A stretch of DNA of 64,000 bases from Halogeometricum rufum. GTDB taxonomy: Archaea > Halobacteriota > Halobacteria > Halobacteriales > Haloferacaceae. Under the pieces are notes generated by a model that worked only from the letters and a program-made list of their open reading frames with translations, was not told where the DNA came from and ran no database searches. The translations under genes were made by a program, and so were the position numbers. The DNA is taken from positions 620,001 to 684,000 of the forward strand of contig NZ_FOYT01000001.1 of assembly GCF_900112175.1 (NCBI RefSeq), given 5' to 3'. This document shows positions 1-64,000 of this stretch, in pieces. Positions within the stretch are counted from its first letter, which is position 1, and each line of letters starts with the position of its first letter.

Positions 1-1149
1 GTCGTGGCCGCGCGTCTCCAGGTCGAGTTCGACGTCCGTCTCGTTCATGCCTATCTCGCGGGAGGTGCGGTCGTGGCGGATGGCGTAGATGTTCGCCTGC
101 GCGTCGGCGATTATCGCCAGCAGGTCGTGCAGGGCGCCGGGGCGGTCCCGCAGGACCGTCCGCACCTTCAGGTAGCGCCCCGTCTCCACGAGGCCCCGCA
201 TCACGACGGTGGTGAGCTGGTTCATGTCGATGTTGCCGCCGCAGAGGGCGGGGACGACGACTTCGTCCGGCGCGAAGTCGAACTTCTCGAACAGGAGGGC
301 GGCGATGGGGACGGCGCCCGCCCCCTCGACCAGCGTCTTCGAGCGTTCCAGCAGGTACGTGAGGGAGACGGCTATCTCCTCGTCGGAGACGGTCACCACC
401 TCGTCGACGTACCGCTGGATGACCTCGAAGGGCTTGTCGCCGACGCGACGGGTGGCGATGCCGTCGGCGACGGTGTTCACGCTGTCGAGTTCCTGCACCG
501 ACCCCTTCTCCAGTGACTGGGCGACGCTCGACGCCCCCTCCGCCTGCACGCCGACGACGCGCACGTCGCCGAGTCGCTCCTTGACGGCCGTGGCGACGCC
601 GGAGATGAGGCCGCCGCCCCCGATGGGGACGACGACCGTCTCCACGTCGGGGCAGTCCTCGGCTATCTCCAGCCCGATGGTCCCCTGACCGGCCATCACG
701 TAGTCGTCGTCGAACGCGTGGACGTAGGTGCGGTTCTCCCGTTCCTCTATCTCGTGCGCCTTCGCCTGCGCCTCGTCGTAGTCCGCGCCGTGGAGGACCG
801 TCTCCGCGCCGTACCGCCGCGTCGCCTTCACCTTCGAGATGGGCGCGTGTTCGGGCATCACGACCTTCGAATCGACGCCCGCACGCGTCGCCGCGAGGGC
901 GACGCCCTGCGCGTGGTTGCCGGCACTCGCGGTGACGACGCCCGCGTCCTTCTCCGCCTCCGACAGCGTCGTGATGCGGTTCAGCGCGCCGCGAATCTTG
1001 AACGACCCGGTGCGCTGGTTGTTCTCCAGTTTCAGATAGACCGCGGCGCCGGTCATGTCGGAGAACGTGTGTGAGTAGTCCAGCGGTGTGTGCTTCGCGA
1101 CCCCCTCGATTCGGTCCCGGGCCGCCTCGATGTCGGCGAGCGAAATCAT
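1..1149 (-). CDS. ilvA: Threonine ammonia-lyase (threonine dehydratase), C-terminus cut by window edge
   Basis: PLP enzyme that deaminates threonine to 2-oxobutanoate, the first step toward isoleucine. Reading the minus strand from the ATG at 1149 gives 383 codons with no stop before base 1, so the last residues lie outside. The PLP lysine is Lys51 in the motif GSFKIRG, the substrate loop ASAGNHAQG is near residues 74-82, and a glycine-rich phosphate loop (IGGGGLISG) lies near 180. The last ~55 visible residues look like an ACT regulatory domain, pointing to allosteric control. The family is usually about 400 residues, so little is missing. A serine/threonine dehydratase of catabolic type is the alternative. 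Confidence 0.9.
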   Translation of the reverse strand, partial: MISLADIEAARDRIEGVAKHTPLDYSHTFSDMTGAAVYLKLENNQRTGSFKIRGALNRITTLSEAEKDAGVVTASAGNHAQGVALAATRAGVDSKVVMPEHAPISKVKATRRYGAETVLHGADYDEAQAKAHEIEERENRTYVHAFDDDYVMAGQGTIGLEIAEDCPDVETVVVPIGGGGLISGVATAVKERLGDVRVVGVQAEGASSVAQSLEKGSVQELDSVNTVADGIATRRVGDKPFEVIQRYVDEVVTVSDEEIAVSLTYLLERSKTLVEGAGAVPIAALLFEKFDFAPDEVVVPALCGGNIDMNQLTTVVMRGLVETGRYLKVRTVLRDRPGALHDLLAIIADAQANIYAIRHDRTSREIGMNETDVELDLETRGHD

Positions 1150-1453
1150 ACGCCGCGGTTCCGTGGCGCGACGTGTAAGCGTTCGGATTACAGTTTCGTT
1201 CGTTACAATTTATGCGAGCGCGGCGGTCGGCCCGCGCGGTCGCCGTGGCGGCGTCGGGGAGCGTTCGAGACGAGGCGACGATACCGACGGCTGGTCGTTC
1301 GTTCCTGCGTCTCAGAACGTGTAAAGGGGGGAATGCACGCGTGTGACGTGCAGTTACTCTACTGTTCGGATGGTATATAAACGTCCTGCAGGCGGAGTGG
1401 AAGTGAAATCGCAAGACAGCGGCGACCCGAACGCGCCGTCAGACGCCCGTCTG
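1150..1453. other. Intergenic region without a convincing gene
   Basis: About 300 bases between two minus-strand genes. It must hold the ilvA promoter. The open frames crossing it have the Arg/Pro/Ser-rich look of frame shadows. A tata-rich stretch (gtatataaac) near 1373-1382 resembles an archaeal TATA element on the plus strand but has no clear gene after it. Confidence 0.4.
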
Positions 1454-1882
1454 TCACTCGTCGTGCCCGGCGTCCGTCGGTTCGACGACGACCGAGTTCG
1501 CGGAGCGATAGCGTTCGACCCGGGTTCGAAGGTCACCGTCGCCCGGCCACCCGGCGTCGGCGCTCTCGTCTTTGCCGGCGGAGCGAACGCCGAGACGGGC
1601 CGCGTCGCCGACGTAGACGAACGCCCGGCCGCCGTCGGTCCGGGGGAGTTCGACTCGGACGTACAGGCCGGAGGCGACGCCCTCGTACCGGTCCAGCGTC
1701 GTCACCTCGTCGGTGCGGAGGAGGCGACCCGACACCGACCCGCCGGGTACGAGCGTCGGATACCGCCCCTCGACGCGGTGGAGTCCGTCGACGCGGGCGT
1801 CCGGCCCGAACGACCAGTCGTCGAGCAGTTCGTCCGCTCGGTCGGCGTCCGTCAGCGTCCCGTAGACGAAGAACGAGGGCAT
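1454..1882 (-). CDS. Gamma-glutamylcyclotransferase (AIG2-like) family protein
   Basis: A 142-residue protein with the N-terminal family signature FVYGTL (residues 5-10), followed by GRYPTLVPG and then LDRYEG with a downstream YVRVE strand, the order seen in the gamma-glutamylcyclotransferase-like fold. Members act on gamma-glutamyl amines or are uncharacterised. Haloarchaea use gamma-glutamylcysteine as a thiol, so a role in its turnover is possible but inferred. The ATG at 1882 is chosen because it puts the YGTL motif at the usual position 7-10; the longer open frame upstream is basic and unlike a haloarchaeal protein. It diverges from the MATE gene. Confidence 0.8.
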   Translation of the reverse strand: MPSFFVYGTLTDADRADELLDDWSFGPDARVDGLHRVEGRYPTLVPGGSVSGRLLRTDEVTTLDRYEGVASGLYVRVELPRTDGGRAFVYVGDAARLGVRSAGKDESADAGWPGDGDLRTRVERYRSANSVVVEPTDAGHDE

Positions 1883-1953
1883 GGATGTCGATTCACGCCG
1901 GAGCGACGTTCCGTTTCCGGTATCGTCAAGCGTCACACGTCGCTGGTGACTGT

Positions 1954-3333
1954 ATGAACGGCGGGCGACTCCGCGACGTCTGGACGCGAGTGTTCGCACT
2001 CGCGTGGCCCGTGATGGCCGAACAGACGACGCGGACGCTCATGCGCACCGTGGACATCGTCGTGACGGCCGCGCTCTCGCCCGCCGCCGTCGTCGCCATC
2101 GGCCTCGCGGACCTGTTCGCTCGTTTCCCCCTCCGCATCGGCCTCGGACTCGGCGGGGCCGCCATCGCCCTCTCCAGTCAGGACACCGGCAGCGGTGCCG
2201 ACGCCAACCGCGACGAGGCGGTGACGCAGGCTCTCCTCGTCGCCTTCCTCGTCGGCGTCCCGTTCGTCCTCGTCGGCGTCCTGTTCGGCGAGACGGCCGT
2301 GGGTCTGTTCCCCGCCAGCGACGACGCCGTCCGCCTCGGCGGCACCTACCTCGCCGTCGTCTTCGCCACCGCGCCCGCCAGACTCGTCGCCCTCGTCGCC
2401 GCCCGGTCGTTACAGGGCCTCGGCGACACGCTGACGCCGATGTACGTGAACGTCGTCGCCAACGTCGTCAACGTCTCCCTCTCGGTCGGACTCGGGTTCG
2501 GCCTCCTCGGCCTGCCCCGACTGGAGGTGTTCGGCGTCGGCCTCGCCACCTCGGCGGCGAACGCTCTCTCGGCCACCCTCCTCGTCGCCGCCGTCTACCG
2601 CCCCGAGTCGCCGGTGACGTTCGCGCGGCCGACGGACGCGACCATCGGCGCGCAACTCGTCCGCGTCAGCCTCCCCCGCGTCGCCGAGGGGTTCGCCGCC
2701 GAACTCGCGGAGTTCCCGTTCAACGCCCTCCTGCTATCGTTCGGGGACGTGGCGAACGCCGGCTTCCAGATCGGACGCCGCGTCTACCAGCAGGTGACGG
2801 GACCGCTCGTCCGCGGTTACAACACCGCCGCGAGCATCCTCGTCGGACAGGCACTCGGCCGAGGCGATCCGGCGACGGCCCGGTACGAGGGGTGGGCGAC
2901 GGCCGTCCTCGCTCTCGGCACCGTCGGCGTCGTCGGTCTCCTCCTCGTCGTCTTCGCCGACCCGGTGGTGGCCGTTCTCGGCTTCGGCGGGTCGGGCGAG
3001 GCGCTCACCTACGCCGCCGAGTTCGCGGTCGTCTACGGCCTCTCCGCGCCGCTTCTCGCCCTGTTCGTCGCGCTCTCCGGCGCGTTGCAGGGCGCGGGGG
3101 CGACGCGCATCCCCTTCGTCGCCCGCCTCACGGGGATGTTCGGCTTCTTCGTCGGCCTCTCGTACGTCGCCGTCGAGGTCCTCGGTACGGGCCTCGTCGG
3201 CGTCTACGTCGGCGTCTTCGCCGCCTACGCGTGGATGGGTCTCTTCGTCTTCGTCGCGTTCCGGTACGCCGACTGGGCGGGGACGGCGGCGGGACTCCTC
3301 CGAGAGCGAGGAAGCATCGAGGGCGACGACTGA
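1954..3333 (+). CDS. MATE family efflux transporter
   Basis: A 459-residue polytopic membrane protein. The N-terminus (FALAWPVMAEQTTRTLMRTVD) and the repeated halves, roughly residues 15-175 and 240-400, match multidrug and toxin extrusion proteins, which exchange cations (Na+ or H+) for organic substrates. About 12 hydrophobic segments are visible, and the sequence SLQGLGDTLTPMYVNV before the middle is typical of the family. The ATG at 1954 is preferred over an in-frame upstream start at 1885 because the added residues are not hydrophobic and would overlap the divergent gene. Substrate cannot be told from sequence. Confidence 0.88.
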   Translation: MNGGRLRDVWTRVFALAWPVMAEQTTRTLMRTVDIVVTAALSPAAVVAIGLADLFARFPLRIGLGLGGAAIALSSQDTGSGADANRDEAVTQALLVAFLVGVPFVLVGVLFGETAVGLFPASDDAVRLGGTYLAVVFATAPARLVALVAARSLQGLGDTLTPMYVNVVANVVNVSLSVGLGFGLLGLPRLEVFGVGLATSAANALSATLLVAAVYRPESPVTFARPTDATIGAQLVRVSLPRVAEGFAAELAEFPFNALLLSFGDVANAGFQIGRRVYQQVTGPLVRGYNTAASILVGQALGRGDPATARYEGWATAVLALGTVGVVGLLLVVFADPVVAVLGFGGSGEALTYAAEFAVVYGLSAPLLALFVALSGALQGAGATRIPFVARLTGMFGFFVGLSYVAVEVLGTGLVGVYVGVFAAYAWMGLFVFVAFRYADWAGTAAGLLRERGSIEGDD

Positions 3334-3426
3334 CGCCGTCGACGGCCGCCGGACGGCGTCGCCACTCGCCGTCGGCCGCGAAAGGAGAGCGGGGTGTCCA
3401 GCCCGTGTGCGTCGTTCGACCGCCGT

Positions 3427-4566
3427 CTACCGCTCGTCTATCGGCGTGAGCGTCAGGTCCTCCTCGCCGACGTAGCGCGCGCGCGGTCGGATGAGGCGGT
3501 TGTCCTCGTACTGTTCGATGACGTGCGCTATCCACCCGCCGACGCGGGACATGGCGAAGATGGGCGTGTAGATGTCCACGGGGATGCCCATCTGGTAGTA
3601 CGTCGAGGCGGAGTAGAAGTCCACGTTCGGCGCGAGGCCCTTCTCCTCGCCGATGTACTCCTCGATGGCGACCGAGTAGTCGTACCACTTCATGTCGCCG
3701 GCGGCCTCGCCGAGTGCCTCGGACTTCTCGCCGAGAATCTTCGCGCGCGGGTCCTTGACGTTGTAGACGCGGTGGCCGAACCCGGGGACGCGGCGGCCCT
3801 CTTCGAGGGCGTCCGTGACCCACTTCTTCGGGTCTTTGTCGCTCTCGTCTATCTCCTTGAGCATCTTCATCACGTTCGCGTTCGCGCCGCCGTGCAGCGA
3901 CCCCGCGAGGGTGCCGACGGCCGACGTGACCGCGCTGTGCAGGTCCGAGAGCGTCGAGGCGGTCACCTTGGCCGAGAACGTCGAGGCGTTCAGGCCGTGG
4001 TCGGCGTGCAGGACGAGTGCCATGTCGAACGTCTCCGCCAGCACGTCGTCCGGTTCCTCGCCGTTGAGCATGTAGAGAAAGTTCTCCGCGTGGCCGAGGT
4101 CCTGGCGCGGACTCACCACGTCCTCGCCGTTCCGCAGGCGATTGAACGCCGCCAGCGCCGTCGGAATCTTCGCCGTGATGCGCCGCCCCTTGCGGACGTT
4201 CGCGTCGAGGTCCGTCACGTCCTCGTGGTCCGCGTCGTCGTCGTACGCCGACAGCGACGAGACGACGGTCCGCAACGCCGCCATCGGCACCTCGTCGGCC
4301 TCGGCGAGCGCCCGAATCTCGTCGAGCACGCCGTCGTCGAGTTCGCGCTCCTCCGCCATCGTGGACGAGAACTCGTCCAACTGTTCGCGCGTCGGTAGCT
4401 CCCCGTGCCAGAGGAGGTAGACGACTTCTTCGTACGAAGCGTCTCGGGCGAGGTCTTCGATGGCGTACCCGCGATACACGAGTTCGCCGGCGTCCCCGTC
4501 GATGAAGCTCAGTTCGGACTCGGCAACGAGAACGCCTTCCAGACCCCGCTTCAGGTCGTCTGACAT
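3427..4566 (-). CDS. citZ: Citrate synthase
   Basis: Condenses oxaloacetate and acetyl-CoA to citrate, the entry to the TCA cycle. The 379 residues match the short archaeal/Gram-positive type. Catalytic residues are visible: a histidine pair in LHADHGLNAST (His187/His190), His265 in GFGHRVYN, and Asp316 in NVDFYSA. SLHGGANANVM near residue 223 is the CoA/substrate loop. The ATG at 4566 follows an AT-rich promoter element at about -27. It is a single gene, convergent with the MATE transporter. A 2-methylcitrate synthase is the closest alternative, but nothing nearby suggests propionate metabolism. Confidence 0.94.
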   Translation of the reverse strand: MSDDLKRGLEGVLVAESELSFIDGDAGELVYRGYAIEDLARDASYEEVVYLLWHGELPTREQLDEFSSTMAEERELDDGVLDEIRALAEADEVPMAALRTVVSSLSAYDDDADHEDVTDLDANVRKGRRITAKIPTALAAFNRLRNGEDVVSPRQDLGHAENFLYMLNGEEPDDVLAETFDMALVLHADHGLNASTFSAKVTASTLSDLHSAVTSAVGTLAGSLHGGANANVMKMLKEIDESDKDPKKWVTDALEEGRRVPGFGHRVYNVKDPRAKILGEKSEALGEAAGDMKWYDYSVAIEEYIGEEKGLAPNVDFYSASTYYQMGIPVDIYTPIFAMSRVGGWIAHVIEQYEDNRLIRPRARYVGEEDLTLTPIDER

Positions 4567-4586
4567 ACCAATCAGGTTCCCATCGG

Positions 4587-4598
4587 TATCAAAAAAGC
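4587..4598 (-). promoter_or_regulatory. Likely TATA element of citrate synthase
   Basis: On the minus strand this reads gcttttttgata, centred about 27 bases before the ATG. In an otherwise G+C-rich stretch this is the position expected for a leaderless haloarchaeal transcript. Confidence 0.55.
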
Positions 4599-4832
4599 GT
4601 TATCGTTCACACCAAAACGAAATCGACTATTGCCGAAAAACGGTTTCGACAGCCGCGCTCTCGGGCGTCGAGGTATCGGGACCGGCGCGACGGGACGCGG
4701 AGGGGCCTCTCCCCACGTACCGCCGTGACACGGCCCGTCCCGCCGACACGGAGATATTGCCGCTTCGCGTAGAACGTCCGACGGACGTCGTCGCTAACAA
4801 ACCTTTTCACCGAACGACGTGAACCTCGGCGT

Positions 4833-6056
4833 ATGAACCCCGAGGACGTGGAGTACGAACCGGTGAGCGTCAAGGAGGTGCTCGCCGAGATGAAAGACAC
4901 GGCGGAACTCCTCATCGACCTCTCGTTCTCCGCGGTCCTCAACGGGAGCGACGACATCGCCCGCGAGGTGCTGGAACTGGAGGAGCGGATGGACGTGCTG
5001 AAACTGCAGGGACGGATGAGCCTGCTCATGGCCGCCCGCACGCCCGAGGACGCCGAGCAACTCGCCTCCGTCCTCGGCGTCGTCGGCGCGGCGGAGAAGA
5101 TAGCCAACGCCGCGGGCGACATCGCCAAGGTGGTGCTGGAGGACATCGGCCTCCCGGACGCGATTCGCTCGGCCCTCCCGGAGGCGGCGGAGATGCTCGT
5201 CCGCGCCACCGTCGTCGCCGACTCCGACTACTGCGGTCGGTCGCTGGCCGACGTGAACATGGAGACGGAGACGGGCGTGCGCGTCATCGCCATCCGTCGG
5301 CAGTCGGTGACCGGCAAGCGCCGGTGGATACTCAACCCGAACCGCGAGACGACGATACAGGCCGACGACGTCCTCCTCCTCCGCGGCCCGCAGACGGGCG
5401 TCGCGACGGTGTTCGAGACGGCGACGACCGCCCCGTACGAACTGCCCGAGACGCACGACCCGCCCATCGAGGACCTCGAACGCGCCGTGGACTCCATCAT
5501 CCTGATGAAGGACATGAGCGAACTCGCCGTGGACCTCGCCTACGGGTCGGTGCTGTTCGACTCCGAGGACGTGGCCGAGGAAGTCGAGGAACTGGAAGCC
5601 GAGGTGGACGCCCTGAAGTCGCGCTTCGAGGCGTGGGTGCTGCAGGCGGCCCAACGCGTCGACGACCCGGTCCAACTCCGCGGCCTCGTCCACATCGCCT
5701 CGGCGACGGAGGTCATCTCCGACGCCGCCCTCGAAATCTCCGAGGGCGTCCTCCGCGGTATCGACGCCCACCCCGTCGTCGCCGCCGCCGTCGAGGAGTC
5801 CGACGAGATTATCGTCCGCCTCCACGTCGGCGGTGAGAGTTCGCTGGCGAACGAGACGCTCGGCGACCGCATGGTGAAGACCGAGACGGGGATGCGCGTC
5901 ATCGCCGTCCGCCGCGCGGACGGGAGCGAGTGGGTGGTCCAACCCGGTCCGACCACCGCGCTGCACCCCGGCGACGCCCTCATCGCGAAGGGCACCCGCG
6001 CGGGGGCCGAACGCCTCGGCGAACTCCTCGACGACCCGCAGGCGTTCGAGGAGTGA
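4833..6056 (+). CDS. PhoU / TrkA-C tandem-repeat regulatory protein
   Basis: A 407-residue soluble protein made of two similar halves. Each half begins with a PhoU-like helical segment (MKDTAELLIDLSFSAVL near residue 15; MKDMSELAVDLAYGSVL near 225) and ends in a TrkA-C (RCK_C) domain (ETETGVRVIAIRR and KTETGMRVIAVRR). RCK_C domains bind ligands and gate K+ or other ion transporters; PhoU-like helices form regulatory bundles. No membrane segment or nucleotide-binding RCK_N domain is visible, so it is probably a regulatory partner rather than a channel. No transporter is adjacent. The internal duplication is clear by eye. Confidence 0.82.
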   Translation: MNPEDVEYEPVSVKEVLAEMKDTAELLIDLSFSAVLNGSDDIAREVLELEERMDVLKLQGRMSLLMAARTPEDAEQLASVLGVVGAAEKIANAAGDIAKVVLEDIGLPDAIRSALPEAAEMLVRATVVADSDYCGRSLADVNMETETGVRVIAIRRQSVTGKRRWILNPNRETTIQADDVLLLRGPQTGVATVFETATTAPYELPETHDPPIEDLERAVDSIILMKDMSELAVDLAYGSVLFDSEDVAEEVEELEAEVDALKSRFEAWVLQAAQRVDDPVQLRGLVHIASATEVISDAALEISEGVLRGIDAHPVVAAAVEESDEIIVRLHVGGESSLANETLGDRMVKTETGMRVIAVRRADGSEWVVQPGPTTALHPGDALIAKGTRAGAERLGELLDDPQAFEE

Positions 6057-6137
6057 CCGGACGGCGCTCCGCCTCGACTGTTCAGGTGTCCGACCGGTTC
6101 GACAAGAGTTATCTCCGGTATCTGCAATACCTCCCAC

Positions 6138-6776
6138 GTGAGTCTCGTCGCCGACTTCTCGCTCCCTCGGAGTGAACTCCTCCTCGAAGGCGTCCCCAGC
6201 GACTGGACGGGTCGCGTGGAGTTCGAACGGTTCGTCCCCGCGTCGCCGGACCCGCTCCCGTTCGTCAGAGTCCGCGGCGACAGGGAGGCGTTCGCCGCCT
6301 CGGCACGCGCGGACTCGGCGGTGGCGTCGCTCACCGAGCGAGACGTGACGTCGTCGTGGACGCGCTACCGCCTCGCGTGGACGCCGGACGCTCGGCGCTC
6401 GATTCGGCGACTGTTCGGCGACCCCGTGGTTCTGGAGGCCGTCGCCGTCAGGGACTGGACGTTCTGCGTCCGCTTCCCCGAGTTCGCCCACGTGGCCGCC
6501 TTCCGCGAGACGGCCGAGACGTCTGGGTACCCGCTGGAACTCCACCGCCTGCGCGAGGAGTCGCGGACCGAGGACGCGGCGACGGACCTGACCGACCTCC
6601 AGCGAGAGACGCTGGCGCTGGCGATTCGGCGGGGGTACTTCGAGGTGCCGCGGTCGGCGACGCTGTCGGACCTCGCCGCGGAACTCGGCGTCTCGAAACA
6701 GGCCGTCTCCGAACGACTCCGCCGCGCCCTCGCACTCCTCGCCCGGGACGCCGTGGGTGAGTCCCCCTCTCGGTGA
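6138..6776 (+). CDS. Bacterio-opsin activator HTH (HTH_10) regulator
   Basis: A 212-residue transcription factor with a GTG start at 6138. The C-terminal 60 residues (LTDLQRETLALAIRRGYFEVPR, then LAAELGVSKQAVSERLRRAL) are the HTH_10 domain shared with the bacterio-opsin activator. The N-terminal ~140 residues form the BAT-type sensor half, without PAS or GAF. Such single-input regulators are very numerous in haloarchaea and their ligands are mostly unknown. It follows the PhoU/TrkA-C gene by 81 bases on the same strand, which does not require co-transcription. Confidence 0.85.
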   Translation: MSLVADFSLPRSELLLEGVPSDWTGRVEFERFVPASPDPLPFVRVRGDREAFAASARADSAVASLTERDVTSSWTRYRLAWTPDARRSIRRLFGDPVVLEAVAVRDWTFCVRFPEFAHVAAFRETAETSGYPLELHRLREESRTEDAATDLTDLQRETLALAIRRGYFEVPRSATLSDLAAELGVSKQAVSERLRRALALLARDAVGESPSR

Positions 6777-6901
6777 CTTAAACGCCCGGACAAATCAATG
6801 CGGACGCTCATCCGTTCACCCGTGGTTGTGAGTAGCACGATGAGTGGAGTGACGTTTTGGAACGGTAGCAGTCAGAGTCCGTCGTCCGACACGACGGGTC
6901 G

Positions 6902-7192
6902 GTGGGTGGGACACCCGTGACGACCCCCGCGTCCGGGTCGTCAGACGGTATCGTCGCGGGCGGCCGCCTCGACGTTCGTCTCGTCCGACGAATCGCGCGA
7001 ACGCTCGACCGAGACCCGATGGACCTCCCGCCGTTGGCGTGGGAGGTAGACCTGGACGCGCTCTCGACGCTGGCGACGAACGGGCACGTGAGCATCACCT
7101 TCGAGTACGAGGGATGCGACGTTCGTATCCACAAGGACGGCACCGTCTCCATCTCCATCGACGACGCGGACGCCGACACCGCCTCGGCGTAG
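6902..7192 (+). CDS. HalOD1 output-domain protein
   Basis: A small protein (96 residues from the GTG at 6902; 91 from the in-frame GTG at 6917, which looks equally likely). The core (VRRIARTLDRDPMDLPPLAWEVDLDAL, then ITFEYEGCDVRIHKDGTVSI) is the haloarchaeal HalOD1 output domain, thought to act in signal output with response regulators. The same fold occurs again at 37188-37496. It has no partner gene adjacent on this strand. Confidence 0.8.
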   Translation: MGGTPVTTPASGSSDGIVAGGRLDVRLVRRIARTLDRDPMDLPPLAWEVDLDALSTLATNGHVSITFEYEGCDVRIHKDGTVSISIDDADADTASA

Positions 7193-7197
7193 GCGGC

Positions 7198-7515
7198 TCA
7201 CACCTCTTTCAGCAGTCTGTACGCGGAGACGAGCGTCAGGACCGCCGTCACCAGAAGCGCCGTCGCGGACGCGAGGACGAACGCGAGGACGGCGAACCAG
7301 CCCTCGGGGCCGAGGACGGGGTACTCGCGCGTCCCGGCGAACGGGCCGAACAGTTCGAGGACGCGGAACGCGTAGGCACCGACGGCGAGTCCGACACCCG
7401 CGAGTGCGCCGACTTTGGCGTTCCGCGAGACGTGTAACGCGTGGGCGAGTCCGCGTTGCGGCGGCCGCCCCGGAACCTCGTCGCTCACGCTCGCCCGTAG
7501 CGGCCGAGAGCGCAT
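7198..7515 (-). CDS. Small two-helix membrane protein
   Basis: About 105 residues with two strong hydrophobic segments (near residues 36-52 and 72-98) and a short polar N-terminus. No family recognised. The ATG at 7515 gives an unusually basic start (MRSRPLRAS); an in-frame GTG at 7488 starting VSDEVPG looks more haloarchaeal and could be the true start. It lies 33 bases downstream of the MFS gene on the same strand, so it may be co-transcribed with it. Confidence 0.65.
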   Translation of the reverse strand: MRSRPLRASVSDEVPGRPPQRGLAHALHVSRNAKVGALAGVGLAVGAYAFRVLELFGPFAGTREYPVLGPEGWFAVLAFVLASATALLVTAVLTLVSAYRLLKEV

Positions 7516-7548
7516 AGCCTCGTCGGAATCGGCGCTCCGGAACCGCCC

Positions 7549-8877
7549 TCAGTCGTACGCCTCGAACTCGCGCCCGAAGACGAGGAAGTAGCCCGTCCCG
7601 ACCAGACCGACGGCGGTGGCGACGAGAAACGCCGTCTCCGGGTCGTTCGCGTACAGCCACCCGCCGACGGCCGCCGAGGGGATGGTGACGGCGTTGCGGA
7701 GGAGGTAGTACGACCCGACGACGCGCCCCCCGGCGTTCTCCTCGGCGGGGCCGACGATGAGCGCCTTGTGCGCCGGCAGTCCCGCGAACCGGAGCCCCGA
7801 GAACGCGAACAGGAGGGTGAGGACGAGGGCGCTGTCCGGCGCGTTTATCAGGAGGACGGGGAACGCGGCGTAGACGGCGAAGCCGAGGCCGACGACGGGT
7901 TTCAGGCCGACGCGACGGGCGAGTTTCGCCACCGGCACCATCGTGACGAGGGCGACGGCCATCTCGACGGCCAGCAGGACGCCGAAGAACGCGTCCGGCG
8001 ACAGCGACCCGACGAACGGGAGGCGCGCGCCGACGCCGAGGAACTCCACGACGACGATGACGAAGAAGACGTACACCATCCCGTTGGCGAAGCGGACGAG
8101 GGTGTCGCCGACGAGCAACGGGCGGAGGGCCGCGGGCATCTCGCGGAGGTCAGAGACGACGGTGGCGACGCCCTCGAACGACTTGCCGAGACTGTCCTCG
8201 GAGGCGTCGTAGCGGACGTGCTGAGCCACCGTCGCCACGGCGGCGAAGACGGCGGCCACGGCGAGGACGACTCTGAAGCCCGTCTCGAAGGCGAACACGG
8301 CGAGGACGGCCGCGGCGAACAGCGGACCGAGGAAGAACGCCGTCCGCCGGAACGTCTCCGTGCTGGCGAATCCCGTCGCCAGTCGACCCGGCGGCACGCT
8401 CTGCTTCACGATGGCGAACGTCGCGCCGAGGCCGAACGACTTCCACGCCTGCGCGAACAGGAGGCCGAGGAAGATACCGACGGGGAGCGAGAGGGGGTCG
8501 ACGACGAACGGCCCGACGGCGAACCCGGGAAGGGCGAGGACGCCGAACGCGCCGGCGAACAGCCATATCAGGAAGCCGACGGTGGAGGCGAGGCCGAACG
8601 CGGTGAGGGCGACTCGGGAGCCGACCCGGTCGGAGAACGCGCCGCCGGGGTAGGGGTAGACGGCGCTGATGAGGTTGCCGAAACTGCCGTACAGGCCGAT
8701 GGCGACGCTGCCCGCCCCGAGGACGCTCACGTACCGGGGCATGTACCGCCCCGTCATCTGAAAGCCGAGGCTGAACGCGAACATCGACAGCGAGAGGACC
8801 AGTACGTCGCCGTCGAGGGCGAAGAACTGTCGGAACGTCGAGAGCGCGTCCGGGTCGTCCGCCTCACCGTGTGCCAT
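7549..8877 (-). CDS. MFS transporter
   Basis: A 442-residue major facilitator protein with about 12 membrane segments. GSFGNLISAVYPYPGGAFSDRVGSRVAL near residue 45 is the loop 2-3 region with the family motif G-x3-D-R-x-G-x-R. A cytoplasmic loop in the middle (around residues 205-225, SEDSLGKSFEGV) separates the two six-helix bundles. Substrate cannot be inferred; the closest visible style is the drug/metabolite efflux group. The start at the ATG 8877 gives the expected short acidic N-terminus before helix 1. Confidence 0.85.
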   Translation of the reverse strand: MAHGEADDPDALSTFRQFFALDGDVLVLSLSMFAFSLGFQMTGRYMPRYVSVLGAGSVAIGLYGSFGNLISAVYPYPGGAFSDRVGSRVALTAFGLASTVGFLIWLFAGAFGVLALPGFAVGPFVVDPLSLPVGIFLGLLFAQAWKSFGLGATFAIVKQSVPPGRLATGFASTETFRRTAFFLGPLFAAAVLAVFAFETGFRVVLAVAAVFAAVATVAQHVRYDASEDSLGKSFEGVATVVSDLREMPAALRPLLVGDTLVRFANGMVYVFFVIVVVEFLGVGARLPFVGSLSPDAFFGVLLAVEMAVALVTMVPVAKLARRVGLKPVVGLGFAVYAAFPVLLINAPDSALVLTLLFAFSGLRFAGLPAHKALIVGPAEENAGGRVVGSYYLLRNAVTIPSAAVGGWLYANDPETAFLVATAVGLVGTGYFLVFGREFEAYD

Positions 8878-8993
8878 ACGCGTCTGTGTCGCCCGCCGGA
8901 CGAAATGTCTCCCGGTCGCGAGACGCTATATAGCGGTCAGGAGAGCTGTGTAGGCCAGTTCCCGGTGGATGACGTGCCGCGACCCGCGACGCG

Positions 8994-9608
8994 CTACAGG
9001 TGGACCCAGCCGGTCGACCCCCGTTCGGGGAGGTGCCACCGCTGGTAGACGGTCCCGCCGTCGGTCCGCACCTCCACCTCCGCGTCGCAGGACGACGCGT
9101 GCGACGCCCGCGTCTCCTCGTCGTCGGCGTCGACGTGGTAGTACGCCATCCCGCAGACGCCGCTGACCGAGTCGGTGATGGCGTCGGTCACGTCCAGCGT
9201 TCTGTCGCCGCCCACCTCGCCGGCGACTTCGGTCACCGAGTCGACGCTGACGCGGAGTTCGCCCGGCCCGATACCGCCCTTGTCGAACGTCTCGACGGCG
9301 TCGCAGACCGTATCGCGCAGGCCGTCGGCGCGGGTCTGCGGGTCCGACGACTCCGCGAACACGTCGCGGAAGTTCACGACCGAGACGGAGTCGCTGTCCG
9401 TGGTGACGCCGCGCGGGAGTCGGTCGCCCAGACCGTCCTCGTCGCCGGTCACCAGCACTCGCGAGTACGACGGCACGGCACCGAGCGTTCGCCGACTCGC
9501 CCTGTCCGTGCCCACGTCGTCGTCGGAGCTAACGAGAATCGAGCACCCCTCGCGCTTCAACCGGAGGAGAGCGCGACGAAACTCCTCCGGAGCCAAATCT
9601 GCGGCCAT
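8994..9608 (-). CDS. Haloarchaeal conserved protein, DUF7504-like
   Basis: A 204-residue soluble acidic protein. The N-terminus (LLRLKREGCSILVSSDDD) and the middle (RVLVTGDEDGLGDRLPRG, SVSVVNFRDVF) look like a RecA-like fold without a Walker A motif. The end, with YYHVDADD and YQRWHLPERGSTGWVHL, matches the C-terminus of a large haloarchaeal family that I recall as DUF7504. Such genes often accompany two-component regulators, but no partner is adjacent. Function unknown. Confidence 0.7.
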   Translation of the reverse strand: MAADLAPEEFRRALLRLKREGCSILVSSDDDVGTDRASRRTLGAVPSYSRVLVTGDEDGLGDRLPRGVTTDSDSVSVVNFRDVFAESSDPQTRADGLRDTVCDAVETFDKGGIGPGELRVSVDSVTEVAGEVGGDRTLDVTDAITDSVSGVCGMAYYHVDADDEETRASHASSCDAEVEVRTDGGTVYQRWHLPERGSTGWVHL

Positions 9609-9760
9609 AGTGTCTGGAGACGCCCATATATTTCAGAGCTATCTAACTTGTTATTAAGTCTCGAAACGGATAACTGTTGTTTCCGCTTGGATACCGTTTT
9701 TTGCCGCTTCTCCGGGAAGATACCGAACCCATAAAGGGAGATGCATCCCTGTGTCTGGTA

Positions 9761-10717
9761 ATGATTTCCCTCGGTAGTGCGAGTGCGGCCCCGGGCGAGG
9801 TGGACACGGGGCGTCTCGAGGTGGGTGAGACGCGCGATGGGACCACCGTCGGTCTGCCGTGCGCCGTCGTGAACGGTGCCTCGGACGGGAAGACGCTCTA
9901 CGTGCAGGCGGCCTCGGACGGCGACGAACTGAACGGCGTGGGCGTGATACAGCGACTGTTCCCGCAACTGGACCCCGCGGACATCTCCGGTCAGATTCTC
10001 TTTGTCGGCATCGTCAACTACCACGCGTTCCAGGTCGCACAGCACCGAAACCCCGTGGACGACACGAAGATGAACCGGGCGTACCCCGGCGACGAGAACG
10101 GCACCTCCTCGGAGCGCATCGCGGCGGCGACGTTCGACGTAGCCCGCCGCGCCGACCTGATTCTCGACCTGCATCAGGGCTCCACCTCGCAGATGATAGA
10201 CGAGGTTCGCGTCCGGTGCGGACGGCACCACCGCCTCCACAGCGAGTGTCTCCGCCTCGCCAAGACGTTCGGCTGCGGGTACGTGCTGGACCAGAAGGGA
10301 CCGGACGGCCAACTCGCCCGCGCCGCCCCCGACGAGGGCGTCCCGACGGTGGACCCCGAACTCGGCGGCTGCGTCGGGTGGGACGAGGAGAGCATCCGGA
10401 AGGGCGTTCGCGGCGTCCACAACGTCCTTCGCGGGTACGGCTTCCTCGACGGCTCCGTCGAGACGGAGCGACAGACCCGCGCGAAGGGGTTCGACCAGTA
10501 CGGCGCTCCCGCCGGCGGTCTGGTCCGATTCGAGAAGCACCTCGGCGAGCAGGTGTCCGCGGGCGACGTGGTGTTCGAGGTGACCGACGTGTTCGGCGGA
10601 CTCAAGGCGCGCGTCACCGCCGACGGCTCCGGCATCTTCTGGCGGTCCCGCCGCCTCCCGCAGGTCGCCACGGGCGAGTACGTCTGCTCGGTCGGGACGG
10701 GCATCGACACGTTCTGA
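9761..10717 (+). CDS. Succinylglutamate desuccinylase / aspartoacylase family protein
   Basis: A 318-residue member of the M14-related AstE/AspA family, zinc enzymes that cleave N-acyl amino acids. Visible motifs are VQAASDGDELNGVG near residue 50, the conserved stretch VNYHAFQVAQHRNP..MNRAYPG, and DLHQGS near residue 142, whose histidine is a zinc ligand. The first zinc motif, normally H-G-x-E, reads D-G-D-E, so one canonical ligand is replaced. The C-terminal ~90 residues form the biotinyl-like beta domain of the family. The stop codon overlaps the start of the next gene (TGATG at 10715-10719), so the two are probably translated together and may act on the same amino acid. Confidence 0.82.
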   Translation: MISLGSASAAPGEVDTGRLEVGETRDGTTVGLPCAVVNGASDGKTLYVQAASDGDELNGVGVIQRLFPQLDPADISGQILFVGIVNYHAFQVAQHRNPVDDTKMNRAYPGDENGTSSERIAAATFDVARRADLILDLHQGSTSQMIDEVRVRCGRHHRLHSECLRLAKTFGCGYVLDQKGPDGQLARAAPDEGVPTVDPELGGCVGWDEESIRKGVRGVHNVLRGYGFLDGSVETERQTRAKGFDQYGAPAGGLVRFEKHLGEQVSAGDVVFEVTDVFGGLKARVTADGSGIFWRSRRLPQVATGEYVCSVGTGIDTF

Positions 10718-11808
10718 TGGCGCTCGACGCACTCTCGCTGCGGTGTTCGGCCTGCGGGGAGACGTACGAGACGGCGTGGCAGTGGCGCTGTGACTGCGGC
10801 GCGCCGCTGGACTTCCTCGCGGACGCCCGCCCGTCGCGGGACGCCCCGGACCCGCGCTCGTTCGACGCCCGGCGGGGCCTCTGGTCGTTCGCCGACTTCC
10901 TCCCCGTCGGCCCGCGCGTCACCCTCGGGGAGGGAACGACGCCCCTCGTGGACGCCCCCGAGTGGGACGCCTCGTTCAAACTGGAGTACGTCTTCCCCAC
11001 GGGGTCGTTCAAGGACCGCGGCGCGACGACGACGCTCTCCGTCGCCGCGGAACTCGGCGTCGACACCGTCGTCGAGGACTCCTCCGGCAACGCGGGCGCC
11101 GCAATCGCCACCTACGCCGCCCGCGCCGGCATCGACGCCGAGATATACGTCCCCGCGTCGGTGAAGGCGTCGAAACTCCGGGCCATCGAACGGGCCGGGG
11201 CGACCCCCGTCCGCGTCGAGGGCTCCCGCGAGGACGTGACCGACGCCTGCGTCGACGCCGTCGAACGCGGCGACGGCTGGTACGCCTCTCACGCGTGGAA
11301 CCCCGCGTTCTTCGCCGGGACGGCCACGTTCGCCTACGAGGTGGCCTACCAGCGCGGGTGGTCCGCGCCGGACGCCGTCGTCACGCCACTCGGGCACGGC
11401 ACCCTGTTCCTCGGCGCGTACCGCGGCTTCCGCGCCCTCCGGGACGCCGGGTGGATAGACGAGATGCCGACGCTCCTCGGCGCGCAGGCCGCCGGCTACG
11501 CGCCCGTCGCCGAGGAACTGCACGGTCCGACCGACGGGCGGAACCGGGTCGCCGACGGCATCCAGATACGCGACCCCGCCCGCCTCGGGCAGATTCTCGC
11601 CGCCGTCGACGCCACCGGCGGCGACGCCGTCGCCGTCTCCGAGGAGGCGGTCGAGGCGGAACTGGACCGCCTCCACCGCCGCGGCTTCTACACGGAACCG
11701 ACCTGCGCCGTCGCACCCGCGGCACTCCGCGAGTACCGCGACCGCGGCGTCGTCTCGCCGGACGACGACGTGGTGGTGCCGCTGACCGGCAGCGGGCTGA
11801 AGGGCTGA
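10717..11808 (+). CDS. Threonine synthase-like PLP enzyme
   Basis: A 363-residue fold-type II PLP enzyme. An N-terminal zinc ribbon (LRCSACGETY ... CDCG, residues 8-27) precedes the catalytic part, as in archaeal threonine synthases. The PLP lysine is in GSFKDRGATT near residue 103; DSSGNAGAAIATYA is the substrate loop. The phosphate-binding loop is TPLGHGTLFLG rather than a plain glycine run. It converts O-phosphohomoserine to threonine if orthologous, but it is shorter than the usual ThrC (about 400-420 residues) and coupled to an AstE-like deacylase, so a related lyase is possible. Confidence 0.8.
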   Translation: MALDALSLRCSACGETYETAWQWRCDCGAPLDFLADARPSRDAPDPRSFDARRGLWSFADFLPVGPRVTLGEGTTPLVDAPEWDASFKLEYVFPTGSFKDRGATTTLSVAAELGVDTVVEDSSGNAGAAIATYAARAGIDAEIYVPASVKASKLRAIERAGATPVRVEGSREDVTDACVDAVERGDGWYASHAWNPAFFAGTATFAYEVAYQRGWSAPDAVVTPLGHGTLFLGAYRGFRALRDAGWIDEMPTLLGAQAAGYAPVAEELHGPTDGRNRVADGIQIRDPARLGQILAAVDATGGDAVAVSEEAVEAELDRLHRRGFYTEPTCAVAPAALREYRDRGVVSPDDDVVVPLTGSGLKG

Positions 11809-11907
11809 GGGCGTCGTTCCGGTCCGCCGACTCGCTCGTCTGCCACCGCGCGCCCTCTCGACGCGGCGGACGCCCCGGTGAGCGGACGGGTTCGCGAGGA
11901 GAGAGCC

Positions 11908-11913
11908 TTATAC
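11908..11913 (+). promoter_or_regulatory. TATA element of the PAS histidine kinase
   Basis: The sequence ccttatac with core ttatac at 11908-11913 is 23-28 bases before the ATG at 11936, which fits a leaderless transcript. Confidence 0.55.
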
Positions 11914-11935
11914 ATCGATACGTCGAACGCAGTCC

Positions 11936-13660
11936 ATGGACGATCTCCCTCCCGACTCCTCGTACCGGACGTACTTCGAGCAGTCACCGGTGGGCGTCTT
12001 CGTCGCGAACGAGCGGGGGGAGTTCCTCGACGTCAACGACAGAGGGTGCGAGCTGGTCGGCTACTCGCGCGAACAGCTACTCTCGATGAACGTCGCCGAC
12101 CTCGTCGGGAGTCGGGGAGTGGCCGCCTTCGAACGCCTCGGAGAGACGGGCCGGGTCGAGGCAGAAGTCGCTCTCACGCGCGCCGACGGCCGGGTGGTGG
12201 AGGTGTCCCTCGACGCTGTGGCGCTCGACGAGGGAGACTACATCGCGTCCGTGACGGACATCTCCCAGCGGAAAGACGACGAGCGGCGACTGGTGCAGTA
12301 CGAACACGCCGTCGAGCAGGCGAGTGACCTCATCGCGGCGGCCGACCGCGAGTACACGCTCCTGTTCGCCAACAGGCGGTACCGGCAGTTTCACGACCTC
12401 TCCGACGGCGACGTCGGCACCGTCACCCTGCCCGAACTCCTCGGGTCGGCGACGTTCGAGGCCATCGAATCGAAACTCGAGATGGTCCTCGACGGAGCGC
12501 CTCTCCGAGACGAGATAGGCCGGACGGCCGCGGACGGCACCGACCGAACGCTGGACGTTCAGTACTACCCGCTCGAACGCGACGACGGAGCGGTGTTCGG
12601 TATCGTCGCGACGATGCGCGACGTGACCGAACAGGAACGGCGTCGGCGACAGCTCACGCAGTTCGAACTCGCGATAGAGAGTTCGAACGACTGGATGGCG
12701 GCGGTCGACACCGACTTGAACCTCCTGTTCGCCAATCAGGGGTTTCGGTCGTTCCACGGCCTCGACGCGAGCGACGTCAGGGGCACGCCGCTGTCCGACG
12801 TTCTCGACGACTCCGCCTTCGACTTCGTCAGGAGTCGGGTGGCGACCCTCCGCGCCGGCGAATCGCTCACGTTCGAACACCAGACGGCGGTCGAGGGCGA
12901 GCGAATCCCGGTTCGGAGCGTCGTCTACCCGCTCGAAGACGACGACGGAGAGATTCTCGGCTTCGTCGCCGCTCTCCAGGACATCAGCGAGCTGAAAGAC
13001 CGGGAACGGCAGTTACACGTGCTCGACCGCGTACTTCGGCACAACGTGAGAACCACGATGAACGTCGTGGCCGGCTACGCGGACCAGATTCGGACGGTCA
13101 GCGCCGACGCCGAGGTCGGAGAGTACGCGAGGACGATAATCGACCACAGCGAGCAACTGAACGAGATGGTGGCCAAAGAGCGGGAGATCACGAAGATACT
13201 CTCGGACCCGCCGCGCACGACACGAATCGACCTCACGCGGGAGGTGGCTGCGATCACGTCGGAGTTCGAACGTGCCCATCCGGAGGCTGTCATCTCGACC
13301 GAGGGACCGGAGACGAACGTGGAGGTACGCGCCGGAGCGCTCGGTCGGGCACTCAGAGAACTGGTTCGGAACGCGGTCGTCCACGCCGACCGCGAGCGGC
13401 CGGTCGTCGAGATTCGGACCAGCGTGACCCCCGAGACGGTCGACGTCCGGGTCGTCGACGAAAACCGGGCGATTCCGGAGATGGAACAGGAGGTCCTCCT
13501 GAAGCAGGCGGAGATCGAACCGCTCGTCCACGGGAGCGGGTTGGGGCTGTGGCTCGTGCACCTCATCGTGGACCGAGCGGACGGGACGCTGAGTTTCGAG
13601 GCGAACGAACCACGGGGCAACGTCGTCGGCATTCACGTGCCGAACGCCGAGGACGCGTGA
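11936..13660 (+). CDS. PAS-domain sensor histidine kinase
   Basis: A 574-residue cytoplasmic sensor kinase without membrane segments. Three PAS domains occupy roughly residues 8-115, 122-235 and 244-360; the second and third share the pattern LLFANRRYRQFHDL / LLFANQGFRSFHGL. The phospho-acceptor is probably His369 in VLRHNVRTTMNVV, the haloarchaeal HisKA form. The ATP-binding domain follows: N box LVRNAVVHAD near residue 478 and G box HGSGLGLWLVHLIV near 535. No response regulator is adjacent, as is usual for haloarchaeal orphan kinases. The PAS sensing ligand is not evident. Confidence 0.9.
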   Translation: MDDLPPDSSYRTYFEQSPVGVFVANERGEFLDVNDRGCELVGYSREQLLSMNVADLVGSRGVAAFERLGETGRVEAEVALTRADGRVVEVSLDAVALDEGDYIASVTDISQRKDDERRLVQYEHAVEQASDLIAAADREYTLLFANRRYRQFHDLSDGDVGTVTLPELLGSATFEAIESKLEMVLDGAPLRDEIGRTAADGTDRTLDVQYYPLERDDGAVFGIVATMRDVTEQERRRRQLTQFELAIESSNDWMAAVDTDLNLLFANQGFRSFHGLDASDVRGTPLSDVLDDSAFDFVRSRVATLRAGESLTFEHQTAVEGERIPVRSVVYPLEDDDGEILGFVAALQDISELKDRERQLHVLDRVLRHNVRTTMNVVAGYADQIRTVSADAEVGEYARTIIDHSEQLNEMVAKEREITKILSDPPRTTRIDLTREVAAITSEFERAHPEAVISTEGPETNVEVRAGALGRALRELVRNAVVHADRERPVVEIRTSVTPETVDVRVVDENRAIPEMEQEVLLKQAEIEPLVHGSGLGLWLVHLIVDRADGTLSFEANEPRGNVVGIHVPNAEDA

Positions 13661-13744
13661 GCGCGGTATCCGTCGCCGGAGCCCCGGCGTCTTCGACCCG
13701 GACTCGCGTCGTCGAGGGGAGTTTCGCTGCCGCCAAAAATCAGC

Positions 13745-14026
13745 TCAGCTCGGGCGACCCGCGTCCTTCCCGGGCGTTTCGGTCTCCTTCTTGGCCTTCC
13801 CGCGGAACGTGTCGATACCGAGGACGTTGTTGAGCGGACACTTCTGCGTGATGCCCGTCGCGAGGAGGACGGCGCCGACGAGGAGCGCGATACCAGCGAC
13901 GACGAGACCGAGGGTCCCGGCCGCGATGGTGAACAGTCCTCCGAACGCCGCGGCGCCCGCGACGATGAGGAGCGGTCCGACGACGAGTCGGGCGATACGG
14001 TCGTAACCACCGACGTTTTTCTGCAT
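13745..14026 (-). CDS. DUF2892 (YgaP-type) membrane protein
   Basis: A 93-residue protein starting MQKNVGGYDRIARLVVG, the hallmark of DUF2892, with two hydrophobic segments (about residues 15-35 and 45-65) and the conserved tail TGITQKCPLNNVLGID. In bacteria the domain is the membrane anchor of the rhodanese YgaP; here it stands alone. An upstream in-frame ATG at 14035 would add only three residues; 14026 matches the family start. The ORF is separate from the adjacent kinase and methyltransferase. Confidence 0.8.
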   Translation of the reverse strand: MQKNVGGYDRIARLVVGPLLIVAGAAAFGGLFTIAAGTLGLVVAGIALLVGAVLLATGITQKCPLNNVLGIDTFRGKAKKETETPGKDAGRPS

Positions 14027-14107
14027 GATTCTCACCTATCTCTACGTACGCCATGCGAGGGTATAACGAGGCGACCTGGTTCTCGAAAGCGGAGAACCGG
14101 GGGCGAT

Positions 14108-14863
14108 TCAGCGGTCGTACCGACGCTGTCTGCCGCTGAGGCGTTTGTCCCAGTCGATCCACTCCTGCTCCCATCCGGTCGGCGCGAAGTACCCCGACTC
14201 GCTGAACTCGGCGTCCTCGCGGACCGTCCGGTTTCTGGTGACGCCGCTCCGCTGTTCGCCCTCGACCAGGAGGGGGTCGAACGCGACGGGGCCGTGTTCG
14301 TCCACCACCTCGCCCGCGGCGTCGACGCTGACGAGCGTCTGCTTCGGGCCGCCCATCGGGAGGACGAGTCGACCGTCGGGTTCCAGTTGCGAGAGGAGTC
14401 GTCGCGGCGGTTCGATGGCCGCCGCCTCCACGAGGATGCGGTCGAACGGCGCGTACTCGGGGAGTCCCTCCGCGCCGTCGCGACGGTCGACGAGGACGGC
14501 GGGCGACCCGACGGACTGGAGGTTCGCCCGCGCCGCGTAGACGAGTTTCCGGTCGATGTCGACGGCGTGGACGTGCGTCTCACCGACGATTTCGGCCAGC
14601 AGCGCGGGGGTGTAGCCGACGCCGGCGCCGACGACGAGCACGTCTTCGTCCGGTTCGGCAGAGAGCGCAGAGAGGAGTCGGGCGACGTTCGCCGGAGAGA
14701 GGATGGTCGACCCCTCGAAGTCGCCGGAGCGGTTCTGATAGGGGGCGTCCTCGACGAACTCGTGTCGCGGGACGGTTCGCATGGCGAGAGAGACGGACTC
14801 GGCCACGTCCATGCCGTGTTCGAGGCCGTCGACCATGTCTTCGCGCAGTACCGCGGGGTCCAT
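14108..14863 (-). CDS. pcm: Protein-L-isoaspartate O-methyltransferase
   Basis: A 251-residue SAM-dependent methyltransferase that starts repair of isoaspartyl residues in damaged proteins. The N-terminus (AMRTVPRHEFV, then YQNRSGDFEGSTILSPANVARLL) is the PIMT substrate region, and LVVGAGVGYTPALLAEIV near residue 75 is the SAM motif I, followed by an acidic VDIDRKL. The usual PIMT motif after YxD-pl-piG-G-TISxP is modified here, as in the haloarchaeal pair of pcm paralogues. The C-terminal ~60 residues (GWEQEWIDWDKR) are a haloarchaeal extension. Confidence 0.83.
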   Translation of the reverse strand: MDPAVLREDMVDGLEHGMDVAESVSLAMRTVPRHEFVEDAPYQNRSGDFEGSTILSPANVARLLSALSAEPDEDVLVVGAGVGYTPALLAEIVGETHVHAVDIDRKLVYAARANLQSVGSPAVLVDRRDGAEGLPEYAPFDRILVEAAAIEPPRRLLSQLEPDGRLVLPMGGPKQTLVSVDAAGEVVDEHGPVAFDPLLVEGEQRSGVTRNRTVREDAEFSESGYFAPTGWEQEWIDWDKRLSGRQRRYDR

Positions 14864-14884
14864 AGCTCATCTCGGTGGTCCGCA

Positions 14885-15826
14885 CTAATCAACCGCACGC
14901 TCCGGCCGGCGGCCGACGACGACGGCGCGTTCGTCGCCGGGCACCGACCGCACCGTCACGTCCGCGAACCCGGCGTCCGAGAGCCACGTCCGGTACGTCT
15001 CCTCCGCGTAGGCGTCGCCGCGGCCGACGCCGAGGGCGCGGACGCGCGCCCGGACGGACTCGGCGGACCCGTCGCGGAGGACGTCCACGAGGGCGAGCGT
15101 TCCGCCGGGTTCGAGGGCGTCGAACGCGCTCTCGACCAGCGTCCGGTTCTCGTCGGGGTCGAACCGACTCGTCGCGTCGGCGGCGAAGACGAGTCCGTAC
15201 CCGTCGGCGTCGAAGGCGGGCACCGCGGCCGCCCGAGTCCGCACGTCGCGGTGTTCGAGCATCGGCGCGACGGCGTCGACGGCGTCGGGCACGTCGAGGA
15301 GCGTCGTCTCGTACCCGCGGGCGGCGAACTCCGTCGCGTACGCGCCGGAGGCCCCGCACACGTCGAGGACGCGTTCGGCGTTCGGCGCCGCGCGGACGGC
15401 CGCCGTGACGCGGGCGCGGACGACGGCGTCGTCCGTCGCGGCGTGCGCGCCGAGGCGGTTTCGCGTCCACTCCGGCGGGAGTTCCGGGGCGTCGCCCGTC
15501 GACATCGTCTCCGGGAGGGCGGTCCACAGGTCGAACAGGTCCAGTGCGTGCGGGAGGCGGCCGATGGAGCGCACGTCACGCTTGGCGAGGAACCCCAGCG
15601 CGCGGTTCGTTATCTCGTACTCGTCGTCGACGCGGCGGACGAAACCGAGGTCCGCGAGCGATTCGACGACGACGCGGGCGGCGTGTTCGGTCACGTCGGC
15701 CTCGCGGGCGACTGCCGCGGGCGTCCCCGCCGTGTCGAGGAGGGCGGTCAGGACGCCGCTTCGACGGGCGGCCCACAGCACGAACAGTTCCTCCGCGCCG
15801 AGCGACGACCGGTCTCGAGTCGGCAT
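14885..15826 (-). CDS. SAM-dependent O-methyltransferase-like protein with N-terminal winged helix
   Basis: A 313-residue protein. Residues 10-90 form a dimerisation/winged-helix domain (LWAARRSGVLTALLDTAGTPAAVAREADVTEHAARVVV), like plant and bacterial O-methyltransferases. The Rossmann SAM domain follows with VLDVCGASGAYATEFAARG near residue 150 as motif I. The C-terminus (YRTWLSDAGFADVTVRSVPG) is the usual last strand pair. It lies 21 bases upstream of pcm on the same strand, so co-transcription is likely. The substrate is unknown. Confidence 0.78.
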   Translation of the reverse strand: MPTRDRSSLGAEELFVLWAARRSGVLTALLDTAGTPAAVAREADVTEHAARVVVESLADLGFVRRVDDEYEITNRALGFLAKRDVRSIGRLPHALDLFDLWTALPETMSTGDAPELPPEWTRNRLGAHAATDDAVVRARVTAAVRAAPNAERVLDVCGASGAYATEFAARGYETTLLDVPDAVDAVAPMLEHRDVRTRAAAVPAFDADGYGLVFAADATSRFDPDENRTLVESAFDALEPGGTLALVDVLRDGSAESVRARVRALGVGRGDAYAEETYRTWLSDAGFADVTVRSVPGDERAVVVGRRPERAVD

Positions 15827-16052
15827 ACACCCCCCGACGGTTCGACGGGTGAAAAGTCGGTCTCCTCGGGGCCGAACCGACGGGGAATCCGGCTGAAATA
15901 CCTCCCTAACGAGTTCGAATTGCTAACTGTTTCAGACTGTTTCACGCACGTAATCGACAGACAGCGGCGCATCCGGTCGTCGTCCATTCCGGACAGTAAC
16001 GGTCCGAAACGTGTTCTACTGTTTATGCACATCGCGGCAGTTCTCAGGGACG

Positions 16053-16535
16053 ATGGGCGCCCGAGACTCCCCCGCACACGACTCGGCGTACGACTCGACG
16101 ACCACCGGAACCAGACCCGGCGACGACCGGTCGGACCGGTACGTCCGCATCTCCCGCGACGACGCGTTCCACCTCCTCCAGAACGACTGCCGCCGCGCGG
16201 TCCTCCGCCTCCTCCTGACCGAGGAACGGGACGACCCGACCCCGCTCTCGACGCTCGCCGCGTTCGTCGCGGCCGTCAAGTACGAGGGCGGCGACTCGGA
16301 CGCGGTCGGCGAGATACAGGAACGCGTGCGTATCGCACTCCACCACTCGCACCTCCCACTGCTCGCCGAACACGGCGTCGTCGACTACGACCCCGAGGCC
16401 GAGACGGTCGCGGCGGCACCGCTTCTGGCGGCCCTCGCGCCGTTCCTCTCGGACGGACTCGGCGGCGACGACGACCTCGTGGTCGACACGGTACAGGTCG
16501 AACGACACGGTCACCACGACGCCGTCGAGCACTGA
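16053..16535 (+). CDS. DUF7344-type winged-helix protein
   Basis: A 160-residue haloarchaeal protein. After a polar N-terminus, ISRDDAFHLLQNDCRRAVLRLLL begins a winged-helix DNA-binding domain typical of the group I know as DUF7344, ending in LLAEHGVVDYDPEAETV. The C-terminus is acidic. The ATG at 16053 is preferred to an in-frame start at 16011 whose extra residues (Cys-rich) look like shadow sequence. It is a probable small transcription factor with unknown target. Confidence 0.72.
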   Translation: MGARDSPAHDSAYDSTTTGTRPGDDRSDRYVRISRDDAFHLLQNDCRRAVLRLLLTEERDDPTPLSTLAAFVAAVKYEGGDSDAVGEIQERVRIALHHSHLPLLAEHGVVDYDPEAETVAAAPLLAALAPFLSDGLGGDDDLVVDTVQVERHGHHDAVEH

Positions 16536-16628
16536 ACGGTCTCGCAGCATCGCTCGAAGAGAAGCTCCTCCTCCCGCAACCGCAGTCGTCGCGCGTCTAC
16601 TCGCCGGAGAGCGTCCGCGACGGGCGGT

Positions 16629-17285
16629 TCACCAGGCGGACCACGCGGACGTGGTCTTGTCGGTGCCGTACAGGCGGTTGACGTCCTTCGCGTACACCAT
16701 GTCGCCGTCGTGGTCGAGTTTCCCGTGGCGGTACTCCGGCGCGTCGTCGCGGACGTGAAGCGCCTTCACGAGGAACTTCTCGTCGCCGAACTCCTCCGTC
16801 TCGCCGACGACGAACTCGTAGTCGCCGGGGACGTTGACCTTGAAGCTCCGGGTGTCCTCGCGGTAGCCCGTCCCCTCCTTGGGGTTGACCGTGACGTTGA
16901 CGGCGACGTTGTCGACGGCGCGGGTCCAGATGGTGTTCGCGTCCTCGACGCGGGCCTCCTCGGCGCGCTGTTCGGGGCCGACTTCGATCCCCGTGATGCG
17001 AACGAGCATGATGGCCTCGGGCGTGTCCACGATGAACTCCTCGCCGACGGCGATGGTCTCGCTCGCCGGCGCGTCGACCATCGTCGTGAACGAGTCGCCG
17101 TCCTGCGAGACGACGACCTTCCGTTCGACCTCGGTCTCCTCCTCGACGGCGACCTTGTGGACGTGACTGCACTCCGTACAGCGAACCGTCGCCTGTCCGC
17201 CCATCTTCAGCACCTCGTGAACCGTCTCCTCCTCGGGCGAACAGGAGGGACAGACGACCGCGATGCGGTCCTGCGTATCACTCAT
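16629..17285 (-). CDS. HVO_0476-family zinc-finger protein
   Basis: A 218-residue haloarchaeal protein with an N-terminal zinc ribbon, C12-P-S-C15 and C36-T-E-C39, then a beta-rich domain (VERKVVVSQDGDSFTTMVD, ITGIEVGPEQRAEEARVED) and a C-terminal part ending DVNRLYGTDKTTSAWSAW. I recall it as the family named after H. volcanii HVO_0476, which also precedes an aminopeptidase and gapII there. It has a likely nucleic-acid-binding or regulatory role, unproven. The ATG at 17285 is chosen because it starts 11 residues before the zinc ribbon; the longer open frame is basic. Confidence 0.8.
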   Translation of the reverse strand: MSDTQDRIAVVCPSCSPEEETVHEVLKMGGQATVRCTECSHVHKVAVEEETEVERKVVVSQDGDSFTTMVDAPASETIAVGEEFIVDTPEAIMLVRITGIEVGPEQRAEEARVEDANTIWTRAVDNVAVNVTVNPKEGTGYREDTRSFKVNVPGDYEFVVGETEEFGDEKFLVKALHVRDDAPEYRHGKLDHDGDMVYAKDVNRLYGTDKTTSAWSAW

Positions 17286-17400
17286 GCGCGCCTCTATCCC
17301 GTCACGCCGTAAAAGTCCGCCCCTCCGCGGGTCCCCGTGAGACGGTCTGTCTGACACGCGTCGACCGGAGTTTGATGTCGATGGCCCGTCACGTCCGCGT

Positions 17401-17562
17401 ATGGTCTCCCGCGACACCAAACTCACCGCCGCCTTCGTCGTCCTCGCGACGGCGCTGTGGCTCGTTGCACAGCAGTTCACGACCGACTCGTGGGTCCTCT
17501 GGGCCGTCCTCGTCGGCGTCGGCGTCGTCGTGCCGACGGTGCTGAACGAGGTTTCGGACTGA
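17401..17562 (+). CDS. Small two-helix membrane protein (53 aa)
   Basis: An ATG at 17401 opens a 53-residue frame ending TGA at 17562: a short polar start (MVSRDTKLT), a hydrophobic helix (residues 9-23), a turn QQFTTDSW, and a second helix (residues 29-46) ending LNEVSD. The clean two-helix pattern and acidic end are typical of small haloarchaeal membrane proteins. No family recognised. Confidence 0.6.
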   Translation: MVSRDTKLTAAFVVLATALWLVAQQFTTDSWVLWAVLVGVGVVVPTVLNEVSD

Positions 17563-17668
17563 CCGACCGGCTGACCCGCCCGCTAGTTACGGGTGCGACG
17601 GCTCCGTCGACTCGCGCCGCCGACGCTCGTTCACCGAGGAAGTTCCACTTCCTCGCCGTCTCGCGGTG

Positions 17669-18628
17669 TCACCGCTCGACAGTTGGGAGGTCTACGACCT
17701 CCCCGTCCGCGTACACGGTCGGCTCTCTGATGATACCGTCCAGATGGAGTGGTGCCTCGGTGTCGCCGCCGATGCCGGCGTCGTCGCCGATGGCGATGTG
17801 GACCGTGCCCGCGGCCTTCTCGTCGAGGAGGACCGACCCGACCAGCGTCTCGACGCCGACGTTGGTGCCGATGCCCAACTCCGCGAGGTTGTAGGCGTCG
17901 CGGCCGACCTCCTCGGCGCCCGCCTCCACCTGTTCGCGGACGCTGTCGTCGGAGATGTCCGTCACGAAGCCGTCCTCCACCTCGAACCGGAGTTCCTGCC
18001 CCTCCTCCAGCAGGCCGTGGGGCATCATCGTCCCGTCCACGACGTAGGTCCCGTCCGCGGTCACCGGCGAGACGAACACCTCGCCCGCGGGGAGGTTCGA
18101 GAACCCGCCCGCCTCGTGGACGACGCCCGTGTCGGCCAACCAGTCGCGCGTTCCCGGTTCGAAGGTGATGTCGGTGCCCGCGGGCGTCGTCACGCGAATC
18201 ACGCTCGCCTCCGTCACCTGCTGGAGGACGTCCAGACAGTGCTGCGAGATGACGTCGTAGTCGGCGTCTAACCCGGACAGGAACACCTCCTCGGTGATGC
18301 CCGGGAGCGTCGCGCCGCGCGCGCCCGCCTCGCAGGCGTCGCTCCGGGCGCGGGTGTGACTCAGGCTCTTGGTCGTCGGCGCGAGGAACACGTCCGCGGT
18401 GGCCATCGCGGCGGCGACGGCGGCGGGCGGTTCCTCGCCGTGCTGGTCGCCCGGTGGGTACCGCAGGAGGGTCGCGTCGTCCGTCACCTCCGCGGCCACG
18501 TCGTACAGCGCTTCGCCGATGGCTCGACGCCTGTCGTCGGTGACGACGACGCACGACTCGTCGGTACCGAGGTTCATACACTGCAGGACGGCCGTCTCCG
18601 CGCCGGCGCGTAACTCGTCGTCGGTCAT
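17669..18628 (-). CDS. Aminopeptidase (M29-like / leucyl aminopeptidase family)
   Basis: A 319-residue acidic protein matching archaeal aminopeptidases related to the thermophilic M29 group. Markers are LGTDESCVVVTDDRR near the start, the central VRVTTPAGTDITFEPG, and the metal-site region NLPAGEVFVSP near residue 185, followed by LAELGIGTN, and the C-terminal TVHIAIGDD and HLDGIIREPTVYADGE. Family members are metal-dependent and release N-terminal residues. The ATG at 18628 gives the standard N-terminus MTDDELRAG. Convergent with the small membrane protein and divergent from gapII. Confidence 0.82.
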   Translation of the reverse strand: MTDDELRAGAETAVLQCMNLGTDESCVVVTDDRRRAIGEALYDVAAEVTDDATLLRYPPGDQHGEEPPAAVAAAMATADVFLAPTTKSLSHTRARSDACEAGARGATLPGITEEVFLSGLDADYDVISQHCLDVLQQVTEASVIRVTTPAGTDITFEPGTRDWLADTGVVHEAGGFSNLPAGEVFVSPVTADGTYVVDGTMMPHGLLEEGQELRFEVEDGFVTDISDDSVREQVEAGAEEVGRDAYNLAELGIGTNVGVETLVGSVLLDEKAAGTVHIAIGDDAGIGGDTEAPLHLDGIIREPTVYADGEVVDLPTVER

Positions 18629-18780
18629 GTCCCCGTGTGGGAGGCCCGCGGGGTTAGTCGTTCCCATCCCCGCCGCGTCGTGCGGTCCCGGCGACGACGG
18701 CCGACGACCGATTAGTAACTCACCTCCGCGAGAATCCTCGCCGTTACTCGCCCCAGAGTTAATTTCTGATAAAAAATCTC

Positions 18781-18791
18781 CGAAATAACTA
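18781..18791 (+). promoter_or_regulatory. BRE/TATA promoter of type II GAPDH
   Basis: The sequence cgaaa-taacta (BRE-like then TATA-like) ends 28 bases before the ATG at 18819, the expected distance for a leaderless transcript. A second AT run (gataaaaaat) lies just upstream at about 18768-18777. Confidence 0.6.
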
Positions 18792-18818
18792 TGGCTGTCC
18801 GCATTCGACAGTCGACCG

Positions 18819-19901
18819 ATGATACGAGTGGGTGTCAACGGCTACGGCACGATCGGAAAGCGCGTCGCCGACGCCGTGGACGCACAACCAGACATGGAGG
18901 TCATCGGTGTGGCGAAGACCCAACCCAACTTCGAGGCCCACACCGCCGTCAAGCGCGGCTATCCGATGTACGCCGCCATCCCCGAGCGGATGCCCCTGTT
19001 CTCGGAGGCGGGCATCGACGTCGAGGGCGCCGTCGACGAGATGGTCGCCGACGCGGACGTCGTCGTCGACTGCACGCCGTCGGGAATCGGCGCGGACAAC
19101 AAGGCCCTCTACGAGTCGCACGACACGCCCGCCATCTTCCAGGGCGGCGAGGACGCCGACGTGGGCGAGGTGAGTTTCAACGCCCGCGCGAACTACGACG
19201 ACGCCGTCGGCGTCGACTACGTCCGGACCGTCTCCTGCAACACGACGGGGCTCTCCCGCATCATCGCGCCCCTGCGCGAGGAGTACGGCGTGGAGAAGGT
19301 GCGCGCGACGCTGGTGCGCCGCGGCGGCGACCCCGGGCAGAACTCCCGCGGCCCCATCAACGACATCCTGCCGAACCCCATCCACATCCCGAGTCACCAC
19401 GGCCCCGACGTGAACACCATCTTCCCGGACCTGTCCATCGACACGCTGGGACTGAAGGTGCCCGCCACGCTGATGCACGTCCACAGTCTCAACGTCACCC
19501 TCGAAGACGACGTGACCGCGGCGCACGTCCGGCAACTCCTCGAATCGGAGTCGCGCGTCTACGTCATCCCCGAGGGACTCGGCATCGACGGCGCGGGGAA
19601 ACTGAAGGACTTCGCGCTCGACGCCGGCCGCCCGCGCGGCGACCTCTGGGAGAACTGCGTCTGGGGCGAGTCCATCGCCGTGGAGGGTCGCGACCTGTAC
19701 CTGTTCCAGGCCATCCACCAGGAGTCCGACGTCATCCCCGAGAACGTCGACGCCATCCGCGCGATGACCGAGTCGGCCGAACAGGCCGAGAGCATGGTCA
19801 CGACGGACGAACACGTCGGTATCGGCATCACGGGTGACCCGTCGGGTTTTAGCCACGAGGACGACGACGCCGTCGCCGAGACGGAACTCGCCGACGACTG
19901 A
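18819..19901 (+). CDS. gapII: Type II glyceraldehyde-3-phosphate dehydrogenase (archaeal type)
   Basis: A 360-residue archaeal-type GAPDH. The Rossmann start [16 protein letters not shown] (residues 5-20) binds NAD(P), and the catalytic cysteine is Cys140 in [10 protein letters not shown]. The insertion [17 protein letters not shown] is typical of the archaeal type II enzyme. In Haloferax volcanii, as I recall the literature, this enzyme works in gluconeogenesis while the bacterial-type GapI works in glycolysis. Here both genes flank pgk within 4.4 kb. It is transcribed alone from its own promoter, opposite to gapI-pgk, consistent with separate control. Confidence 0.93.
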
Positions 19902-19949
19902 GCCACCATCGACGGCTCGCTTCGTCGGTCCTCGTCGGTCGCCGCCGGT

Positions 19950-20438
19950 TCAGACCTCGTAGAAGGCGACGTCGTCCGCTTCCGTGTCGAGGAGTGCGAC
20001 GTGGTACGTGTCGTCCGCACCCGGTATCGGCAGTCCGCCGGGGTTGACGTGGACCGTCCCCTCTCGTTCGTCGTACGTCCGCTGGTGGGTGTGCCCCCGG
20101 AAGACGTAGTCGTAGCTCTCCGAGTCGACCAGTCCGTCCACCAGCGTTTCGCTCGTCCCGTGGTAGGCGGCCACCGCGACGCCGTCGAACTCGAACGTCG
20201 CGCACTCGCCGTGGTAGGTTCCGAACGAGTCGACGAAGTTCTCCAGTGCCCACTCGCCGTCGTTGTTACCGCGGACGGCGTGGAACTCGAAGTCGGCGTC
20301 GAAGACGTTCGCGGTGAACGGCGAGACGACGTCGCCGCAGTGAATCACCGTCTCGACGCCCGCGTCCTCGAACGTCTCCACCGCGCCGCGCGCCAACTCG
20401 AGGTTGTCGTGCGTGTCCGAACAGATGCCGACTCTCAT
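19950..20438 (-). CDS. YfcE/MJ0936-family metallophosphoesterase
   Basis: A 162-residue metallophosphoesterase with every metal-site motif: D-x-H in ICSDTHDN (residues 5-12), GD in IHCGDVVS, GNND in VRGNNDGEW, and GHTH in FRGHTHQR. The MJ0936/YfcE group hydrolyses phosphodiester bonds in model substrates; the cellular substrate is unknown. It sits convergent to gapII and upstream of nothing obviously related. Confidence 0.86.
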   Translation of the reverse strand: MRVGICSDTHDNLELARGAVETFEDAGVETVIHCGDVVSPFTANVFDADFEFHAVRGNNDGEWALENFVDSFGTYHGECATFEFDGVAVAAYHGTSETLVDGLVDSESYDYVFRGHTHQRTYDEREGTVHVNPGGLPIPGADDTYHVALLDTEADDVAFYEV

Positions 20439-20498
20439 ACGCGGACGTTCGGCGGAATCGCGTAAGAAGGTTGGTGCGCGGGTCGCTCGGTGCCCGCG

Positions 20499-20795
20499 TC
20501 AGTCGTCGCGTTCGGTCGCCTCGCGGCTGGCGGCGATGAGGTTCTGCCGGTACTGGCTCAACGCCTCACCCATCTTCCGAACCTCCTCGTCGCTCATCGT
20601 GTCGTGTTCGTCGGCGTCGAAGAACGGCAGTTCCTCCTTCTCGGGAACGTCCATGACGACACCAAGCTGAGATATCTGCTGGTAGTAGTTCTCCAGCACC
20701 CACTCCTCGCCGTGCGCCGTCACCGCTTGCTCGATGTACTCCGCCGCCTCGGGGTAGTCGGCGCGTAAGTCGTCGGTCACGCGTGTGAGTATCAC
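20499..20795 (-). CDS. Haloarchaeal hypothetical protein between pgk and YfcE
   Basis: A 98-residue acidic, helical protein (VTDDLRADYPEAAEYIEQAV, then QYRQNLIAASREATERDD), with no cysteines and no membrane segment. It lies 99 bases downstream of pgk on the same strand and could be the last gene of a gapI-pgk transcript. Not recognised as any named family. Its synteny next to pgk in haloarchaea would be worth testing. Confidence 0.65.
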   Translation of the reverse strand: MILTRVTDDLRADYPEAAEYIEQAVTAHGEEWVLENYYQQISQLGVVMDVPEKEELPFFDADEHDTMSDEEVRKMGEALSQYRQNLIAASREATERDD

Positions 20796-20894
20796 GCCCC
20801 AGAGATTGTGTGCTGGGGCCCGGCCAGTATCTGCCTGTATCTCGCACGTGGCACGCGAACCCGCCGAATCCGCCGAACGGTCGAACTCCTCCCG

Positions 20895-22106
20895 TCAGTT
20901 CCGCTGGAGGACTTCCACGCCGACCAGCGACGCGCCGGTCAACGCGCGGATGTACGCGCCGCCGGCGATGGAGACGTGGCCGAAGTCGTCCTCGCTCAGC
21001 CCGTACATCTCGATGGCGCGGGAGGTGTCGCCGCCGCCGACGACGGAGAAGCAGTCCGTCTCCGCGATGGCGCGCAGGACGCCGACCGTCCCCTTCGAGA
21101 AGCGTTCGTCCTCGAACAGGCCGAGTGCGCCCTTCACGAAGACGGCCTCGGAGTCGCGAACCACCTCGTCGTACGACTCGACGGTGTCGGTGCCGACGTC
21201 GAGGTACGCGCGGTCCTTCTCGTCGACGTCGTCGACGGCTATCTCGGCGCGTTCGTCGTCGTCGTCCTCGTACGCGAGGTCGACCGCGAGCGAAATCTGG
21301 TCGCCGCGTTCGTCTAGGAGGGACGCGATGGTCTCGTGGTTCGCCTCCCACTGGTCGTCGAACAGGTCCATGTCGCCGACGTCGAAGCCGACGTCGTGAC
21401 CGGCAGCGCGGAGGAACAGTTCGCCCGCGATGCCGCCCAGCAGGAATCGGTCCACCGTCCCGCCGAGGTTGTTCATCACGTCGATGACGTCCGTCGCCTT
21501 CGTCCCGCCGACGACCATCGTCACCTGTCCGTCGAACTCCCGAGTGGCGATGGCGGAGTTGGCCTCGTACTCCGTCTCCATCACGCGCCCGGCGTAGGCG
21601 GGCAGTTCGAGGGGGAAACCGACGAGGGAGGCGTGCGACCGGTGCGCCGCCGAGTAGGCGTCGTTCACGTAGGCGTCGAAGTGCGGCGCGAGGGTCTGCA
21701 CGAACTCCGTCTCGGCCTTCGTCTCGGGCTCTTCCTCGGGGAGTTCGTCGTCGCACATCCGCGTGTTCTCCAAGAGGAGTATCTCGCCGGATTCCAGCGA
21801 CTCGACGGCCTCTATCGCCGCCTCACCGTAGGTGTCGGCGACGAACCCCACGTCGCGGTCGACGTGGGATGCGAGGATGGCGGCGTGCTGTTCGAGTGAG
21901 ACGAAGTCGTCGTCGCCGGGGCGGCCCTGGTGGGCCATCAGGACGACGCGGTGGCCCGCCTCGGCGAGTTCGCGGACGGTCTCGGCGTGGCGTTCGAAGC
22001 GTCGGTTGTCCTGCACTTCGCCGTCCTCGACGGGGGAGTTCAGGTCGAGGCGGACGAGGACGCGCTTGTCGGGTTCGAGGTCGTCGAGTGTCTTGAACGT
22101 GGACAT
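20895..22106 (-). CDS. pgk: Phosphoglycerate kinase
   Basis: A 403-residue glycolytic/gluconeogenic enzyme interconverting 1,3-bisphosphoglycerate and 3-phosphoglycerate with ATP. The N-terminus KRVLVRLDLNSPVEDG (residues 14-29) is the substrate-binding signature, VVGGTKATDVIDVMNNL near 195 starts the nucleotide domain, and VVGGGDTSRAIEMYGL near 350 is the ATP-phosphate loop. Starting ATG at 22106 is 55 bases after the gapI stop (22162) on the same strand, so gapI and pgk are likely one transcription unit. Confidence 0.94.
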   Translation of the reverse strand: MSTFKTLDDLEPDKRVLVRLDLNSPVEDGEVQDNRRFERHAETVRELAEAGHRVVLMAHQGRPGDDDFVSLEQHAAILASHVDRDVGFVADTYGEAAIEAVESLESGEILLLENTRMCDDELPEEEPETKAETEFVQTLAPHFDAYVNDAYSAAHRSHASLVGFPLELPAYAGRVMETEYEANSAIATREFDGQVTMVVGGTKATDVIDVMNNLGGTVDRFLLGGIAGELFLRAAGHDVGFDVGDMDLFDDQWEANHETIASLLDERGDQISLAVDLAYEDDDDERAEIAVDDVDEKDRAYLDVGTDTVESYDEVVRDSEAVFVKGALGLFEDERFSKGTVGVLRAIAETDCFSVVGGGDTSRAIEMYGLSEDDFGHVSIAGGAYIRALTGASLVGVEVLQRN

Positions 22107-22161
22107 GTGTGTGGTGGTTCGAAAGACGAGGAGATTTCACTTAGTGGTGGGCGGTCGAGGC

Positions 22162-23214
22162 TCAGTCGGCGGTGACGAACTCGGCCACGTCGAGCATCCG
22201 GTTCGAGAAGCCGTACTCGTTGTCGTACCACGTCAGAATCTTGTAGAGGCCGCCGTCGTTCACCATGTTCGTGGACTGCAGGTCGACCGTCGAGGAGAAC
22301 GGCAGGCCGACGATGTCCGAGGAGACGACTTCCTCGTCGGTGTAGCCGAGGACGCCCGCGAGGGGGCCGGAGTCGGCGGCGTCGCGGAACGCGTCGTTCA
22401 GTTCCTCGACCGACGGCGCCTCGTCGAGAGAGACGACGAGTTCGGTGATGGAGCCGTTCGGAACGGGGACGCGCATCGCCATGCCGTCGAGTTTACCCTC
22501 CAACTGGGGCAGAATCTCGGTCGTGGCCTGCGCGGCGCCCGTGGAGGTGGGGACGATGTTCTCGGCGGCGGCGCGGCCGCGGCGTGTCTTGGCCTTCGGG
22601 CCGTCGATGAGATTCTGCGACCCGGTGTAGGCGTGGACCGTCGTCAGGAGACCGGACTCGATGCCGAACTCGTCGTCCAGTACCTTCGCGACGGGCGAGA
22701 CGGAGTTCGTCGTACAGGAGGCGTTCGAGACGACGTCCTCGCCGTCGTACTCGTCGTGGTTGACGCCGTAGACGATCTGCTTGACCGGTTCATCGCCCTT
22801 CGGCGGCGCGGAGATGATGACCTTGTCCGCGCCCGCGTCGAGGTGCGCGGAGGCGTCCTGCTTCGTGCGGAAGATGCCCGTGCACTCGAGGGCGACGTCC
22901 ACGTCGAGTTCGTCCCACGGCAGTTCGGCGGGGCTCTGGATGTTGAACAGGGAGACGGCGGTGTCGCCCGCGACGAGTTCCTCGCCGTCGAGCGAAACCT
23001 CGTCGAGGCGGCCCATCACGGTGTCGTACTTGGCGAGGTAGGCCATGTCCTCGAAGTCCATCACGTCGTTGATGCCGACGAGTTCGACCTTCGGGTTGTC
23101 CATCACCGCGCGGAACACGTTCCGCCCGATTCGCCCGAACCCGTTCAGTCCGACTCGCACCACCTCGTCGTCGTCGACGTTCTCGCCCGCAGCGAGGTAC
23201 GATTTTTCACTCAT
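22162..23214 (-). CDS. gapI: Type I glyceraldehyde-3-phosphate dehydrogenase (bacterial type)
   Basis: A 350-residue bacterial-type GAPDH, using NAD(P) and phosphate to oxidise glyceraldehyde 3-phosphate. Rossmann motif RVGLNGFGRIGRNVFRAV starts near residue 20, catalytic Cys167 is in SNASCTTNS, and the anion-binding TSTGAAQATTEILPQL follows. A 16-residue N-terminal extension (MSEKSYLAAGENVDDD) precedes the fold. The ATG at 23214 fits a TATA element 18-27 bases upstream. By analogy with Haloferax this is the glycolytic form; bacterial origin of the type I enzyme in haloarchaea is established. Confidence 0.93.
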   Translation of the reverse strand: MSEKSYLAAGENVDDDEVVRVGLNGFGRIGRNVFRAVMDNPKVELVGINDVMDFEDMAYLAKYDTVMGRLDEVSLDGEELVAGDTAVSLFNIQSPAELPWDELDVDVALECTGIFRTKQDASAHLDAGADKVIISAPPKGDEPVKQIVYGVNHDEYDGEDVVSNASCTTNSVSPVAKVLDDEFGIESGLLTTVHAYTGSQNLIDGPKAKTRRGRAAAENIVPTSTGAAQATTEILPQLEGKLDGMAMRVPVPNGSITELVVSLDEAPSVEELNDAFRDAADSGPLAGVLGYTDEEVVSSDIVGLPFSSTVDLQSTNMVNDGGLYKILTWYDNEYGFSNRMLDVAEFVTAD

Positions 23215-23231
23215 ATCCGAGTTTTCTCCGG

Positions 23232-23241
23232 CAAGATACTT
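23232..23241 (-). promoter_or_regulatory. Likely TATA element of gapI-pgk
   Basis: On the minus strand this reads caagtatctt, 18-27 bases before the gapI ATG at 23214. The region is AT-rich for the genome. Sugar-responsive control (for example a TrmB-type site) cannot be assigned by eye. Confidence 0.4.
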
Positions 23242-23465
23242 GAATCCCTGTGTCTCTGACCAGACCCGCGAACGGACGAAATCCGTGTCGTAAGAGAGTC
23301 GTACTGTCGCTTTAGCCTGAACAATGATGGAGTTCCCGCCCGTCGGCGGCGAACGAGAGTGATCAGAGAAACGCACGTTCGTTCACGACCGCGCACGTTC
23401 GGACGACCGGGCGACGACCGCGAATCGACCCGGCGTCGGCGTCGGAACCCGCCGGGGGGAGAAGG

Positions 23466-23473
23466 CTTTTGAC
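23466..23473 (+). promoter_or_regulatory. Likely TATA element of Hsp20 gene
   Basis: The sequence cttttgac lies 25-32 bases before the ATG at 23498, a leaderless-promoter position. Confidence 0.45.
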
Positions 23474-23497
23474 AGAAAGTAACCAAAGGTCGCGTGC

Positions 23498-23860
23498 ATG
23501 AGAGATGAACGCGACGATCCGTTCGACAACATCTTCGACGAGATCGAACGGATGATGAACGAGATGACCGGTGGTGACTCCACCGGGTTCGCCTCGGAGA
23601 CCCACATCGACGTGTACGATGAGGGCGAGGCGGTTCGACTCGTCGCGGACCTTCCGGGTGTGGAGAAGGACGCAATCGACCTGAAGTGCGACGGCGAGAC
23701 GCTCACGGTGAGTGCCGCGAGCGACCGCCGCGAGTACGACGAACGAATCCGCCTCCCGGTCCGGGTGGACGAACACTCCGCGAAGGCGTCGTTCAAGAAC
23801 GGCGTCCTGCAGGTCACCTTCCAGAAGTCGGAGGACTCGGCCGCAATCGACGTCGAGTAG
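23498..23860 (+). CDS. Hsp20 / alpha-crystallin family small heat-shock protein
   Basis: A 120-residue chaperone. The N-terminal helix (FDNIFDEIERMMNEMTGG) is followed by the alpha-crystallin domain (HIDVYDEGEAVRLVADLPGVEKDAIDLK through RIRLPVRVDEHSAKASFKNGVLQVTFQK). The A-x-x-x-n-G-v-L motif SFKNGVLQV near residue 100 is the family signature. The C-terminal I-x-I/V anchor is only weakly present (AAIDVE). It holds unfolded proteins under heat or salt stress. A second, more diverged Hsp20-like gene occurs at 31520-31993. Confidence 0.88.
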   Translation: MRDERDDPFDNIFDEIERMMNEMTGGDSTGFASETHIDVYDEGEAVRLVADLPGVEKDAIDLKCDGETLTVSAASDRREYDERIRLPVRVDEHSAKASFKNGVLQVTFQKSEDSAAIDVE

Positions 23861-23884
23861 CGCGACACCTCGGTGCGACGATTT

Positions 23885-24751
23885 TCATTCGACCTTCGAC
23901 CGTTCGGCAGTCTCCCGTATCAGCGCCGCCAGCCTGTCCCAGAAGTCCGCGTCGTACTTCTCGTGGTCGATGGTCGGTCGGGCGTTCGTCTCGGAGACGA
24001 CGGTTCGGTCGTCGGCGACGAGGAGGTCGACGCCGAGGTAGTCGATTCCGAGCGTCTCGGCCACCGCGACGGCCAGTTTCTGATGTTCGGCCGAGACCGT
24101 GAGTTCGGTCGCCGTCGCGCCCCGGTGGACGTTGTGCTTCCACCGACCCTCGCCGAGTCCCTCGGGCAGTCGGCGTTCGACGCCGCCGACCACCTCACCG
24201 TCGACGACCATCACGCGGTAGTCCCGCGCGTCGGGGACGTACTCCTGAAGCAGGTACGACTTGTCGCCCGTCGCCCGGTAGTCGTGGACGAGGTTCAGGT
24301 AGTCGACGACGCCCAGCAGCGAGTCCACGTCGCGCACCTTGGCGACACCGACGCCGCGCGTGGCGGAGTTGGGCTTGACGACCAGCGGGAACGACAGGTC
24401 GGCGACGGCCTCGACCACCGTCTCCTCGCCGACGGGGTTCGACACCATCCGCGTCTCCGGGACTGGCAGTCCCGCCCGCGAGAGCGCGGCTATCACGCCC
24501 GCCTTGTTCCGCGAGGTGAGCACCGCCTCGCGACCGTTCACCCACGGTATCGGCGTCCGCGCGTCCAGCGCACCACCCTCCATCAGTCGCGTCGGGTAGA
24601 CGAACCCCGCGTCGAACGACTCGCCGTCGTCGGTCAGTCGAATCGCCCGCTCCTTCGCGGGCAGGTGTTCGACGGTCACGCCTCGGTCCGCGAGTGGCCG
24701 GCGCATCCGCTCGAACGTCTCGCTGGACGTCGTCACCGCGAGTCGAAGCAT
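23885..24751 (-). CDS. RimK-type ATP-grasp ligase
   Basis: A 288-residue ATP-grasp protein of the RimK/LysX group, which join an amino acid or peptide to a carboxylate using ATP. PLVVKPNSATRGVGVAKVRD near residue 122 is the ATP-binding lysine and glycine-rich loop, YLLQEYVPDARDYRVMVVDGEVVGGVERR near 165 is the central grasp, and VDLLVADDRTVVSETNARPTIDHEK near 245 holds the Mg2+ ligands (the E-x-N pattern in SETNARP). Haloarchaea use RimK-like ligases for coenzyme F420 gamma-glutamylation and for lysine/arginine biosynthesis; no pathway genes lie nearby, so substrate is open. Confidence 0.82.
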   Translation of the reverse strand: MLRLAVTTSSETFERMRRPLADRGVTVEHLPAKERAIRLTDDGESFDAGFVYPTRLMEGGALDARTPIPWVNGREAVLTSRNKAGVIAALSRAGLPVPETRMVSNPVGEETVVEAVADLSFPLVVKPNSATRGVGVAKVRDVDSLLGVVDYLNLVHDYRATGDKSYLLQEYVPDARDYRVMVVDGEVVGGVERRLPEGLGEGRWKHNVHRGATATELTVSAEHQKLAVAVAETLGIDYLGVDLLVADDRTVVSETNARPTIDHEKYDADFWDRLAALIRETAERSKVE

Positions 24752-24836
24752 CGGCTACGAGTTGGCGTGAGAGTGTAAAAGTGGCCGGGTCCGGCGACTC
24801 CGACGCCGGTGCCGGAAGTCGACCGATTCCGTCGGA

Positions 24837-24947
24837 AGAACCGCGAAGAGACTCGCTCCCGATCAGGAGACGAGGAGTTCTTCGCCCTTCCGGAGAACCG
24901 CGAAGAGACTCGCTCCCGATCAGGAGACGAGGAGTTCTTCGCCCTTC
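24837..24947. repeat. Tandem duplication across the 3' end of the L10e gene
   Basis: A 54-base segment at 24837-24890 is repeated without mismatch at 24894-24947, separated by cgg (offset 57 bases). The copy at 24894-24947 contains the last 28 bases of the L10e gene, including its stop at 24920-24922; the other copy repeats that C-terminal coding sequence and stop downstream of the gene. The offset is a multiple of three. Confidence 0.95.
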
Positions 24948-25450
24948 TCCACGTCGATACGGCACGGCGGCGACATCTTGTTGTAGGCGCGGCGAAGCGC
25001 GTCCTTGGCGATGGCGGCGTCCTCGACGCTGCAGTAGATGGTGAAGACGCGTTCGCCGTTCTGGATGCGCGCGGCGGTGCCGACGACCTTCCCGAACGAC
25101 TGCCGCATCCCGTCGGAGACACGGTCCGCGCCCGCACCGGTCGCCTGCTTGTTCTCGCGCAGGACCTGGTGGGGGAACTTGCGGAGCACCATCTTGTAGT
25201 TCTCCTGACCGACCTGCTTCAGCATCACGCGGTTCGCGGACAGACGCGCCGATTCGAGCGAGCCGTGGCGAATCTGGCACTCCTCCTCGAGGCGGAGGCT
25301 GATCTGGACCGGGTAGTCCTGGGGGCCGGTCTGGAGGTTACCCATGTTGTGCTGTGCGATCTTCGAACCGGGGATGCCGGTGATGTACTCGCGTCGGGTG
25401 TACGACGGCTTGTCGATGTTGCGGTACATCGAGGCGGGTTTGTCTGCCAT
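24920..25450 (-). CDS. rpl10e: 50S ribosomal protein L10e (uL16)
   Basis: A 176-residue archaeal L10e (bacterial L16 homologue), part of the large subunit near the A-site tRNA. Recognisable by the start [23 protein letters not shown], the central [20 protein letters not shown], and [23 protein letters not shown]. It stands alone, as in other haloarchaea, rather than in a ribosomal operon. The ATG at 25450 is fixed by family alignment. Its last 28 bases and the following 26 are tandemly repeated downstream, so its transcript end may differ from relatives. Confidence 0.94.
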
Positions 25451-25625
25451 GGTTACTTGTGCGGAAGAACGGTCATCCGGCGTAAAAGCGCTTCGAAGCA
25501 TCAGCAGTCTGCGTGCCCGTGCGTGCAGTTCCCACCCGGCGTCGTCCGCGCCGCCCGTCCCTCTCGTCGCCCCGCATCGACCCCCGTCGGAACTATCAAC
25601 TCGGCGACGAGCGTACGGGAGAGTC

Positions 25626-27143
25626 GTGGTCTCGCTCTCTCGACGCGGCGTCGGCCTCGTCCTCGGCCCGACGGGCTACGCCCTCGTCCGTCTGTTCCCG
25701 CCCGCGGGCCTCGACGCGGCGGGTGCCGCCGCCCTCGCTTGCACGCTCTGGGTGGCCGTGTGGTGGCTCACGGAGACGGCGCCCATCGCGGTGACCGCAC
25801 TCCTCCCGGTCGTCCTCTTCCCCGTCTCCGGTGTCACCGACGCCGCGGCCACCGCCGCCGCCTACGCCGACCCCGTGACGTTCCTCTTCCTCGGTGGCTT
25901 CCTCGTGGCCCTCGCCGTCGAACGGTGGGGACTGCACCGGCGCATCGCCGTCTCCGTCGTCCGCGCACTGGGCGACGACCCGCGCCGACTCCTCGGCGGG
26001 TTCATGCTCGCGACGGCGTCGCTGTCGATGTGGGTGTCGAACACGGCGACGGCGATGCTCATGGTCCCCATCGCCCTCTCCGTCGTCGGCACGCCCGGCG
26101 ACGCGCCGCCGGACTACCGCGCGGCCGACGCGACCCGATTTCCGACCGACGACGCCGCGTCCTCGTCCGTCCCGCCCGCACCCGAGTCGTCGGCGTTCGG
26201 CACGGCACTCGTCCTCGGCGTCGCTTACGCCGCCTCCATCGGCGGCGTCGCCACGCTCATCGGGACGCCGCCGAACGCCATCCTCGCGGCCGTCGTGGAG
26301 CGTTCGCTCGGCGTGCGTCTGGACTTCGTCCGGTGGATGCTGTTCGGCGTCCCGTTCGCCGCCGTCTTCCTCGTCGCGGCGTGGGGGGCGCTCTCGGCGA
26401 TGTTCGCCGTCGGCGACGCCGACGCGACGTTCGACGCCGCCGACGCGACCGGTCCCGCCGACGAGTCGGGCGAGTTCGGGGCGCTCTCGACCCCGGAGCG
26501 ACGCGTCCTCGTCGTCTTCTCGCTGGTCGTCGCCGGGTGGCTGACCCGACCGTTCCTCGTCGACCCCTACGTCGCCGGCGTCACGGACGGGGCCATCGCC
26601 GTCGCGGGAGCGACGCTCCTGTTCCTCGTGCCCAACGGCGTCGAGGAGGGAGCGCTGCTCTCGTGGGACGACGCGACGCGACTCCCGTGGGAGGTGCTCC
26701 TCGTCTTCGGCGGCGGGTTCGCCATCGCCGACGCCTTCCAGACGACGGCGCTCGACGCGTGGGTCGGCGCGTCGCTCGGCGGCGTGGCGGGTCTCGCTCC
26801 GGTCCTCACGCTCCTCGTCGTCGCCACCCTCGTCGTCTTCCTCACCGAAGTCACCTCGAACAGCGCGACTGCGTCGCTGTTCGTCCCGCTGGCCGTCGGC
26901 GTCGCAGCGTCGTTCGCCGTCGCACCCCTCGTCCTCGCCACCGTCGTCGCCGTCGCCGCCTCCCTCGCGTTCATGCTCCCCGTCGCCACGCCGCCGAACG
27001 CCGTCGTCTTCGGTACCGGCTACGTCACGGTGCCCGAGATGGCCCGCGCCGGCCTCGTGTTGAACCTCCTCGGCGTCGTCCTCCTCGCCGTCGCCGCGGT
27101 GGTCTGGCTTCCCGTCGTCTGGGGCGTGAGCGTCGTCCCCTGA
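25626..27143 (+). CDS. SLC13/DASS-family anion transporter
   Basis: A 505-residue membrane protein with the two substrate/Na+ clamp motifs of divalent anion:sodium symporters: [16 protein letters not shown] near residue 140 and [17 protein letters not shown] near residue 415, plus the repeat [13 protein letters not shown] and [13 protein letters not shown]. These carry dicarboxylates, citrate or sulfate with Na+. The GTG at 25626 is used because upstream in-frame residues are Arg/Ser/Pro-rich. An insert at residues 155-185 ([20 protein letters not shown]) between helices is polar and haloarchaeal. No regulator is adjacent. Confidence 0.85.
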
Positions 27144-27233
27144 GGCGCCGCCGGACTCGAACCGTGGACTCGACCGCGGGTTCGCGGGTCGGCGGACCGG
27201 AGCGTTCTCGGTGGCGGCCGACGACACACGCGT

Positions 27234-27893
27234 ATGATACTGCTACTGGAGAACGAGGTGGACCCGACGGCGCGCTACTTCGTCCCCGAGATTCGCCGGC
27301 ACCTCGAAGCCGCCGGTGCCGCCGTCCGCGTCTACCCCTTCGCCGACCGCGGCGGCCGCCCGGACGCCCTCGACGCGGCGGACGGCGTCGTCCTCTCGGG
27401 GAGCACCGCCGGCGTCTACGAGTCCGACGACTACCCGTGGATGGACGACCTGCGCGAACTCGTGCGCGAACTGGTCTCGGAGCGAGTGCCGACGCTCGGC
27501 GTCTGCTTCGGTCACCAACTCGTCAACGACGCCCTCGGCGGCACCGTCGAACACCGCGGCCCGCACGCCGGCATTGACCCGGTGCGCTTCGCCGACGACC
27601 CCCTGTTCGACGGCGTCGGCGCGCGCGTCCCCCTCCTGCACGGCGACGTGGTCACGGAACTCGGCGAGGGGATGGAGGCCATCGCCTCGGCGGACTACTA
27701 CGACTATCTCGGCAGTCGCCACCGGGACGCACCGCTGTGGACCGTCCAGTACCACCCGGAGTTCACGGAACTGCTACTCCCGGACATCGAGGAGGACTTC
27801 GAGTGGCCCGACGACCCGGCCCACCGCGACTTCGACGGCGTGACGGTCGAACGGACGTTCGAGAACTTCGTCCGCCTCGTGGACGCGCGGTGA
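27234..27893 (+). CDS. Class I glutamine amidotransferase-like protein
   Basis: A 219-residue protein with the class I amidotransferase triad: Cys91 in LGVCFGHQLVNDALGG and His174/Glu176 in VQYHPEFTE. VVLSGSTAGVYESDDYPWMDDL replaces the oxyanion region of GuaA-like enzymes. It hydrolyses glutamine or a gamma-glutamyl compound; with no synthetase domain fused it may be a free-standing GMP-synthase-like amidotransferase or a gamma-glutamyl hydrolase. The long acidic C-terminal part (LPDIEEDFEWPDDPAHRDFD) is haloarchaeal. Start ATG at 27234. Confidence 0.84.
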   Translation: MILLLENEVDPTARYFVPEIRRHLEAAGAAVRVYPFADRGGRPDALDAADGVVLSGSTAGVYESDDYPWMDDLRELVRELVSERVPTLGVCFGHQLVNDALGGTVEHRGPHAGIDPVRFADDPLFDGVGARVPLLHGDVVTELGEGMEAIASADYYDYLGSRHRDAPLWTVQYHPEFTELLLPDIEEDFEWPDDPAHRDFDGVTVERTFENFVRLVDAR

Positions 27894-27907
27894 CGACCCG
27901 GCGACGG

Positions 27908-28780
27908 CTACTCGGCGGTGTCGTCCGCGGCGTCGTCGCTCTCGTCCGCGGCGTCGTCGCCAGCGTCTGGACCGTCGTCGCGGCCAGCGTCCGCACCGTC
28001 GTCGCCGCCGTCGCCCTCGGCCTTCGCCACGCTGTCGCCGTCGCCGCTCTCGTCGTCGCCCTCGTCGGCGACGGGTTCGACGGCGACGAACGACAGTCCC
28101 CGCTCCGCCAGCAACTCCCGCGCGCGGTCGGTCACGGAGGGGGCGACGAGGACGCCGCGCACGCCCTCGTCGGGGAACTCCTCGTCGACGGCCTCGACGT
28201 ACCGCTGGAGTTGCCCGGCCGCCGAGGGACCGACGCGCCGCCGTTTCAACTCCACGACGACCGGTCTGCCCGCCGCGTCCTCGCCGAAGACGTCTACCGG
28301 ACCGGCCGCCGTCTCGCGTTCGGTCGCCTGCGGAACGAACCCCTCCTCGACGAGTGCGGGGTCGTCGAGAATCCGACGCCGGAGGTCCTCCTCGCTCCCC
28401 TGCAGTCGCAAATCGCTGCGGTCGGTCACCTCGTAGGCCGTCACCTGGTCGATGCGCTCGAAGGCGACGTCGAGACGTTCCGTCGGCGTCGAGCGCTCGC
28501 TTCGGACGCGGAGGTGGCCGTCGCGGACGCTCGCTCGGTGGGTGCACCCCGGCGGCTGCCAGTTCACCGGCTTGCGCTTCTCGTCGGTGTGGACGAGGAT
28601 GGTGCCGTCCGGCTTGCAGACGACGAGTCGGTCGCCCGGGCCGAGACTGGAGGTGGCGCGGCCGTCGTAGTCGACCGTGCAGCGACCGAACAGCGTCACC
28701 ATGCGTCCGTCGCCGAACGCCTCTTCCAGCAAGTAGAGCGCGTCGCGGTGCGTCGGCCGGTGCAGGGTCGTCGCCGTCAT
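27908..28780 (-). CDS. nucS: Mismatch/ssDNA endonuclease NucS (EndoMS)
   Basis: A 290-residue endonuclease that cuts mismatched or branched DNA; in archaea and actinobacteria it supports a MutS/MutL-independent mismatch repair with the sliding clamp. The N-terminal half (residues 25-120) is the DNA-binding beta domain, with the conserved VNWQPPGC. The catalytic RecB-like core is at residues 160-190: Asp163 in GPVDVFGED, Glu177 and Lys179 in VVVELKRR. About 50 C-terminal residues are almost only D, A, G and E, longer and more acidic than in most relatives. Start ATG at 28780 is set by the family N-terminus. Confidence 0.9.
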   Translation of the reverse strand: MTATTLHRPTHRDALYLLEEAFGDGRMVTLFGRCTVDYDGRATSSLGPGDRLVVCKPDGTILVHTDEKRKPVNWQPPGCTHRASVRDGHLRVRSERSTPTERLDVAFERIDQVTAYEVTDRSDLRLQGSEEDLRRRILDDPALVEEGFVPQATERETAAGPVDVFGEDAAGRPVVVELKRRRVGPSAAGQLQRYVEAVDEEFPDEGVRGVLVAPSVTDRARELLAERGLSFVAVEPVADEGDDESGDGDSVAKAEGDGGDDGADAGRDDGPDAGDDAADESDDAADDTAE

Positions 28781-28890
28781 CTGAACCGCTCGTCCGACGT
28801 TCGGTGACGGCGGCGTAAAAAGGGCGCGTCGGCCGCCCGGAGGCGCCGCGGACGCGACGATATATCCCGCTTCGGCCCGTACCGTGTGGT

Positions 28891-29346
28891 ATGTCGTCGA
28901 ACGACACGGACGGGTTCGCGCCGATTCAGGGTGACCCGATGACGGACGAGGAGGTCGAAGCGTACCTGCGTGACCACGGCGTCGGCGTCCTCGCACTCGC
29001 GGACGAGGGGCGCGCGTACGGGGTGCCCATCTCGTTCGGGTACGACGGCGACCGCGTCTACTTCGTCTTCCTCCGCGGGGAGACGAGTCAGAAAGAGCGA
29101 TTCGCCGAGACGACGACGCGAGCGACGCTGACGACGTTCGACGTGTCGGGACGGTACGAGTGGGAGAGCGTCGTCGTCTCGGGGACGATTCGGGAGGCCG
29201 ACGACGACGAGTGGGACGCACTCGTCTCGGCGATGGAGGCCAACGCCTGGTTCCCCAGCCTGTTCTCGGAGTCCGAACCGATGCGGGGCATCGCCGGGTG
29301 GGTGCTGGACGTGGAGACGGCGACGGGACTGCGGAACCGCCCCTGA
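28891..29346 (+). CDS. Pyridoxamine 5'-phosphate oxidase-family flavin protein
   Basis: A 151-residue split-barrel flavoprotein. The pattern VLALADEGRAYGVPISFGYDGDRVYFVFLRG (residues 32-62) followed by LTTFDVSGRYEWESVVVSGTIRE is typical of the small haloarchaeal PNPOx group that binds FMN or F420 and whose substrates are unknown. The start ATG at 28891 is followed by SSNDTDG and an acidic helix TDEEVEAYLRDHG. It diverges from nucS; their shared upstream is about 110 bases. Confidence 0.82.
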   Translation: MSSNDTDGFAPIQGDPMTDEEVEAYLRDHGVGVLALADEGRAYGVPISFGYDGDRVYFVFLRGETSQKERFAETTTRATLTTFDVSGRYEWESVVVSGTIREADDDEWDALVSAMEANAWFPSLFSESEPMRGIAGWVLDVETATGLRNRP

Positions 29347-29361
29347 GGCGACTCGGTGCGT

Positions 29362-29748
29362 TCACTCGTCGTCCGTGACCCAGACGCGGCGTTCGACGGC
29401 CACGTACACTAGCGCTCCGCTGAGGGCACCGACGGCGTTGGCGACGAGGTCACCGAGTCCGAACGTCCGGGTCGGGAGCGTCGTCTGCACGAGTTCGACG
29501 CCGCCGCCGAGTGCGACGGCGGCGAGGACCGCCACCGCCAGTCCACGCGCGTCGCGCGCGCCGAGTGCGAACGCCGCGAGGAACGCCGTCACGCCGTACG
29601 CCCCGAAGTGAACCAGTTTGTCGAGGCCGACGACGAACGCCCCCGGCGACGCGACGCCGCCGGTCGGCGCGGGAATCACGGACGCGACGACGACGGCGAC
29701 GCACCACCCGACGAGAACGAGAGTCCGGACCGAGCGCGAGAACTGCAT
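29362..29748 (-). CDS. VanZ-family membrane protein
   Basis: A 128-residue protein with four hydrophobic segments. The motifs VIPAPTGGV after helix 1, DKLVHFGAYGVTAFLAAF in helix 2, VELVQTTLPTRTFGLGDLVANAVGALSGAL in helices 3-4 are the VanZ-like family signature (D-K-x-x-H and R-x-x-x-x-x-D-x-x-x-N). The role is unknown in archaea. The ATG at 29748 is preferred over one 60 bases upstream, which adds a basic leader. Confidence 0.83.
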   Translation of the reverse strand: MQFSRSVRTLVLVGWCVAVVVASVIPAPTGGVASPGAFVVGLDKLVHFGAYGVTAFLAAFALGARDARGLAVAVLAAVALGGGVELVQTTLPTRTFGLGDLVANAVGALSGALVYVAVERRVWVTDDE

Positions 29749-29812
29749 GCTACGACACCGGTTCGCGACTGGACGCCCTGAGCCTTTTCCTCCGGCGCCG
29801 CGCGTCATCCGC

Positions 29813-30013
29813 TCAGCCGACGTTCGTCAGGTCCTCGCCGACGCCCCTCGCCTGCCGCGGGAAGAGGAACACCGCGAGGCCGACGAGCACCGCCGCCGCG
29901 CCGAGGAGTCGCGACTGCTCCGCGTAGAACGCGCCACCGCTGGCGACTGCCAGACCGAGGAGCCGAACCGCCGACGACGCGACTCGGTCGGCCGTCTCCT
30001 CCGGGTCCGCCAT
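29813..30013 (-). CDS. Small two-helix membrane protein (66 aa)
   Basis: The frame from the ATG at 30013 to the stop at 29813-29815 encodes 66 residues: an acidic start (MADPEETADRV), a hydrophobic helix (LLGLAVASGGAFYA), a short QSRLL link, then AAAVLVGLAVFLFP. The stop of the aldo/keto reductase at 30019 is only 5 bases upstream on the same strand, suggesting co-transcription. No family recognised. Confidence 0.6.
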   Translation of the reverse strand: MADPEETADRVASSAVRLLGLAVASGGAFYAEQSRLLGAAAVLVGLAVFLFPRQARGVGEDLTNVG

Positions 30014-30018
30014 CGGGG

Positions 30019-30855
30019 TCAGCGCTCGCGCAGCATCCCCTTGACCATCGACGCGCCCGTCTTCAGCAGCGACGGTCGCGTCACCTCGTCGACTTCCGTT
30101 CGCGTGAGCGTGAAGTCGAAGACGTCGAGGTTGGCCGCGAGGTGTTCTCGGCTCGTCGACTTCGGGATGACGACGACGTTCCGGTGCTGGGTCGCCCAGC
30201 GAAGCGCCACCTGCGCGGGCGTCTTGTCGTACCGGTCGCCGATTCGGCGGAGCGTCTCGTCCTCGACGAGTTCGCCCTGCGCCAACGGACTGTACGCCGT
30301 GAGCAGCAGGTCCTCGTCCTGACAGTACCGGAGGAGCTTCCGCTTGGGGCGGTGCGGGTGAAACTGCACCTGATCGGTCAGAATCGGTACGTCGGCCGCC
30401 TCGCGGGCGCGCTTCAGCATCGGCAGGGGGAAGTTGCTGACGCCGACGTGGTACGCCTCGCCGCCGTCGACGAGTTCCTTCATCGCGTCCATCGTCTCCT
30501 CGATGGAGACCAGCGGGTTCGGCCAGTGGAGGAGCAACAGGTCCACGTACGGCGTGTCGAGACGGTCGAGACTCGCCTTCGCCGACTCGACGAGGCCGTC
30601 GTAGTCCGCGTTGCCGGGCTTCACCTTCGTCGTCACGAACAGGTCCCGACGGTCCACGTCGGCGTCGGCTATCGCGCGGCCCACCTCGGCCTCGTTCCCG
30701 TACATCTGTGCGGTGTCGACGTGCCGGTAGCCGAGTTCGAGTGCGGTCGAGACGGCGTCGTAGCACTCCTCGCCCTCCATCCGCCACGTTCCGAGACCGA
30801 CCTTCGGGACGCGCGCGCCTCGCAGTTCGACGTGTTCCATCTCCGTTTCGGACAT
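30019..30855 (-). CDS. Aldo/keto reductase
   Basis: A 278-residue NAD(P)H-dependent carbonyl reductase. The catalytic tetrad is visible: Asp and Tyr in VDTAQMYGNEAEVGRAI near residues 47-52, Lys in VTTKVKPGN near 76, and His in LLLLHWPNP near 110. IPKSTSREHLAANLDVFDF near 235 is the cofactor-binding end. It is similar to the 2,5-diketo-gluconate reductase group. The small membrane gene follows it immediately. Substrate is unknown. Confidence 0.88.
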   Translation of the reverse strand: MSETEMEHVELRGARVPKVGLGTWRMEGEECYDAVSTALELGYRHVDTAQMYGNEAEVGRAIADADVDRRDLFVTTKVKPGNADYDGLVESAKASLDRLDTPYVDLLLLHWPNPLVSIEETMDAMKELVDGGEAYHVGVSNFPLPMLKRAREAADVPILTDQVQFHPHRPKRKLLRYCQDEDLLLTAYSPLAQGELVEDETLRRIGDRYDKTPAQVALRWATQHRNVVVIPKSTSREHLAANLDVFDFTLTRTEVDEVTRPSLLKTGASMVKGMLRER

Positions 30856-31014
30856 ACTACCGGCTAGGCTCGGCCGGATGTTAACGTATTGGCAGTTGAA
30901 GCGGCGTCGCTCAGAAAGATGAGTAGTTCAGAGAACTGCCGCATACGGACCGAACTCAATCGACCGCGGCGTCGTCAGCCTCCGTCCGCTACGTTGTTCG
31001 AAGTAGTCGTCGAC

Positions 31015-31209
31015 TTACAGGCGGGTGACGTTCTTCGCGCGGGGGCCCTTGGGGGCGTCCTCGATCTCGAACTCGATCTCCGTACCCTCTTCGAGGTCCG
31101 GGCCGCCGACGTCTTCCATGTGGAAGAACACGTCCTCGTCCGCATCCTCGGTCTCTATGAATCCGTAGCCGCCTGTGTCGTTGAAGAAGTCGACTTTGCC
31201 TTTTGCCAT
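31015..31209 (-). CDS. cspA: CspA-type cold-shock protein
   Basis: A 64-residue single-strand nucleic-acid-binding OB fold. RNP1 is GGYGFIE and RNP2 is EDVFFHMED; KGKVDFF opens the first strand and GPRAKNVTRL closes it. The ATG at 31209 matches the family start MAKGKV; a longer frame to 31224 adds MSSEA. Such proteins act as RNA chaperones and are often highly expressed. A TATA-like element lies 27-35 bases upstream. Confidence 0.9.
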   Translation of the reverse strand: MAKGKVDFFNDTGGYGFIETEDADEDVFFHMEDVGGPDLEEGTEIEFEIEDAPKGPRAKNVTRL

Positions 31210-31519
31210 AGCCTCTGAAGACAACCGCTCCCCACAGATAACCCTTCCGAGAATGGTTTCGGCGAGAAGAAACGAGATAATGGCGGTAGAGCTCCCAAGA
31301 CGCGTCTAGACGGCACAATTCCGTTTATGATGTGTGGTGGACATCAACACACCGTCGAACGCGACGAAATCGGTCTGGCGGGGAGAAGTCGGGGGGGCGA
31401 GAGCGGTCGAACCGTCTCGCCCGCGCCGAAGACGGAGACGCCGACCACCGGTGGAGCGTTCGGCGGGTCGTCGCTCGGAACGCGAGAGACGGCGGCCCCA
31501 GCAGGTGTGAGTCGCTTCG
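31210..31519. other. Intergenic region with the cspA promoter
   Basis: About 310 bases. Near the left end, 31236-31244 reads gggttatct on the minus strand, 27-35 bases before the cspA ATG, a likely TATA element. An imperfect inverted pair gtgtgg / acacac surrounds 31333-31352. The open frames across the region look like shadows. Confidence 0.4.
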
Positions 31520-31993
31520 TCAGTCGTCGGTCGCGGGGCGGAGTCGGACCTGCAGAATACCGTTGTTGAACGACGTCTCGACGACTTCGACGGGGTCCCA
31601 CGGGAGCGACACCCGGCCGACGGCGCGGCCGCCGGTGGCGACGACGAGTTCGCTCCGTTCCGGGTCGATACCGGTCGTCACGTCGGCCCGGTCCGCGCCC
31701 AACAGGTCGGCGACCACGGTGAGTTCGTCGCCGTCGCGGACGCTCTCGACCCGGTAGTCGTCGTCCACGGATCCGCCCTCCGTCGGTCCGTCGCCGGAGG
31801 CGTGGCCCGCGCGCGTCGGTCGGCCGCGCGGCCGCCGCCCGGGCGTTCGCCGGTCGGTCTCCGCGCGCCGGTCGTCGAGCAAGTCGCTCAGGAGGTCGGT
31901 CACGGAGATGCTGATGTCGATGCGCGTCGGGGACTGCTCGTCGTCGGGGCCGTCCTGTTCGTCCTCGCCGTCGTCTCGGTGTGAGCGTGTCAT
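31520..31993 (-). CDS. Hsp20-domain protein, GvpH-like
   Basis: A 157-residue protein with an N-terminal acidic, disordered stretch (residues 1-20), a short helix ISVTDLLSDLLDDRRAETD, an Arg/Pro/Gly-rich linker, and a diverged alpha-crystallin domain ending SFNNGILQVRLRPATDD. The helix-plus-linker-plus-Hsp20 order resembles GvpH, a gas-vesicle regulatory chaperone, but no gas-vesicle gene is nearby, so it is probably a stand-alone small heat-shock protein. The ATG at 31993 is chosen; the open frame continues to 32245 but those residues lack conservation signs. Confidence 0.72.
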   Translation of the reverse strand: MTRSHRDDGEDEQDGPDDEQSPTRIDISISVTDLLSDLLDDRRAETDRRTPGRRPRGRPTRAGHASGDGPTEGGSVDDDYRVESVRDGDELTVVADLLGADRADVTTGIDPERSELVVATGGRAVGRVSLPWDPVEVVETSFNNGILQVRLRPATDD

Positions 31994-32375
31994 GGTGTCG
32001 AACCTCGCCGACCGCGGGTTCGTTTCTAGTTGGTCGCCGGCACAGAAAAGTCTCGTGACCGTCTCGCACGGCGGTGAATCAGTCGCCGATGCCCGCGCCG
32101 AACGCCTCGCGTTCTCGTCGAGGTCACCGTCGGGGGCGACTACCGGGAGTCGCAAGTCCGCGACGTTCGCCGGCGGGAACCCGTTGGCCGACAGGAGGAA
32201 GTGGTCGGCTCTCTCGCCCATGTCGCCGGTGTCGAAGTCGTTCATTTGCGGGGCGTCCCAGTCGTCGGTCGTCGTGCCGGAGTACGAACCCCCGTGGAAG
32301 TCGTACTCCGTCGCGCCTCGTCTCGGACACCTGACACCACTACCTCTTTGGTGTGCGGGCGCGAGCGTGGACGGT
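31994..32375. other. Divergent upstream region, about 380 bases
   Basis: It lies between the minus-strand Hsp20-like gene and a plus-strand exported-protein gene. The minus-strand frame of the Hsp20-like gene stays open across most of it (to 32245), so an N-terminal extension cannot be excluded. Otherwise nothing convincing is seen. Confidence 0.35.
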
Positions 32376-33284
32376 GTGAGCGAAGACCACCCCTCCAGAC
32401 GGCGACGCTGGACGCGAATCGCCCTCGTCGTCGTCCTCGCCGTCGTCGTCGTCCTCGCCGTGCTGGCGGGTGGGCTCTGGCTCTACACCGACCACCTCTA
32501 CCGGACGAGTTACGAGAGCAGTTACAGCTACGACGTCGTCGTCAACACGAACGAGACGCTCGAAGACGTCACCGTCTCCCTCCCGATTCCCGCCGAGGAG
32601 GGGAAGCCGAACCTGGCCGCCGCGATGGTCGAGGAAGGCGACGCCGCCGGCGACAACTTCTCGTACCGCGTCGTCGAGACGGAGTACGGACGAATGTTGG
32701 AGCTATCAGCCGACCGGGTGACCGTCACGCCGCGCTACTACGAGTTCGTCGAGGAGAACGGGACGGGCAGGCGCGTCGAGATTCCCGCCAGCGAGTACGA
32801 CCCCTCGAATCCGGACATGATGCGGGACGCCAACGCCGGGACGCTCGTCACCGTCTCCCTCCCGGCGAACGCCACCGTCGCGACGGACGACCCGTGGGGC
32901 GTCGAACCGATGTTCTCGCCGCGCGCGAACCGCCGGCCCGTGGCGTGCGAGTTCCCGACGGCCGACTGGCTCCAGTGTTCCGCGTACGATACGAAGCTGT
33001 ACGCGTCCTACGAGACGAACGAGACGACGCGCGTCGACCTCGTCACCCACGTCGAGGGGCAGAACGCCTGGTGGGTGTTCGGCTGGAACTACGACTCCTA
33101 CCGCGACACCGTCAGGACCGAACTGTACGGCCCGCAGGACGGCTGGGTAGACGTCACCGGCACCGTCGAAGTCGACACCGAACGGCGTCGACCGCCGGCC
33201 GGCCTGACCGCACCGACCGCCGCGGTGGGCGGCGTGCCGGACGGCGCGCGACCCGCGAACGCCGGGGGTGTCCATGTTACGTAG
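32376..33284 (+). CDS. Membrane-anchored extracytoplasmic protein, unknown function
   Basis: A 302-residue protein starting at a GTG (32376, or 32367 three codons earlier). A basic stretch (SRRRRW) precedes one membrane helix (residues 11-34, Ala/Val/Leu rich) and LYTDHLYRTSYESSYSYDV; the rest is a beta-rich, acidic outside domain with N-glycosylation-type sites (NTNETLED, PANATV, ETNETTRVD). The YNY-type WVFGWNYDSYRDTV motif near residue 230 may be family-specific. The last 11 bases overlap the next gene, so the two are probably co-translated. No family recognised. Confidence 0.7.
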   Translation: MSEDHPSRRRRWTRIALVVVLAVVVVLAVLAGGLWLYTDHLYRTSYESSYSYDVVVNTNETLEDVTVSLPIPAEEGKPNLAAAMVEEGDAAGDNFSYRVVETEYGRMLELSADRVTVTPRYYEFVEENGTGRRVEIPASEYDPSNPDMMRDANAGTLVTVSLPANATVATDDPWGVEPMFSPRANRRPVACEFPTADWLQCSAYDTKLYASYETNETTRVDLVTHVEGQNAWWVFGWNYDSYRDTVRTELYGPQDGWVDVTGTVEVDTERRRPPAGLTAPTAAVGGVPDGARPANAGGVHVT

Positions 33285-33768
33285 CGTCCGCGAGACGGCC
33301 CCGGCCGGACTCGTCCCCCTCGCGTGGGCGTTCGCCGCCGCCGCCCACACCGGACTCCTCGCCGCGCGCGCCGTCTTGATTGGCCACGTCGTCATGGCGA
33401 CCCTCCTGTTCGCCTTCGCCGCGTTGTCGTGGTCGGAGATGCGCGAGCATCCCGTCCTCCGGGCGTGGTTGGCGGTCATCGTCCTCGGCTTCGTCGTCAC
33501 GCTCGTCGGGGCGTACTCGCTCGTCGTCGAGAGCGGGACGCTCGCGGCGGTCACCGTCTTCGGCTGGATGGCGCTGCCGACGCTCGCGTTCCTGTACACC
33601 GGGTACGTCCTCCCCGACGAAGAGCGCTCGTGGGCCTACATGGCGGGCGCCGGTCTGTCGGGCGTCGCAGCCATCGGCTTCGCGGCCGGCGCGTCCCCGC
33701 TGGTCACGCTCGCACTCGCCGGCGTCGGTCAGACGCTCGGCATCGTCGTCGCCGTCGTGACGTACTGA
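33274..33768 (+). CDS. Polytopic membrane protein, partner of preceding gene
   Basis: A 164-residue protein with about five hydrophobic segments and very short loops; LSWSEMREHPVLRAW separates the second and third. The ATG at 33274 overlaps the previous gene by 11 bases; a GTG at 33268 is also possible. Tight overlap with the anchored exported protein suggests they form a complex. No family recognised. Confidence 0.7.
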   Translation: MLRSVRETAPAGLVPLAWAFAAAAHTGLLAARAVLIGHVVMATLLFAFAALSWSEMREHPVLRAWLAVIVLGFVVTLVGAYSLVVESGTLAAVTVFGWMALPTLAFLYTGYVLPDEERSWAYMAGAGLSGVAAIGFAAGASPLVTLALAGVGQTLGIVVAVVTY

Positions 33769-33825
33769 CCCCTGCCGGCGCGTGCAGCCAGAACGGCTAT
33801 GCCGCCACCGACCGCCAGCACCGGC

Positions 33826-33921
33826 ATGCTCGGAACCGTCCGTTCGGTCCTCAGACGCGCCGTCGACCTCCTGATAGCTATCGTCACGTTCCCGCTCCGA
33901 CTGCTCCGGTCGCTGCTGTAG
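33826..33921 (+). CDS. Possible micro-protein, 31 aa, amphipathic
   Basis: An ATG at 33826 opens 31 codons to TAG at 33921: a basic, leucine-rich helix (LGTVRSVLRRAVDLL, then LRLLRSLL). An in-frame ATG nine codons earlier (33799) is an alternative. Such short helical membrane-binding peptides recur in haloarchaea, but length alone gives weak support. Confidence 0.35.
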   Translation: MLGTVRSVLRRAVDLLIAIVTFPLRLLRSLL

Positions 33922-34122
33922 CCGTTCGGAGCGGGCGCGGCCGGCGAATCGTGTGCTCCTCTCCGGCGGACGGGACGAACCGCTGTCCGCAGTCTGATTA
34001 CTCACGGCCCGAGACGCGCTCTCGCGCCCCTCTCAGCCTCGACGCTCGCTTCTCGGCCACACGGACTTGCACCGTTCGGCCAAGACGGTCTTCAGTGAGG
34101 AGCCAGTACGTGGCACCGAGAG

Positions 34123-35268
34123 ATGTTCGACACCATACCCGCTCGTGAACTCGCAGACGCGATTGACGAAGGGGACCCGGGAACCATCGTGGACACGCGC
34201 CCCGAAGACAGCTACGAGGCGTGGCACGTTCCCGGGGCGGAGAACGTCCCGTTCGGCCCGACGGAGACGCTCGACGACGACCAAGCGGCGGAGATAGCCG
34301 AACTCGCGGACGACGGGCCGATCGTCACCATCTGCGGAAAGGGGGCCACCTCGACGACGCTCGCCGCGGAACTCGACGCGAACGGCCGCGACCACGTCGA
34401 AGTCGTGAAGGGCGGGATGCGCGACTGGAACGCCCTCTACGAGCAGGCGACGGTCGAGACGGCCGACGACGAGGTGGAAATCGTCCAGTTCCAGCGCCGC
34501 GGAAAGGGCTGTCTGAGCTACCTCGTCGGGGTCCCGGACGCGGGCGAGGCCGTCGTCGTGGACCCGACGCGGCACCTCGACCAGTACGTCGTCGCCGCCG
34601 CCGAACGCGACTACGAGATAACCCACGTCTTCGACACGCACGTCCACGCCGACCACGTCTCCGGCGGCCGCGCGCTGGCGGACCGACTGGACGTCCCCTA
34701 CCACCTCGGCGAACGCGCCGCAGAGCGCGACGTGGCGTTCGAGTTCGACGCGCTGAGCGACGGCGAGACGGTCGAACTCGGCGACGTCGAGTTCACCGCC
34801 CTCGCGGCCCCCGGCCACACCTCCGAGATGATGGTCTACCGCGTCGGCGACGCGATGCTGACGGGCGACGCCCTGTTCCTCGACTCCGTCGGCCGCACCG
34901 AACTGGAGTTCGGCGAGGACGCCGCCGAGACGGGCGCGGAGATGGAGTACGACACGCTGCACGACACGCTCACCGACCAACCGAACGGCGTCACCGTCCT
35001 CCCGGGTCACGTCACGGTCACGAGCGACGGCCGGTTCGAGAACGGGTCGCCCGGCCGACCGGTCGCCGACGCACTCGGCGACGTGACCGAGCGACTCGAC
35101 CTGCTCGGACTGGACCGCGAGGCGTTCGTCGAGCGGATGGTCGAGGACGTCCCGGAGAAACCCGCCAACTACGAGACGGTCATCGCCATCAACACCGGCC
35201 ACGAGGAGTACGATTCCCGCCGCGAGGCGACGCAACTCGAGACCGGAGCGAACAACTGCGCGGCGTAG
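34123..35268 (+). CDS. Rhodanese - metallo-beta-lactamase fusion, persulfide-dioxygenase-like
   Basis: A 381-residue protein in the order rhodanese (residues 1-105) then metallo-beta-lactamase fold (about 115-360). The rhodanese active-site cysteine is Cys71 in TICGKGATS. The metal site is H173-x-H175-x-D177-H178 in DTHVHADHVSG, with APGHTSEM, TGDALFLDSVGR and LPGHVTV later, as in ETHE1-like persulfide dioxygenases. It probably handles sulfane sulfur, oxidising persulfide or moving it to an acceptor. Domain order (rhodanese first) is less common than the reverse. Start ATG at 34123. Confidence 0.85.
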   Translation: MFDTIPARELADAIDEGDPGTIVDTRPEDSYEAWHVPGAENVPFGPTETLDDDQAAEIAELADDGPIVTICGKGATSTTLAAELDANGRDHVEVVKGGMRDWNALYEQATVETADDEVEIVQFQRRGKGCLSYLVGVPDAGEAVVVDPTRHLDQYVVAAAERDYEITHVFDTHVHADHVSGGRALADRLDVPYHLGERAAERDVAFEFDALSDGETVELGDVEFTALAAPGHTSEMMVYRVGDAMLTGDALFLDSVGRTELEFGEDAAETGAEMEYDTLHDTLTDQPNGVTVLPGHVTVTSDGRFENGSPGRPVADALGDVTERLDLLGLDREAFVERMVEDVPEKPANYETVIAINTGHEEYDSRREATQLETGANNCAA

Positions 35269-35322
35269 CGCGCGACGGACCCGGGGGCGAACCGTTATGC
35301 CCTCCGCCGACGCTCTCGTCGC

Positions 35323-36225
35323 ATGGACGCGACTGCGCCGGTCGACGGACGGCGTCGCAAGCGACTCAGAGCGGCCGCCGTCGGCGTCCGACGCGACCCG
35401 TCGGCCGCCGGCCCCGGTACGTCGGCGACGCTCGACGCTCCGGGCGACGCCGACCGAACCCGTTCCGAGGGCGACCCCGAACTGCTGGCGCTGACCGCCG
35501 AACCGTACGCCGACGTGACCGACGCCCGCGACAGACTCCGGGCGCTCCAGGCCGCCTTCGAGGCGCGGGACGACCGCCGCGCCGTCTTCCTCTCGGTCTA
35601 CTCGCGCATGACGGCCGCCGTCGCGGAGCGCATCCGCCGCGGCGAGTTCGCCGACCCCGCGTGGGTGAGCGACTACCTCGTCGTCTTCGCGAACCACTAC
35701 CGCGAGGCGGTGTCCGACTACGAGTCCGGCGCGGTGGACCGACTGGCCGACGCGTGGCGAGTGGCGTTCGACGCCGCGGCGCGGGGCGACTCGCTCGTCC
35801 TCCAGGACACCGCGCTCGGCGTGAACGCCCACATCAACTACGACCTCGCCCTGACGCTCGCCGCGGTCGGCGTCGACCCGAACCGCTCGGAGCGGTACGC
35901 GGACCACAGCGCCGTCACCGGCGTCATCCGGGACGTGCTCGACGAGACGCAGGACGCGCTGGCGGCGCGCGACGCGCCGGGCATCGAACGGCTCGACGAC
36001 TCGCTCGGGTCGTTCGACGAGTGGCTCTGCGTGTTCACGGTCGACGAGTGTCGCGACAGCGCGTGGCGGACGGCGCTCGGACTCCGCTCTCGGTTCGGAC
36101 TCCGCCGCCGACTGGCCCGCTGGACCAACGACGTCACCGCGACCGGTGCCGCCCACCTCATCCTCGCCCCGCGCGCGAGCGAGCGCGTTCACGACTCCTT
36201 ACGGACGCTCGAAGGAACCGGCTAA
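35323..36225 (+). CDS. DUF5995 family protein
   Basis: A 300-residue soluble protein. After an Arg-rich N-terminus of ~45 residues, LRALQAAFEARDDRRAVFLSVYSRMTAAVAERI and VFANHYREAVSDYESG followed by LGVNAHINYDLALTLA mark DUF5995, a helical family with conserved His residues (HINYDLA, ADHSAV) that suggest a metal site. Function unknown. An internal start after the Arg-rich lead is possible. It stands alone between the rhodanese fusion and a DUF502 gene. Confidence 0.8.
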   Translation: MDATAPVDGRRRKRLRAAAVGVRRDPSAAGPGTSATLDAPGDADRTRSEGDPELLALTAEPYADVTDARDRLRALQAAFEARDDRRAVFLSVYSRMTAAVAERIRRGEFADPAWVSDYLVVFANHYREAVSDYESGAVDRLADAWRVAFDAAARGDSLVLQDTALGVNAHINYDLALTLAAVGVDPNRSERYADHSAVTGVIRDVLDETQDALAARDAPGIERLDDSLGSFDEWLCVFTVDECRDSAWRTALGLRSRFGLRRRLARWTNDVTATGAAHLILAPRASERVHDSLRTLEGTG

Positions 36226-36290
36226 CGCGCCGGACGCGTCGGATTGGCGAATACGTTGATATGCCTGTAGCCTCTGTAGCCGATGACTGA

Positions 36291-37133
36291 ATGTCTCGTT
36301 CAGACTCTCCTCGGGCAGCGAGGGAAGCCGGTGAATCTCTCTACGAAGGAACGCTGGACGTCCTGATGCGGGGAGTCGGGATAATCATCCCGTTCGTCGT
36401 CACGCTGTACATCCTCGACGTCGCACTCGAGTTCATCACCTCGGCGCTCCGTCCGGTGATTCGACTGCTTCGGTGGCTGGGCGTCATCGAACTGGTCGAG
36501 AGCGCCGGGTTCATCCGCTTTCTGATAGAGCTGAACGTCTACTCGGTCGTCATCGACTTCTTCACGGAACTCGTCGCCGTCGCCGTCCTCCTCGGCGTCG
36601 TCGTCGTCGTCGGCTCCGTCGGTCGGAACCGCCACGGCGAGCGCATCATCGACCTCGTGGACCTCGGCATCGCCTCCATCCCCGGTATCGGCACGGTGTA
36701 CAAGAGCTTCCGCCGCATGGGCGACGTGATGCTCGACCAGGAGGCCGAGAACTTCCAGGAGATAAAGCTCGTTCAGCTGCTCGGCGACGACGTGTACGCC
36801 ATCGGGTTCGAGACGAGCAAGTCCCCCGAGACGGTGACGACGGCCACCGGACACGACGACATGGTGACGATGTTCATCCCGATGGCGCCCAACCCGGTGA
36901 CCGGCGGCTTCCTCACCTACGTCCCCGAGAGCCAGGTGTACGACATCGACATGACCATCGAGGAGGGCGTCCGCAGCATCCTCACCAGCGGCGTCGCGAC
37001 TGGGGAAGGAGCCAACCAGACGACCGAAATCGCCATGGGCGACCTGGAGAAGATAACCGACATCGAACGGTTGCAGGACGCCATCGCCCGCGACGAGGAC
37101 GAGGACGGGGACGGCGACTCGAAGTGGCGGTAG
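36291..37133 (+). CDS. DUF502 family membrane protein
   Basis: A 280-residue membrane protein of the DUF502 group found across bacteria, plants and haloarchaea. Two membrane segments (about residues 25-45, GVGIIIPFVVTLYILDVALEF, and 80-105) and the conserved GIASIPGIGTVYKSFRRMGDVM and VTMFIPMAPNPVTGGFLTYVPESQV mark the family. The acidic tail (ARDEDEDGDGDSKWR) is a haloarchaeal addition. Function unknown; in plants a relative is linked to organ growth. Start ATG at 36291 has an AT-rich promoter (gttgatatg) about 40 bases before it. Confidence 0.88.
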   Translation: MSRSDSPRAAREAGESLYEGTLDVLMRGVGIIIPFVVTLYILDVALEFITSALRPVIRLLRWLGVIELVESAGFIRFLIELNVYSVVIDFFTELVAVAVLLGVVVVVGSVGRNRHGERIIDLVDLGIASIPGIGTVYKSFRRMGDVMLDQEAENFQEIKLVQLLGDDVYAIGFETSKSPETVTTATGHDDMVTMFIPMAPNPVTGGFLTYVPESQVYDIDMTIEEGVRSILTSGVATGEGANQTTEIAMGDLEKITDIERLQDAIARDEDEDGDGDSKWR

Positions 37134-37187
37134 GTCGCTGCGTCCGCGAGTTCCCGGTCGGGACGCCTCAGCGAACCGCTCCGCTCG

Positions 37188-37496
37188 TCACTCCTCCTCG
37201 ACGACCACTTCGCCACCGCTCGTGACCGCGACGGTGTGCCCTTCGTACGTGAACGAAATCTCTGCGCATCCGGGCGGTGCCTCGCTCAGCAAACTGTCGA
37301 GAGCGTCCGGGTCGATGGCGCCGTAGAGCGGGTCCATGTCGAGCGGACGCCGTCCGGCGACCGCCGAGACGGTCCGCACGACTGTGAGACTGAGGTGGCT
37401 CGAATCGTTCCAGTCGTGCTGGTTGTGGTGGGTCTCAGTCGCCGGGTCGAAGCCGACGCGGTCGGAGCCGTCGGCCAACGTTTCGTTCGAGCTCAT
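37188..37496 (-). CDS. HalOD1 output-domain protein
   Basis: A 102-residue protein with the HalOD1 core: LTVVRTVSAVAGRRPLDMDPLYGAIDPDALDSLL, then AEISFTYEGHTVAVTSGGEVVV. It is paralogous to the gene at 6902. The N-terminal ~25 residues are polar. It lies next to a PAS/HTH regulator on the same strand, consistent with a signalling neighbourhood, although HalOD1 biochemistry is not known. Confidence 0.82.
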   Translation of the reverse strand: MSSNETLADGSDRVGFDPATETHHNQHDWNDSSHLSLTVVRTVSAVAGRRPLDMDPLYGAIDPDALDSLLSEAPPGCAEISFTYEGHTVAVTSGGEVVVEEE

Positions 37497-37543
37497 CTAT
37501 CGGTGAGAAGAACGGGAGACGCCTAAGCGGTCAGACTGACTAG

Positions 37544-38896
37544 TCAGCGTCCCCCCTTCCCCGACGCCTCGAAGAGTCGTTCGAGGACGGCCCGCTCGCC
37601 CTTCCGGAGGTGCTGGTTGAACGTCTGCCTGGTCACGCCCAACTGGTCGGCCAACTCGTCACCGGTGCTCGCGCGCGGCGTGTCGAAGTAGCCGCCGTAG
37701 TACGCCGTCCGCAACGCCGCGAACTGGCGTTCCGTGAGGACGTCTTCGACGACGTCGTACAGCAGGCGGGGGGTGTAACGGAGTTCCTGCGACACCAGTT
37801 CGACGTCCGCGTATCTCTCTCGCGCTCTCCGGAGCACCGTTCGCGGTTCGACGTCCCCGGGCAGTACGCCGGTGAGGACGGCTTCTCGGTTCTCACGGCA
37901 TCTGACGAGGGAGTCGACCTCGCCGCCGAGGTCGGCGAACAGTTTCGGCAGCGTCCGTTCGTCCGTCTGCACGGCGAGCCGACAGCGGTCGCCGGTCGAA
38001 CGAAGCAATCGCACGTTCCGCGCGCCGAACTGCCGTTCGAACACGTCTGTCAGCGCGCGCGGCGAGATACCTGTCGCCGCGACGTACTGCAACACCGTCC
38101 CGTCTGGCGACGTCATCACGTCCTCGACGTCCACGCGGACGTCGTCGTCGGCCGCGTCGAGAAACGGCGTCGTCAACTGTTCGGAGCGGAGTTCGACCAC
38201 GCGTCGCCGGTCGCTGGTCAACTTGTCCTCGCGCTCTTTCATCGGCGTCGCGTCCTCGAACCCGACGACGACGTACTCCACTTCGCCGTCGTCGTTCAGC
38301 ACGGGCGCCGAGTTACTCGACAGCCATCGCTCGCTCCCGTCCGGGAGCGTTATCCAGTGTTCGAACCCGTAGTCCGGTTCGCCCGTCTCCAGGACGCGGG
38401 TTACCGGGTGCTCCTCGACGGGCACCGGCCTCCCGTCATGGTAGTGGATGTCCCACTCCGGTTGGCTGTAGGTCCGACTCGCGATCTCCTCGCGTTCGAG
38501 TCCCAGCGTCTCCGCCGCCCGTCGGTTCGCGAACGAGATTTCGCCGGACGGTTCGACGACGACGATGCTGACCGGACTGGCTTCGAGGACGCGCTCGATG
38601 GGTCCGCTGTGGTCGTCGCTCAGCGACGGAACGCGGTGGCCTCCCGACGAGTCGTCCGCCGACGCCGGGCGAGCGGTTGTCGCCGAGGGAGGCCGCCACC
38701 ACACCGTTCGGTCGCCGATCCGTTTCGACTCGAGCGAGCCGCGTTCAGCCAGCGCGTCGAGTCTTTCGCGGGCCTCGGTGTCCGTACATCCGACCCGTTC
38801 GGCGACGTCGGGCGCCGTCAGCGGCTCTACGGGGTCGTCTCGCTCCCCGAAGACGGCGAGGACGCTTCGAGACGGTGGAGTCCCAGGTGCCTCCAT
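37544..38896 (-). CDS. PAS - bacterio-opsin activator regulator
   Basis: A 450-residue regulator. An N-terminal winged helix (residues 5-65; PDVAERVGCTDTEARERLDAL) is followed by a PAS domain (about 95-205; ISFANRRAAETLGLEREEI), a BAT/GAF-like segment (225-370), and the C-terminal HTH_10 (LTERQFAALRTAYYGGYFDTPR ... LADQLGVTRQTFNQHLRKGE). The PAS likely senses redox, light or ligand. The ATG at 38896 is preferred to one 13 codons upstream, which starts in an AT-rich segment likely to be the promoter. Confidence 0.85.
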   Translation of the reverse strand: MEAPGTPPSRSVLAVFGERDDPVEPLTAPDVAERVGCTDTEARERLDALAERGSLESKRIGDRTVWWRPPSATTARPASADDSSGGHRVPSLSDDHSGPIERVLEASPVSIVVVEPSGEISFANRRAAETLGLEREEIASRTYSQPEWDIHYHDGRPVPVEEHPVTRVLETGEPDYGFEHWITLPDGSERWLSSNSAPVLNDDGEVEYVVVGFEDATPMKEREDKLTSDRRRVVELRSEQLTTPFLDAADDDVRVDVEDVMTSPDGTVLQYVAATGISPRALTDVFERQFGARNVRLLRSTGDRCRLAVQTDERTLPKLFADLGGEVDSLVRCRENREAVLTGVLPGDVEPRTVLRRARERYADVELVSQELRYTPRLLYDVVEDVLTERQFAALRTAYYGGYFDTPRASTGDELADQLGVTRQTFNQHLRKGERAVLERLFEASGKGGR

Positions 38897-39047
38897 GCAC
38901 GTCGCATTCGGCGCCTCGACACAATTAATCTCCACGCTAAGTCGTATGGCTCCCGATAACGACCCCCGAGACTCCCGGTGCCCACGCCGTCGCTGTGCCG
39001 GGTACTCAACCCCGGCCGGAGAACGACGGACCGTCTCGAACCGCCGG

Positions 39048-39476
39048 TCACGAGTTCTCTCCCGCCCGCTCCGAATCCGTGTACCACCACGCCCACGCGA
39101 CGAGGACGGCCTGTAGCGGCAGACGGGCCCACAGCGCCGCGTCCGACGAGTCGCGAAATCGCTCCGGGACGCCCTGTAGGTCGAGGTCGTCGCTGGTCGC
39201 CATGTGGACGTTCGCGGGGAACACCGCCACGAGCAGGGCGACGAGTCCCCACGCCGAGACCCGCCGCGTCCGCTCGAACATGACGCCGAGACCGAGACCG
39301 ACCTCGGCGACCCCCGAGAGGTAGACGAGCGTCCGCGGCCGCGGGAACCCCGGCGGGACGACCTGTTCGTACACCTTCGGCGCGACGAAGTGGAGGACGC
39401 CGGCGACGACGTAGGTGAGCCCCATCACGTACCGGAGCGGGCGTTTCAACCGACCGAGTGGACTGGTGCGAACCAC
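39048..39476 (-). CDS. DoxX-family membrane protein
   Basis: A 142-residue protein with four hydrophobic segments. RYVMGLTYVVAGVLHFVAPKVYEQVVPPGFP (residues 15-46) and LSGVAEVGLGLGVMFERTRRVSAWGLVALLVAVFPANVHMA are the DoxX/MauE-like family pattern. Such proteins are linked to thiosulfate/quinone oxidation or membrane redox stress; the substrate is not known here. Start ATG at 39476. Confidence 0.82.
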   Translation of the reverse strand: MVRTSPLGRLKRPLRYVMGLTYVVAGVLHFVAPKVYEQVVPPGFPRPRTLVYLSGVAEVGLGLGVMFERTRRVSAWGLVALLVAVFPANVHMATSDDLDLQGVPERFRDSSDAALWARLPLQAVLVAWAWWYTDSERAGENS

Positions 39477-39710
39477 GACTTCCGGTCGGGCGCGAAGCGG
39501 GGAAAATGTTGACCTACGCGCTCGCTTCGTTCGCGGGAACGGGGACGACTCGATTTCGGATCGGTCTCGGGGTTCGGTGATATAGTGACCGACCTCGCTA
39601 CGGCGGCGACGCGGAACGGCTGGATGTCTTCATCGATCAGAGTCAGAGACGCCGCTGACGAACGGCGAACAGGCCGAACGGATGACCGCTCTGAACGCGG
39701 GTGTCTGTTG

Positions 39711-39806
39711 TATTATCAAAAACGCATCGAGCATGATGGATATGGAACGACCGACGACCACGGTCGTAAACCCCTGTTCACCAGTCGGTACGGACGGGTG
39801 AGTCGT
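39711..39806 (+). pseudogene. Integrase remnant (short fragment)
   Basis: In frame 39585 the translation around here reads YQKRIEHDG..TTDDHGRKPLF then TSRYGRVSR. This resembles the conserved haloarchaeal tyrosine-integrase segment of the type D-E-H-G-R-E-P-L-F-T-S-R-Y-G-R-V-S. No start, catalytic boxes or continued homology are seen in this frame beyond it, so it looks like a decayed fragment. The rest of the ~500 bases from 39477 to 39983 holds no convincing gene. Confidence 0.45.
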
Positions 39807-39983
39807 CCACCATTCTCCTCTTCACACCTATTCGATGTCTCCTTACTGTCTGTCGGTCGGCTCTCCGAATCGTCAAGGTGGTGTCGAGCCCCCTCTGTGA
39901 ATCTCGAAGCCACGAACGGGATAGTCGCGGCGGTGGTTCTAAGGATCGGTTCGTGTAACAGGTCAGACAGAGAACTCGTTGAT

Positions 39984-40697
39984 ATGACAGAGTACGACGT
40001 GGAGCTTGAGAAGTTCAGGAGGTGGGAACAGGAGACGGGGATCGAGTTAGACTCACTTACGAAACAGGCGATGCACGACTCGCTGTACTCGAACCCCAAC
40101 CACGAGGAGGCGTATGTTGAGGCTCAAGAGAAAGGAGTGGACGTTCAGGCCTATTCGATCTGGAAGTTGGGTTGGGATCATCACGTCGACGGCTGGGTTT
40201 ACGACGACGAACTGGGATGGCAGCGAGAAGAAGCCGGAGAGTCCACACCCGAGTCGAGTCGCGAGAGGGGCGACGAACCCGACTTAGACCAGGATGAAGG
40301 TAGACAAATTGCCTTGGCCGAATTTGAGACAGACGCCGACTCTGGAGCGGAAATCGCTGAAGAGAGTGAGGCCTCGGCGGAACCGGCACCGCTCAGAAAC
40401 GTCGATTTCCCTACTGGGCACACGGATGACTGTGTAGTCGCCGTCTACGCGGCTCGGCAGTACATTCTTGACCGGGACGGTGCTACGAAGTCGGAGATAT
40501 TCCGTGCCCTCGTCCCCGAGGAAAACCATTCAATCGGGCCAAACGGAGTCGCGGCAAACGCCAAAGGGGTGGTTCCAAGTTTCCGAGAGTGGTGGTGGAG
40601 GGAGATAGTCAAGCCTGGATTACGAGCGCTCCCGGATGTAGAAAAGAGCGATGAAAAGGAGGACGTATGGTACCCGGTCGACGTGGCCGACTATTGA
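39984..40697 (+). CDS. Orphan hypothetical protein with haloarchaeal C-terminal winged-helix-like domain
   Basis: A 237-residue acidic protein with lower-G+C codons than its neighbours. The N-terminal part (FRRWEQETGIELDSLTKQAM, then Trp-rich WKLGWDHHVDGWVYDDELGW) is not recognised. A disordered Glu/Ser linker (residues 75-135) leads to a C-terminal domain: CVVAVYAARQYILDRDGATKSEIFRALV, then FREWWWREIVKPGLRALPDVEK, a pattern I associate with a haloarchaeal winged-helix-like module found in mobile regions. The ATG at 39984 is preferred because upstream in-frame sequence (to 39585) is the decayed integrase region. Confidence 0.72.
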   Translation: MTEYDVELEKFRRWEQETGIELDSLTKQAMHDSLYSNPNHEEAYVEAQEKGVDVQAYSIWKLGWDHHVDGWVYDDELGWQREEAGESTPESSRERGDEPDLDQDEGRQIALAEFETDADSGAEIAEESEASAEPAPLRNVDFPTGHTDDCVVAVYAARQYILDRDGATKSEIFRALVPEENHSIGPNGVAANAKGVVPSFREWWWREIVKPGLRALPDVEKSDEKEDVWYPVDVADY

Positions 40698-40721
40698 GCC
40701 GGCTACAGACGGGTTTCGGCG

Positions 40722-40916
40722 ATGGTGACAACTCAAACACACAAAATACACTTGTGTGACCTCTCCGAAGATATTCCGGCGGACACCCGTGCTACTCCAG
40801 GGTTGCATCCTGCTGCGAGAGACGGGGCGCATGCCGCCGCCGCTAAATTCGGTCTGATTGGGCCGGAGTTCCTCGACCGAGCAGCCGTAGACCTTGATCT
40901 CGAAAACGACAGATAG
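40722..40916 (+). CDS. Small orphan hypothetical protein (64 aa)
   Basis: An ATG at 40722 opens 64 codons: MVTTQTHKIHLCDL, an Ala/Gly-rich middle, then FLDRAAVDLDLENDR. It starts 24 bases after the previous orphan gene's stop, in the same orientation, so the two could form an operon. Acidic content is typical of a real haloarchaeal protein, but no family is recognised. Confidence 0.5.
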   Translation: MVTTQTHKIHLCDLSEDIPADTRATPGLHPAARDGAHAAAAKFGLIGPEFLDRAAVDLDLENDR

Positions 40917-41049
40917 CTAACGCACCGTCGCTAACCCCGGAGGTCCGATCTCCAGCGAGGCCGTGGTTGCCTGAACCCTATGCGCCGGACGCGCGGCACG
41001 GCCTCTCGAGGGCGACGCTGTCCGATGAAGGAGTACCGAGTAAGTGCTG

Positions 41050-41066
41050 ATGCCGCCTCCCGGATT
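41050..41066 (-). repeat. tRNA-Phe 3'-end fragment (candidate att copy)
   Basis: Seventeen bases identical to the 3' terminus of tRNA-Phe (compare 41172-41188) lie 122 bases downstream of the gene. An imperfect inverted repeat based on it follows: cggattcgacccg at 41061-41073 against cgggttcagaatccg at 41116-41130. Confidence 0.8.
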
Positions 41067-41172
41067 CGACCCGAGTCGAGACGGACCGCTCGCTTCGCTC
41101 GCGGGTGCGGCTCGCCGGGTTCAGAATCCGCTCGGGGGAGTCTTTTCACCGCTCACTTCGTTCGCAGGAAAA

Positions 41173-41246
41173 TGCCGCCTCCCGGATTTGAACCGGGGAC
41201 AGCTCGATCTTCAGTCGAGTGCTCTCCCAGTCTGAGCTAAGGCGGC
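41173..41246 (-). tRNA. tRNA-Phe (GAA)
   Basis: 74 bases on the minus strand form a full cloverleaf: acceptor gccgcct/aggcggc, D stem gctc/gagc, anticodon stem ctcga/tcgag with loop ctgaaga (anticodon GAA), T stem cccgg/ccggg with loop ttcaaat, discriminator A. No intron is seen. The CCA is not encoded. Confidence 0.95.
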
Positions 41247-41303
41247 GCGTTTCGAGAGAGGCCGATGATTCAAAAAAGGGTTTCGATGTGGCGTCGCCGC
41301 GCC

Positions 41304-41807
41304 CTACGCCACTTTTCGTCGCTCGGTGAACGTCTCGGTACCCGAATCCCACGCCACCGTCGTGTTCGCCGTCACGTCGCCGCCGTTCGCCAGTACCGCG
41401 AGCGCGTCGAAGTACCCGACCGTGACTCGCTTCGTCACCGTCGTCGACTCGCCGGGTCCGAGTTCGGCGACCGACTCGTTCCCGCGCCAGACGACCCGCT
41501 CGCCGGTCTTCAACCGCGTCTGAACGGTGACGTTCTCCGCGGTGGCGTCGCCGGTGTTCGTGGCGGTGATGGTGACGTCGCGGCAGGTGAACCCGCAGTC
41601 GGAGACGCGCTGTATCCGGAAGGCGAACTGCCGGTCGTCGGACCGATTCGCCGCCGAATCGGTCGCTGCCGAGGCGGGTGCGTGCTGTGCGGCCGAAGCT
41701 ATCGTCGCGCCGTTCGCGGCGGGCGACCCCGCGGCGGCCGCCACCCCGGGACCGATTCCGGAAGCGACGACGAGGAGAACGACGCCGAGTGCGACCAGTC
41801 GGACCAT
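41304..41807 (-). CDS. Exported protein with CARDB-like domain
   Basis: A 167-residue protein with a Sec-type signal peptide (MVRLVALGVVLLVVASGIG, then an Ala-rich run to about residue 45). The remainder is a small beta-sandwich: ITATNTGDATAENVTVQTRL and LGPGESTTVTKRVTVGYFDAL look like a CARDB/NEW-type adhesion or alpha-galactosidase-associated fold. Two cysteines (CGFTC) near residue 70 may form a disulfide. Function unknown. It lies between the tRNA-Phe and tRNA-Val loci. Confidence 0.72.
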   Translation of the reverse strand: MVRLVALGVVLLVVASGIGPGVAAAAGSPAANGATIASAAQHAPASAATDSAANRSDDRQFAFRIQRVSDCGFTCRDVTITATNTGDATAENVTVQTRLKTGERVVWRGNESVAELGPGESTTVTKRVTVGYFDALAVLANGGDVTANTTVAWDSGTETFTERRKVA

Positions 41808-41958
41808 TCGTCCGACACTTGCGCCGGCAGACGTGTGTGTCTATCGGCCCTCGGCGTCGAAACCCGTCAGCGAACCTGTTATTCGGCGTTTCGAGCTTTT
41901 TCGGCTCCCCTGCCTCCGGTCACCTCGCTGTTGCCCGTCGTCGCGTGTCGTCAGAACA

Positions 41959-41980
41959 GGCTCGGGCGGAGTCGAACCAC
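41959..41980 (-). repeat. tRNA-Val 3'-end fragment, distal copy
   Basis: Twenty-two bases identical to 42184-42205, that is the acceptor and T-arm end of tRNA-Val. It lies 108 bases from the next copy. Confidence 0.85.
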
Positions 41981-42066
41981 TCCGTCGACCTCGCTACGCT
42001 CGGTCGCCGCAAGGTTCGACCGCCCTCACAGATGTTTCTGGGCTCACGTTGTTCGCCACAGAAACA

Positions 42067-42088
42067 TGGGCTCGGGCGGAGTCGAACC
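42067..42088 (-). repeat. tRNA-Val 3'-end fragment, proximal copy
   Basis: Twenty-two bases identical to 42182-42203 of tRNA-Val, including the discriminator. It is directly preceded by the right arm of the inverted repeat ending at 42067. Confidence 0.85.
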
Positions 42089-42181
42089 CCGGTCACGCCG
42101 TTCGCTTCGCTCACTTCGTTCCCTGCTTCGACTCGCCCTCTCGTCGCAGAAATCCTGCTCGCTGTCGCTCGCAGATTTCAG

Positions 42182-42254
42182 TGGGCTCGGGCGGAGTCGA
42201 ACCACCGATCTCTTCCTTGTAAGGGAAGCGTCATAACCACTAGACCACGAGCCC
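42182..42254 (-). tRNA. tRNA-Val (TAC)
   Basis: 73 bases on the minus strand: acceptor gggctcg/cgagccc, anticodon stem cttcc/ggaag with loop cttacaa (anticodon TAC), T arm with loop ttcgact, discriminator A. No intron. Extra copies of its 3' end lie downstream. Confidence 0.94.
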
Positions 42255-42340
42255 GCAAATCGAACGAATCCGCACACGCGGATAACGGTTTCCAATTGTC
42301 GCGGCGGAACCGTTAGGTCCGCGGCACTCGTGGCACCGAT

Positions 42341-42841
42341 ATGGCCGCTCTGCGGTACTCGCTCGGGTCCGTCGCACTCGCCGTCTTCGTCGTCGCGTCC
42401 GTGACTGCGCTGTTCGTCGCGTTCAACCCGACGGCGCTCCCCGGCGGCGGCGAGTACGACCGGACAACCGTCACCATCGCCTCCGAGGGCGAGGTAGTGA
42501 CCGAAGTCGAGGTGCGCGTCGCCGACACGTACGAGAAGCGGTACACCGGTCTCAGCGACACCGAGTCGCTCGGACCGAACGAGGGGATGCTGTTCGTCCA
42601 CGACGACGAGAGCCAGTACGCCTACGTCATGCGCGACATGGACTTCCCCCTCGACATCCTGTTCGTCGCCGAGAACGGCACCGTCACGCGGATTCACCAC
42701 GCCGAACTCGAACCGAACGCCTCCGAGGGCGGACTGACGCGCTACCGCGGCGTCGGCAAGTACGTGCTCGAAGTCCCCTACGGCTACACGAACGAGACGG
42801 GCGTCGAGGAGGGCGACACCGTCCGTATCGGCGACTACTGA
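42341..42841 (+). CDS. DUF192 family exported/membrane-anchored protein
   Basis: A 166-residue protein with an N-terminal membrane helix (residues 8-28, LGSVALAVFVVASVTALFVAF) and a DUF192 domain: EVRVADTYEKRYTGLSDTESLGPNEGMLFVHDDESQYAYVMRDMDFPLDILFVAENGTV. The conserved M-L-F and M-x-x-M-x-F-P-L-D-I-x-F pattern is clear. The family is an unassigned small barrel, probably outside the membrane here. Start ATG at 42341. Confidence 0.86.
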   Translation: MAALRYSLGSVALAVFVVASVTALFVAFNPTALPGGGEYDRTTVTIASEGEVVTEVEVRVADTYEKRYTGLSDTESLGPNEGMLFVHDDESQYAYVMRDMDFPLDILFVAENGTVTRIHHAELEPNASEGGLTRYRGVGKYVLEVPYGYTNETGVEEGDTVRIGDY

Positions 42842-42879
42842 AGCGAAACGACGAGGTACGAGGAGACGCGAGTGAACGT

Positions 42880-43155
42880 ATGAGCGACGACGCGGACACC
42901 GCCGCACTCGCCGAACTCGACGGGTGGCGGACCGAGGGCTTCGCCGCCCGCGTCCACTACCGCGGCGCCGACGACCGGTACAGCATCGAGTACTACGCCC
43001 CCTCGGAGTGCGTCCTCTACTGGAAGGTGAAAGGCGACGGCGAGACTGCGGTCCCCGTCGGGCGCGACACGGTGCCGGGCCCCCTTCGGACGCGCATCCG
43101 CGAGGACCTCTCGGAGGCGGGCATCGACCCCGACGTGGAGTCGCGACATCTCTGA
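42880..43155 (+). CDS. Haloarchaeal conserved hypothetical protein (91 aa)
   Basis: A 91-residue acidic protein: ALAELDGWRTEGFAARVHYRGADDRYSIEYYAPSECVLYWKVKGDGE, then LRTRIREDLSEAGIDPDVE. Beta-rich with a C-terminal helix; I recall similar short haloarchaeal proteins of a DUF75xx type but cannot name it firmly. The gene lies between DUF192 and an ABC exporter on the same strand, with 38 and 92 bases between. Confidence 0.72.
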   Translation: MSDDADTAALAELDGWRTEGFAARVHYRGADDRYSIEYYAPSECVLYWKVKGDGETAVPVGRDTVPGPLRTRIREDLSEAGIDPDVESRHL

Positions 43156-43247
43156 ATCGAGTCGGCCTCGGAACGGCGCTCTCGGGAGCCGGGGTATTTC
43201 GATTCGTAACGAACGCTTTTGTGTGACCGACGCTTGGAAGACGTGTA

Positions 43248-45191
43248 ATGGTCGCTCCCGAAGACGAAGACGACCCCTTCGAGGACCAACGGGAGAACGT
43301 CGAGAACCCGATGCGGCGACTGTTCGCCGAGTACGGCCGCGACAACGCCTCCGCGTTCGTCGTCGGCCTCCTCTCCAGCGTCGTCGCCCGTCTCCTCGAC
43401 CTGATGCCGCCCGTCCTCCTCACCCTCGCCGTGGACGCCATCTTCCTGAACGAACGGGCGTTCAGCATCTGGCTCGTCCCCGATTCGTGGCTCCCGGCGA
43501 CGCGAACGGGCCAACTCTACCTGTCGACCGGTCTCATCGCGTTCGCCTTCTTCGGCGGCGCGGCGTTCCACTGGACGCGCAACTGGGGCTGGAACTCCTT
43601 CGCCCAGCACATCCAGCACGCCGTCCGAACCGACACGTACGACAAGATGCAGCGGCTCAACATGGACTTCTTCGCCGACAAACAGACCGGCGAGATGATG
43701 TCCATCCTCTCGAACGACGTCAACCGCCTCGAACGATTCCTCAACGACGGGATGAACTCCGCGTTCCGTCTGGCCGTGATGGTCGTCGGCATCGCCGCTA
43801 TCCTCCTCTACTGGAACTGGCAACTCGCCGTCGTCACCCTCGTCGTCGTCCCCCTCATCGGCTACTTCACCTACCGGTTCATCCAGACCATCCAGCCGAA
43901 GTACGCCGACGTCCGCTCCTCCGTCGGCCGCGTCAACTCTCGACTGGAGAACAACCTCGGCGGCATCCAGGTCATCAAGACGTCCAACACCGAGTCGTTC
44001 GAGTCCGACCGCGTGGAGGACGTCTCGCAGGACTACTTCGACGCCAACTGGGACGCCATCGGCACGCGCATCAAGTTCTTCCCCGCCCTGCGCGTCATGG
44101 CCGGCGTCGGCTTCGTCCTCACGTTCCTCGTCGGCGGCGTCTGGGTGCTCACCTACCAGGCCACCAACTCAGCACCGCTGTTCTTCAGCGGGTCGCTCAC
44201 CCCCGGTGAGTTCGTCGGCTTCATCCTCTTCACCCAGCGGTTCATCTGGCCGATGGCGCAGTTCGGGCAGATAATCAACATGTACCAGCGCGCCTACGCC
44301 TCCAGCGCGCGCATCTTCGGCCTCATGGACGAACCCTCGCGAATCAGGGAGGACCCCGACGCGGACGAACTCGTCGTCGAGGAGGGCGACGTCGTCTACG
44401 ACGACGTGACGTTCGGCTACGACGAGGCCGAGACCATCGTCGAGGACGTCTCCTTCGAGGTGGCCGTCGGCGAGACGCTGGCGCTCGTCGGCCCGACGGG
44501 TGCCGGGAAGTCGACGGTTCTGAAGCTCTTACTCCGCATGTACGACGTGGACGAGGGAGCCATCGAGATAGACGGGACGGACGTCCGCGACGTGACCATC
44601 CCGAGTCTCCGGCAGGCCATCAGCTACGTGAGTCAGGACACGTTCATGTTCTACGGGACGGTCGCAGAGAACATCCGCTACGGCACGTTCGGCGCCACGC
44701 AACAGGAGGTGGTCGACGCCGCCAAGGCCGCCGAGGCGCACGGCTTCATCGAGAACCTCCCCGAGGGGTACGACACCGAAATCGGCGAACGCGGCGTGAA
44801 GCTCTCGGGCGGCCAGCGGCAACGCCTCTCCATCGCTCGCGCCATCCTGAAGGACCCCGAGATTCTCGTCCTCGACGAGGCCACCTCGGACGTGGACACC
44901 GAGACGGAGATGCTCATCCAGCGCTCCTTGGACCGCCTCACGCGGGACCGAACGACGTTCAGCATCGCCCACCGACTCTCGACCATCAAGGACGCAGACC
45001 AGATAATCGTCCTCGAGGACGGGCGCATCGTCGAACGCGGCGGCCACGACGAACTTCTCCGCGAGGACGGCCTCTACGCGCACCTCTGGGGCGTGCAGGC
45101 GGGCGAGATAGACGAGTTACCGGAAGAGTTCGTCGAACGCGCGAGTCGCCGCGCCTCGCGGACGACCGTGGACTCCGCCGACGACGACTAG
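43248..45191 (+). CDS. ABC exporter, fused permease and ATPase
   Basis: A 647-residue half-transporter that would dimerise. Residues ~25-360 hold six membrane helices of the type I exporter fold, with RLNMDFFADKQTGEMMSILSNDVNRLERFL near 145 as the coupling region. The ATPase follows: Walker A GPTGAGKST near residue 415, Q loop YVSQDTFMF, signature LSGGQRQRLS near 520, Walker B ILVLDEATSDVD near 545, and the switch histidine in SIAHRLSTI. Substrates of the haloarchaeal members (lipid or drug type) are unknown. Start ATG at 43248. Confidence 0.92.
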   Translation: MVAPEDEDDPFEDQRENVENPMRRLFAEYGRDNASAFVVGLLSSVVARLLDLMPPVLLTLAVDAIFLNERAFSIWLVPDSWLPATRTGQLYLSTGLIAFAFFGGAAFHWTRNWGWNSFAQHIQHAVRTDTYDKMQRLNMDFFADKQTGEMMSILSNDVNRLERFLNDGMNSAFRLAVMVVGIAAILLYWNWQLAVVTLVVVPLIGYFTYRFIQTIQPKYADVRSSVGRVNSRLENNLGGIQVIKTSNTESFESDRVEDVSQDYFDANWDAIGTRIKFFPALRVMAGVGFVLTFLVGGVWVLTYQATNSAPLFFSGSLTPGEFVGFILFTQRFIWPMAQFGQIINMYQRAYASSARIFGLMDEPSRIREDPDADELVVEEGDVVYDDVTFGYDEAETIVEDVSFEVAVGETLALVGPTGAGKSTVLKLLLRMYDVDEGAIEIDGTDVRDVTIPSLRQAISYVSQDTFMFYGTVAENIRYGTFGATQQEVVDAAKAAEAHGFIENLPEGYDTEIGERGVKLSGGQRQRLSIARAILKDPEILVLDEATSDVDTETEMLIQRSLDRLTRDRTTFSIAHRLSTIKDADQIIVLEDGRIVERGGHDELLREDGLYAHLWGVQAGEIDELPEEFVERASRRASRTTVDSADDD

Positions 45192-45213
45192 TCGAGAAGA
45201 GAAGCGGTCCGCC

Positions 45214-45513
45214 TCAGAACGACTCGGTCTCTTCGTCGGGGGCCGTCCCCGCGCCGCGGTCGCTGTGGCCCTCGTCCGTCGCTTCGCCGCCGACCATCAT
45301 CATCACCGTCTCGTACACCTCTTCTGCCGACTCGAACTCGTCGACGCCGACGCCTTCGAGGACGTCGTCGAGGGACTCCTCGCCGTCGTTGTACTCGACG
45401 GTCTCCTCGCCGAACTCCTCGCGCAGTTCCTCGGGCGTCGCCGGGTAGTCGTAGTTCTCTAGCTCGTCCTCTACGTCGCCGAAGTCGACGCCTTGGCTTC
45501 GTTCGTCGCTCAT
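45214..45513 (-). CDS. DUF5789 family protein
   Basis: A 99-residue acidic haloarchaeal protein. GVDFGDVEDELENYDYPATPEELREEFGEETVEYNDGEESLDDVL and ESAEEVYETVMMMVGGEATDEGHSDRG are the DUF5789 pattern. It likely folds as a small helical/beta unit related to the PRC or winged-helix size class; the function is not known. The ATG at 45513 is chosen over one eight codons upstream. It is convergent with the ABC exporter. Confidence 0.82.
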   Translation of the reverse strand: MSDERSQGVDFGDVEDELENYDYPATPEELREEFGEETVEYNDGEESLDDVLEGVGVDEFESAEEVYETVMMMVGGEATDEGHSDRGAGTAPDEETESF

Positions 45514-45630
45514 GGACCTGCACGTTCTGCCGCCCACCTGAATGGTCTTTGGGCCGCCGGCGACCCGTTCGACTCGCCCCGCGGCCGGGCCGTCCGTCGC
45601 TTACAAGCGACTCCGTCGTCCATACGGGGT

Positions 45631-46377
45631 ATGCGACTCACAGAGGCGACGTGGACGGACGTATCGGACCTCGCCGCGGAGACGAACCTCGCCTTCCTCC
45701 CCGTCGGCAGCACCGAGCAACACGGCCCGCACGCGCCCCTCGGAACGGACGCGTTCACCGCCGAGGCCGTCGCCGAGGCCGGCGCGGAGGCGTACGACGG
45801 GGAGGTACTCGTCGCGCCGACGCTCTCGGTGGGCGTCGCCGCCGAACACCGGCAGTTTCCGGGGACGCTGTGGCTCTCGCCCGACACCTTCCGCGACGCG
45901 GTCCGCGAGACCGTTCAGAGCCTCGCTTCCCACGGCTTCGACCGCGTCGTCGTCGTCAACGGCCACGGCGGGAACGTCGACGCCCTCCGGGAGGTCACCG
46001 GGACGATAACGCGCGAGGACGACGCCTACGCCGTCGCCTTCACGTGGTTCGAGGCGGTCGGCGAGCACTCCTCGAAGATGGGGCACGGCGGGACGCTGGA
46101 GACGGCGCTGCTCCGGCGCGTCGCCCCCGAGACGGTGCGCGAGGACCGAATCGAGGCGGCGCGGGGCGGCGGTGCGGAGCGCTGGGGCGACTGGGTCTCC
46201 GGCGTCAACCTCGCGCACGACTCCGCGGAGTTCACGGAGAACGGCGTCGTCGGCGACCCGGCGGCGGGGGACGAGGAACTGGGCGAAGAACTGCTGGAAC
46301 TGGCGTCGGCGTCGCTGGCGCGACTGACGGCGGCCGTCGCGGACCGCGACGTGTCGCGGCCCGAACGGCGCGAGTGA
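45631..46377 (+). CDS. Creatininase family amidohydrolase
   Basis: A 248-residue metal-dependent amidohydrolase of the creatininase/ArfB group. Metal and active-site residues are in PVGSTEQHGPHAPLGTDAF (residues 26-44), VGVAAEHRQFPGTLWLS (~72), VVVNGHGGNVDALREV (~110) and MGHGGTLETALL (~150). In methanogens and some archaea ArfB deformylates a riboflavin/F420 precursor; mycofactocin MftE is another relative. The neighbouring dihydroneopterin-aldolase-like gene supports, but does not prove, a pterin/flavin role. Start ATG at 45631 is set by the family; upstream in-frame sequence is likely non-coding. Confidence 0.86.
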   Translation: MRLTEATWTDVSDLAAETNLAFLPVGSTEQHGPHAPLGTDAFTAEAVAEAGAEAYDGEVLVAPTLSVGVAAEHRQFPGTLWLSPDTFRDAVRETVQSLASHGFDRVVVVNGHGGNVDALREVTGTITREDDAYAVAFTWFEAVGEHSSKMGHGGTLETALLRRVAPETVREDRIEAARGGGAERWGDWVSGVNLAHDSAEFTENGVVGDPAAGDEELGEELLELASASLARLTAAVADRDVSRPERRE

Positions 46378-46440
46378 CTCGGGGGTCGGCCCTACGTCGT
46401 GTGCCGCCGGTGTCGCTCTGTCGGGTCTCGTCCGCGCCGC

Positions 46441-46956
46441 TCAGTCGTCCGCCTCGGCTTCGTCTGCGGCGTCGTCGGCGTCCGCCTCGGCCTCGCTGTC
46501 GTCTGTCTCGGCCTCTTCCTCGGCGTCGTCCGCGTCGGCGTCGTCTTCCGCGCTCTCGGCGGCGTCGGCGGCCTCCTGCAACTGGCTGCGCAGTTGCGGC
46601 ATCGTGCTCGTGAGTTCGCCGACGAGTTCGCTCGCGTCGTCGACCGTCTCGAGCAGTTCCGCGGCGGACGCTATCTCGGCCTCCAAGTCGTCGGCGTCGT
46701 CGAACGCGTCGGCGCGCTGACCGACGACGAACGTCTTCTTTGCCTGTCGCAGGTGCTCCTCGGCGTCGCCGACGTCGAGCGACGACCGAAGCCCGTTGAG
46801 GACGCCGAGGACGTTGTCGGCCTCGGCCTCCCACACGTCGTCGGCGTCCGGTAGCGACGCCCGGGCGGCGTCGAGGTGTTCTTCGACCTCCGCGCGCATC
46901 TCCGCAGCAGCCTCTCCGAACAGGTCGTCGTCAGCGAGTGTGCTCTGGCTACTCAT
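46441..46956 (-). CDS. DUF5790 family protein
   Basis: A 171-residue acidic, helical haloarchaeal protein. The pattern DDLFGEAAAEMRAEVEEHLDAARASLPDADDVW, then ADNVLGVLNGLRSSLDVGDAEEHLRQAKKTF, marks DUF5790. The C-terminal ~45 residues are nearly all D, A and E and probably disordered. Function unknown. It is convergent with the creatininase gene and precedes the dihydroneopterin aldolase-like gene by 85 bases in the opposite reading direction of its start. Confidence 0.82.
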   Translation of the reverse strand: MSSQSTLADDDLFGEAAAEMRAEVEEHLDAARASLPDADDVWEAEADNVLGVLNGLRSSLDVGDAEEHLRQAKKTFVVGQRADAFDDADDLEAEIASAAELLETVDDASELVGELTSTMPQLRSQLQEAADAAESAEDDADADDAEEEAETDDSEAEADADDAADEAEADD

Positions 46957-47041
46957 ACCGGTGGCTTCGGCGCGAGATGGTTTAAATACACGCCCGAAAG
47001 TGAAAGTGAAATCGCGGTCGCGGAGCGGTCTCCGGAGCGAT

Positions 47042-47386
47042 TTACTCGTCGACCGAGACCAGTTTCATCAGGGGGTAGCCGTCCTCCATCTCCATCTTCG
47101 CTCGGACCGCAGTCCCCTCGTACCGCACGTCTATCTCGACGTCGAGGAAGCGCCCGGTCAGTTCCGTGTAGTCGGCCGTCGAGTCGGCGAGTTCGGCTTC
47201 GAGCGCCTCCCGGCGGACGGTCACGCGCACCGCCTCGCAGTGCGGTTGGTTCTCGATGGACTCCTCCATCGCCCGGGCGAGGCTGTCGGCGCTGTCGGGG
47301 CTGACGGGCGTCCCCGCGAACTGGTGGTAGAGCGACCCGAACTTGATTCCCGCCTCGAAACAGGCGTTCTCGGCGTCGGTGGGCAT
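47042..47386 (-). CDS. Dihydroneopterin aldolase family protein (MptD-type)
   Basis: A 114-residue protein matching the archaeal MptD/DUF381 family: FEAGIKFGSLYHQFAGTPVSPDSADSLARAMEESIENQPHCEAV near the start, then LTGRFLDVEIDVRYEGTAVRAKMEMEDGYPLMKL. MptD converts dihydroneopterin to 6-hydroxymethyl-dihydropterin and glycolaldehyde in folate/tetrahydromethanopterin synthesis. Conserved acidic and His residues in the first half match the family active site. The ATG at 47386 is fixed by family start; it diverges from azf. Confidence 0.82.
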   Translation of the reverse strand: MPTDAENACFEAGIKFGSLYHQFAGTPVSPDSADSLARAMEESIENQPHCEAVRVTVRREALEAELADSTADYTELTGRFLDVEIDVRYEGTAVRAKMEMEDGYPLMKLVSVDE

Positions 47387-47453
47387 GGCTGTGCCTCCGG
47401 CGGAGCGGTGATAGGCGTGTCGTCTCGTGACGAACGCAGACGCGAATCGGACG

Positions 47454-47462
47454 TTTCTTAGC
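47454..47462 (+). promoter_or_regulatory. Likely TATA element of azf
   Basis: The sequence tttcttagc lies 25-33 bases before the ATG at 47487, consistent with a leaderless transcript. Confidence 0.45.
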
Positions 47463-47486
47463 CATCCTTCGCGCAGTGTCGACCGA

Positions 47487-48251
47487 ATGGACGAACCGGT
47501 TCTGTTGACTGGGGCGGGCGGGCGTGTCGGGCAGGCCATCCTCCGGCACAGCGGCGACCGGTTCGAGTGGCGACTGCTCGACCGGGAACCGCTCGGCGCG
47601 GAGAAGCGTCCCGACGGCGTGGGGGAAGACGACGTCTACATCACCGACATCACCGACGAGGAAGCCGTCGAAGCGGCGATGGACGGCGTCTACGCCGTCA
47701 TCCACCTCGCGGGCGACCCGCGACCCGAGGCGCCGTGGGACAGCGTCCTCCGGAACAACATCGACGGCACGCACAGCATCTTCCAGGCGGCCGTCGACGC
47801 GGGCGTCGAGAAGTTCGCGTTCGCCTCCTCGAACCACGCCGTCGGCGCGTACGAGACGCCCGACCGGAAGCCCGACCTGTACCGTCCGGAAGACGAGTTC
47901 CGACTCGACGGCGACGAACTCCCCCGTCCGAGCAACCTGTACGGCGTGAGCAAGGCGACGGGCGAGGTGCTGGGTCGCTACTACCACGACCACCACGGCA
48001 TCTCCGTCGTCAACGTCCGCATCGGCAACCTCACCGAGGGACACCCGCCCATCGACTACGAACGCGGACAGGCGATGTGGCTCTCCTACCGAGACTGCGC
48101 GCATCTGTTCGAGCGCTGCGTCGTCGCCGACTACGACTACGAAATCGTCTACGGCATCTCGGACAACGACCGCAAGTACTACTCCATCGACCGCGCGCGA
48201 GAGGTGCTCGGGTACGACCCCGTGGACAACTCCGCGGAGTTCGAGGACTGA
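47487..48251 (+). CDS. azf: NAD-dependent glucose-6-phosphate dehydrogenase, Azf type (extended SDR)
   Basis: A 254-residue extended short-chain dehydrogenase. LLTGAGGRVGQAIL (residues 6-19) binds NAD, VIHLAGDPRPEAPWDSVLRNNIDG (~73) is the active-site strand, and YGVSKATGE (Tyr-x3-Lys, ~160) is catalytic. The whole sequence closely follows, from memory, Haloferax volcanii Azf, which oxidises glucose 6-phosphate with NAD+ to start the oxidative pentose phosphate pathway. Uronate dehydrogenase is the nearest alternative. Start ATG at 47487. Confidence 0.87.
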   Translation: MDEPVLLTGAGGRVGQAILRHSGDRFEWRLLDREPLGAEKRPDGVGEDDVYITDITDEEAVEAAMDGVYAVIHLAGDPRPEAPWDSVLRNNIDGTHSIFQAAVDAGVEKFAFASSNHAVGAYETPDRKPDLYRPEDEFRLDGDELPRPSNLYGVSKATGEVLGRYYHDHHGISVVNVRIGNLTEGHPPIDYERGQAMWLSYRDCAHLFERCVVADYDYEIVYGISDNDRKYYSIDRAREVLGYDPVDNSAEFED

Positions 48252-48254
48252 AGG

Positions 48255-48875
48255 CTACTCGAACAGCCCCGAGACGTCCGCTTCTCTCCCGCGTCGACGG
48301 CCGACGTGTTCGCCGAGTCGCTGGTAGACGAGTCCGCGTCGCTCTCGGTCGCCGACGAACTCGAACAGGAGGGCGACGAACCGCGTCGTCGACTCCCCGG
48401 ATTCGACCTCTTCGCGCGCGTACCTCGCCGCGTCGGCTAGCACGCTCTCGTCGAACGCCTCGTAGTCCTCGGCGACGACTGCCGCCGCGTCGGCGACTTC
48501 CTCGACCGACAGGTCCGCGGCGCGGACGACGCTGCCGTTCACCCGCAACGGAACCGGCGGCGCCCGTTCGCCGAACTCCGGGTCGGCCGCCAGACGCTCG
48601 AGGTAGCCCCGAACGCCGCCGACGTTCACCGCCCGGTAGTCGGACGCTACCTCGTCGAGGTAGGCGCCGGCGCTGGTCGCCAGCCCCTGCGCACCGCTCC
48701 AGTTTCGGTTCCCCACGTGGTACACCGCCGCCGTGTACTGGATGAGTCCGTGGAGCAGTCGCTCGTCGGCCGTCCCCTCGTCCAGCGACAACCACTCGTC
48801 CTCCCACGCGTCGTGCGCGGCGTGGTGGTCGCCCGCGTTGAACACCGCCGCGCCGACACGAAGGCTCCGCTCCAT
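48255..48875 (-). CDS. DUF309 family protein
   Basis: A 206-residue helical protein. FNAGDHHAAHDAWEDEWLSLDEG (residues 12-34) followed by LLHGLIQYTAAVYHVGNRNWSGAQGLATSAGAYLDEV is the DUF309 signature, with conserved H-D-x-W-E and L-x-x-x-I-Q pattern. The fold may be an enzyme core, but no reaction is known. It is convergent with azf (3-base gap between stops). Start ATG at 48875. Confidence 0.85.
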   Translation of the reverse strand: MERSLRVGAAVFNAGDHHAAHDAWEDEWLSLDEGTADERLLHGLIQYTAAVYHVGNRNWSGAQGLATSAGAYLDEVASDYRAVNVGGVRGYLERLAADPEFGERAPPVPLRVNGSVVRAADLSVEEVADAAAVVAEDYEAFDESVLADAARYAREEVESGESTTRFVALLFEFVGDRERRGLVYQRLGEHVGRRRGREADVSGLFE

Positions 48876-49045
48876 GTGTTCACGACGGGCGTCCGGGAGT
48901 AAATACCCTGCCAGTCCCGTCGGTGACGCTCCCGAATCGGTCTCCGTCCGGTGTTTCGACGGTCATACTTATGTTCTCTCGACTGCTATGTGGCACGTTA
49001 ACATATGAACGCTCTCCAGCGTCCGACCGGCTCGGGTGGTGTCAG

Positions 49046-49264
49046 ATGAGCCGAGTGCGTCCTTCGGCCTGCATCAGTTGCGGAGACAGCTACCAGTTCA
49101 CGAACAAGTACAAGGGAAACTACTGTCCCGACTGCCACGACGACTGGTCGTCGCGGCGGCCCGAGCAGTCGCGTCCGCGGCCGATACCGTCGCGCGCGAC
49201 GCCGTCCGTCCGTCGTATCGAGGACGAGGAGACCGACCCGCCGTCTCGGTACGACCGGGAGTGA
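49046..49264 (+). CDS. Small zinc-ribbon protein
   Basis: A 72-residue protein with one zinc-binding unit, C9-I-S-C12 ... C27-P-D-C30, then an Arg/Pro/Ser-rich tail. A short extension makes it positively charged, unusual for haloarchaea, suggesting nucleic-acid binding. No known family. The ATG at 49046 is used; longer in-frame starts add a hydrophobic lead. Confidence 0.6.
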   Translation: MSRVRPSACISCGDSYQFTNKYKGNYCPDCHDDWSSRRPEQSRPRPIPSRATPSVRRIEDEETDPPSRYDRE

Positions 49265-49309
49265 CGGGGCTCCACTCTTCGTGTCGAGTCGGCCGCCGAG
49301 ACTCGCTCT

Positions 49310-49431
49310 CGCTCGTCGCGTAGCGCCGGGAAACTGGAGCGTCCTGACGGAGTCCCAGACGATGAGTCTGGGGCAGGTCAGGTCGCGAACGGACCGAAGT
49401 GAAGTGAGCGTCCTGACGGAGATTTGAACTC
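49310..49431. repeat. Long direct repeat, copy 1, ending inside tRNA-Arg-1
   Basis: This 122-base segment recurs at 49601-49728 with one difference: a 6-base insertion in the loop of an internal hairpin. It holds two copies of the tRNA-Arg 3' end: a 14-base fragment at 49339-49352 and the real 3' end of tRNA-Arg-1. The hairpin is cccagac (354-360)/gtctggg (366-372) with loop gatga. Confidence 0.92.
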
Positions 49432-49481
49432 CGGTCCCTGGCTCCGCAAGCCAAGAGGATAGTCCACTACCCTATCAGGAC
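49409..49481 (-). tRNA. tRNA-Arg (GCG), copy 1
   Basis: 73 bases on the minus strand: acceptor gtcctga/tcaggac, anticodon loop ttgcgga (anticodon GCG, Arg CGC/CGU), T stem cggag/ctccg with loop ttcaaat, discriminator G. Identical to copy 2 at 49837-49909 except at position 7 (A7 here, G7 there). Confidence 0.93.
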
Positions 49482-49836
49482 TCATCTCTGGATACAGCGC
49501 ATTCGCTTAAGACGGTTACGATGTCGGTACCGTTCACGGGGACGTTCGTTCGCCACGTACCGTCGGGTGGACGGGGACTCGGACCCGACAGAATCCGCTT
49601 CGCTCGTCGCGTAGCGCCGGGAAACTGGAGCGTCCTGACGGAGTCCCAGACGAACGAAGTGAGTCTGGGGCAGGTCAGGTCGCGAACGGACCGAAGTGAA
49701 GTGAGCGTCCTGACGGAGATTTGAACTCACTCGTTCTGTTCGCTGTCGCTCACGTCACTCGTTGCTCAAATCACCGCGTACGAGTTTTACAGCGTGTACG
49801 GTCGCTCGCGTTGCTCACGACGTAGCACGCTGAAAA
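49482..49836. other. Intergenic repeat region between two tRNA-Arg genes
   Basis: 355 bases without a gene. They hold most of direct-repeat copy 2, tRNA-Arg 3' fragments at 49630-49643 and 49705-49728, and runs of words such as cgctgtcgctcacgtcactcg. No open frame with haloarchaeal amino-acid composition is seen. Confidence 0.8.
49601..49728. repeat. Long direct repeat, copy 2, ending in a tRNA-Arg 3' fragment
   Basis: A 128-base copy of 49310-49431 with a 6-base insertion in the internal hairpin loop (cccagac 645-651, loop gaacgaagtga, gtctggg 663-669). Whereas copy 1 runs into a full tRNA-Arg, copy 2 ends after 24 bases of tRNA 3' sequence (49705-49728) and then diverges. Confidence 0.92.
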
Positions 49837-49909
49837 CGTCCTGACGGAGATTTGAACTCCGGTCCCTGGCTCCGCAAGCCAAGAGGATAGTCCACTACCC
49901 TACCAGGAC
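49837..49909 (-). tRNA. tRNA-Arg (GCG), copy 2
   Basis: 73 bases on the minus strand with the same arms and GCG anticodon as copy 1. The single difference makes the last acceptor pair G7-U66 instead of A7-U66. Both copies fold normally, so both may be functional. Confidence 0.92.
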
Positions 49910-50050
49910 TCATCTACCCGTAGTCGGCACCCATTGAAAGCGGTTGCGATACGACGGCCCCTCGCAGTGTGACACCTCGGGACGCGATAAACGGAGAGAA
50001 CTCTTTGTGTCTACGCCACCGTTTTTCACTCCCGCGTCGTCGGCGAACGC

Positions 50051-50542
50051 ATGCGACGCCGAACGGTACTCGCGGGTGTCGCGACGTTCGCCCTCCCACT
50101 CGCAGGCTGTCTCGGCGGGTCCGAGACGCCGGGAGGCGACGCCGCCACGCGGACCGACGGAGGAGACACCATGGACGAAACCGAAGACGCCGGGAGACCG
50201 GCACCGACCGTTCGCGCCGCATCGCTGTCGGCAGTCGACGCGTGTCCGGAGGCCCGGGTCCGCGCGGACGACGACGCGGTGGTCTGCCGCGGATGCGTCC
50301 GCGGGAAGAACGGCTGTACCGTCGCCGTCCTCGACGGCGCGACGTACGACGCCGCGGCCGACGAACTGCGCGTCGTCGTCGCCACCGAGGAGGACCGCGA
50401 GGCGGGCGCGATGTGCACGCAGGCCATCGTGCGACTCGGCTACGAAGTCACCGTCGCGTTCGACGACGGCCTCCCCGGGACGGTGATTCTCGTCGAATCC
50501 GACGTGGACGGGTCCCGCGAGGTGGTCACCGCGTCGCTCTGA
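50051..50542 (+). CDS. Tat-lipoprotein-like exported protein
   Basis: A 163-residue protein with MRRRTVLAGVATFALPLAGCLGG: twin-arginine-like basic start, short hydrophobic core and a lipobox L-A-G-C at residue 20, typical of haloarchaeal lipoproteins exported by Tat. The mature part after a Gly/Asp/Thr-rich linker has paired cysteines (CPEAR, CRGCVRGKNGC) that could bind metal or form disulfides, then ELRVVVATEEDREAGAMCTQAIVRLGYEV. Function unknown. Start ATG at 50051. Confidence 0.8.
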   Translation: MRRRTVLAGVATFALPLAGCLGGSETPGGDAATRTDGGDTMDETEDAGRPAPTVRAASLSAVDACPEARVRADDDAVVCRGCVRGKNGCTVAVLDGATYDAAADELRVVVATEEDREAGAMCTQAIVRLGYEVTVAFDDGLPGTVILVESDVDGSREVVTASL

Positions 50543-50674
50543 CGGCGGCGAACGTTTTTATCCGAGTACGAGCCCACACTCACCGTGCCACGTCGAGACG
50601 ACGAAATCGGGAGACAGCGGCCGGATACTCCCCACAAGACAACGCTTAAGCGCGGGCCTACCTTGGTCCCGAAC

Positions 50675-50761
50675 ATGACTGTGGTCGCTGCATTCGGAGT
50701 CCCGGACCTCTCTCTCCGGACCGAAGCGCGCCGCCGAGACTCCGTCGGAGGTGTCGCGTAG
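50675..50761 (+). CDS. Possible 28-codon leader ORF in frame with rpa
   Basis: An ATG at 50675 opens 28 codons (MTVVAAFGVPDLSLRTEARR, then RDSVGGVA) and stops with TAG at 50759-50761, exactly adjoining and in frame with the rpa ATG at 50762. A TATA-like cttaag lies 25-30 bases before 50675, so a leaderless transcript could start here. Either a true leader peptide or chance. Confidence 0.35.
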   Translation: MTVVAAFGVPDLSLRTEARRRDSVGGVA

Positions 50762-52216
50762 ATGGGTGCCATCGAGGACGTGTACGACGACCTCGACACC
50801 GACGTGCCGTTCGAGGAGTTCGAGGCCGCGGTGAACGACAAGGTCGAACAGATGGGCGGCCTCGCCGACGAGGAGACGGCTGCGATGCTCCTCGCGCACG
50901 AACTGCGCGACGAGGAGGTCGAGGGAATCGCCGACATCGAACCCGGCATGGACGACGTGAAGTTCCTCGGGAAGGTGATGAGCGTGGGCGAACTCCGGAC
51001 GTTCGAACGCGACGGCGAGGACGAAGACGGCCGCGTCGTCAACGTCGAAGTCGCCGACGAGACGGGGCGAATCCGCATCTCGATGTGGGACGGGATGGCC
51101 GAAGAGGCCCTCGAGAACCTCGAAGTCGGGCAGGTGCTCCGCATCGCCGGCCGGCCGAAAGACGGCTACAACGGCGTCGAGGTCAGCGTCGACAAGGTCG
51201 AACCCGACTCCGAGGCGGAGATAGACGTCCAGACGCAGGACAGTTACCGCGTCGAAGACCTCTCGCTCGGCCTCTCGGACGTGAACCTGAAGGGTCGCGT
51301 CCTCAGCACCGACAGCGTGCGCACGTTCGACCGCGACGACGGCTCCGAGGGCCGCGTCGCCAACCTCACGCTGGGCGACCCGACGGGTCGCATCCGCGTG
51401 ACCCTCTGGGACGAGAAGGCGGACCTCGCCGAGGAGTACGACCCCGACATCACCGTCGAAGTCGTCGACGGCTACGTCCGCGAACGGGACGGCAGCCTCG
51501 AACTGCACGTCGGCAACCGAGGGACGGTCGAGGAACTCGACGAGGACGTCGAGTACGTCCCCGAGACGACGGACATCGCCGCGCTGGAGATCGGCGAGAC
51601 GGTCGACATCGCCGGTGGCGTCATCGAGACGGACCCGAAGCGGACGTTCGACCGCGACGACGGCTCCGAGGGGCAGGTCCGGAACGTCCGCGTCAAGGAC
51701 GACACCGGCGACATCCGGGTGGCCCTCTGGGGCGAGAAAGCCGACACGGACGTAGACCTCGCCGACTACGTCGTCTTCACCGACGTGGAGATACAGGACG
51801 GCTGGCAGGACGACCTCGAAGCCTCCGCCGGGTGGCGGTCGACCGTCTCGGTGATGGACGAGGTGCCGGACGGCGCCGCCGGAACCGACGCCGGCGACCC
51901 CGACGAGGCGTCCCAGTCGAAGGGACTCGGGGCGTTCGAAGACGGCGCGTCGCCGGCGTCGAACGGGGACGCCGGGGACGCGGCCGACGCCGGTGCCACC
52001 GCCGGAACCGACGCCGACGACGCCGGGGACGGTGCGGTCGAGGAGTTCACCGGGACCGTCGTTCAGGCCGGCAACCCGGTCGTCCTCGACGACGGCACCG
52101 AGACGCGGAGCGTCGAGACGTCCGAGAGCCTCCAACTCGGCGCCGAGGTGACCGTCCGCGGCCCGGTCCGCGACGGCCGCATCGAGGCGACCGACGTCGA
52201 GTCGGTCACCCGCTGA
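50762..52216 (+). CDS. rpa2: RPA-like single-stranded DNA-binding protein with multiple OB folds
   Basis: A 484-residue protein. An N-terminal helical region (FEAAVNDKVEQMGGLADEETAAMLLAHEL) precedes three OB folds near residues 65-135, 170-245 and 275-350, each with a V-x-V/T-L-x-D-x-T-G-x-I-R-V-x-L/M-W core (DETGRIRISMWD, DPTGRIRVTLWD, DDTGDIRVALWG). A Gly/Ala/Asp-rich linker leads to a fourth, shorter OB-like C-terminus (EEFTGTVVQAGNPVVL). It coats ssDNA in replication and repair. It matches, from memory, the haloarchaeal Rpa2 next to the histone gene. Start ATG at 50762. Confidence 0.88.
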   Translation: MGAIEDVYDDLDTDVPFEEFEAAVNDKVEQMGGLADEETAAMLLAHELRDEEVEGIADIEPGMDDVKFLGKVMSVGELRTFERDGEDEDGRVVNVEVADETGRIRISMWDGMAEEALENLEVGQVLRIAGRPKDGYNGVEVSVDKVEPDSEAEIDVQTQDSYRVEDLSLGLSDVNLKGRVLSTDSVRTFDRDDGSEGRVANLTLGDPTGRIRVTLWDEKADLAEEYDPDITVEVVDGYVRERDGSLELHVGNRGTVEELDEDVEYVPETTDIAALEIGETVDIAGGVIETDPKRTFDRDDGSEGQVRNVRVKDDTGDIRVALWGEKADTDVDLADYVVFTDVEIQDGWQDDLEASAGWRSTVSVMDEVPDGAAGTDAGDPDEASQSKGLGAFEDGASPASNGDAGDAADAGATAGTDADDAGDGAVEEFTGTVVQAGNPVVLDDGTETRSVETSESLQLGAEVTVRGPVRDGRIEATDVESVTR

Positions 52217-52303
52217 CCCGCCGCGCGGCGCACGCGCTGTTCCGTCCGACGGGCGGAGACGCCGTCGCGTCCGCGGAGAGTCGCAGAGGGCCGTTACGGA
52301 AAG

Positions 52304-52310
52304 GATTATA
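52304..52310 (+). promoter_or_regulatory. TATA element of the histone gene
   Basis: The sequence gattata lies 26-32 bases before the ATG at 52336, a strong leaderless promoter for the histone-deacetylase pair. Confidence 0.6.
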
Positions 52311-52335
52311 CGCGGCACGCCCGGCATATGTGGGT

Positions 52336-52767
52336 ATGAGTGTCGAGTTACCGTTCGCCCCGGTCGACACGATCATCCGCCGGAACGCTGGTGACCTTCG
52401 GGTCAGCGCCGACGCGGCGGAGGAACTCGCCCGTCGCATCCAGCGACACGGCTCGGAACTCGCCATCGACGCGGCGGAGCGAGCCCACGAGGACGGCCGA
52501 AAGACGTTGATGGCGGCGGACTTCGACGTCGAGCAGGTCGTCCCCCGGGACGAACTCGAACTCCCCATCGCACCTATCGACCGCATCGCCCGTCTCCGTA
52601 TCGGCGACCGGTATCGAGTCTCGATGGACGCCCGCATCGCACTCGCGGACATCCTCGAAGACTACGCCGACAACGTCGCGGGCGCCGCGGCGAAACTCGC
52701 TCGACACGCCGACCGACGCACGATACAGGCAGAAGACATCGAGACGTACTTCGCCCTCTTCGAGTAG
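52336..52767 (+). CDS. hstA: Doublet archaeal histone
   Basis: A 143-residue fused pair of histone folds (about residues 1-70 and 74-143), the haloarchaeal form. Each half has the pattern LPFAPVDTIIRRNAGDLRVSADAAEELARRI / LPIAPIDRIARLRIGDRYRVSMDARIALADIL. The protein is acidic and contains only two lysines (RKTLM and AAKLAR), unlike basic methanogen histones. It may act more as a regulator than as a packaging protein. The next gene, a histone-deacetylase-family enzyme, starts on the base after the stop (52768). Confidence 0.93.
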   Translation: MSVELPFAPVDTIIRRNAGDLRVSADAAEELARRIQRHGSELAIDAAERAHEDGRKTLMAADFDVEQVVPRDELELPIAPIDRIARLRIGDRYRVSMDARIALADILEDYADNVAGAAAKLARHADRRTIQAEDIETYFALFE

Positions 52768-53784
52768 ATGCAGTTCGGCTACAGCGAGACCTGTCTCGCA
52801 CACGACACCGGCGAGCGTCACCCCGAGACGGCCGACCGTCTCCGCGCCATCCGACGAGCGCTGGCCAAGCGTCACGGCGCGGAGTACGTCGAAGCCGACC
52901 CGGCGGACGACGAGGACGTGGCGTCCGTCCACGAGGACGACTACGTCGCCGAGATTCGGGCGTTCTGTGAGGACGGCGGCGGCAACTGGGACCCCGACAC
53001 CGTCGCCTCCGCGGAGACGTGGGACGCCGCCCTCGCCTCGGCGGGCCTCGCACAGTGGGCCGCGCGGAAGGCCGTCGAGGGAGTGAACGGCCGCGACACC
53101 GCGTTCTCTCTGGGCCGACCGCCGGGGCACCACGCCGTCGAGGACGACGCGATGGGCTTCTGTTTCGTCAACAACGCGGCCGTCGCGGCCCAGACGGTCA
53201 TCGAGGACGACGGCCTCGACGCCGAACGCGTCGCCATCTTCGACTGGGACGTCCACCACGGCAACGGCACGCAGGACATCTTCTACGACCGCGGCGACGT
53301 GTTCTACGCCTCGTTCCACGAGGACGGCCTCTACCCCGGGACCGGCCACGTGGACGAAATCGGCGAGGGCGACGGCGAGGGGACGACGCTGAACGCACCG
53401 CTCGCCGCCGGCGCGGGCGACGCCGACTACGACCTCGTCGTGCGCGAGGTGCTTCGGCCGGCCATCGAACGGTTCGACCCGGACCTCTTCATCGTCAGCG
53501 CGGGGTTCGACGCGCACCGCCACGACCCCATCTCGCGGATGCGCGTCTCCACGGAGGGCTACGCGCAACTGACCGACAACGTCCGGGCCATCGCCGACGA
53601 CGTGGACGCCGGACTCGCGTTCGTCCTCGAAGGCGGCTACGGTCTCGACACGCTCTCGGAGGGCGTCGCCATCGTCCACGAGACGTTCGACGGGCGGACG
53701 CCGATGGCGGTGGACGAGGAACCCGACGACAAGGCGAAGACGCTGGTCGGCGACGTGAAGGACGCTCACGGACTGGACGACTGA
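52768..53784 (+). CDS. Histone deacetylase family protein
   Basis: A 338-residue zinc deacetylase. The charge-relay pair His121-His122 in GRPPGHHAVEDDAMGFCFVNN, metal ligands Asp159, Asp161 and His163 in IFDWDVHHGNGTQDIFY, and a third in SAGFDAHRHDP are all present. Members remove acetyl groups from lysine or polyamines. It directly follows the histone gene with no gap, so both are probably translated from one mRNA. The histone itself has few lysines, so the true substrate may be another protein or a small molecule. Confidence 0.9.
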   Translation: MQFGYSETCLAHDTGERHPETADRLRAIRRALAKRHGAEYVEADPADDEDVASVHEDDYVAEIRAFCEDGGGNWDPDTVASAETWDAALASAGLAQWAARKAVEGVNGRDTAFSLGRPPGHHAVEDDAMGFCFVNNAAVAAQTVIEDDGLDAERVAIFDWDVHHGNGTQDIFYDRGDVFYASFHEDGLYPGTGHVDEIGEGDGEGTTLNAPLAAGAGDADYDLVVREVLRPAIERFDPDLFIVSAGFDAHRHDPISRMRVSTEGYAQLTDNVRAIADDVDAGLAFVLEGGYGLDTLSEGVAIVHETFDGRTPMAVDEEPDDKAKTLVGDVKDAHGLDD

Positions 53785-53871
53785 GAACGACCGGGCGAAA
53801 AACGACCGGCCGACAGGCGACTGGACGGCCGAGAACCGACCGGACTGCCGACGGACCGCGCCGGCGGTCGA

Positions 53872-55236
53872 CTACGGCCGCGGGTCGAAGTACCGCGCGA
53901 GTTCGACGCCGAACGACTCGGCGAGTTCGCCGACGTCGTCGCCGACGAGTACCTCGTACCCCTCTCGAAGCTTCTGCTCGACGTTCGCGCCGAGTCCCAC
54001 CTCGAACAGCGTCTCGCTTCGCAGGAGGTCGGCCGCGTCGGTGAACTCGCGTTCCCGTTCGACGACGTACCGGTCGCCGTTCAGGAACGGGCCGTAGGCG
54101 TCGCCGCCGGCGTACGCCTCGTAGAACCCCTCGGCGTGGTCGCGGACGTGGACGGGCGGGCCGTCGTGCCGCGCCACGTTCGGGAGCGTCCGGTGGGCGA
54201 GTTCGACCAACAGGACCGCGTCGTCGTCGGCGAACGTCGCCGACCGAATCGGCGCGAACCCCCGCCGGCCGAGTTCGGATTCGACGCCCGCGATGGACTT
54301 GTACAGTTGGGGGTACAGTTGGTCGTCCACGACGTCGGGCGCGTCGAACACGACGGCCACCGGCGTCGTCCCGCGTCGTCGCACGTGGTCGCGGACCGCC
54401 GCGGCGGACAGCGGTTCCGGTTCGTCGTCGACGAACAGTTCCTCGCGGGGGTCCGCGAGGAGTTCGCGGGCGTAGTGCTGCAGTCGGGCGACGTTCTCCG
54501 CCGAGCAGACGGCGGCGACGTTCCGCGTCGAGTCCGTCGGGTCGACGACGACGAGTGGGTCGTCGAACGACCGCGTGCCGTGGTCCTCGGGGTCGAGTTC
54601 GACCGGCGGGTGCCAGTCGGCGGCGGCGCGAAGCAGCGACTCGAAGCTCCCGTACTCGAGGACGAGGAGTTCGGTGAGATACCCCGAGAACCCCTGCGTC
54701 CGGAGGTTGCTCCCGTACGCGCCGATGCCCTTCAGGAACCGCTTGAACACCCGCACCTCGGCGGCGAGTTCCTCGTCCAGGCGCGCGCGGAGGTACTCGT
54801 TGTGGTGCGGCGTTCGGTCCACGGCGGACTGGATGGCGGCCCCCTCGTCCACGTCGAAGCACGGCACCAGGTCGACGTCGAAACCGTCGAACTCCCCGAC
54901 GACGTACGGGTGTTCGGCGTACTCCTCGTGGCCCTCGGGGAAGACGGCGTTGCCGACGGCGAGTCCGTAGCGTTCGAGCGACTCGCGGTCCACGTCGTCG
55001 GGGAAGCGGACGAACAGGTCGATGTCTCGGTCGCCCGAGAGCCACGTCCCGCGGGCCGTCGACCCCACCTGAATCACGTCCGCGTCGACGGGTACCTCGT
55101 TCAGCGCGTCCTCGACGCGGGCCGAGAGCGCCTCGACCGCTTCGCGGAGCGCCGTTCGCTCGGCGGCGTCCGGGTCGATTCGTTCGCGGACGCGGGCGAC
55201 GACGCGCGACAGGTCCTCGGAGTCCGACTCGGCCAT
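53872..55236 (-). CDS. cca: CCA-adding enzyme (class I tRNA nucleotidyltransferase)
   Basis: A 454-residue archaeal CCA enzyme that adds the 3' CCA to tRNAs. The nucleotidyltransferase active site is GSTARGTWLSGDRDIDLFVRF (residues 58-78) with Asp71 and Asp73, and the third carboxylate is in FDVDLVPCFDV near 120. FLKGIGAYGSNLRTQGFSGYLTELLVLEYGSF near 190 is the archaeal head/neck part. The C-terminal tail-binding domain follows. It is transcribed away from the deacetylase and lies just before tRNA genes. ATG at 55236 is set by family start. Confidence 0.93.
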   Translation of the reverse strand: MAESDSEDLSRVVARVRERIDPDAAERTALREAVEALSARVEDALNEVPVDADVIQVGSTARGTWLSGDRDIDLFVRFPDDVDRESLERYGLAVGNAVFPEGHEEYAEHPYVVGEFDGFDVDLVPCFDVDEGAAIQSAVDRTPHHNEYLRARLDEELAAEVRVFKRFLKGIGAYGSNLRTQGFSGYLTELLVLEYGSFESLLRAAADWHPPVELDPEDHGTRSFDDPLVVVDPTDSTRNVAAVCSAENVARLQHYARELLADPREELFVDDEPEPLSAAAVRDHVRRRGTTPVAVVFDAPDVVDDQLYPQLYKSIAGVESELGRRGFAPIRSATFADDDAVLLVELAHRTLPNVARHDGPPVHVRDHAEGFYEAYAGGDAYGPFLNGDRYVVEREREFTDAADLLRSETLFEVGLGANVEQKLREGYEVLVGDDVGELAESFGVELARYFDPRP

Positions 55237-55383
55237 TGCTGCTTCGGCGTTGTCCGTGACCGGGCGAAAGCGTGTCGGTGTGGCCCCTTTCGGACGCACG
55301 CTGACACCCCGCACGCGCGGGGCAAAACGAAAGCCCTATCAAAGTTCCTCGGTGTACGATAGATTGCAGTCGCACGCCCCCGA

Positions 55384-55456
55384 GCCGTCGTAGCTCAGTT
55401 GGTAGAGCACCTCGCTGTTAACGAGGTGGTCCCAGGTTCGAGTCCTGGCGACGGCG
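55384..55456 (+). tRNA. tRNA-Asn (GTT)
   Basis: 73 bases: acceptor gccgtcg/cgacggc, D stem gctc/gagc, anticodon stem cctcg/cgagg with loop ctgttaa (anticodon GTT), T stem ccagg/cctgg with loop ttcgagt, discriminator G. It lies 107 bases upstream of the CAT tRNA. Confidence 0.95.
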
Positions 55457-55562
55457 TCAGTTTCTCCGTGGATTCCGCCGGCCAGTCGTTGCTCCGTCGG
55501 CCGGTTCCTCGGCGGACAACGACAACGCTAAAGAGGTGCCCGCGGAAACTGGTGAACGAATC

Positions 55563-55637
55563 GGGCCCTTAGCTCAGTCTGGTTAGAGCGCTCGGCTCAT
55601 AACCGAGTGGTCGATGGTTCGAATCCGTCAGGGCCCA
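55563..55637 (+). tRNA. tRNA with CAT anticodon (Ile2 or elongator Met)
   Basis: 75 bases: acceptor gggccct/agggccc, anticodon stem ctcgg/ccgag with loop ctcataa (anticodon CAT), T loop ttcgaat, discriminator A. The general shape resembles tRNA-Ile2 (modified CAT, reads AUA) more than elongator Met, but I cannot settle this by eye. It is not an initiator. The integrase gene begins 131 bases downstream, so its 3' end is the probable integration site. Confidence 0.93.
55616..55637 (+). other. Candidate attachment site at the tRNA 3' end
   Basis: The T arm and acceptor 3' end of the CAT tRNA, followed directly by element DNA with a tyrosine integrase. The second att copy is not present between here and 64000, so it should lie further right, outside the window. 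Confidence 0.6.
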
Positions 55638-55647
55638 TAGAAACGAC

Positions 55648-55668
55648 GGAGGTTCTTCGAGAGCCTCC
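55648..55668 (+). terminator. Hairpin after the CAT tRNA
   Basis: ggaggttct and agagcctcc form a 9-pair stem (one G-U pair) with a 3-base loop tcg, 10 bases past the tRNA end. It may end tRNA transcription or be part of the element's integrase-binding region. Confidence 0.5.
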
Positions 55669-55768
55669 CTCGTCCATTCTGTGGCCTCCGCTCGGAACTC
55701 GTGAGACAGTCCTCTGCAGCGTTCGGTACGTTCCTTTGCGCTCGTGGTCGCCGCAAGGAGACCAAAGG

Positions 55769-56599
55769 ATGTACGAGCTCAAACGAGACGACGTATTGGA
55801 CGATTACAGGCGGTTTCTGAAGGTCGAGCGCGGGCTGAACGAGACGACCATCGAACAGCACACGACGATGCTGCGGGTGTTCCTCGACCGCTACGAGCAG
55901 ATCCGTCCGCCGCAGGAACTCGCCAAGGAGTTCCAAGAGCACCTGATGGACGAGGGCTACTCGAACAGCCACGTCAACAACACGATGAAGGCGATTGATT
56001 ACTACTACGAGTTCCACGGCGAGCAGTTCGACTTCAACCGCCTCAATCGCCGCAAGAAGTTACCCGAGACGCTCAGCGAGAATCAGGTGAAGCGTATCCT
56101 GTACGCGTGCGACACCTACCGCGACTTCGCGATCATGAAGACGCTCACCTCCAGCGGGGTGCGCGCCTCGGAGCTGTGCGATCTGGACGTCGTCGACGCG
56201 GACCTGGACAACCGGACGCTTCTCATCCGTCAGGGGAAGTTCGACAAGGACGGCTACGCGAAGATCTCCGATACCTGCGCTGAGGCGATCAGTCAGTACC
56301 TCGAACGGCGGGACGACGACGCCGACCCCTTGTTCCTCTCTCGAACCGGTGACCGTCTGACTCGCAACGGGTTACTCCAGTTGGTCAAGCGACGGGCGCG
56401 GTCGGCTGGCATCGAGCAGAACGTGACGGTCCACATGTTCCGCCACTACTTCGCGACGAAGATGATCGAGAACGGTGCCGACATCTCGATCGTGAAGGAG
56501 CTGCTGCGTCACGACGACATCACCTCGACGATGAAGTATCTGCACATCAGCGGGGAGGCGCTGAGTGAGCAGTACGACCGGTACGTCGATGACGTCTGA
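55769..56599 (+). CDS. Tyrosine recombinase / integrase
   Basis: A 276-residue phage-type integrase. The SAM-like N-terminal domain (residues 1-90; LDDYRRFLKVERGLNETTIEQHTTML) precedes the catalytic core with the full set: Arg132 in SSGVRASELCDL, Lys157 in RQGKFDKDG, His222 and Arg225 in VHMFRHYFATKM, His248 in LLRHDDITSTM, and nucleophile Tyr257 in KYLHISGE. It catalyses integration and excision at the neighbouring tRNA. A Shine-Dalgarno-like aaggag lies about 10 bases before the ATG at 55769. Confidence 0.93.
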   Translation: MYELKRDDVLDDYRRFLKVERGLNETTIEQHTTMLRVFLDRYEQIRPPQELAKEFQEHLMDEGYSNSHVNNTMKAIDYYYEFHGEQFDFNRLNRRKKLPETLSENQVKRILYACDTYRDFAIMKTLTSSGVRASELCDLDVVDADLDNRTLLIRQGKFDKDGYAKISDTCAEAISQYLERRDDDADPLFLSRTGDRLTRNGLLQLVKRRARSAGIEQNVTVHMFRHYFATKMIENGADISIVKELLRHDDITSTMKYLHISGEALSEQYDRYVDDV

Positions 56600-56686
56600 A
56601 TCCGGCGGCGTGGTTCGACTCGGATTCTCTTCGGGTTGGCCCGTTCGGGGGTCGCGCAGCTATGGGGTCGACTGTCTGGAGAAGCG

Positions 56687-56836
56687 ATGCGAGACGGTCG
56701 CGAACAGGAGACGACGACCGTGAATCGAAAGTCAACCGAGAGGGCCCTCAACCGTTCCAAAGCCTGGGCCCTCGTCGGTTCACCGCCCCAAGAGTCTGAG
56801 GCATCCGGTCCACCAGAGGTGGTCCGGCGTGTCTAA
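56687..56836 (+). CDS. Small ORF in integrative-element operon (49 aa)
   Basis: Forty-nine codons from an ATG at 56687 to 56836: polar and charged (MRDGREQETTTVNRKSTERAL ... PPEVVRRV). It overlaps the next short frame by 8 bases, giving a chain of overlapping frames typical of coupled translation. No family recognised. An earlier in-frame start at 56636 would add 17 residues. Confidence 0.45.
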   Translation: MRDGREQETTTVNRKSTERALNRSKAWALVGSPPQESEASGPPEVVRRV

Positions 56837-56960
56837 CGACTCGGGTGGACGCATTGAGGGTTACGACGCCGGGTCGACGACGGTCGAATCCTCGTCCGCC
56901 GAGGCTTTGGAACACATCGGTCACCGGCAGGTCTGCTTCTGTCGGGGAGGTCGACCGTGA
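56829..56960 (+). CDS. Small CxC protein coupled to the winged-helix gene (43 aa)
   Basis: A GTG at 56829 opens 43 codons ending at 56958-56960: acidic (SNDSGGRIEGYDAG ...) with a C-terminal HRQVCFCRGG. The stop overlaps the GTG of the next gene (GTGA at 56957-56960), strong evidence for translational coupling. The C-x-C could bind metal alone or with a partner. No family recognised. Confidence 0.55.
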   Translation: MSNDSGGRIEGYDAGSTTVESSSAEALEHIGHRQVCFCRGGRP

Positions 56961-58612
56961 GACTCATCGAACCGAGTTGGCACGAGGTGTCCGCCAACTT
57001 CCTCTACGACGAGCACGGACTCGCCCCGTTCTTCGCCGCCGACCGCCGGGTCAAGCAGGGCGGTGGCTCGCAGACAGCCGAGTTCCGCGATGATGGCGAG
57101 CGTTGGGTCGTACGGCTCTACTACCAGAACTCCGGGATCGTCCATCCCGGTCCGAGAACGCCGACCGGCACCGAGTTCCGCCTCGACGAGATGCGCGAGT
57201 ATCGACTGGCGGTCGCTCGCCACGCCGAAGAGGATCCGACCGGTCAGCAGTCGTTCAACGCACACCTCGCCCCGCGCTGGTCGGGCATGAAAGTCGAGAA
57301 CGCGCGCGGTCGACGGAGCACGCTCGACGTTCCGATTCGGGAAGGCGTCAACGTCAAAGTCAGCGGGTCGAACATCGATATCTTCCGCTATCAGGACCTC
57401 CTCCGTCAGGCGGCCGAGGCAGTCGGTATCAACGGTCGGTACTTCGAGGACCCACACGAGTACTCGAACGTTCAGGACGCAGAGCGGTACGTTAGAATCC
57501 ACTGTGACGCATCGGGACCGATACACGCACGCGACGGACCGATAGCGAAGATTGGCCACCTCCTCGAACACGACCGGACGGGCTACCGCAAGGTCGTCCA
57601 GAACGACGACGATTCGCACGGCCGAAATCTCCCTGGCTACTACCACACCGTCACGCTGGGTCCGCGACGAGTGCGAGAGGCGTTCCCGTCTCACCGATTC
57701 CCGATCGAGGTGAAGCACTACTACGCACGCGAGGCGCGGTCGAAATCGAAGGACGACCCGCTCCGACACCCGAAGGTCGGCGTCTCGTATCAGGTAAGTC
57801 GGTGGGACGGGAAGATCGGGGTGACCGACGAAGACCTGGAGGAACTCCGACGCCAGTTGGACCGGACGCTTCACGCGGTGCTCATCGACGCGGGACTCAA
57901 CCCGACGCCGAGCAGCGACGGTGCTGGAACGACCTACGTACCTGATCCCTACTTCCCGGCAGACGTCGACGAGGACGCCGAGGAGCCGCCGAGTCTCGAT
58001 CTCACTCACATCCGTCACGAGCAGGAGAGCATCGTCGTCCGCGCTCTCACGGACGGCCTCTCGCCCGTCGAGTGGGAGTCGCTGGAGACGCTGGTCACCG
58101 ATGGCGGAAGAGTATCGCCGAGGGATATCGCGGCTCGTCACGATCGCCACGAAGAGAGTGTCCGACGAGCGCTCAGACGGATGGGCGAGATGGTTGAACG
58201 CGAGTACGGGACCGTCTCGCTGAAGAGCACCTACGTCGCAGAGTTGGTCTACGACGCGGTGCAGGAGGCAGAAGCGTCTCGCGAGTCGTTCAAGCGGGCC
58301 GCTGAGACCGCGGGAAAGGCGCTCGCGTCGGCGAGGCGTGGGCTCGACGACCGGACGAGTGCGCTTCTCGCCTGGTGTGCTCGGTACGATGTCGAAGTCG
58401 ACAGCCGCGGTGACGCAGTCCAACGGATTCGTCTCGGCGAACTGGATCGGGATTCCGACGCTGATCCCGAGATGCTCGTGAAGCGCGCGTACGAACTCTG
58501 GACTGACGCGAGGCAGGACGTCGAAGCGTTCCGTTCTGCTGTCGTCGAGTTTCGGCGGCCCGAGGACCGTGGCGTGCGGACGGTTGAGGCGTGGCGATTG
58601 CTGAGACGGTAG
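56957..58612 (+). CDS. Element-encoded 551-aa protein with C-terminal winged helix (DUF7845-like)
   Basis: A 551-residue protein. The N-terminal ~330 residues (WHEVSANFLYDEHGLAPFFAADRRVKQ; FNAHLAPRWSGMKVENARG; YHTVTLGPRRVREAFPSHRFPIEVKHYYAREA) match a family I recall from haloarchaeal integrative elements, usually beside integrases (DUF7845). A winged helix follows near residues 370-440 (LSPVEWESLETLVTDGGRVSPRDIAARHDRHEESVRRALRRM), then a helical tail. Replication, transfer or regulation are all possible; none is proven. GTG start at 56957 overlaps the upstream small gene. Confidence 0.75.
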   Translation: MRLIEPSWHEVSANFLYDEHGLAPFFAADRRVKQGGGSQTAEFRDDGERWVVRLYYQNSGIVHPGPRTPTGTEFRLDEMREYRLAVARHAEEDPTGQQSFNAHLAPRWSGMKVENARGRRSTLDVPIREGVNVKVSGSNIDIFRYQDLLRQAAEAVGINGRYFEDPHEYSNVQDAERYVRIHCDASGPIHARDGPIAKIGHLLEHDRTGYRKVVQNDDDSHGRNLPGYYHTVTLGPRRVREAFPSHRFPIEVKHYYAREARSKSKDDPLRHPKVGVSYQVSRWDGKIGVTDEDLEELRRQLDRTLHAVLIDAGLNPTPSSDGAGTTYVPDPYFPADVDEDAEEPPSLDLTHIRHEQESIVVRALTDGLSPVEWESLETLVTDGGRVSPRDIAARHDRHEESVRRALRRMGEMVEREYGTVSLKSTYVAELVYDAVQEAEASRESFKRAAETAGKALASARRGLDDRTSALLAWCARYDVEVDSRGDAVQRIRLGELDRDSDADPEMLVKRAYELWTDARQDVEAFRSAVVEFRRPEDRGVRTVEAWRLLRR

Positions 58613-58926
58613 TTTCCCCGGTCGGGTCGCGGTAGGTGACCTGTCCGGGGTAGTGGCGACGCTATCTGAGTACCGTTTTCTCGGTCGAATTTGCTTGTTG
58701 TACGGGTCTGTTACACCCTCTGTTAGTGGAGTTGAGGCGTCAGGAAGGGGTTGTTCATGCTTGGTAGTCGAGAGTGGTCGGCCGAAATCGAACGGGAGGG
58801 GTTTTGTTCTCTGTTAGGGGTGTGGCTAAGAAGCCACAGCACTAAAACACCGCCTCGCTTCGCTCGGCAGATTACAGCAGAAACATAGGGGCAGGCGCGC
58901 CTGATTTGCCCCGCCCTGACATCTAC
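58613..58926. other. Convergent intergenic region with short direct repeats
   Basis: About 314 bases between the convergent winged-helix and HEPN genes. It holds three copies of tctgtta (58707-58713, 58719-58725, 58810-58816); the first two are 12 bases apart. A G+C drop begins here. No gene is seen. Confidence 0.5.
58821..58838. terminator. Bidirectional hairpin between convergent genes
   Basis: tgtggct and agccaca form a 7-pair stem with loop aaga, between the stops at 58612 and 58927. It can act for either strand. Confidence 0.45.
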
Positions 58927-60534
58927 TCAGTCGTATCCATTCCAGTTCTGGGCGGACTGTCTCCTCTTCAGTTGTATGTTCTTCTCTTCAAGTTCATCTT
59001 CGAGATCTCCACACAATTCAGATATATCTGATACTGAATCTTCGATCGCTTTTTCCGATTTGTGCCCGTACCAGAGGATTCCTTCTGCAGCTTGTCTTTC
59101 AACTCCAGACGCAAACATTTCGAGGTATAAATCAATTAGCCCATCAAGTGCGATACGAAGAGACGCAGTATCACGACCATACACGCCTGTTTCTTCACCT
59201 CCGTGGACCACGTGATTGCGTCGCCGTCGGAGGACGTCGAGTCGCATTTTTAGAAGTTTGTATCTACTTGGCCGATTCCACGGTACACTTGAGTCGGCTC
59301 GATCTGGTTGGTTCTTAACCGCACCACTCCCATACTCTATGACATCTTTTGAATCAGATGATCCACCATCGGTCATTACCAGCGCTTCTACCGCTTGCCA
59401 CAAACAGTGGTACTCATCAATGATCGTATCGGCGGCAAACGACCGATGATACGCTGCCAAGCCTTTGCGCCAAGCTTCGGTTATTTCTTGATCACACCCA
59501 GTCCGGACAAATAGTTCGTCAACTTGCTCGGACTGTTCGCTTGACAGTCTGTGCGGCGACCCGTACTCCACCGCATTAGTCGTGCCAAAATTGAGACAGT
59601 TGTGGTCCTCGTCGCAGATGAGATGGAACGGTGGCATTGGCACGTGAGATTTGTCTATTGAGTCTGTATACTCCGGAATATCGTATGGCGCGTAGTCCGT
59701 CTCGTGATCGTAAACTACTGTAGCCACACCACCGAGAATAGCCTGAATCGTCCTCCTGAATTGAACATTGGCCTCTTCAACACTTGATGCATCGTACTTA
59801 ACCCGCCAATATGAGACGGTGTTGTCGCTAGGGAGTCCGTCAGAATCACAGTACTGACTAAACGACTCTTCTGGATGTTCAATATCCCGTACTGACCCGG
59901 AGCTTAAAGCGGACTCTACTACACTCTCCCATTGCTCAGAGGTAACTGTGCGGACTGCTGATCCTCCAATATTCAATACGGACGGGAGCCGGCCCCCGTC
60001 ACTCCCGACAAGATTGAGTGCACAGTAGATTTGGAACGTTCGACTTTCATCATTGGTGTCGTTTTTATTGAGAATTTTCTCGAAGATCGCATGAGGTTTC
60101 CAATCTTCAGGGAGCTGGCTTTGTCCTATGCCCAGATTCTCTTCGATACTGTGAATTTGACTTGGCGATAGGTCTTCCGCCCATGGACTTGGCGGACCAT
60201 CGAAAAGTGACCGGACACGGTCGTCATCATCTGCCCGTGCTTCATAGGCTTCTAGCAACTCTTCTTCACATCTAACGATGCTTTCGATTGCACTATGTAT
60301 AACGTGAACCCGGTGGTGGTCGGGGAGTCTGACGTCAAACCCAAATGTCTTCGAATCTCTATCTCCACTGTTAGAGTCTGGTATGTCGGGGTCTAGTCTG
60401 TGACTGAGTATAGCAAGAATCTGAGGGTATCGTTCTCCGTGAGCCCAAATACTAGTCGTTTCTCCTTGTTCGGCTGCATAGCGGACCTCCTTAAGTGCCC
60501 AATTCAACACGAGACCCGCTGCGACGGAACTCAT
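58927..60534 (-). CDS. HEPN-domain protein, putative ribonuclease toxin partner
   Basis: A 535-residue protein from strikingly low-G+C DNA. The first ~330 residues are not recognised (GFDVRLPDHHRVHVIHSAIES; ICDEDHNCLNFGTTNAV) and may sense invasion. The C-terminal region (about 360-475) looks like an ApeA-type HEPN: FAADTIIDEYHCLWQAVEAL, then the R-N-x3-H signature at 439-444 in RRRRNHVVHGGEE. HEPN ribonucleases with this motif cleave RNA in abortive infection. A Lys/Glu coiled coil ends it (~490-520). Its ATG overlaps the methylase stop by 4 bases, so the two are translated together. Confidence 0.78.
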   Translation of the reverse strand: MSSVAAGLVLNWALKEVRYAAEQGETTSIWAHGERYPQILAILSHRLDPDIPDSNSGDRDSKTFGFDVRLPDHHRVHVIHSAIESIVRCEEELLEAYEARADDDDRVRSLFDGPPSPWAEDLSPSQIHSIEENLGIGQSQLPEDWKPHAIFEKILNKNDTNDESRTFQIYCALNLVGSDGGRLPSVLNIGGSAVRTVTSEQWESVVESALSSGSVRDIEHPEESFSQYCDSDGLPSDNTVSYWRVKYDASSVEEANVQFRRTIQAILGGVATVVYDHETDYAPYDIPEYTDSIDKSHVPMPPFHLICDEDHNCLNFGTTNAVEYGSPHRLSSEQSEQVDELFVRTGCDQEITEAWRKGLAAYHRSFAADTIIDEYHCLWQAVEALVMTDGGSSDSKDVIEYGSGAVKNQPDRADSSVPWNRPSRYKLLKMRLDVLRRRRNHVVHGGEETGVYGRDTASLRIALDGLIDLYLEMFASGVERQAAEGILWYGHKSEKAIEDSVSDISELCGDLEDELEEKNIQLKRRQSAQNWNGYD

Positions 60535-63500
60535 CCGTTGATCCCCTCAAATTCTTCTTTTACCTGTTCGAAATAGGCTTCATTCATCAGGCGTGGGTTA
60601 CTAACGCGATGGAAATCATCGCAAATGAACTCTACCTCCTCTTGATTGAACCCATACGCGTCAAAAACGGCTGCATCCACTTGTGCTTGTACCTCACGCC
60701 GCTCATCTGATGAGCCAGGTTCGATGATCTTGTCACTGACTCCAAGCTCGCTTGCAAGATCCTCGAAGGGTTCCCCGTAACAATTGAGACGGGCAGCCCT
60801 GCGCCATACCTCTTCAAAGTGTTCATCGTCGTCAGTAAGGTGTGGGAGTTGCGACTCACGGAACTTGTACATCACCACACTCTTGTCCACCTTAGTCCGC
60901 ATTAGATAATCGAACGCGAGACTGTTCAGCACCCCAACCGCGGCAAACAGTTCTTCATCTGTGAATATGCGTTTGTACGCACTATGAAGTGTGTCGTTAG
61001 ATAGATCCGAGAGATCTAGATCAACTTCTAACGGCCGGACAGTGTGCAGCTTGTTGTGGCAGACGTATCCTTTCGGGATTACGGTCGCGATCATCGTCCG
61101 CTCGTCGGTTGGTTGAGCAATGTCTCGATAGACGATTCGGTGTTCTTCACAATCGAGTTTGACGTCATCTTCTGAGAGCGGTGTTCCCCGTGTTTCCTCC
61201 AACAGATCGTTGACCACAGACTTCTTCGAGCCACTCTGAGTGACTCCTGTCTGCTCTCGGATTGCCGCAGATTCACCGACAAAATCGTACAGTTCGGATT
61301 TCAGGTTCCGAACCTGTTTCTCTCGAATTCGCTGTTTCGCGCTCCGTTCCGACCCATCGTCTACTGACCAGAACCTTGGTGGTTCTATATTAAACGCTGA
61401 GTCGTCGTACTGGAACGAATAGATGTTCCGCCCACCCAGGACTGGATAGTCTGCTTCCTCTCTCTCCTCGAAGAAGCGGTCGGAGTCGCTTGTTCTATGG
61501 AGCTCGCAGTAAGGATTTGCATACCAACTGTCGTCAACACTTCGACTTGCTTCGGGGTGCTGAATAATTGTCTTTAGTACATCCACCTGTTCTTGCGTTT
61601 GGACGATTGGGAAGGTGCCAGCAGTTGGTGAGTAATCGGCGAGTACAGATGCAGGTATATCCAGTAATCTCGACGAATCTCCCTCCTTGAGTTCTCGGAG
61701 GATTCGGAGGTCGGGCTGACCAAAGATACCGCGCAAGTGGTCTGTACTTCCAGAGTTCTTAAATACAACAATCCCAAATTTGTATCGGCTATCGATATTC
61801 TGGAAGATGCCGTTGTTTTTGAACCCAATAATGGACTCAGTTGTTTTCGACTCCATCAGCTCCTGACGGAGATCCTTCGTTGCGAGCCCAGTGAAGATGT
61901 TTCCAGGGAGGATCTGAGCGACATACGTACTTTCATCAGCCAGCTTATAGATCCGTTCTAAGAAGAGTGCGGAAAGATCGTTCTCTGTAGACCGTTTCCG
62001 TCCATCAACCTTGGGGTCCTGAAACTCGTAGTAATTGCTACTGTGGAAATACTCTGCGAGTCGGTGGATCTGTTCTTCATAGTGGTTATACTCCTCTTCG
62101 AGTCCGGGATTCGCTTTGGATACCTTGTCTATCTCTTCTTCTTGCTCACTCGGTAGTAGCGTTCTGAATGACTCAATCCGGTCCGCGTAGAACTCGTCAC
62201 GAGTCGGACGAATCCGGTCCCACGGCGGATTACCGATGATCACGTCGAACCAGCCTTCTTGATAGACCTTTGCGAACTCGACCACCCAGTGGAATGGGTT
62301 GTAATCATTGACTTCTTCCTGAGTAACCTCCTCAAGCCCAGCCTGCTCAAATTCGTTCTTGACTCGTTCGTTGAGGTCATCACGCGCAGTATTCATCTTA
62401 TTTTCAACTTCCTCGCGAAGTTCAACTGCACGCGCCCCTGACGCGGCTTCTTGATCTTCGATGAGGTCTGCGACTTCGTCGATGTAGCTCTCAACGGTAT
62501 TTTCCCCGAAGTCATCCAGCGTGGTATTATCGTCGAGAACGCTTTCTTCGTCGGTGATGAACCCAATCAAGGAGTTTCCGTCTCTGATGTTGAAATCGAT
62601 ATTCGGTAGTGGTTCTACGCGATCGGGGTCATTCTCAATTTGTGCCACCATCGACAACCACAGTCGGAGTTTACAGATCTGTACAGCTCCGTCGTCGATG
62701 TCAACACCATAAAGATTGTTCTGGATAATCAGTCGCTTGGCAGTGAGCTCCTCCTGATCTGGGTCAAGCTGGACTGCAGTTTTGAGCGGTGACTCTTGGT
62801 CATATTCGTCGGCCGTGTGAGTCCGCTTGAGCGTCCGAATAGATCGGAGATATAGTTTGAGTAGAACCTCTTCGGCGGCAAGGAGGAAGGCCCCACTTCC
62901 CACTGCAGGATCCAGAACCGCGGTCTCGAGAAGGACGTCTTTGTAGAACGTCTCTACGTCCCGATTGAGGGAGAAGACTTGCTCGAGCGAATCGTATTGC
63001 TGTGTAACCGATGAGTGTTCATTGAGTTCGTCAATTAGATATGGCCGAATCGACCGCTGGGCCATATACTCGGTGATTTCTTCGGGGGTGTAGTAGGCTC
63101 CCAGTTCCTTTTGATTGACTGTCTGTTCGAAGATATGCCCCAAGATCTCCGGTGAGAGGTATTTTGGTTCGACAATATCGAGTCGCTCGTCGACGTTCCA
63201 ATTCCACTCGTCGAGGAAACTCAATATCCTGCGGTAATTGTCATTCCGCTCTTCACTTGTCCGACCGAGTCGGATTCGTGGATTCTTGTTTTCGACGGTG
63301 GATTTTGCGAACAACCCGCCGTTCAGGTATGGAAGGTTGTCATCAGAGATGAATGAGGTGTCGATCTCACTATCTCCGTCAGCACCTTGGTCTTCTTCGG
63401 CGAGGACTTTGAAAAAGAGCGGCTCGTAGAATGCTGAGTAAACGTCGTTCTTTTCTTCGGCTGCATCATCGTGCTTCTCAAGGAGATAATCGGAGTTTCC

Positions 63501-64000
63501 GTTGAGCAGGCCCTTCTCCTGGATGAAATGGAGGAAGATGAGCCTGTTAAATAGTGTCTGGACATACCGGGCTTTCGCCTGGCCAGGTTTGTCCACATCT
63601 GATGACAGACCGATGACTTCGCCGATTAGCTCCGTTCTGTGAGTCTCGAATTCGTCATAGAATCGCTTGACAACCTCACGTGTGTCGTAGAGATTCTGAA
63701 TAGATGTAACGTCATCTGCTTTTAAATCGTTCAGCTTGTCCAGGACAGTATACTTCCGCCCATCTCCCGTGAACTGCTGCTTTTTGAATGAATATCGCTG
63801 ATAGGTGGTCTCGGTTCGTTCGCCAAACGATGGCTTTCGCGTGACAAACGTATATTGTTCGAAGTCATCAATGACAAAACAGGTCCGTTTGTTGTTGTCC
63901 AGAACACCCCGATAATCCATCGGTGACTTCCCCTCCTCGGCCAGAATGATTAGTATGAATTGACTCTCAGAGAGTTTTAGAACACGAAACGATGCCTCCT
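60531..64000 (-). CDS. Eco57I-type adenine DNA methylase, restriction/defence-like, N-terminus outside window
   Basis: A very large N6-adenine methylase, open from the stop at 60531 to the window end, so the start is missing. From the internal ATG at 63920 there are 1129 residues; the frame continues upstream in clearly protein-like sequence (ESQFILIILAEEGKSP). Relative to that ATG: motif X GAYYTPEEI near 274, motif I VLDPAVGSGAF at 335-345, catalytic NPPW at 564-567 in VIIGNPPWDRI, and a C-terminal target-recognition region (QTQEQVDVLKTII ... LGGRNIYSF). It resembles type IIG enzymes and BREX PglX. An N-terminal nuclease, if any, lies outside. Confidence 0.85.
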   Translation of the reverse strand, partial: EASFRVLKLSESQFILIILAEEGKSPMDYRGVLDNNKRTCFVIDDFEQYTFVTRKPSFGERTETTYQRYSFKKQQFTGDGRKYTVLDKLNDLKADDVTSIQNLYDTREVVKRFYDEFETHRTELIGEVIGLSSDVDKPGQAKARYVQTLFNRLIFLHFIQEKGLLNGNSDYLLEKHDDAAEEKNDVYSAFYEPLFFKVLAEEDQGADGDSEIDTSFISDDNLPYLNGGLFAKSTVENKNPRIRLGRTSEERNDNYRRILSFLDEWNWNVDERLDIVEPKYLSPEILGHIFEQTVNQKELGAYYTPEEITEYMAQRSIRPYLIDELNEHSSVTQQYDSLEQVFSLNRDVETFYKDVLLETAVLDPAVGSGAFLLAAEEVLLKLYLRSIRTLKRTHTADEYDQESPLKTAVQLDPDQEELTAKRLIIQNNLYGVDIDDGAVQICKLRLWLSMVAQIENDPDRVEPLPNIDFNIRDGNSLIGFITDEESVLDDNTTLDDFGENTVESYIDEVADLIEDQEAASGARAVELREEVENKMNTARDDLNERVKNEFEQAGLEEVTQEEVNDYNPFHWVVEFAKVYQEGWFDVIIGNPPWDRIRPTRDEFYADRIESFRTLLPSEQEEEIDKVSKANPGLEEEYNHYEEQIHRLAEYFHSSNYYEFQDPKVDGRKRSTENDLSALFLERIYKLADESTYVAQILPGNIFTGLATKDLRQELMESKTTESIIGFKNNGIFQNIDSRYKFGIVVFKNSGSTDHLRGIFGQPDLRILRELKEGDSSRLLDIPASVLADYSPTAGTFPIVQTQEQVDVLKTIIQHPEASRSVDDSWYANPYCELHRTSDSDRFFEEREEADYPVLGGRNIYSFQYDDSAFNIEPPRFWSVDDGSERSAKQRIREKQVRNLKSELYDFVGESAAIREQTGVTQSGSKKSVVNDLLEETRGTPLSEDDVKLDCEEHRIVYRDIAQPTDERTMIATVIPKGYVCHNKLHTVRPLEVDLDLSDLSNDTLHSAYKRIFTDEELFAAVGVLNSLAFDYLMRTKVDKSVVMYKFRESQLPHLTDDDEHFEEVWRRAARLNCYGEPFEDLASELGVSDKIIEPGSSDERREVQAQVDAAVFDAYGFNQEEVEFICDDFHRVSNPRLMNEAYFEQVKEEFEGING

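Follow-up and report, generated by a model that had tools for sequence, protein, structure and literature searches.

Hairpin repeats anchored at tRNA genes of haloarchaea

Genes for tRNAs are common docking sites for mobile DNA in archaea, and elements integrated there leave duplications in which a copy of the tRNA 3′ end, starting near the T-loop, lies downstream of the gene and on the same strand (PMC3119063, PMC9897764, PMC8371274); in haloarchaea, partial tRNA copies are known to occur next to prophages (PMC3119063). A different arrangement appears to exist in E. coli, where tandem 178-bp repeats distal to tyrT (rtT RNA) include the last 19 bp of the tRNA-Tyr gene; this is, to our knowledge, a single locus in enterobacteria and not known to form a hairpin from sense and antisense T-arms. 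Two further systems invite comparison. Integron attC sites are imperfect palindromes which fold in one strand, with an unpaired inner part and a variable terminal structure, repeated at the end of each unit of an array whose cassettes are gained or lost whole (PMC8946536). REP and REPIN repeats, as generally understood, are short noncoding hairpins with conserved mismatches, present in many copies per genome but dispersed.

The DNA analyzed here, referred to as the window, is a stretch of 64,000 nucleotides from Halogeometricum rufum (assembly GCF_900112175.1, contig NZ_FOYT01000001.1, positions 620,001 to 684,000). A sequence-only reading of it had noted two 22-base copies of the 3′ end of tRNA-Val downstream of that gene, one of them next to an inverted repeat, and had claimed that similar spacing at tRNA-Phe and tRNA-Arg loci made this a recurrent behavior rather than an accident. 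The observation holds and the claim is supported, and the locus is one instance of a feature found throughout the haloarchaea. As in the tyrT repeats, tandem units each hold the 3′ end of the tRNA, but here they follow many different tRNAs across a class and share a hairpin plan. No description of this family was found in the open-access literature searched, which takes in few subscription papers and no preprints, and not all of the searching was aimed at this question.

The units downstream of tRNA-Val and their anatomy

The two units following tRNA-Val(tac) are about 110 bp each and end in perfect 22-base matches to the tRNA 3′ end, 93–114 and 201–222 bases past the gene (Table 1). The inverted repeat lies directly against the first of these copies, and the parallels at tRNA-Phe and tRNA-Arg(gcg) are real. 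What had gone unnoticed is that each of the two Val copies is preceded by a partial antisense copy of the T-arm, so that each unit can fold into a hairpin.

Table 1. Features of the window and the basis on which they were assigned
Position	Strand	Feature	Basis
42181..42254	-	tRNA-Val(tac); its last 22 bases (GGTTC to the discriminator base) are the sequence that is copied	ARAGORN; Rfam RF00005
42149..42180	-	Unit 1, hairpin 1 (GAAATC..GATTTC base, tandem G-A mismatch, GACA loop; mini-hairpin at 42157)	Mini-hairpin listing
42076..42137	-	Unit 1, hairpin 2: antisense T-arm, inner hairpin, sense T-arm	Covariance-model hit at 662076-662137 of contig C1, E 4.9e-11
42067..42088	-	Unit 1, copy of the tRNA-Val 3′ end	22/22 match
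42032..42067	-	Unit 2, hairpin 1 (inverted repeat ATGTTTCTG..CAGAAACAT)	Mini-hairpin listing
41966..42025	-	Unit 2, hairpin 2, a diverged form	Arm matching; not found by the covariance model
41959..41980	-	Unit 2, copy of the tRNA-Val 3′ end	22/22 match
41051..41172	-	Unit after tRNA-Phe, ending in a copy at 41051-41072; hairpin 1 with TTTT..AAAA base just after the tRNA	20/22 match
49705..49835	-	131-bp unit after tRNA-Arg(gcg) at 49837-49909, with a copy at 49706-49727; exactly absent after the second tRNA-Arg(gcg)	22/22 match; covariance-model hit
49630..49704	-	Type II unit: copy of only the last 15 or so bases of the tRNA, hairpin on the opposite strand	Sequence comparison
49339..49407	-	The same type II unit directly after tRNA-Arg(gcg) at 49408-49481 (site empty of the 131-bp unit); first 45 bases identical	Sequence comparison
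55607..56599	+	ORF directly after tRNA-Met(cat), translation resembling a XerC/D-type tyrosine recombinase	By eye
58853	-	GA-tandem, GAA-loop mini-hairpin (CCGAGCGAAGCGAGG) not near any tRNA	Mini-hairpin listing

Chance is excluded as the source of the copies. With one fixed threshold, 21 of 44 tRNAs of this genome, identified with Rfam and ARAGORN, have a copy of their own 3′ end within 500 bp downstream, whereas the same test gave 2 of 44 upstream (tandem tRNAs of the same kind), 0 of 44 on the opposite strand, 11 of 1882 when the ends of other tRNAs were used, and 0 of 2200 mononucleotide shuffles (Fisher p about 1e-29). Relatives were sampled in part (31, 11, 30, and 1 tRNAs of the genomes designated G001, G002, G004, and G003); two congeners gave 13 of 31 and 13 of 30, against 3 of 922 and 6 of 862 for swapped ends, and a third, sampled at 11 tRNAs, gave 3. 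With a lower threshold, 24 of 45 tRNAs carry copies, 36 segments in all and up to three in a row, although one of these is a tRNA-Asp whose first segment is simply the next tRNA-Asp gene; two false intron-tRNA calls were left out of this set, and the two tRNA-Arg(gcg) genes and tRNA-Trp were not among the 45 and were considered separately.

Comparison of the segments, not every one of which was read by eye, shows one plan. A unit is typically 100–150 bp and starts at the end of the tRNA or of the previous copy; it holds hairpin 1, often T-rich at its start, and then, in most units, hairpin 2, which is made of an antisense copy of the T-arm (such as GGGATTTGAA), an inner part with a hairpin of variable length, and the sense T-arm running on into the 3′ half of the acceptor stem. 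In an alignment of 35 hairpin-2 sequences the only invariant inner positions are two GA dinucleotides facing each other, which may be read as tandem sheared G-A pairs; a kink-turn does not fit by eye, as there is no suitable three-base bulge. In the RNAalifold structure (alignment A1) 96.7% of cells pair, against 89.4% in shuffles, with 31 two-sided changes, and 0 of 500 shuffles reach either value. Part of this covariation is automatic in the outer arm, because both arms derive from the local tRNA, but the inner pairs at columns 17/48, 20/45, and 21/44 are not tRNA sequence. Specificity of the antisense arm is only weakly supported: the arm of the own tRNA was at least as good as the best other arm in only 13 of 31, 3 of 23, and 10 of 21 units, because T-arms are so alike. 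For hairpin 1, alignment of 24 tRNA-Asp units with MAFFT followed by RNAalifold aligned it badly and revealed no common structure; it does, however, have long stems of differing sequence, with 9 or more pairs in 35 of 122 spacers against 6 of 366 shuffles. A second form, here called type II, copies only the last 15 or so bases of the tRNA and has its hairpin on the other strand.

Association with tRNA genes, distribution, and turnover

A covariance model of hairpin 2, built without most of the acceptor part, gave 31 hits in the genome at E up to 1, of which 23 had E below 1e-6. All 23 lie downstream of a tRNA and on its strand, unlike REP-type repeats; of the 8 weaker hits, 3 (E 0.02-0.4) are not at tRNAs. 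Mini-hairpins of the window with tandem GA and GNA or GNNA loops are also mostly near tRNAs, with one exception (Table 1). Twenty of the strong hits are within the local array, including that of an intron-bearing tRNA-Trp. The other three are displaced. At tRNA-Arg(ccg) a 4.2-kb insertion (about 875-5068, minus strand, of the stretch 41500-47500 of contig C7) with several small ORFs and a tyrosine integrase (PF00589) next to the far tRNA-end copy lies between tRNA and unit; at tRNA-Pro(tgg) and tRNA-Thr(cgt) the units, assigned by the matching tRNA ends, are about 32 and 48 kb away (C1:403130-435501 and C1:1113930-1161759), and each is directly preceded by a second short copy of the tRNA end, as expected for integrated elements. 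The sequence after the displaced tRNA-Pro unit (TCGCGTATATAAAAGA..., in C1:401800-404700) resembles that directly after tRNA-Pro itself, so more than the tRNA end is duplicated there. The bases after the hairpin match the acceptor stem of the local tRNA best or tied best in 20 of 23 strong hits; the exceptions are two tRNA-Gly(gcc) units, which carry an interrupted tail, and one decayed tRNA-Val(gac) unit. A similarly interrupted tail occurs in a tRNA-Lys array of another genome, G042 (positions 1041-1240 of locus L346), where the T-arm copy runs on into a different acceptor-like sequence that is itself part of a palindrome.

The model hits 110 of 116 genomes of a sample of the class, and 45 of 46 genera; of 29 loci examined there, 28 have an upstream tRNA with a downstream copy of at least 19 of 22 bases. 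In a phylum sample of 246 genomes, searched under stricter filters, the 39 with hits all belong to the order of the window genome, while 4 others of the order and all 203 outside it had none. These 39 genomes hold 82 hits, 77 of them 34-354 bp downstream of a tRNA on its strand, and the acceptor part matches 8 or 9 of 9 in 64 of those 77. Of the 5 remaining hits, 3 lie within 50 bases of the start of the stretch examined, with no upstream sequence to inspect; the other 2 had 475 and 1599 bases upstream and no tRNA. Direct inspection of two haloarchaea without model hits found copies at 1 of 15 and 3 of 15 sampled tRNAs; in three genomes outside the order 2 of 28 tRNAs scored, one being a tandem tRNA gene and one lying beside a weak tRNA-like hit.

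Units are present or absent as a whole. The two tRNA-Arg(gcg) genes of the window differ by exactly one 131-bp unit, two tRNA-Tyr genes of the genome differ by one 122-bp unit, and a tRNA-Lys array in another genome has four consecutive identical units of 111 bp. At tRNA-Val, five congeneric genomes all have one or two units, but only two share their first unit (in G001 the copy is imperfect and fell below the threshold of the comparison), and at tRNA-Arg(tcg) hairpin 1 is kept while the inner part of hairpin 2 differs. The start of the recombinase-like ORF which follows tRNA-Met(cat) in the window also follows this tRNA in G004, but not in G001, where three hairpin units stand instead. Deletion between the 22-base repeats would explain losses.

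Possible nature of the repeats

Tentatively, the copies are best explained as the ends of members of a family of DNA-level repeats whose tRNA-sense strand acts while single-stranded, for example when displaced by transcription or replication, folding into very stable mini-hairpins. Whole units would be lost and multiplied by recombination or slippage between the 22-base direct repeats, and new units would enter at the tRNA 3′ end by strand exchange at that sequence, either by homologous import from other strains or through a recombinase recognizing the folded site; however, no recombinase, no insertion event of known direction, and no single-stranded state has been shown. Facing GA mismatches would make sense in a folded single strand, and the sense strand is the more stable one in 98 of 134 units with RNA energies and in 92 of 134 with DNA energies, against 52 and 54 of 100 control stretches. 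In 128 distinct units (143 before those after tandem tRNA-Asp genes that had been counted from both genes were merged; units containing a full neighboring tRNA were removed) the tandem-GA hairpins have 55 GNA, 19 GNYA, 0 GNRA, and 23 other loops, while the rRNA strand of a congener gave 11 GNRA, 2 GNYA, and 4 GNA, albeit with a different stem criterion. An independent set of 75 hairpins had 29 GNA, 3 GNYA, 0 GNRA, and 42 others, one without a stem. GNA and GNNA loops with at least two G-C pairs are reported to be extraordinarily stable DNA mini-hairpins (PMC4686876). The preference for DNA is not strong, as G-U cells exceed A-C cells in alignment A1 (30 against 7, 16 of the 30 at one pair), as RNA folding would give, though over all stems the counts are 39 and 33.

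It is possible, though less likely, that the units act as RNA, that is, as a structured 3′ trailer of the tRNA transcript serving as terminator, processing signal, or source of a small RNA, with the antisense arm hiding or presenting a second tRNA-like 3′ end. The conserved pairing with compensatory changes, the G-U cells of A1, and the sense-strand placement are in line with this, as are the T-rich start of many hairpins 1 and the many spacers (57 of 122) which begin with TTT or TTC. On the other hand, GNRA loops are absent from the 97 tandem-GA hairpin loops of 3-4 bases and from the independent set, a G-U excess is not seen over all stems, no Rfam family besides tRNA was found in the window at gathering scores, and closely related genomes lack units at given tRNAs. 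Further, T-runs near the tRNA end (at least 4 T in the first 15 bases in 21 of 138 spacers, at least 3 in 61) would stop transcription before hairpin 2 in some loci.

That the copies are scars of attachment sites, the left and right ends of integrated elements which deleted their middle parts, is unlikely. Like attachment cores, the copies start in the T-loop and end at the tRNA end, and real insertions at tRNA genes do occur in this genome. However, at the three displaced loci the inserted DNA ends in its own short tRNA copy, without an antisense arm by eye, and the hairpin unit lies beyond it, so the unit was there apart from the insertion. The units also have a narrow size range (median 115 bp, 38-205), without room for ordinary genes, and share an inner motif across tRNAs. 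A viral or plasmid origin found no support, since one two-unit stretch gave no match in phages or plasmids and two exact hairpin patterns gave none in viral contigs, but these queries were narrow and the evidence is weak.

Also unlikely is an integron-like system, in which the tRNA 3′ end would work like an attI site and a haloarchaeal recombinase, or replication-linked strand exchange, would insert, remove, and reshuffle gene-less hairpin cassettes whose folded sense strand is an attC-like site built from the T-arm of the tRNA; the imperfect palindrome folding in one strand, with its mismatched center and variable terminal part, is shared with attC, so the units may work like attC sites, but the cassettes carry no genes, the site is archaeal and made of tRNA sequence, and membership is not claimed, as no integrase or recombination was shown. 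Least likely are neutral debris from occasional duplication of the tRNA end and fold-back copying errors, for although exact tandem copies, extended palindromes around some copies, and fast turnover between species would fit, the same inner motif and pairing recur across tRNAs and species, hairpin 1 keeps its long stems, and the hairpin was found in none of the 203 genomes outside the order, although tRNA ends are everywhere.

A repeat family that copies the docking sequence after many tRNA genes, in 110 of 116 haloarchaeal genomes searched, bears on how integrases choose their sites, on why arrays persist although 22-base direct repeats should delete them easily, and on whether folded single-stranded DNA has roles in archaea as attC has in bacteria; as genes differing by exactly one unit exist side by side in one genome, the question is also a testable one.

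Follow-up and report, generated by a model that had tools for sequence, protein, structure and literature searches.

Haloarchaeal tRNA genes are frequently followed by coding-free cassettes of about 65-200 bp, each containing a hairpin that has a copy of the tRNA's own 3' end as its far strand. These cassettes are probably miniature, integrase-less insertions at tRNA attachment sites, served by an integrase in trans and reshuffled by recombination. We infer their mobility from the cores that they share and from the exactness of their joints; an integrase would be the agent of this movement, and the hairpin would be the recombination or binding site.

The cassettes are described here from a window of 64,000 nt of Halogeometricum rufum DNA, the whole stretch that was analysed, in which the initial annotation had reported two full tRNA-Arg(GCG) genes differing at one base. 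The two are indeed identical at 72 of 73 positions, and the minus-strand order is tRNA B, a 131-bp cassette, a 75-bp cassette, a 149-bp spacer, tRNA A and a 69-bp cassette (Table 1). Three 3' fragments of the tRNA had been listed with lengths of 24, 14 and 14 bases. All three are present, but at 23, 13 and 13 nt, the longer figures having counted one further C that is by chance common to the following cassettes. As had been stated, the fragments keep the tRNA 3' terminus, and every copy stops exactly at the discriminator base. The direct repeat of 122 and 128 bases also holds, its arms being identical except for a 6-base difference in the loop. The repeat spans a cassette, the tRNA end before it and the first part of the sequence after it, so that neighbouring units have been copied or homogenised. 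In the 131-bp cassette, segmentation gives the HP1 palindrome followed by a second hairpin, HP2, with the tRNA copy as its far strand; the DNA fold of this cassette is -26.4 kcal/mol (z -1.6), and a stronger orthologue reaches z -7.4. No gene was recognised inside the three tRNA-Arg cassettes of 69-131 bp.

Table 1. The tRNA-Arg(GCG) pair of Halogeometricum rufum, its adjoining cassettes and further cassettes of the window (window coordinates).
Feature	Position	Strand	Basis or remark
tRNA-Arg(GCG) copy B, host of the cassette array	49837..49909	-	ARAGORN; Rfam RF00005, 47.7 bits
Y-type cassette, 131 bp, behind copy B	49706..49836	-	segmentation
HP1 palindrome of the 131-bp Y cassette, abutting the tRNA end	about 49785-49836	-	
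Exact tRNA-Arg 3'-end copy, 23 nt, T-loop to discriminator	49706..49728	-	
X-type cassette, 75 bp; outer hairpin stem CCTGAC/GTCAGG	49631..49705	-	
Exact tRNA 3'-end copy, 13 nt, CTCCGTCAGGACG	49631..49643	-	
Spacer (149 bp), including CTTAAGACGGTTACGATGT, conserved upstream of tRNA copy A	49482..49630	-	
tRNA-Arg(GCG) copy A	49409..49481	-	ARAGORN; Rfam, 51.1 bits
X-type cassette, 69 bp, behind copy A	49340..49408	-	fold z -2.6
Exact tRNA 3'-end copy, 13 nt, behind copy A	49340..49352	-	
Direct-repeat arm, 128 bp	49601..49728	-	
Direct-repeat arm, 122 bp: X cassette, end of tRNA A and start of following sequence	49310..49431	-	
Two Y-type cassettes behind tRNA-Val(TAC) (42181-42254)	41956..42180	-	3'-end copies
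Cassette behind tRNA-Phe(GAA) (41173-41246)	41051..41172	-	copy 41051-41072, 2 mismatches

The arrangement is not a peculiarity of one locus, a reading that is ruled out by its recurrence at tRNA-Val and tRNA-Phe in the window and, in a genome-wide survey, at about half of the genome's tRNAs. Behind tRNA-Val(TAC), the 3'-end copies at about 42067 and 41957 have 0 and 2 mismatches in 21. The survey covered H. rufum (with the surroundings of all 47 tRNA genes), Natrinema zhouii and Halomarina halobia, and scored the tRNA's own 21-nt 3' end, from the GTTC of the T-loop to base 73, with up to 3 mismatches and up to 450 bp downstream. An own copy was found at 59 of 133 tRNA genes (23/47, 18/45 and 18/41 in the three genomes), against 4 of 5562 non-cognate control pairs (2/2078, 1/1894 and 1/1590, in the same order). 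The copies of H. rufum lie mostly 50-400 bp downstream. For ends of 20-21 nt the best non-cognate match typically has 8-9 mismatches, while own ends are matched with 0. Upstream, the own 3' end occurs in no more than two cases in any of the genomes, as tandem tRNA copies would lead one to expect, and among non-haloarchaeal members of the phylum a copy occurs at 1 of 39 tRNAs. Chance matches are thereby ruled out, as they are by the opposite-strand control. The copies also have a sharp boundary at the T-loop: in 51 of 64, the match continues for only 0-1 nt beyond GTTC. Tandem near-identical cassettes, in which HP1 is repeated after each copy, were seen at several tRNA-downstream loci (L070, L091 and L096 among them), and decayed cassettes with truncated right arms at tRNA-Glu(TTC) and Leu(TAA); together these suggest a steady turnover.

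Two types of cassette can be distinguished by the length of the copy. Y cassettes measure about 100-200 bp and usually consist of HP1, which abuts the tRNA end, and lastly the imperfect hairpin HP2, in which a tRNA copy of 21-25 nt forms the right strand and an approximate reverse complement of the T-arm the left. X cassettes are about 65-150 bp long; their copy measures 13 nt, and the left arm of their hairpin mirrors the acceptor strand. Between the hairpin arms stand recurring cores, A (GAATCAGGGAGC..GCGACCGTGGTTC), B, C, D and E, and identical or near-identical cores are found behind different tRNAs in different genera and orders. The core behind Halomarina Glu(CTC), for example, is 98% identical over 48 nt to that behind Leu(CAA), and this Glu/Leu core is 94% identical to the Natrinema Ser(TGA)/Phe cassettes. 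Core families also follow one another, as in the series of three at tRNA-Glu(CTC). Separately, a sequence behind tRNA-Arg(CCG) (L082) and another behind a tRNA-Arg(TCG) cassette (L084) look akin by eye (..GATTTGAACACGTG..CGTCGTCGTGGCTTCCGCTAGCGCCGT..), and may represent the left end of a single element family. A kink-turn or C/D-box reading of internal loops, made by eye only, found no support and was set aside.

The arms of these hairpins bear on how the cassettes arose. In 56 of 64 cases the left arm of HP2 is a closer fit to its own tRNA than to other tRNAs on average. Across eight Y cassettes from a single genus (L067 being included in the alignment with its loop insert omitted), 10 of 48 HP1 pairs have changed on both sides and 98% are paired, while HP2 is nearly invariant in the same eight. 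Both the inverted T-arm copy on the left side of the hairpin and the compensatory changes in HP1, as well as the near-identical 122/128-bp repeat, could be explained by copying errors, in which replication would switch template at palindromes and short repeats would recombine, so duplicating the tRNA end along with the hairpin behind it, and imperfect-palindrome correction and gene conversion would hold both arms matched to the tRNA. However, copying errors are an unlikely source of the cassettes as a whole, as they leave unexplained why unrelated tRNAs of different orders are followed by the same non-tRNA cores, why different families stand in series, and why the fixed 21- and 13-nt boundaries recur in integrase elements.

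Core A illustrates how closely the cassettes are tied to tRNA ends. A pattern search across 84,980 species returned 79 matches in 73 stretches, apparently all haloarchaeal: the titles are haloarchaeal in every case but one, a metagenome bin labelled only Euryarchaeota. Seventy-two of the 79 matches sit 66-418 bp behind a same-strand tRNA, with a mode of about 70-85 bp and more than 25 kinds of tRNA represented; the 3' copy has 0 mismatches to its tRNA in 35 and at most 2 in 53. The remaining seven are located at the end of a contig or locus or behind an integrated element, and none of the 79 was demonstrably away from a tRNA end.

The number and order of cassettes vary. Among 30 tRNA-Arg(GCG) loci of one genus, probably Halorubrum given that G125 and Halorubrum salsamenti agree in a tRNA coordinate, the array is X in 15, YX in eight and absent in two, and XY, Y, YXX, XYX and XXX occur once each. 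A similar downstream flank carries X (L268), YX (L260, L264, L265) or XY (L259), and the variants are joined exactly at the tRNA end. Simple tandem slippage, which the initial annotation had named as a possible objection, fails as the whole account given mixed families in series and both XY and YX orders across related loci. Its other worry, an assembly artefact, is removed by the same type of array at tRNA-Arg(GCG) in congeners and in dozens of other genomes. Repeated site-specific insertion and loss, one of the two processes it had proposed, is the reading with the best support, from the exact joints, from the variable order and number among similar flanks and from integrase elements with the same cores. 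The fragments are nevertheless not leftovers of insertion at one locus, as they end structured coding-free cassettes that belong to recurring, class-wide families. Recombination between tRNA ends, the second process, plays a part, as indicated by the near-identity of the direct repeat and by the likeness of units within one genome.

The same distribution has to be weighed against a selected functional RNA or DNA structure, for example a tRNA trailer for processing or termination whose hairpin needs the tRNA's own 3' end. Presence throughout the class, narrow spacing, conserved cores and compensated HP1 stems would all fit such a role. However, cassettes are missing or decayed at about half of the tRNAs of each genome, the same tRNA may have or lack a cassette among species of one genus, and their order varies. 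Moreover, only the tRNA family reaches the curated threshold in Rfam, with no known structured RNA matching the cassettes. We therefore regard a selected structure as quite improbable.

The agent of insertion is suggested by elements that carry an integrase, as the attachment core is common to these and to the cassettes, with both 21-nt and 13-nt versions in each. Core A cassettes without a tRNA directly upstream pointed the way to the ends of integrated elements (L146, L166, L168), which carry tyrosine integrases (Pfam PF00589) with relatives in 134 of 145 genomes of the class. Among the integrase loci examined, about 30 have a tRNA 3' copy where attR is expected; its distance from the integrase is 37-260 bp in most cases, and it is often the same exact 21 nt as in Y cassettes. 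At five loci (L146, L300, L303, L308, L343) a 13-nt acceptor core, the core length of X cassettes, is followed by an intact cassette. The cassettes might accordingly be viewed as decoys, extra attachment cores equal to those of the integrase elements that would draw arriving integrative elements away from the tRNA gene. This seems highly improbable, as in L146, L168 and the C7 element described below the element stands between tRNA and cassette, implying that the proximal site was used; moreover, insertion at a tRNA restores it, so there would be little to protect.

Some cassette ends also occur on integrase elements. Core E (GAGGTTC-palindrome-GGTTCTC) has 13 occurrences in the 1.59 Mb examined; 11 abut a tRNA copy, including two that form ends of integrase elements (L166, Arg; L290, Val), so that two element ends and the cassettes have a hairpin type in common. 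The tRNA-Tyr cassette of H. rufum likewise resembles the integrase-side end of L324 (92% over 38 nt); no such ends were found for cores A-D. Overall, 3 of 25 integrase-side ends match a cassette, compared with 5 of 140 random stretches, and one of the three is convincing, which leaves cores A-D without an identified parent element. The idea that cassettes are in general deletion products of present integrase elements is thus weakly supported. A viral origin was rejected, as pattern and protein searches of IMG/VR were empty: three patterns had no match, and the integrase had no viral relative there.

Two integrated elements of H. rufum are also of note. One, of about 4 kb, lies in tRNA-Arg(CCG) on a 93-kb contig (C7:42250-46638; L036, L385), and has its integrase at C7:42494-43501, an adjoining tRNA copy, then an A-type cassette and a second copy. 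The A hairpin was considered as the end of this element itself and dismissed, the tRNA copy standing between integrase and hairpin. The other concerns the claim that no integrase remains beside the tRNA-Arg array, which is correct; a different integrase element, with an anticodon core, begins 6 kb away at tRNA-Met(CAT). This element of 27.7 kb runs from 55563 to 64000 in the window and on to C1:703291, with the integrase (about 55765-56599) just behind the tRNA and a DUF7845 protein next. At its distal end, up to C1:703291, stand 42 nt identical to the 3' half of the tRNA, and its core reaches the anticodon loop, in contrast to the 21-nt T-loop cores.

The two full tRNA-Arg(GCG) genes had been taken as part of the array of their own 3' ends. 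By sequence comparison, however, duplication of the gene is a distinct event, older than the cassettes and common to another genus. The congeners G001-G004 also have the pair, G003 with three copies, as do G011 and G037 of a second genus, and each copy, where read, has its own conserved upstream region (CTTAAGACGGTTACGATGT for A, a TTGAAA-containing one for B). The copies lie about 1.7-2 kb apart in G002, G003 and G004, enclosing the gene for a 221-aa HTH_10/BAT regulator (L033, L034, L035), whereas in H. rufum and G001 they are a few hundred bases apart and this gene is not between them. In H. rufum it was either lost or never present there.

Under the preferred explanation, miniature coding-free cassettes would insert one by one at the tRNA 3' end, which would act as the attachment site. 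Each insertion would keep the tRNA whole and displace a copy of the 3' end, either 21-23 nt from the T-loop onwards or 13 nt belonging to the acceptor stem, to the far side. Every displaced copy would be a possible new target, allowing arrays to grow, and recombination between copies would delete, reorder and homogenise the units. The recombinase would most likely be a haloarchaeal tyrosine integrase acting in trans, as full elements with such integrases occupy the same sites with the same cores. However, a cassette moving between tRNAs must gain both the end of the new tRNA and a matching left hairpin arm, for which plain site-specific recombination is insufficient. Palindrome correction and gene conversion would be likely helpers in fitting the left arm to the new tRNA, and target-templated acquisition of the arm is a bolder possibility. 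The more specific proposal, of class-wide mobile hairpins of ~100 bp, coding-free and present only at tRNA 3' ends, which spread and take both arms from each new host tRNA, is put forward tentatively and is on balance doubtful.

Several known systems have features in common with the cassettes. Integron attC cassettes form arrays of variable order with an imperfect hairpin at each joint; the tRNA cassettes are similar in their hairpin-ended units and variable order, but have no genes and derive their site from the host tRNA. The rtT repeats of E. coli tyrT are 178-bp tandem copies, each with a tRNA 3' end, and are likewise tandem units containing that end, although rtT is restricted to one locus; within Rfam, rtT had no match at the tRNA-Arg cassettes. 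Neither the transposon terminal inverted repeats nor the tRNA-independent sites of classical MITEs are seen, the cassette boundary being the tRNA 3' end. Similarly to the tRNA-integrated islands detected by Islander, cassettes leave a displaced cognate 3' fragment downstream on the same strand and the target restored (PMC4383910). However, they are 65-200 bp long and have neither genes nor an integrase, and Islander rejects tRNA-fragment intervals shorter than 2 kb or without an integrase, so that this class would stay hidden by design (PMC4383910). Archaeal tyrosine-integrase elements in tRNA genes also have 3'-end cores with a varying 5' limit, but differ from cassettes, which lack integrase and genes and in which different families pile up behind one tRNA (PMC8371274). 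In Haloquadratum, the portions available of one paper describe MITEs, PATEs, small mobile repeats of ~110 bp and repeat-mediated deletions, together with tRNA duplications of 22 and 43 nt tied to prophages (PMC3119063). These mobile repeats are, like cassettes, short, coding-free, palindromic and dispersed in a haloarchaeon; as described there, they target other mobile elements or carry transposon ends, whereas cassettes are bounded by tRNA 3' ends and lie behind the tRNA, and those portions hold no description of tRNA-end cassettes (PMC3119063). Nor was a published description found in the literature searched, which largely excluded subscription papers.

Nearly half of the tRNA genes in three haloarchaea thus carry apparent gene-free insertion arrays. 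The cassettes record the use of attachment sites tRNA by tRNA and offer very small integration substrates with which archaeal integrases may be dissected. They also raise the question of how a mobile hairpin would gain arms that match each new tRNA.
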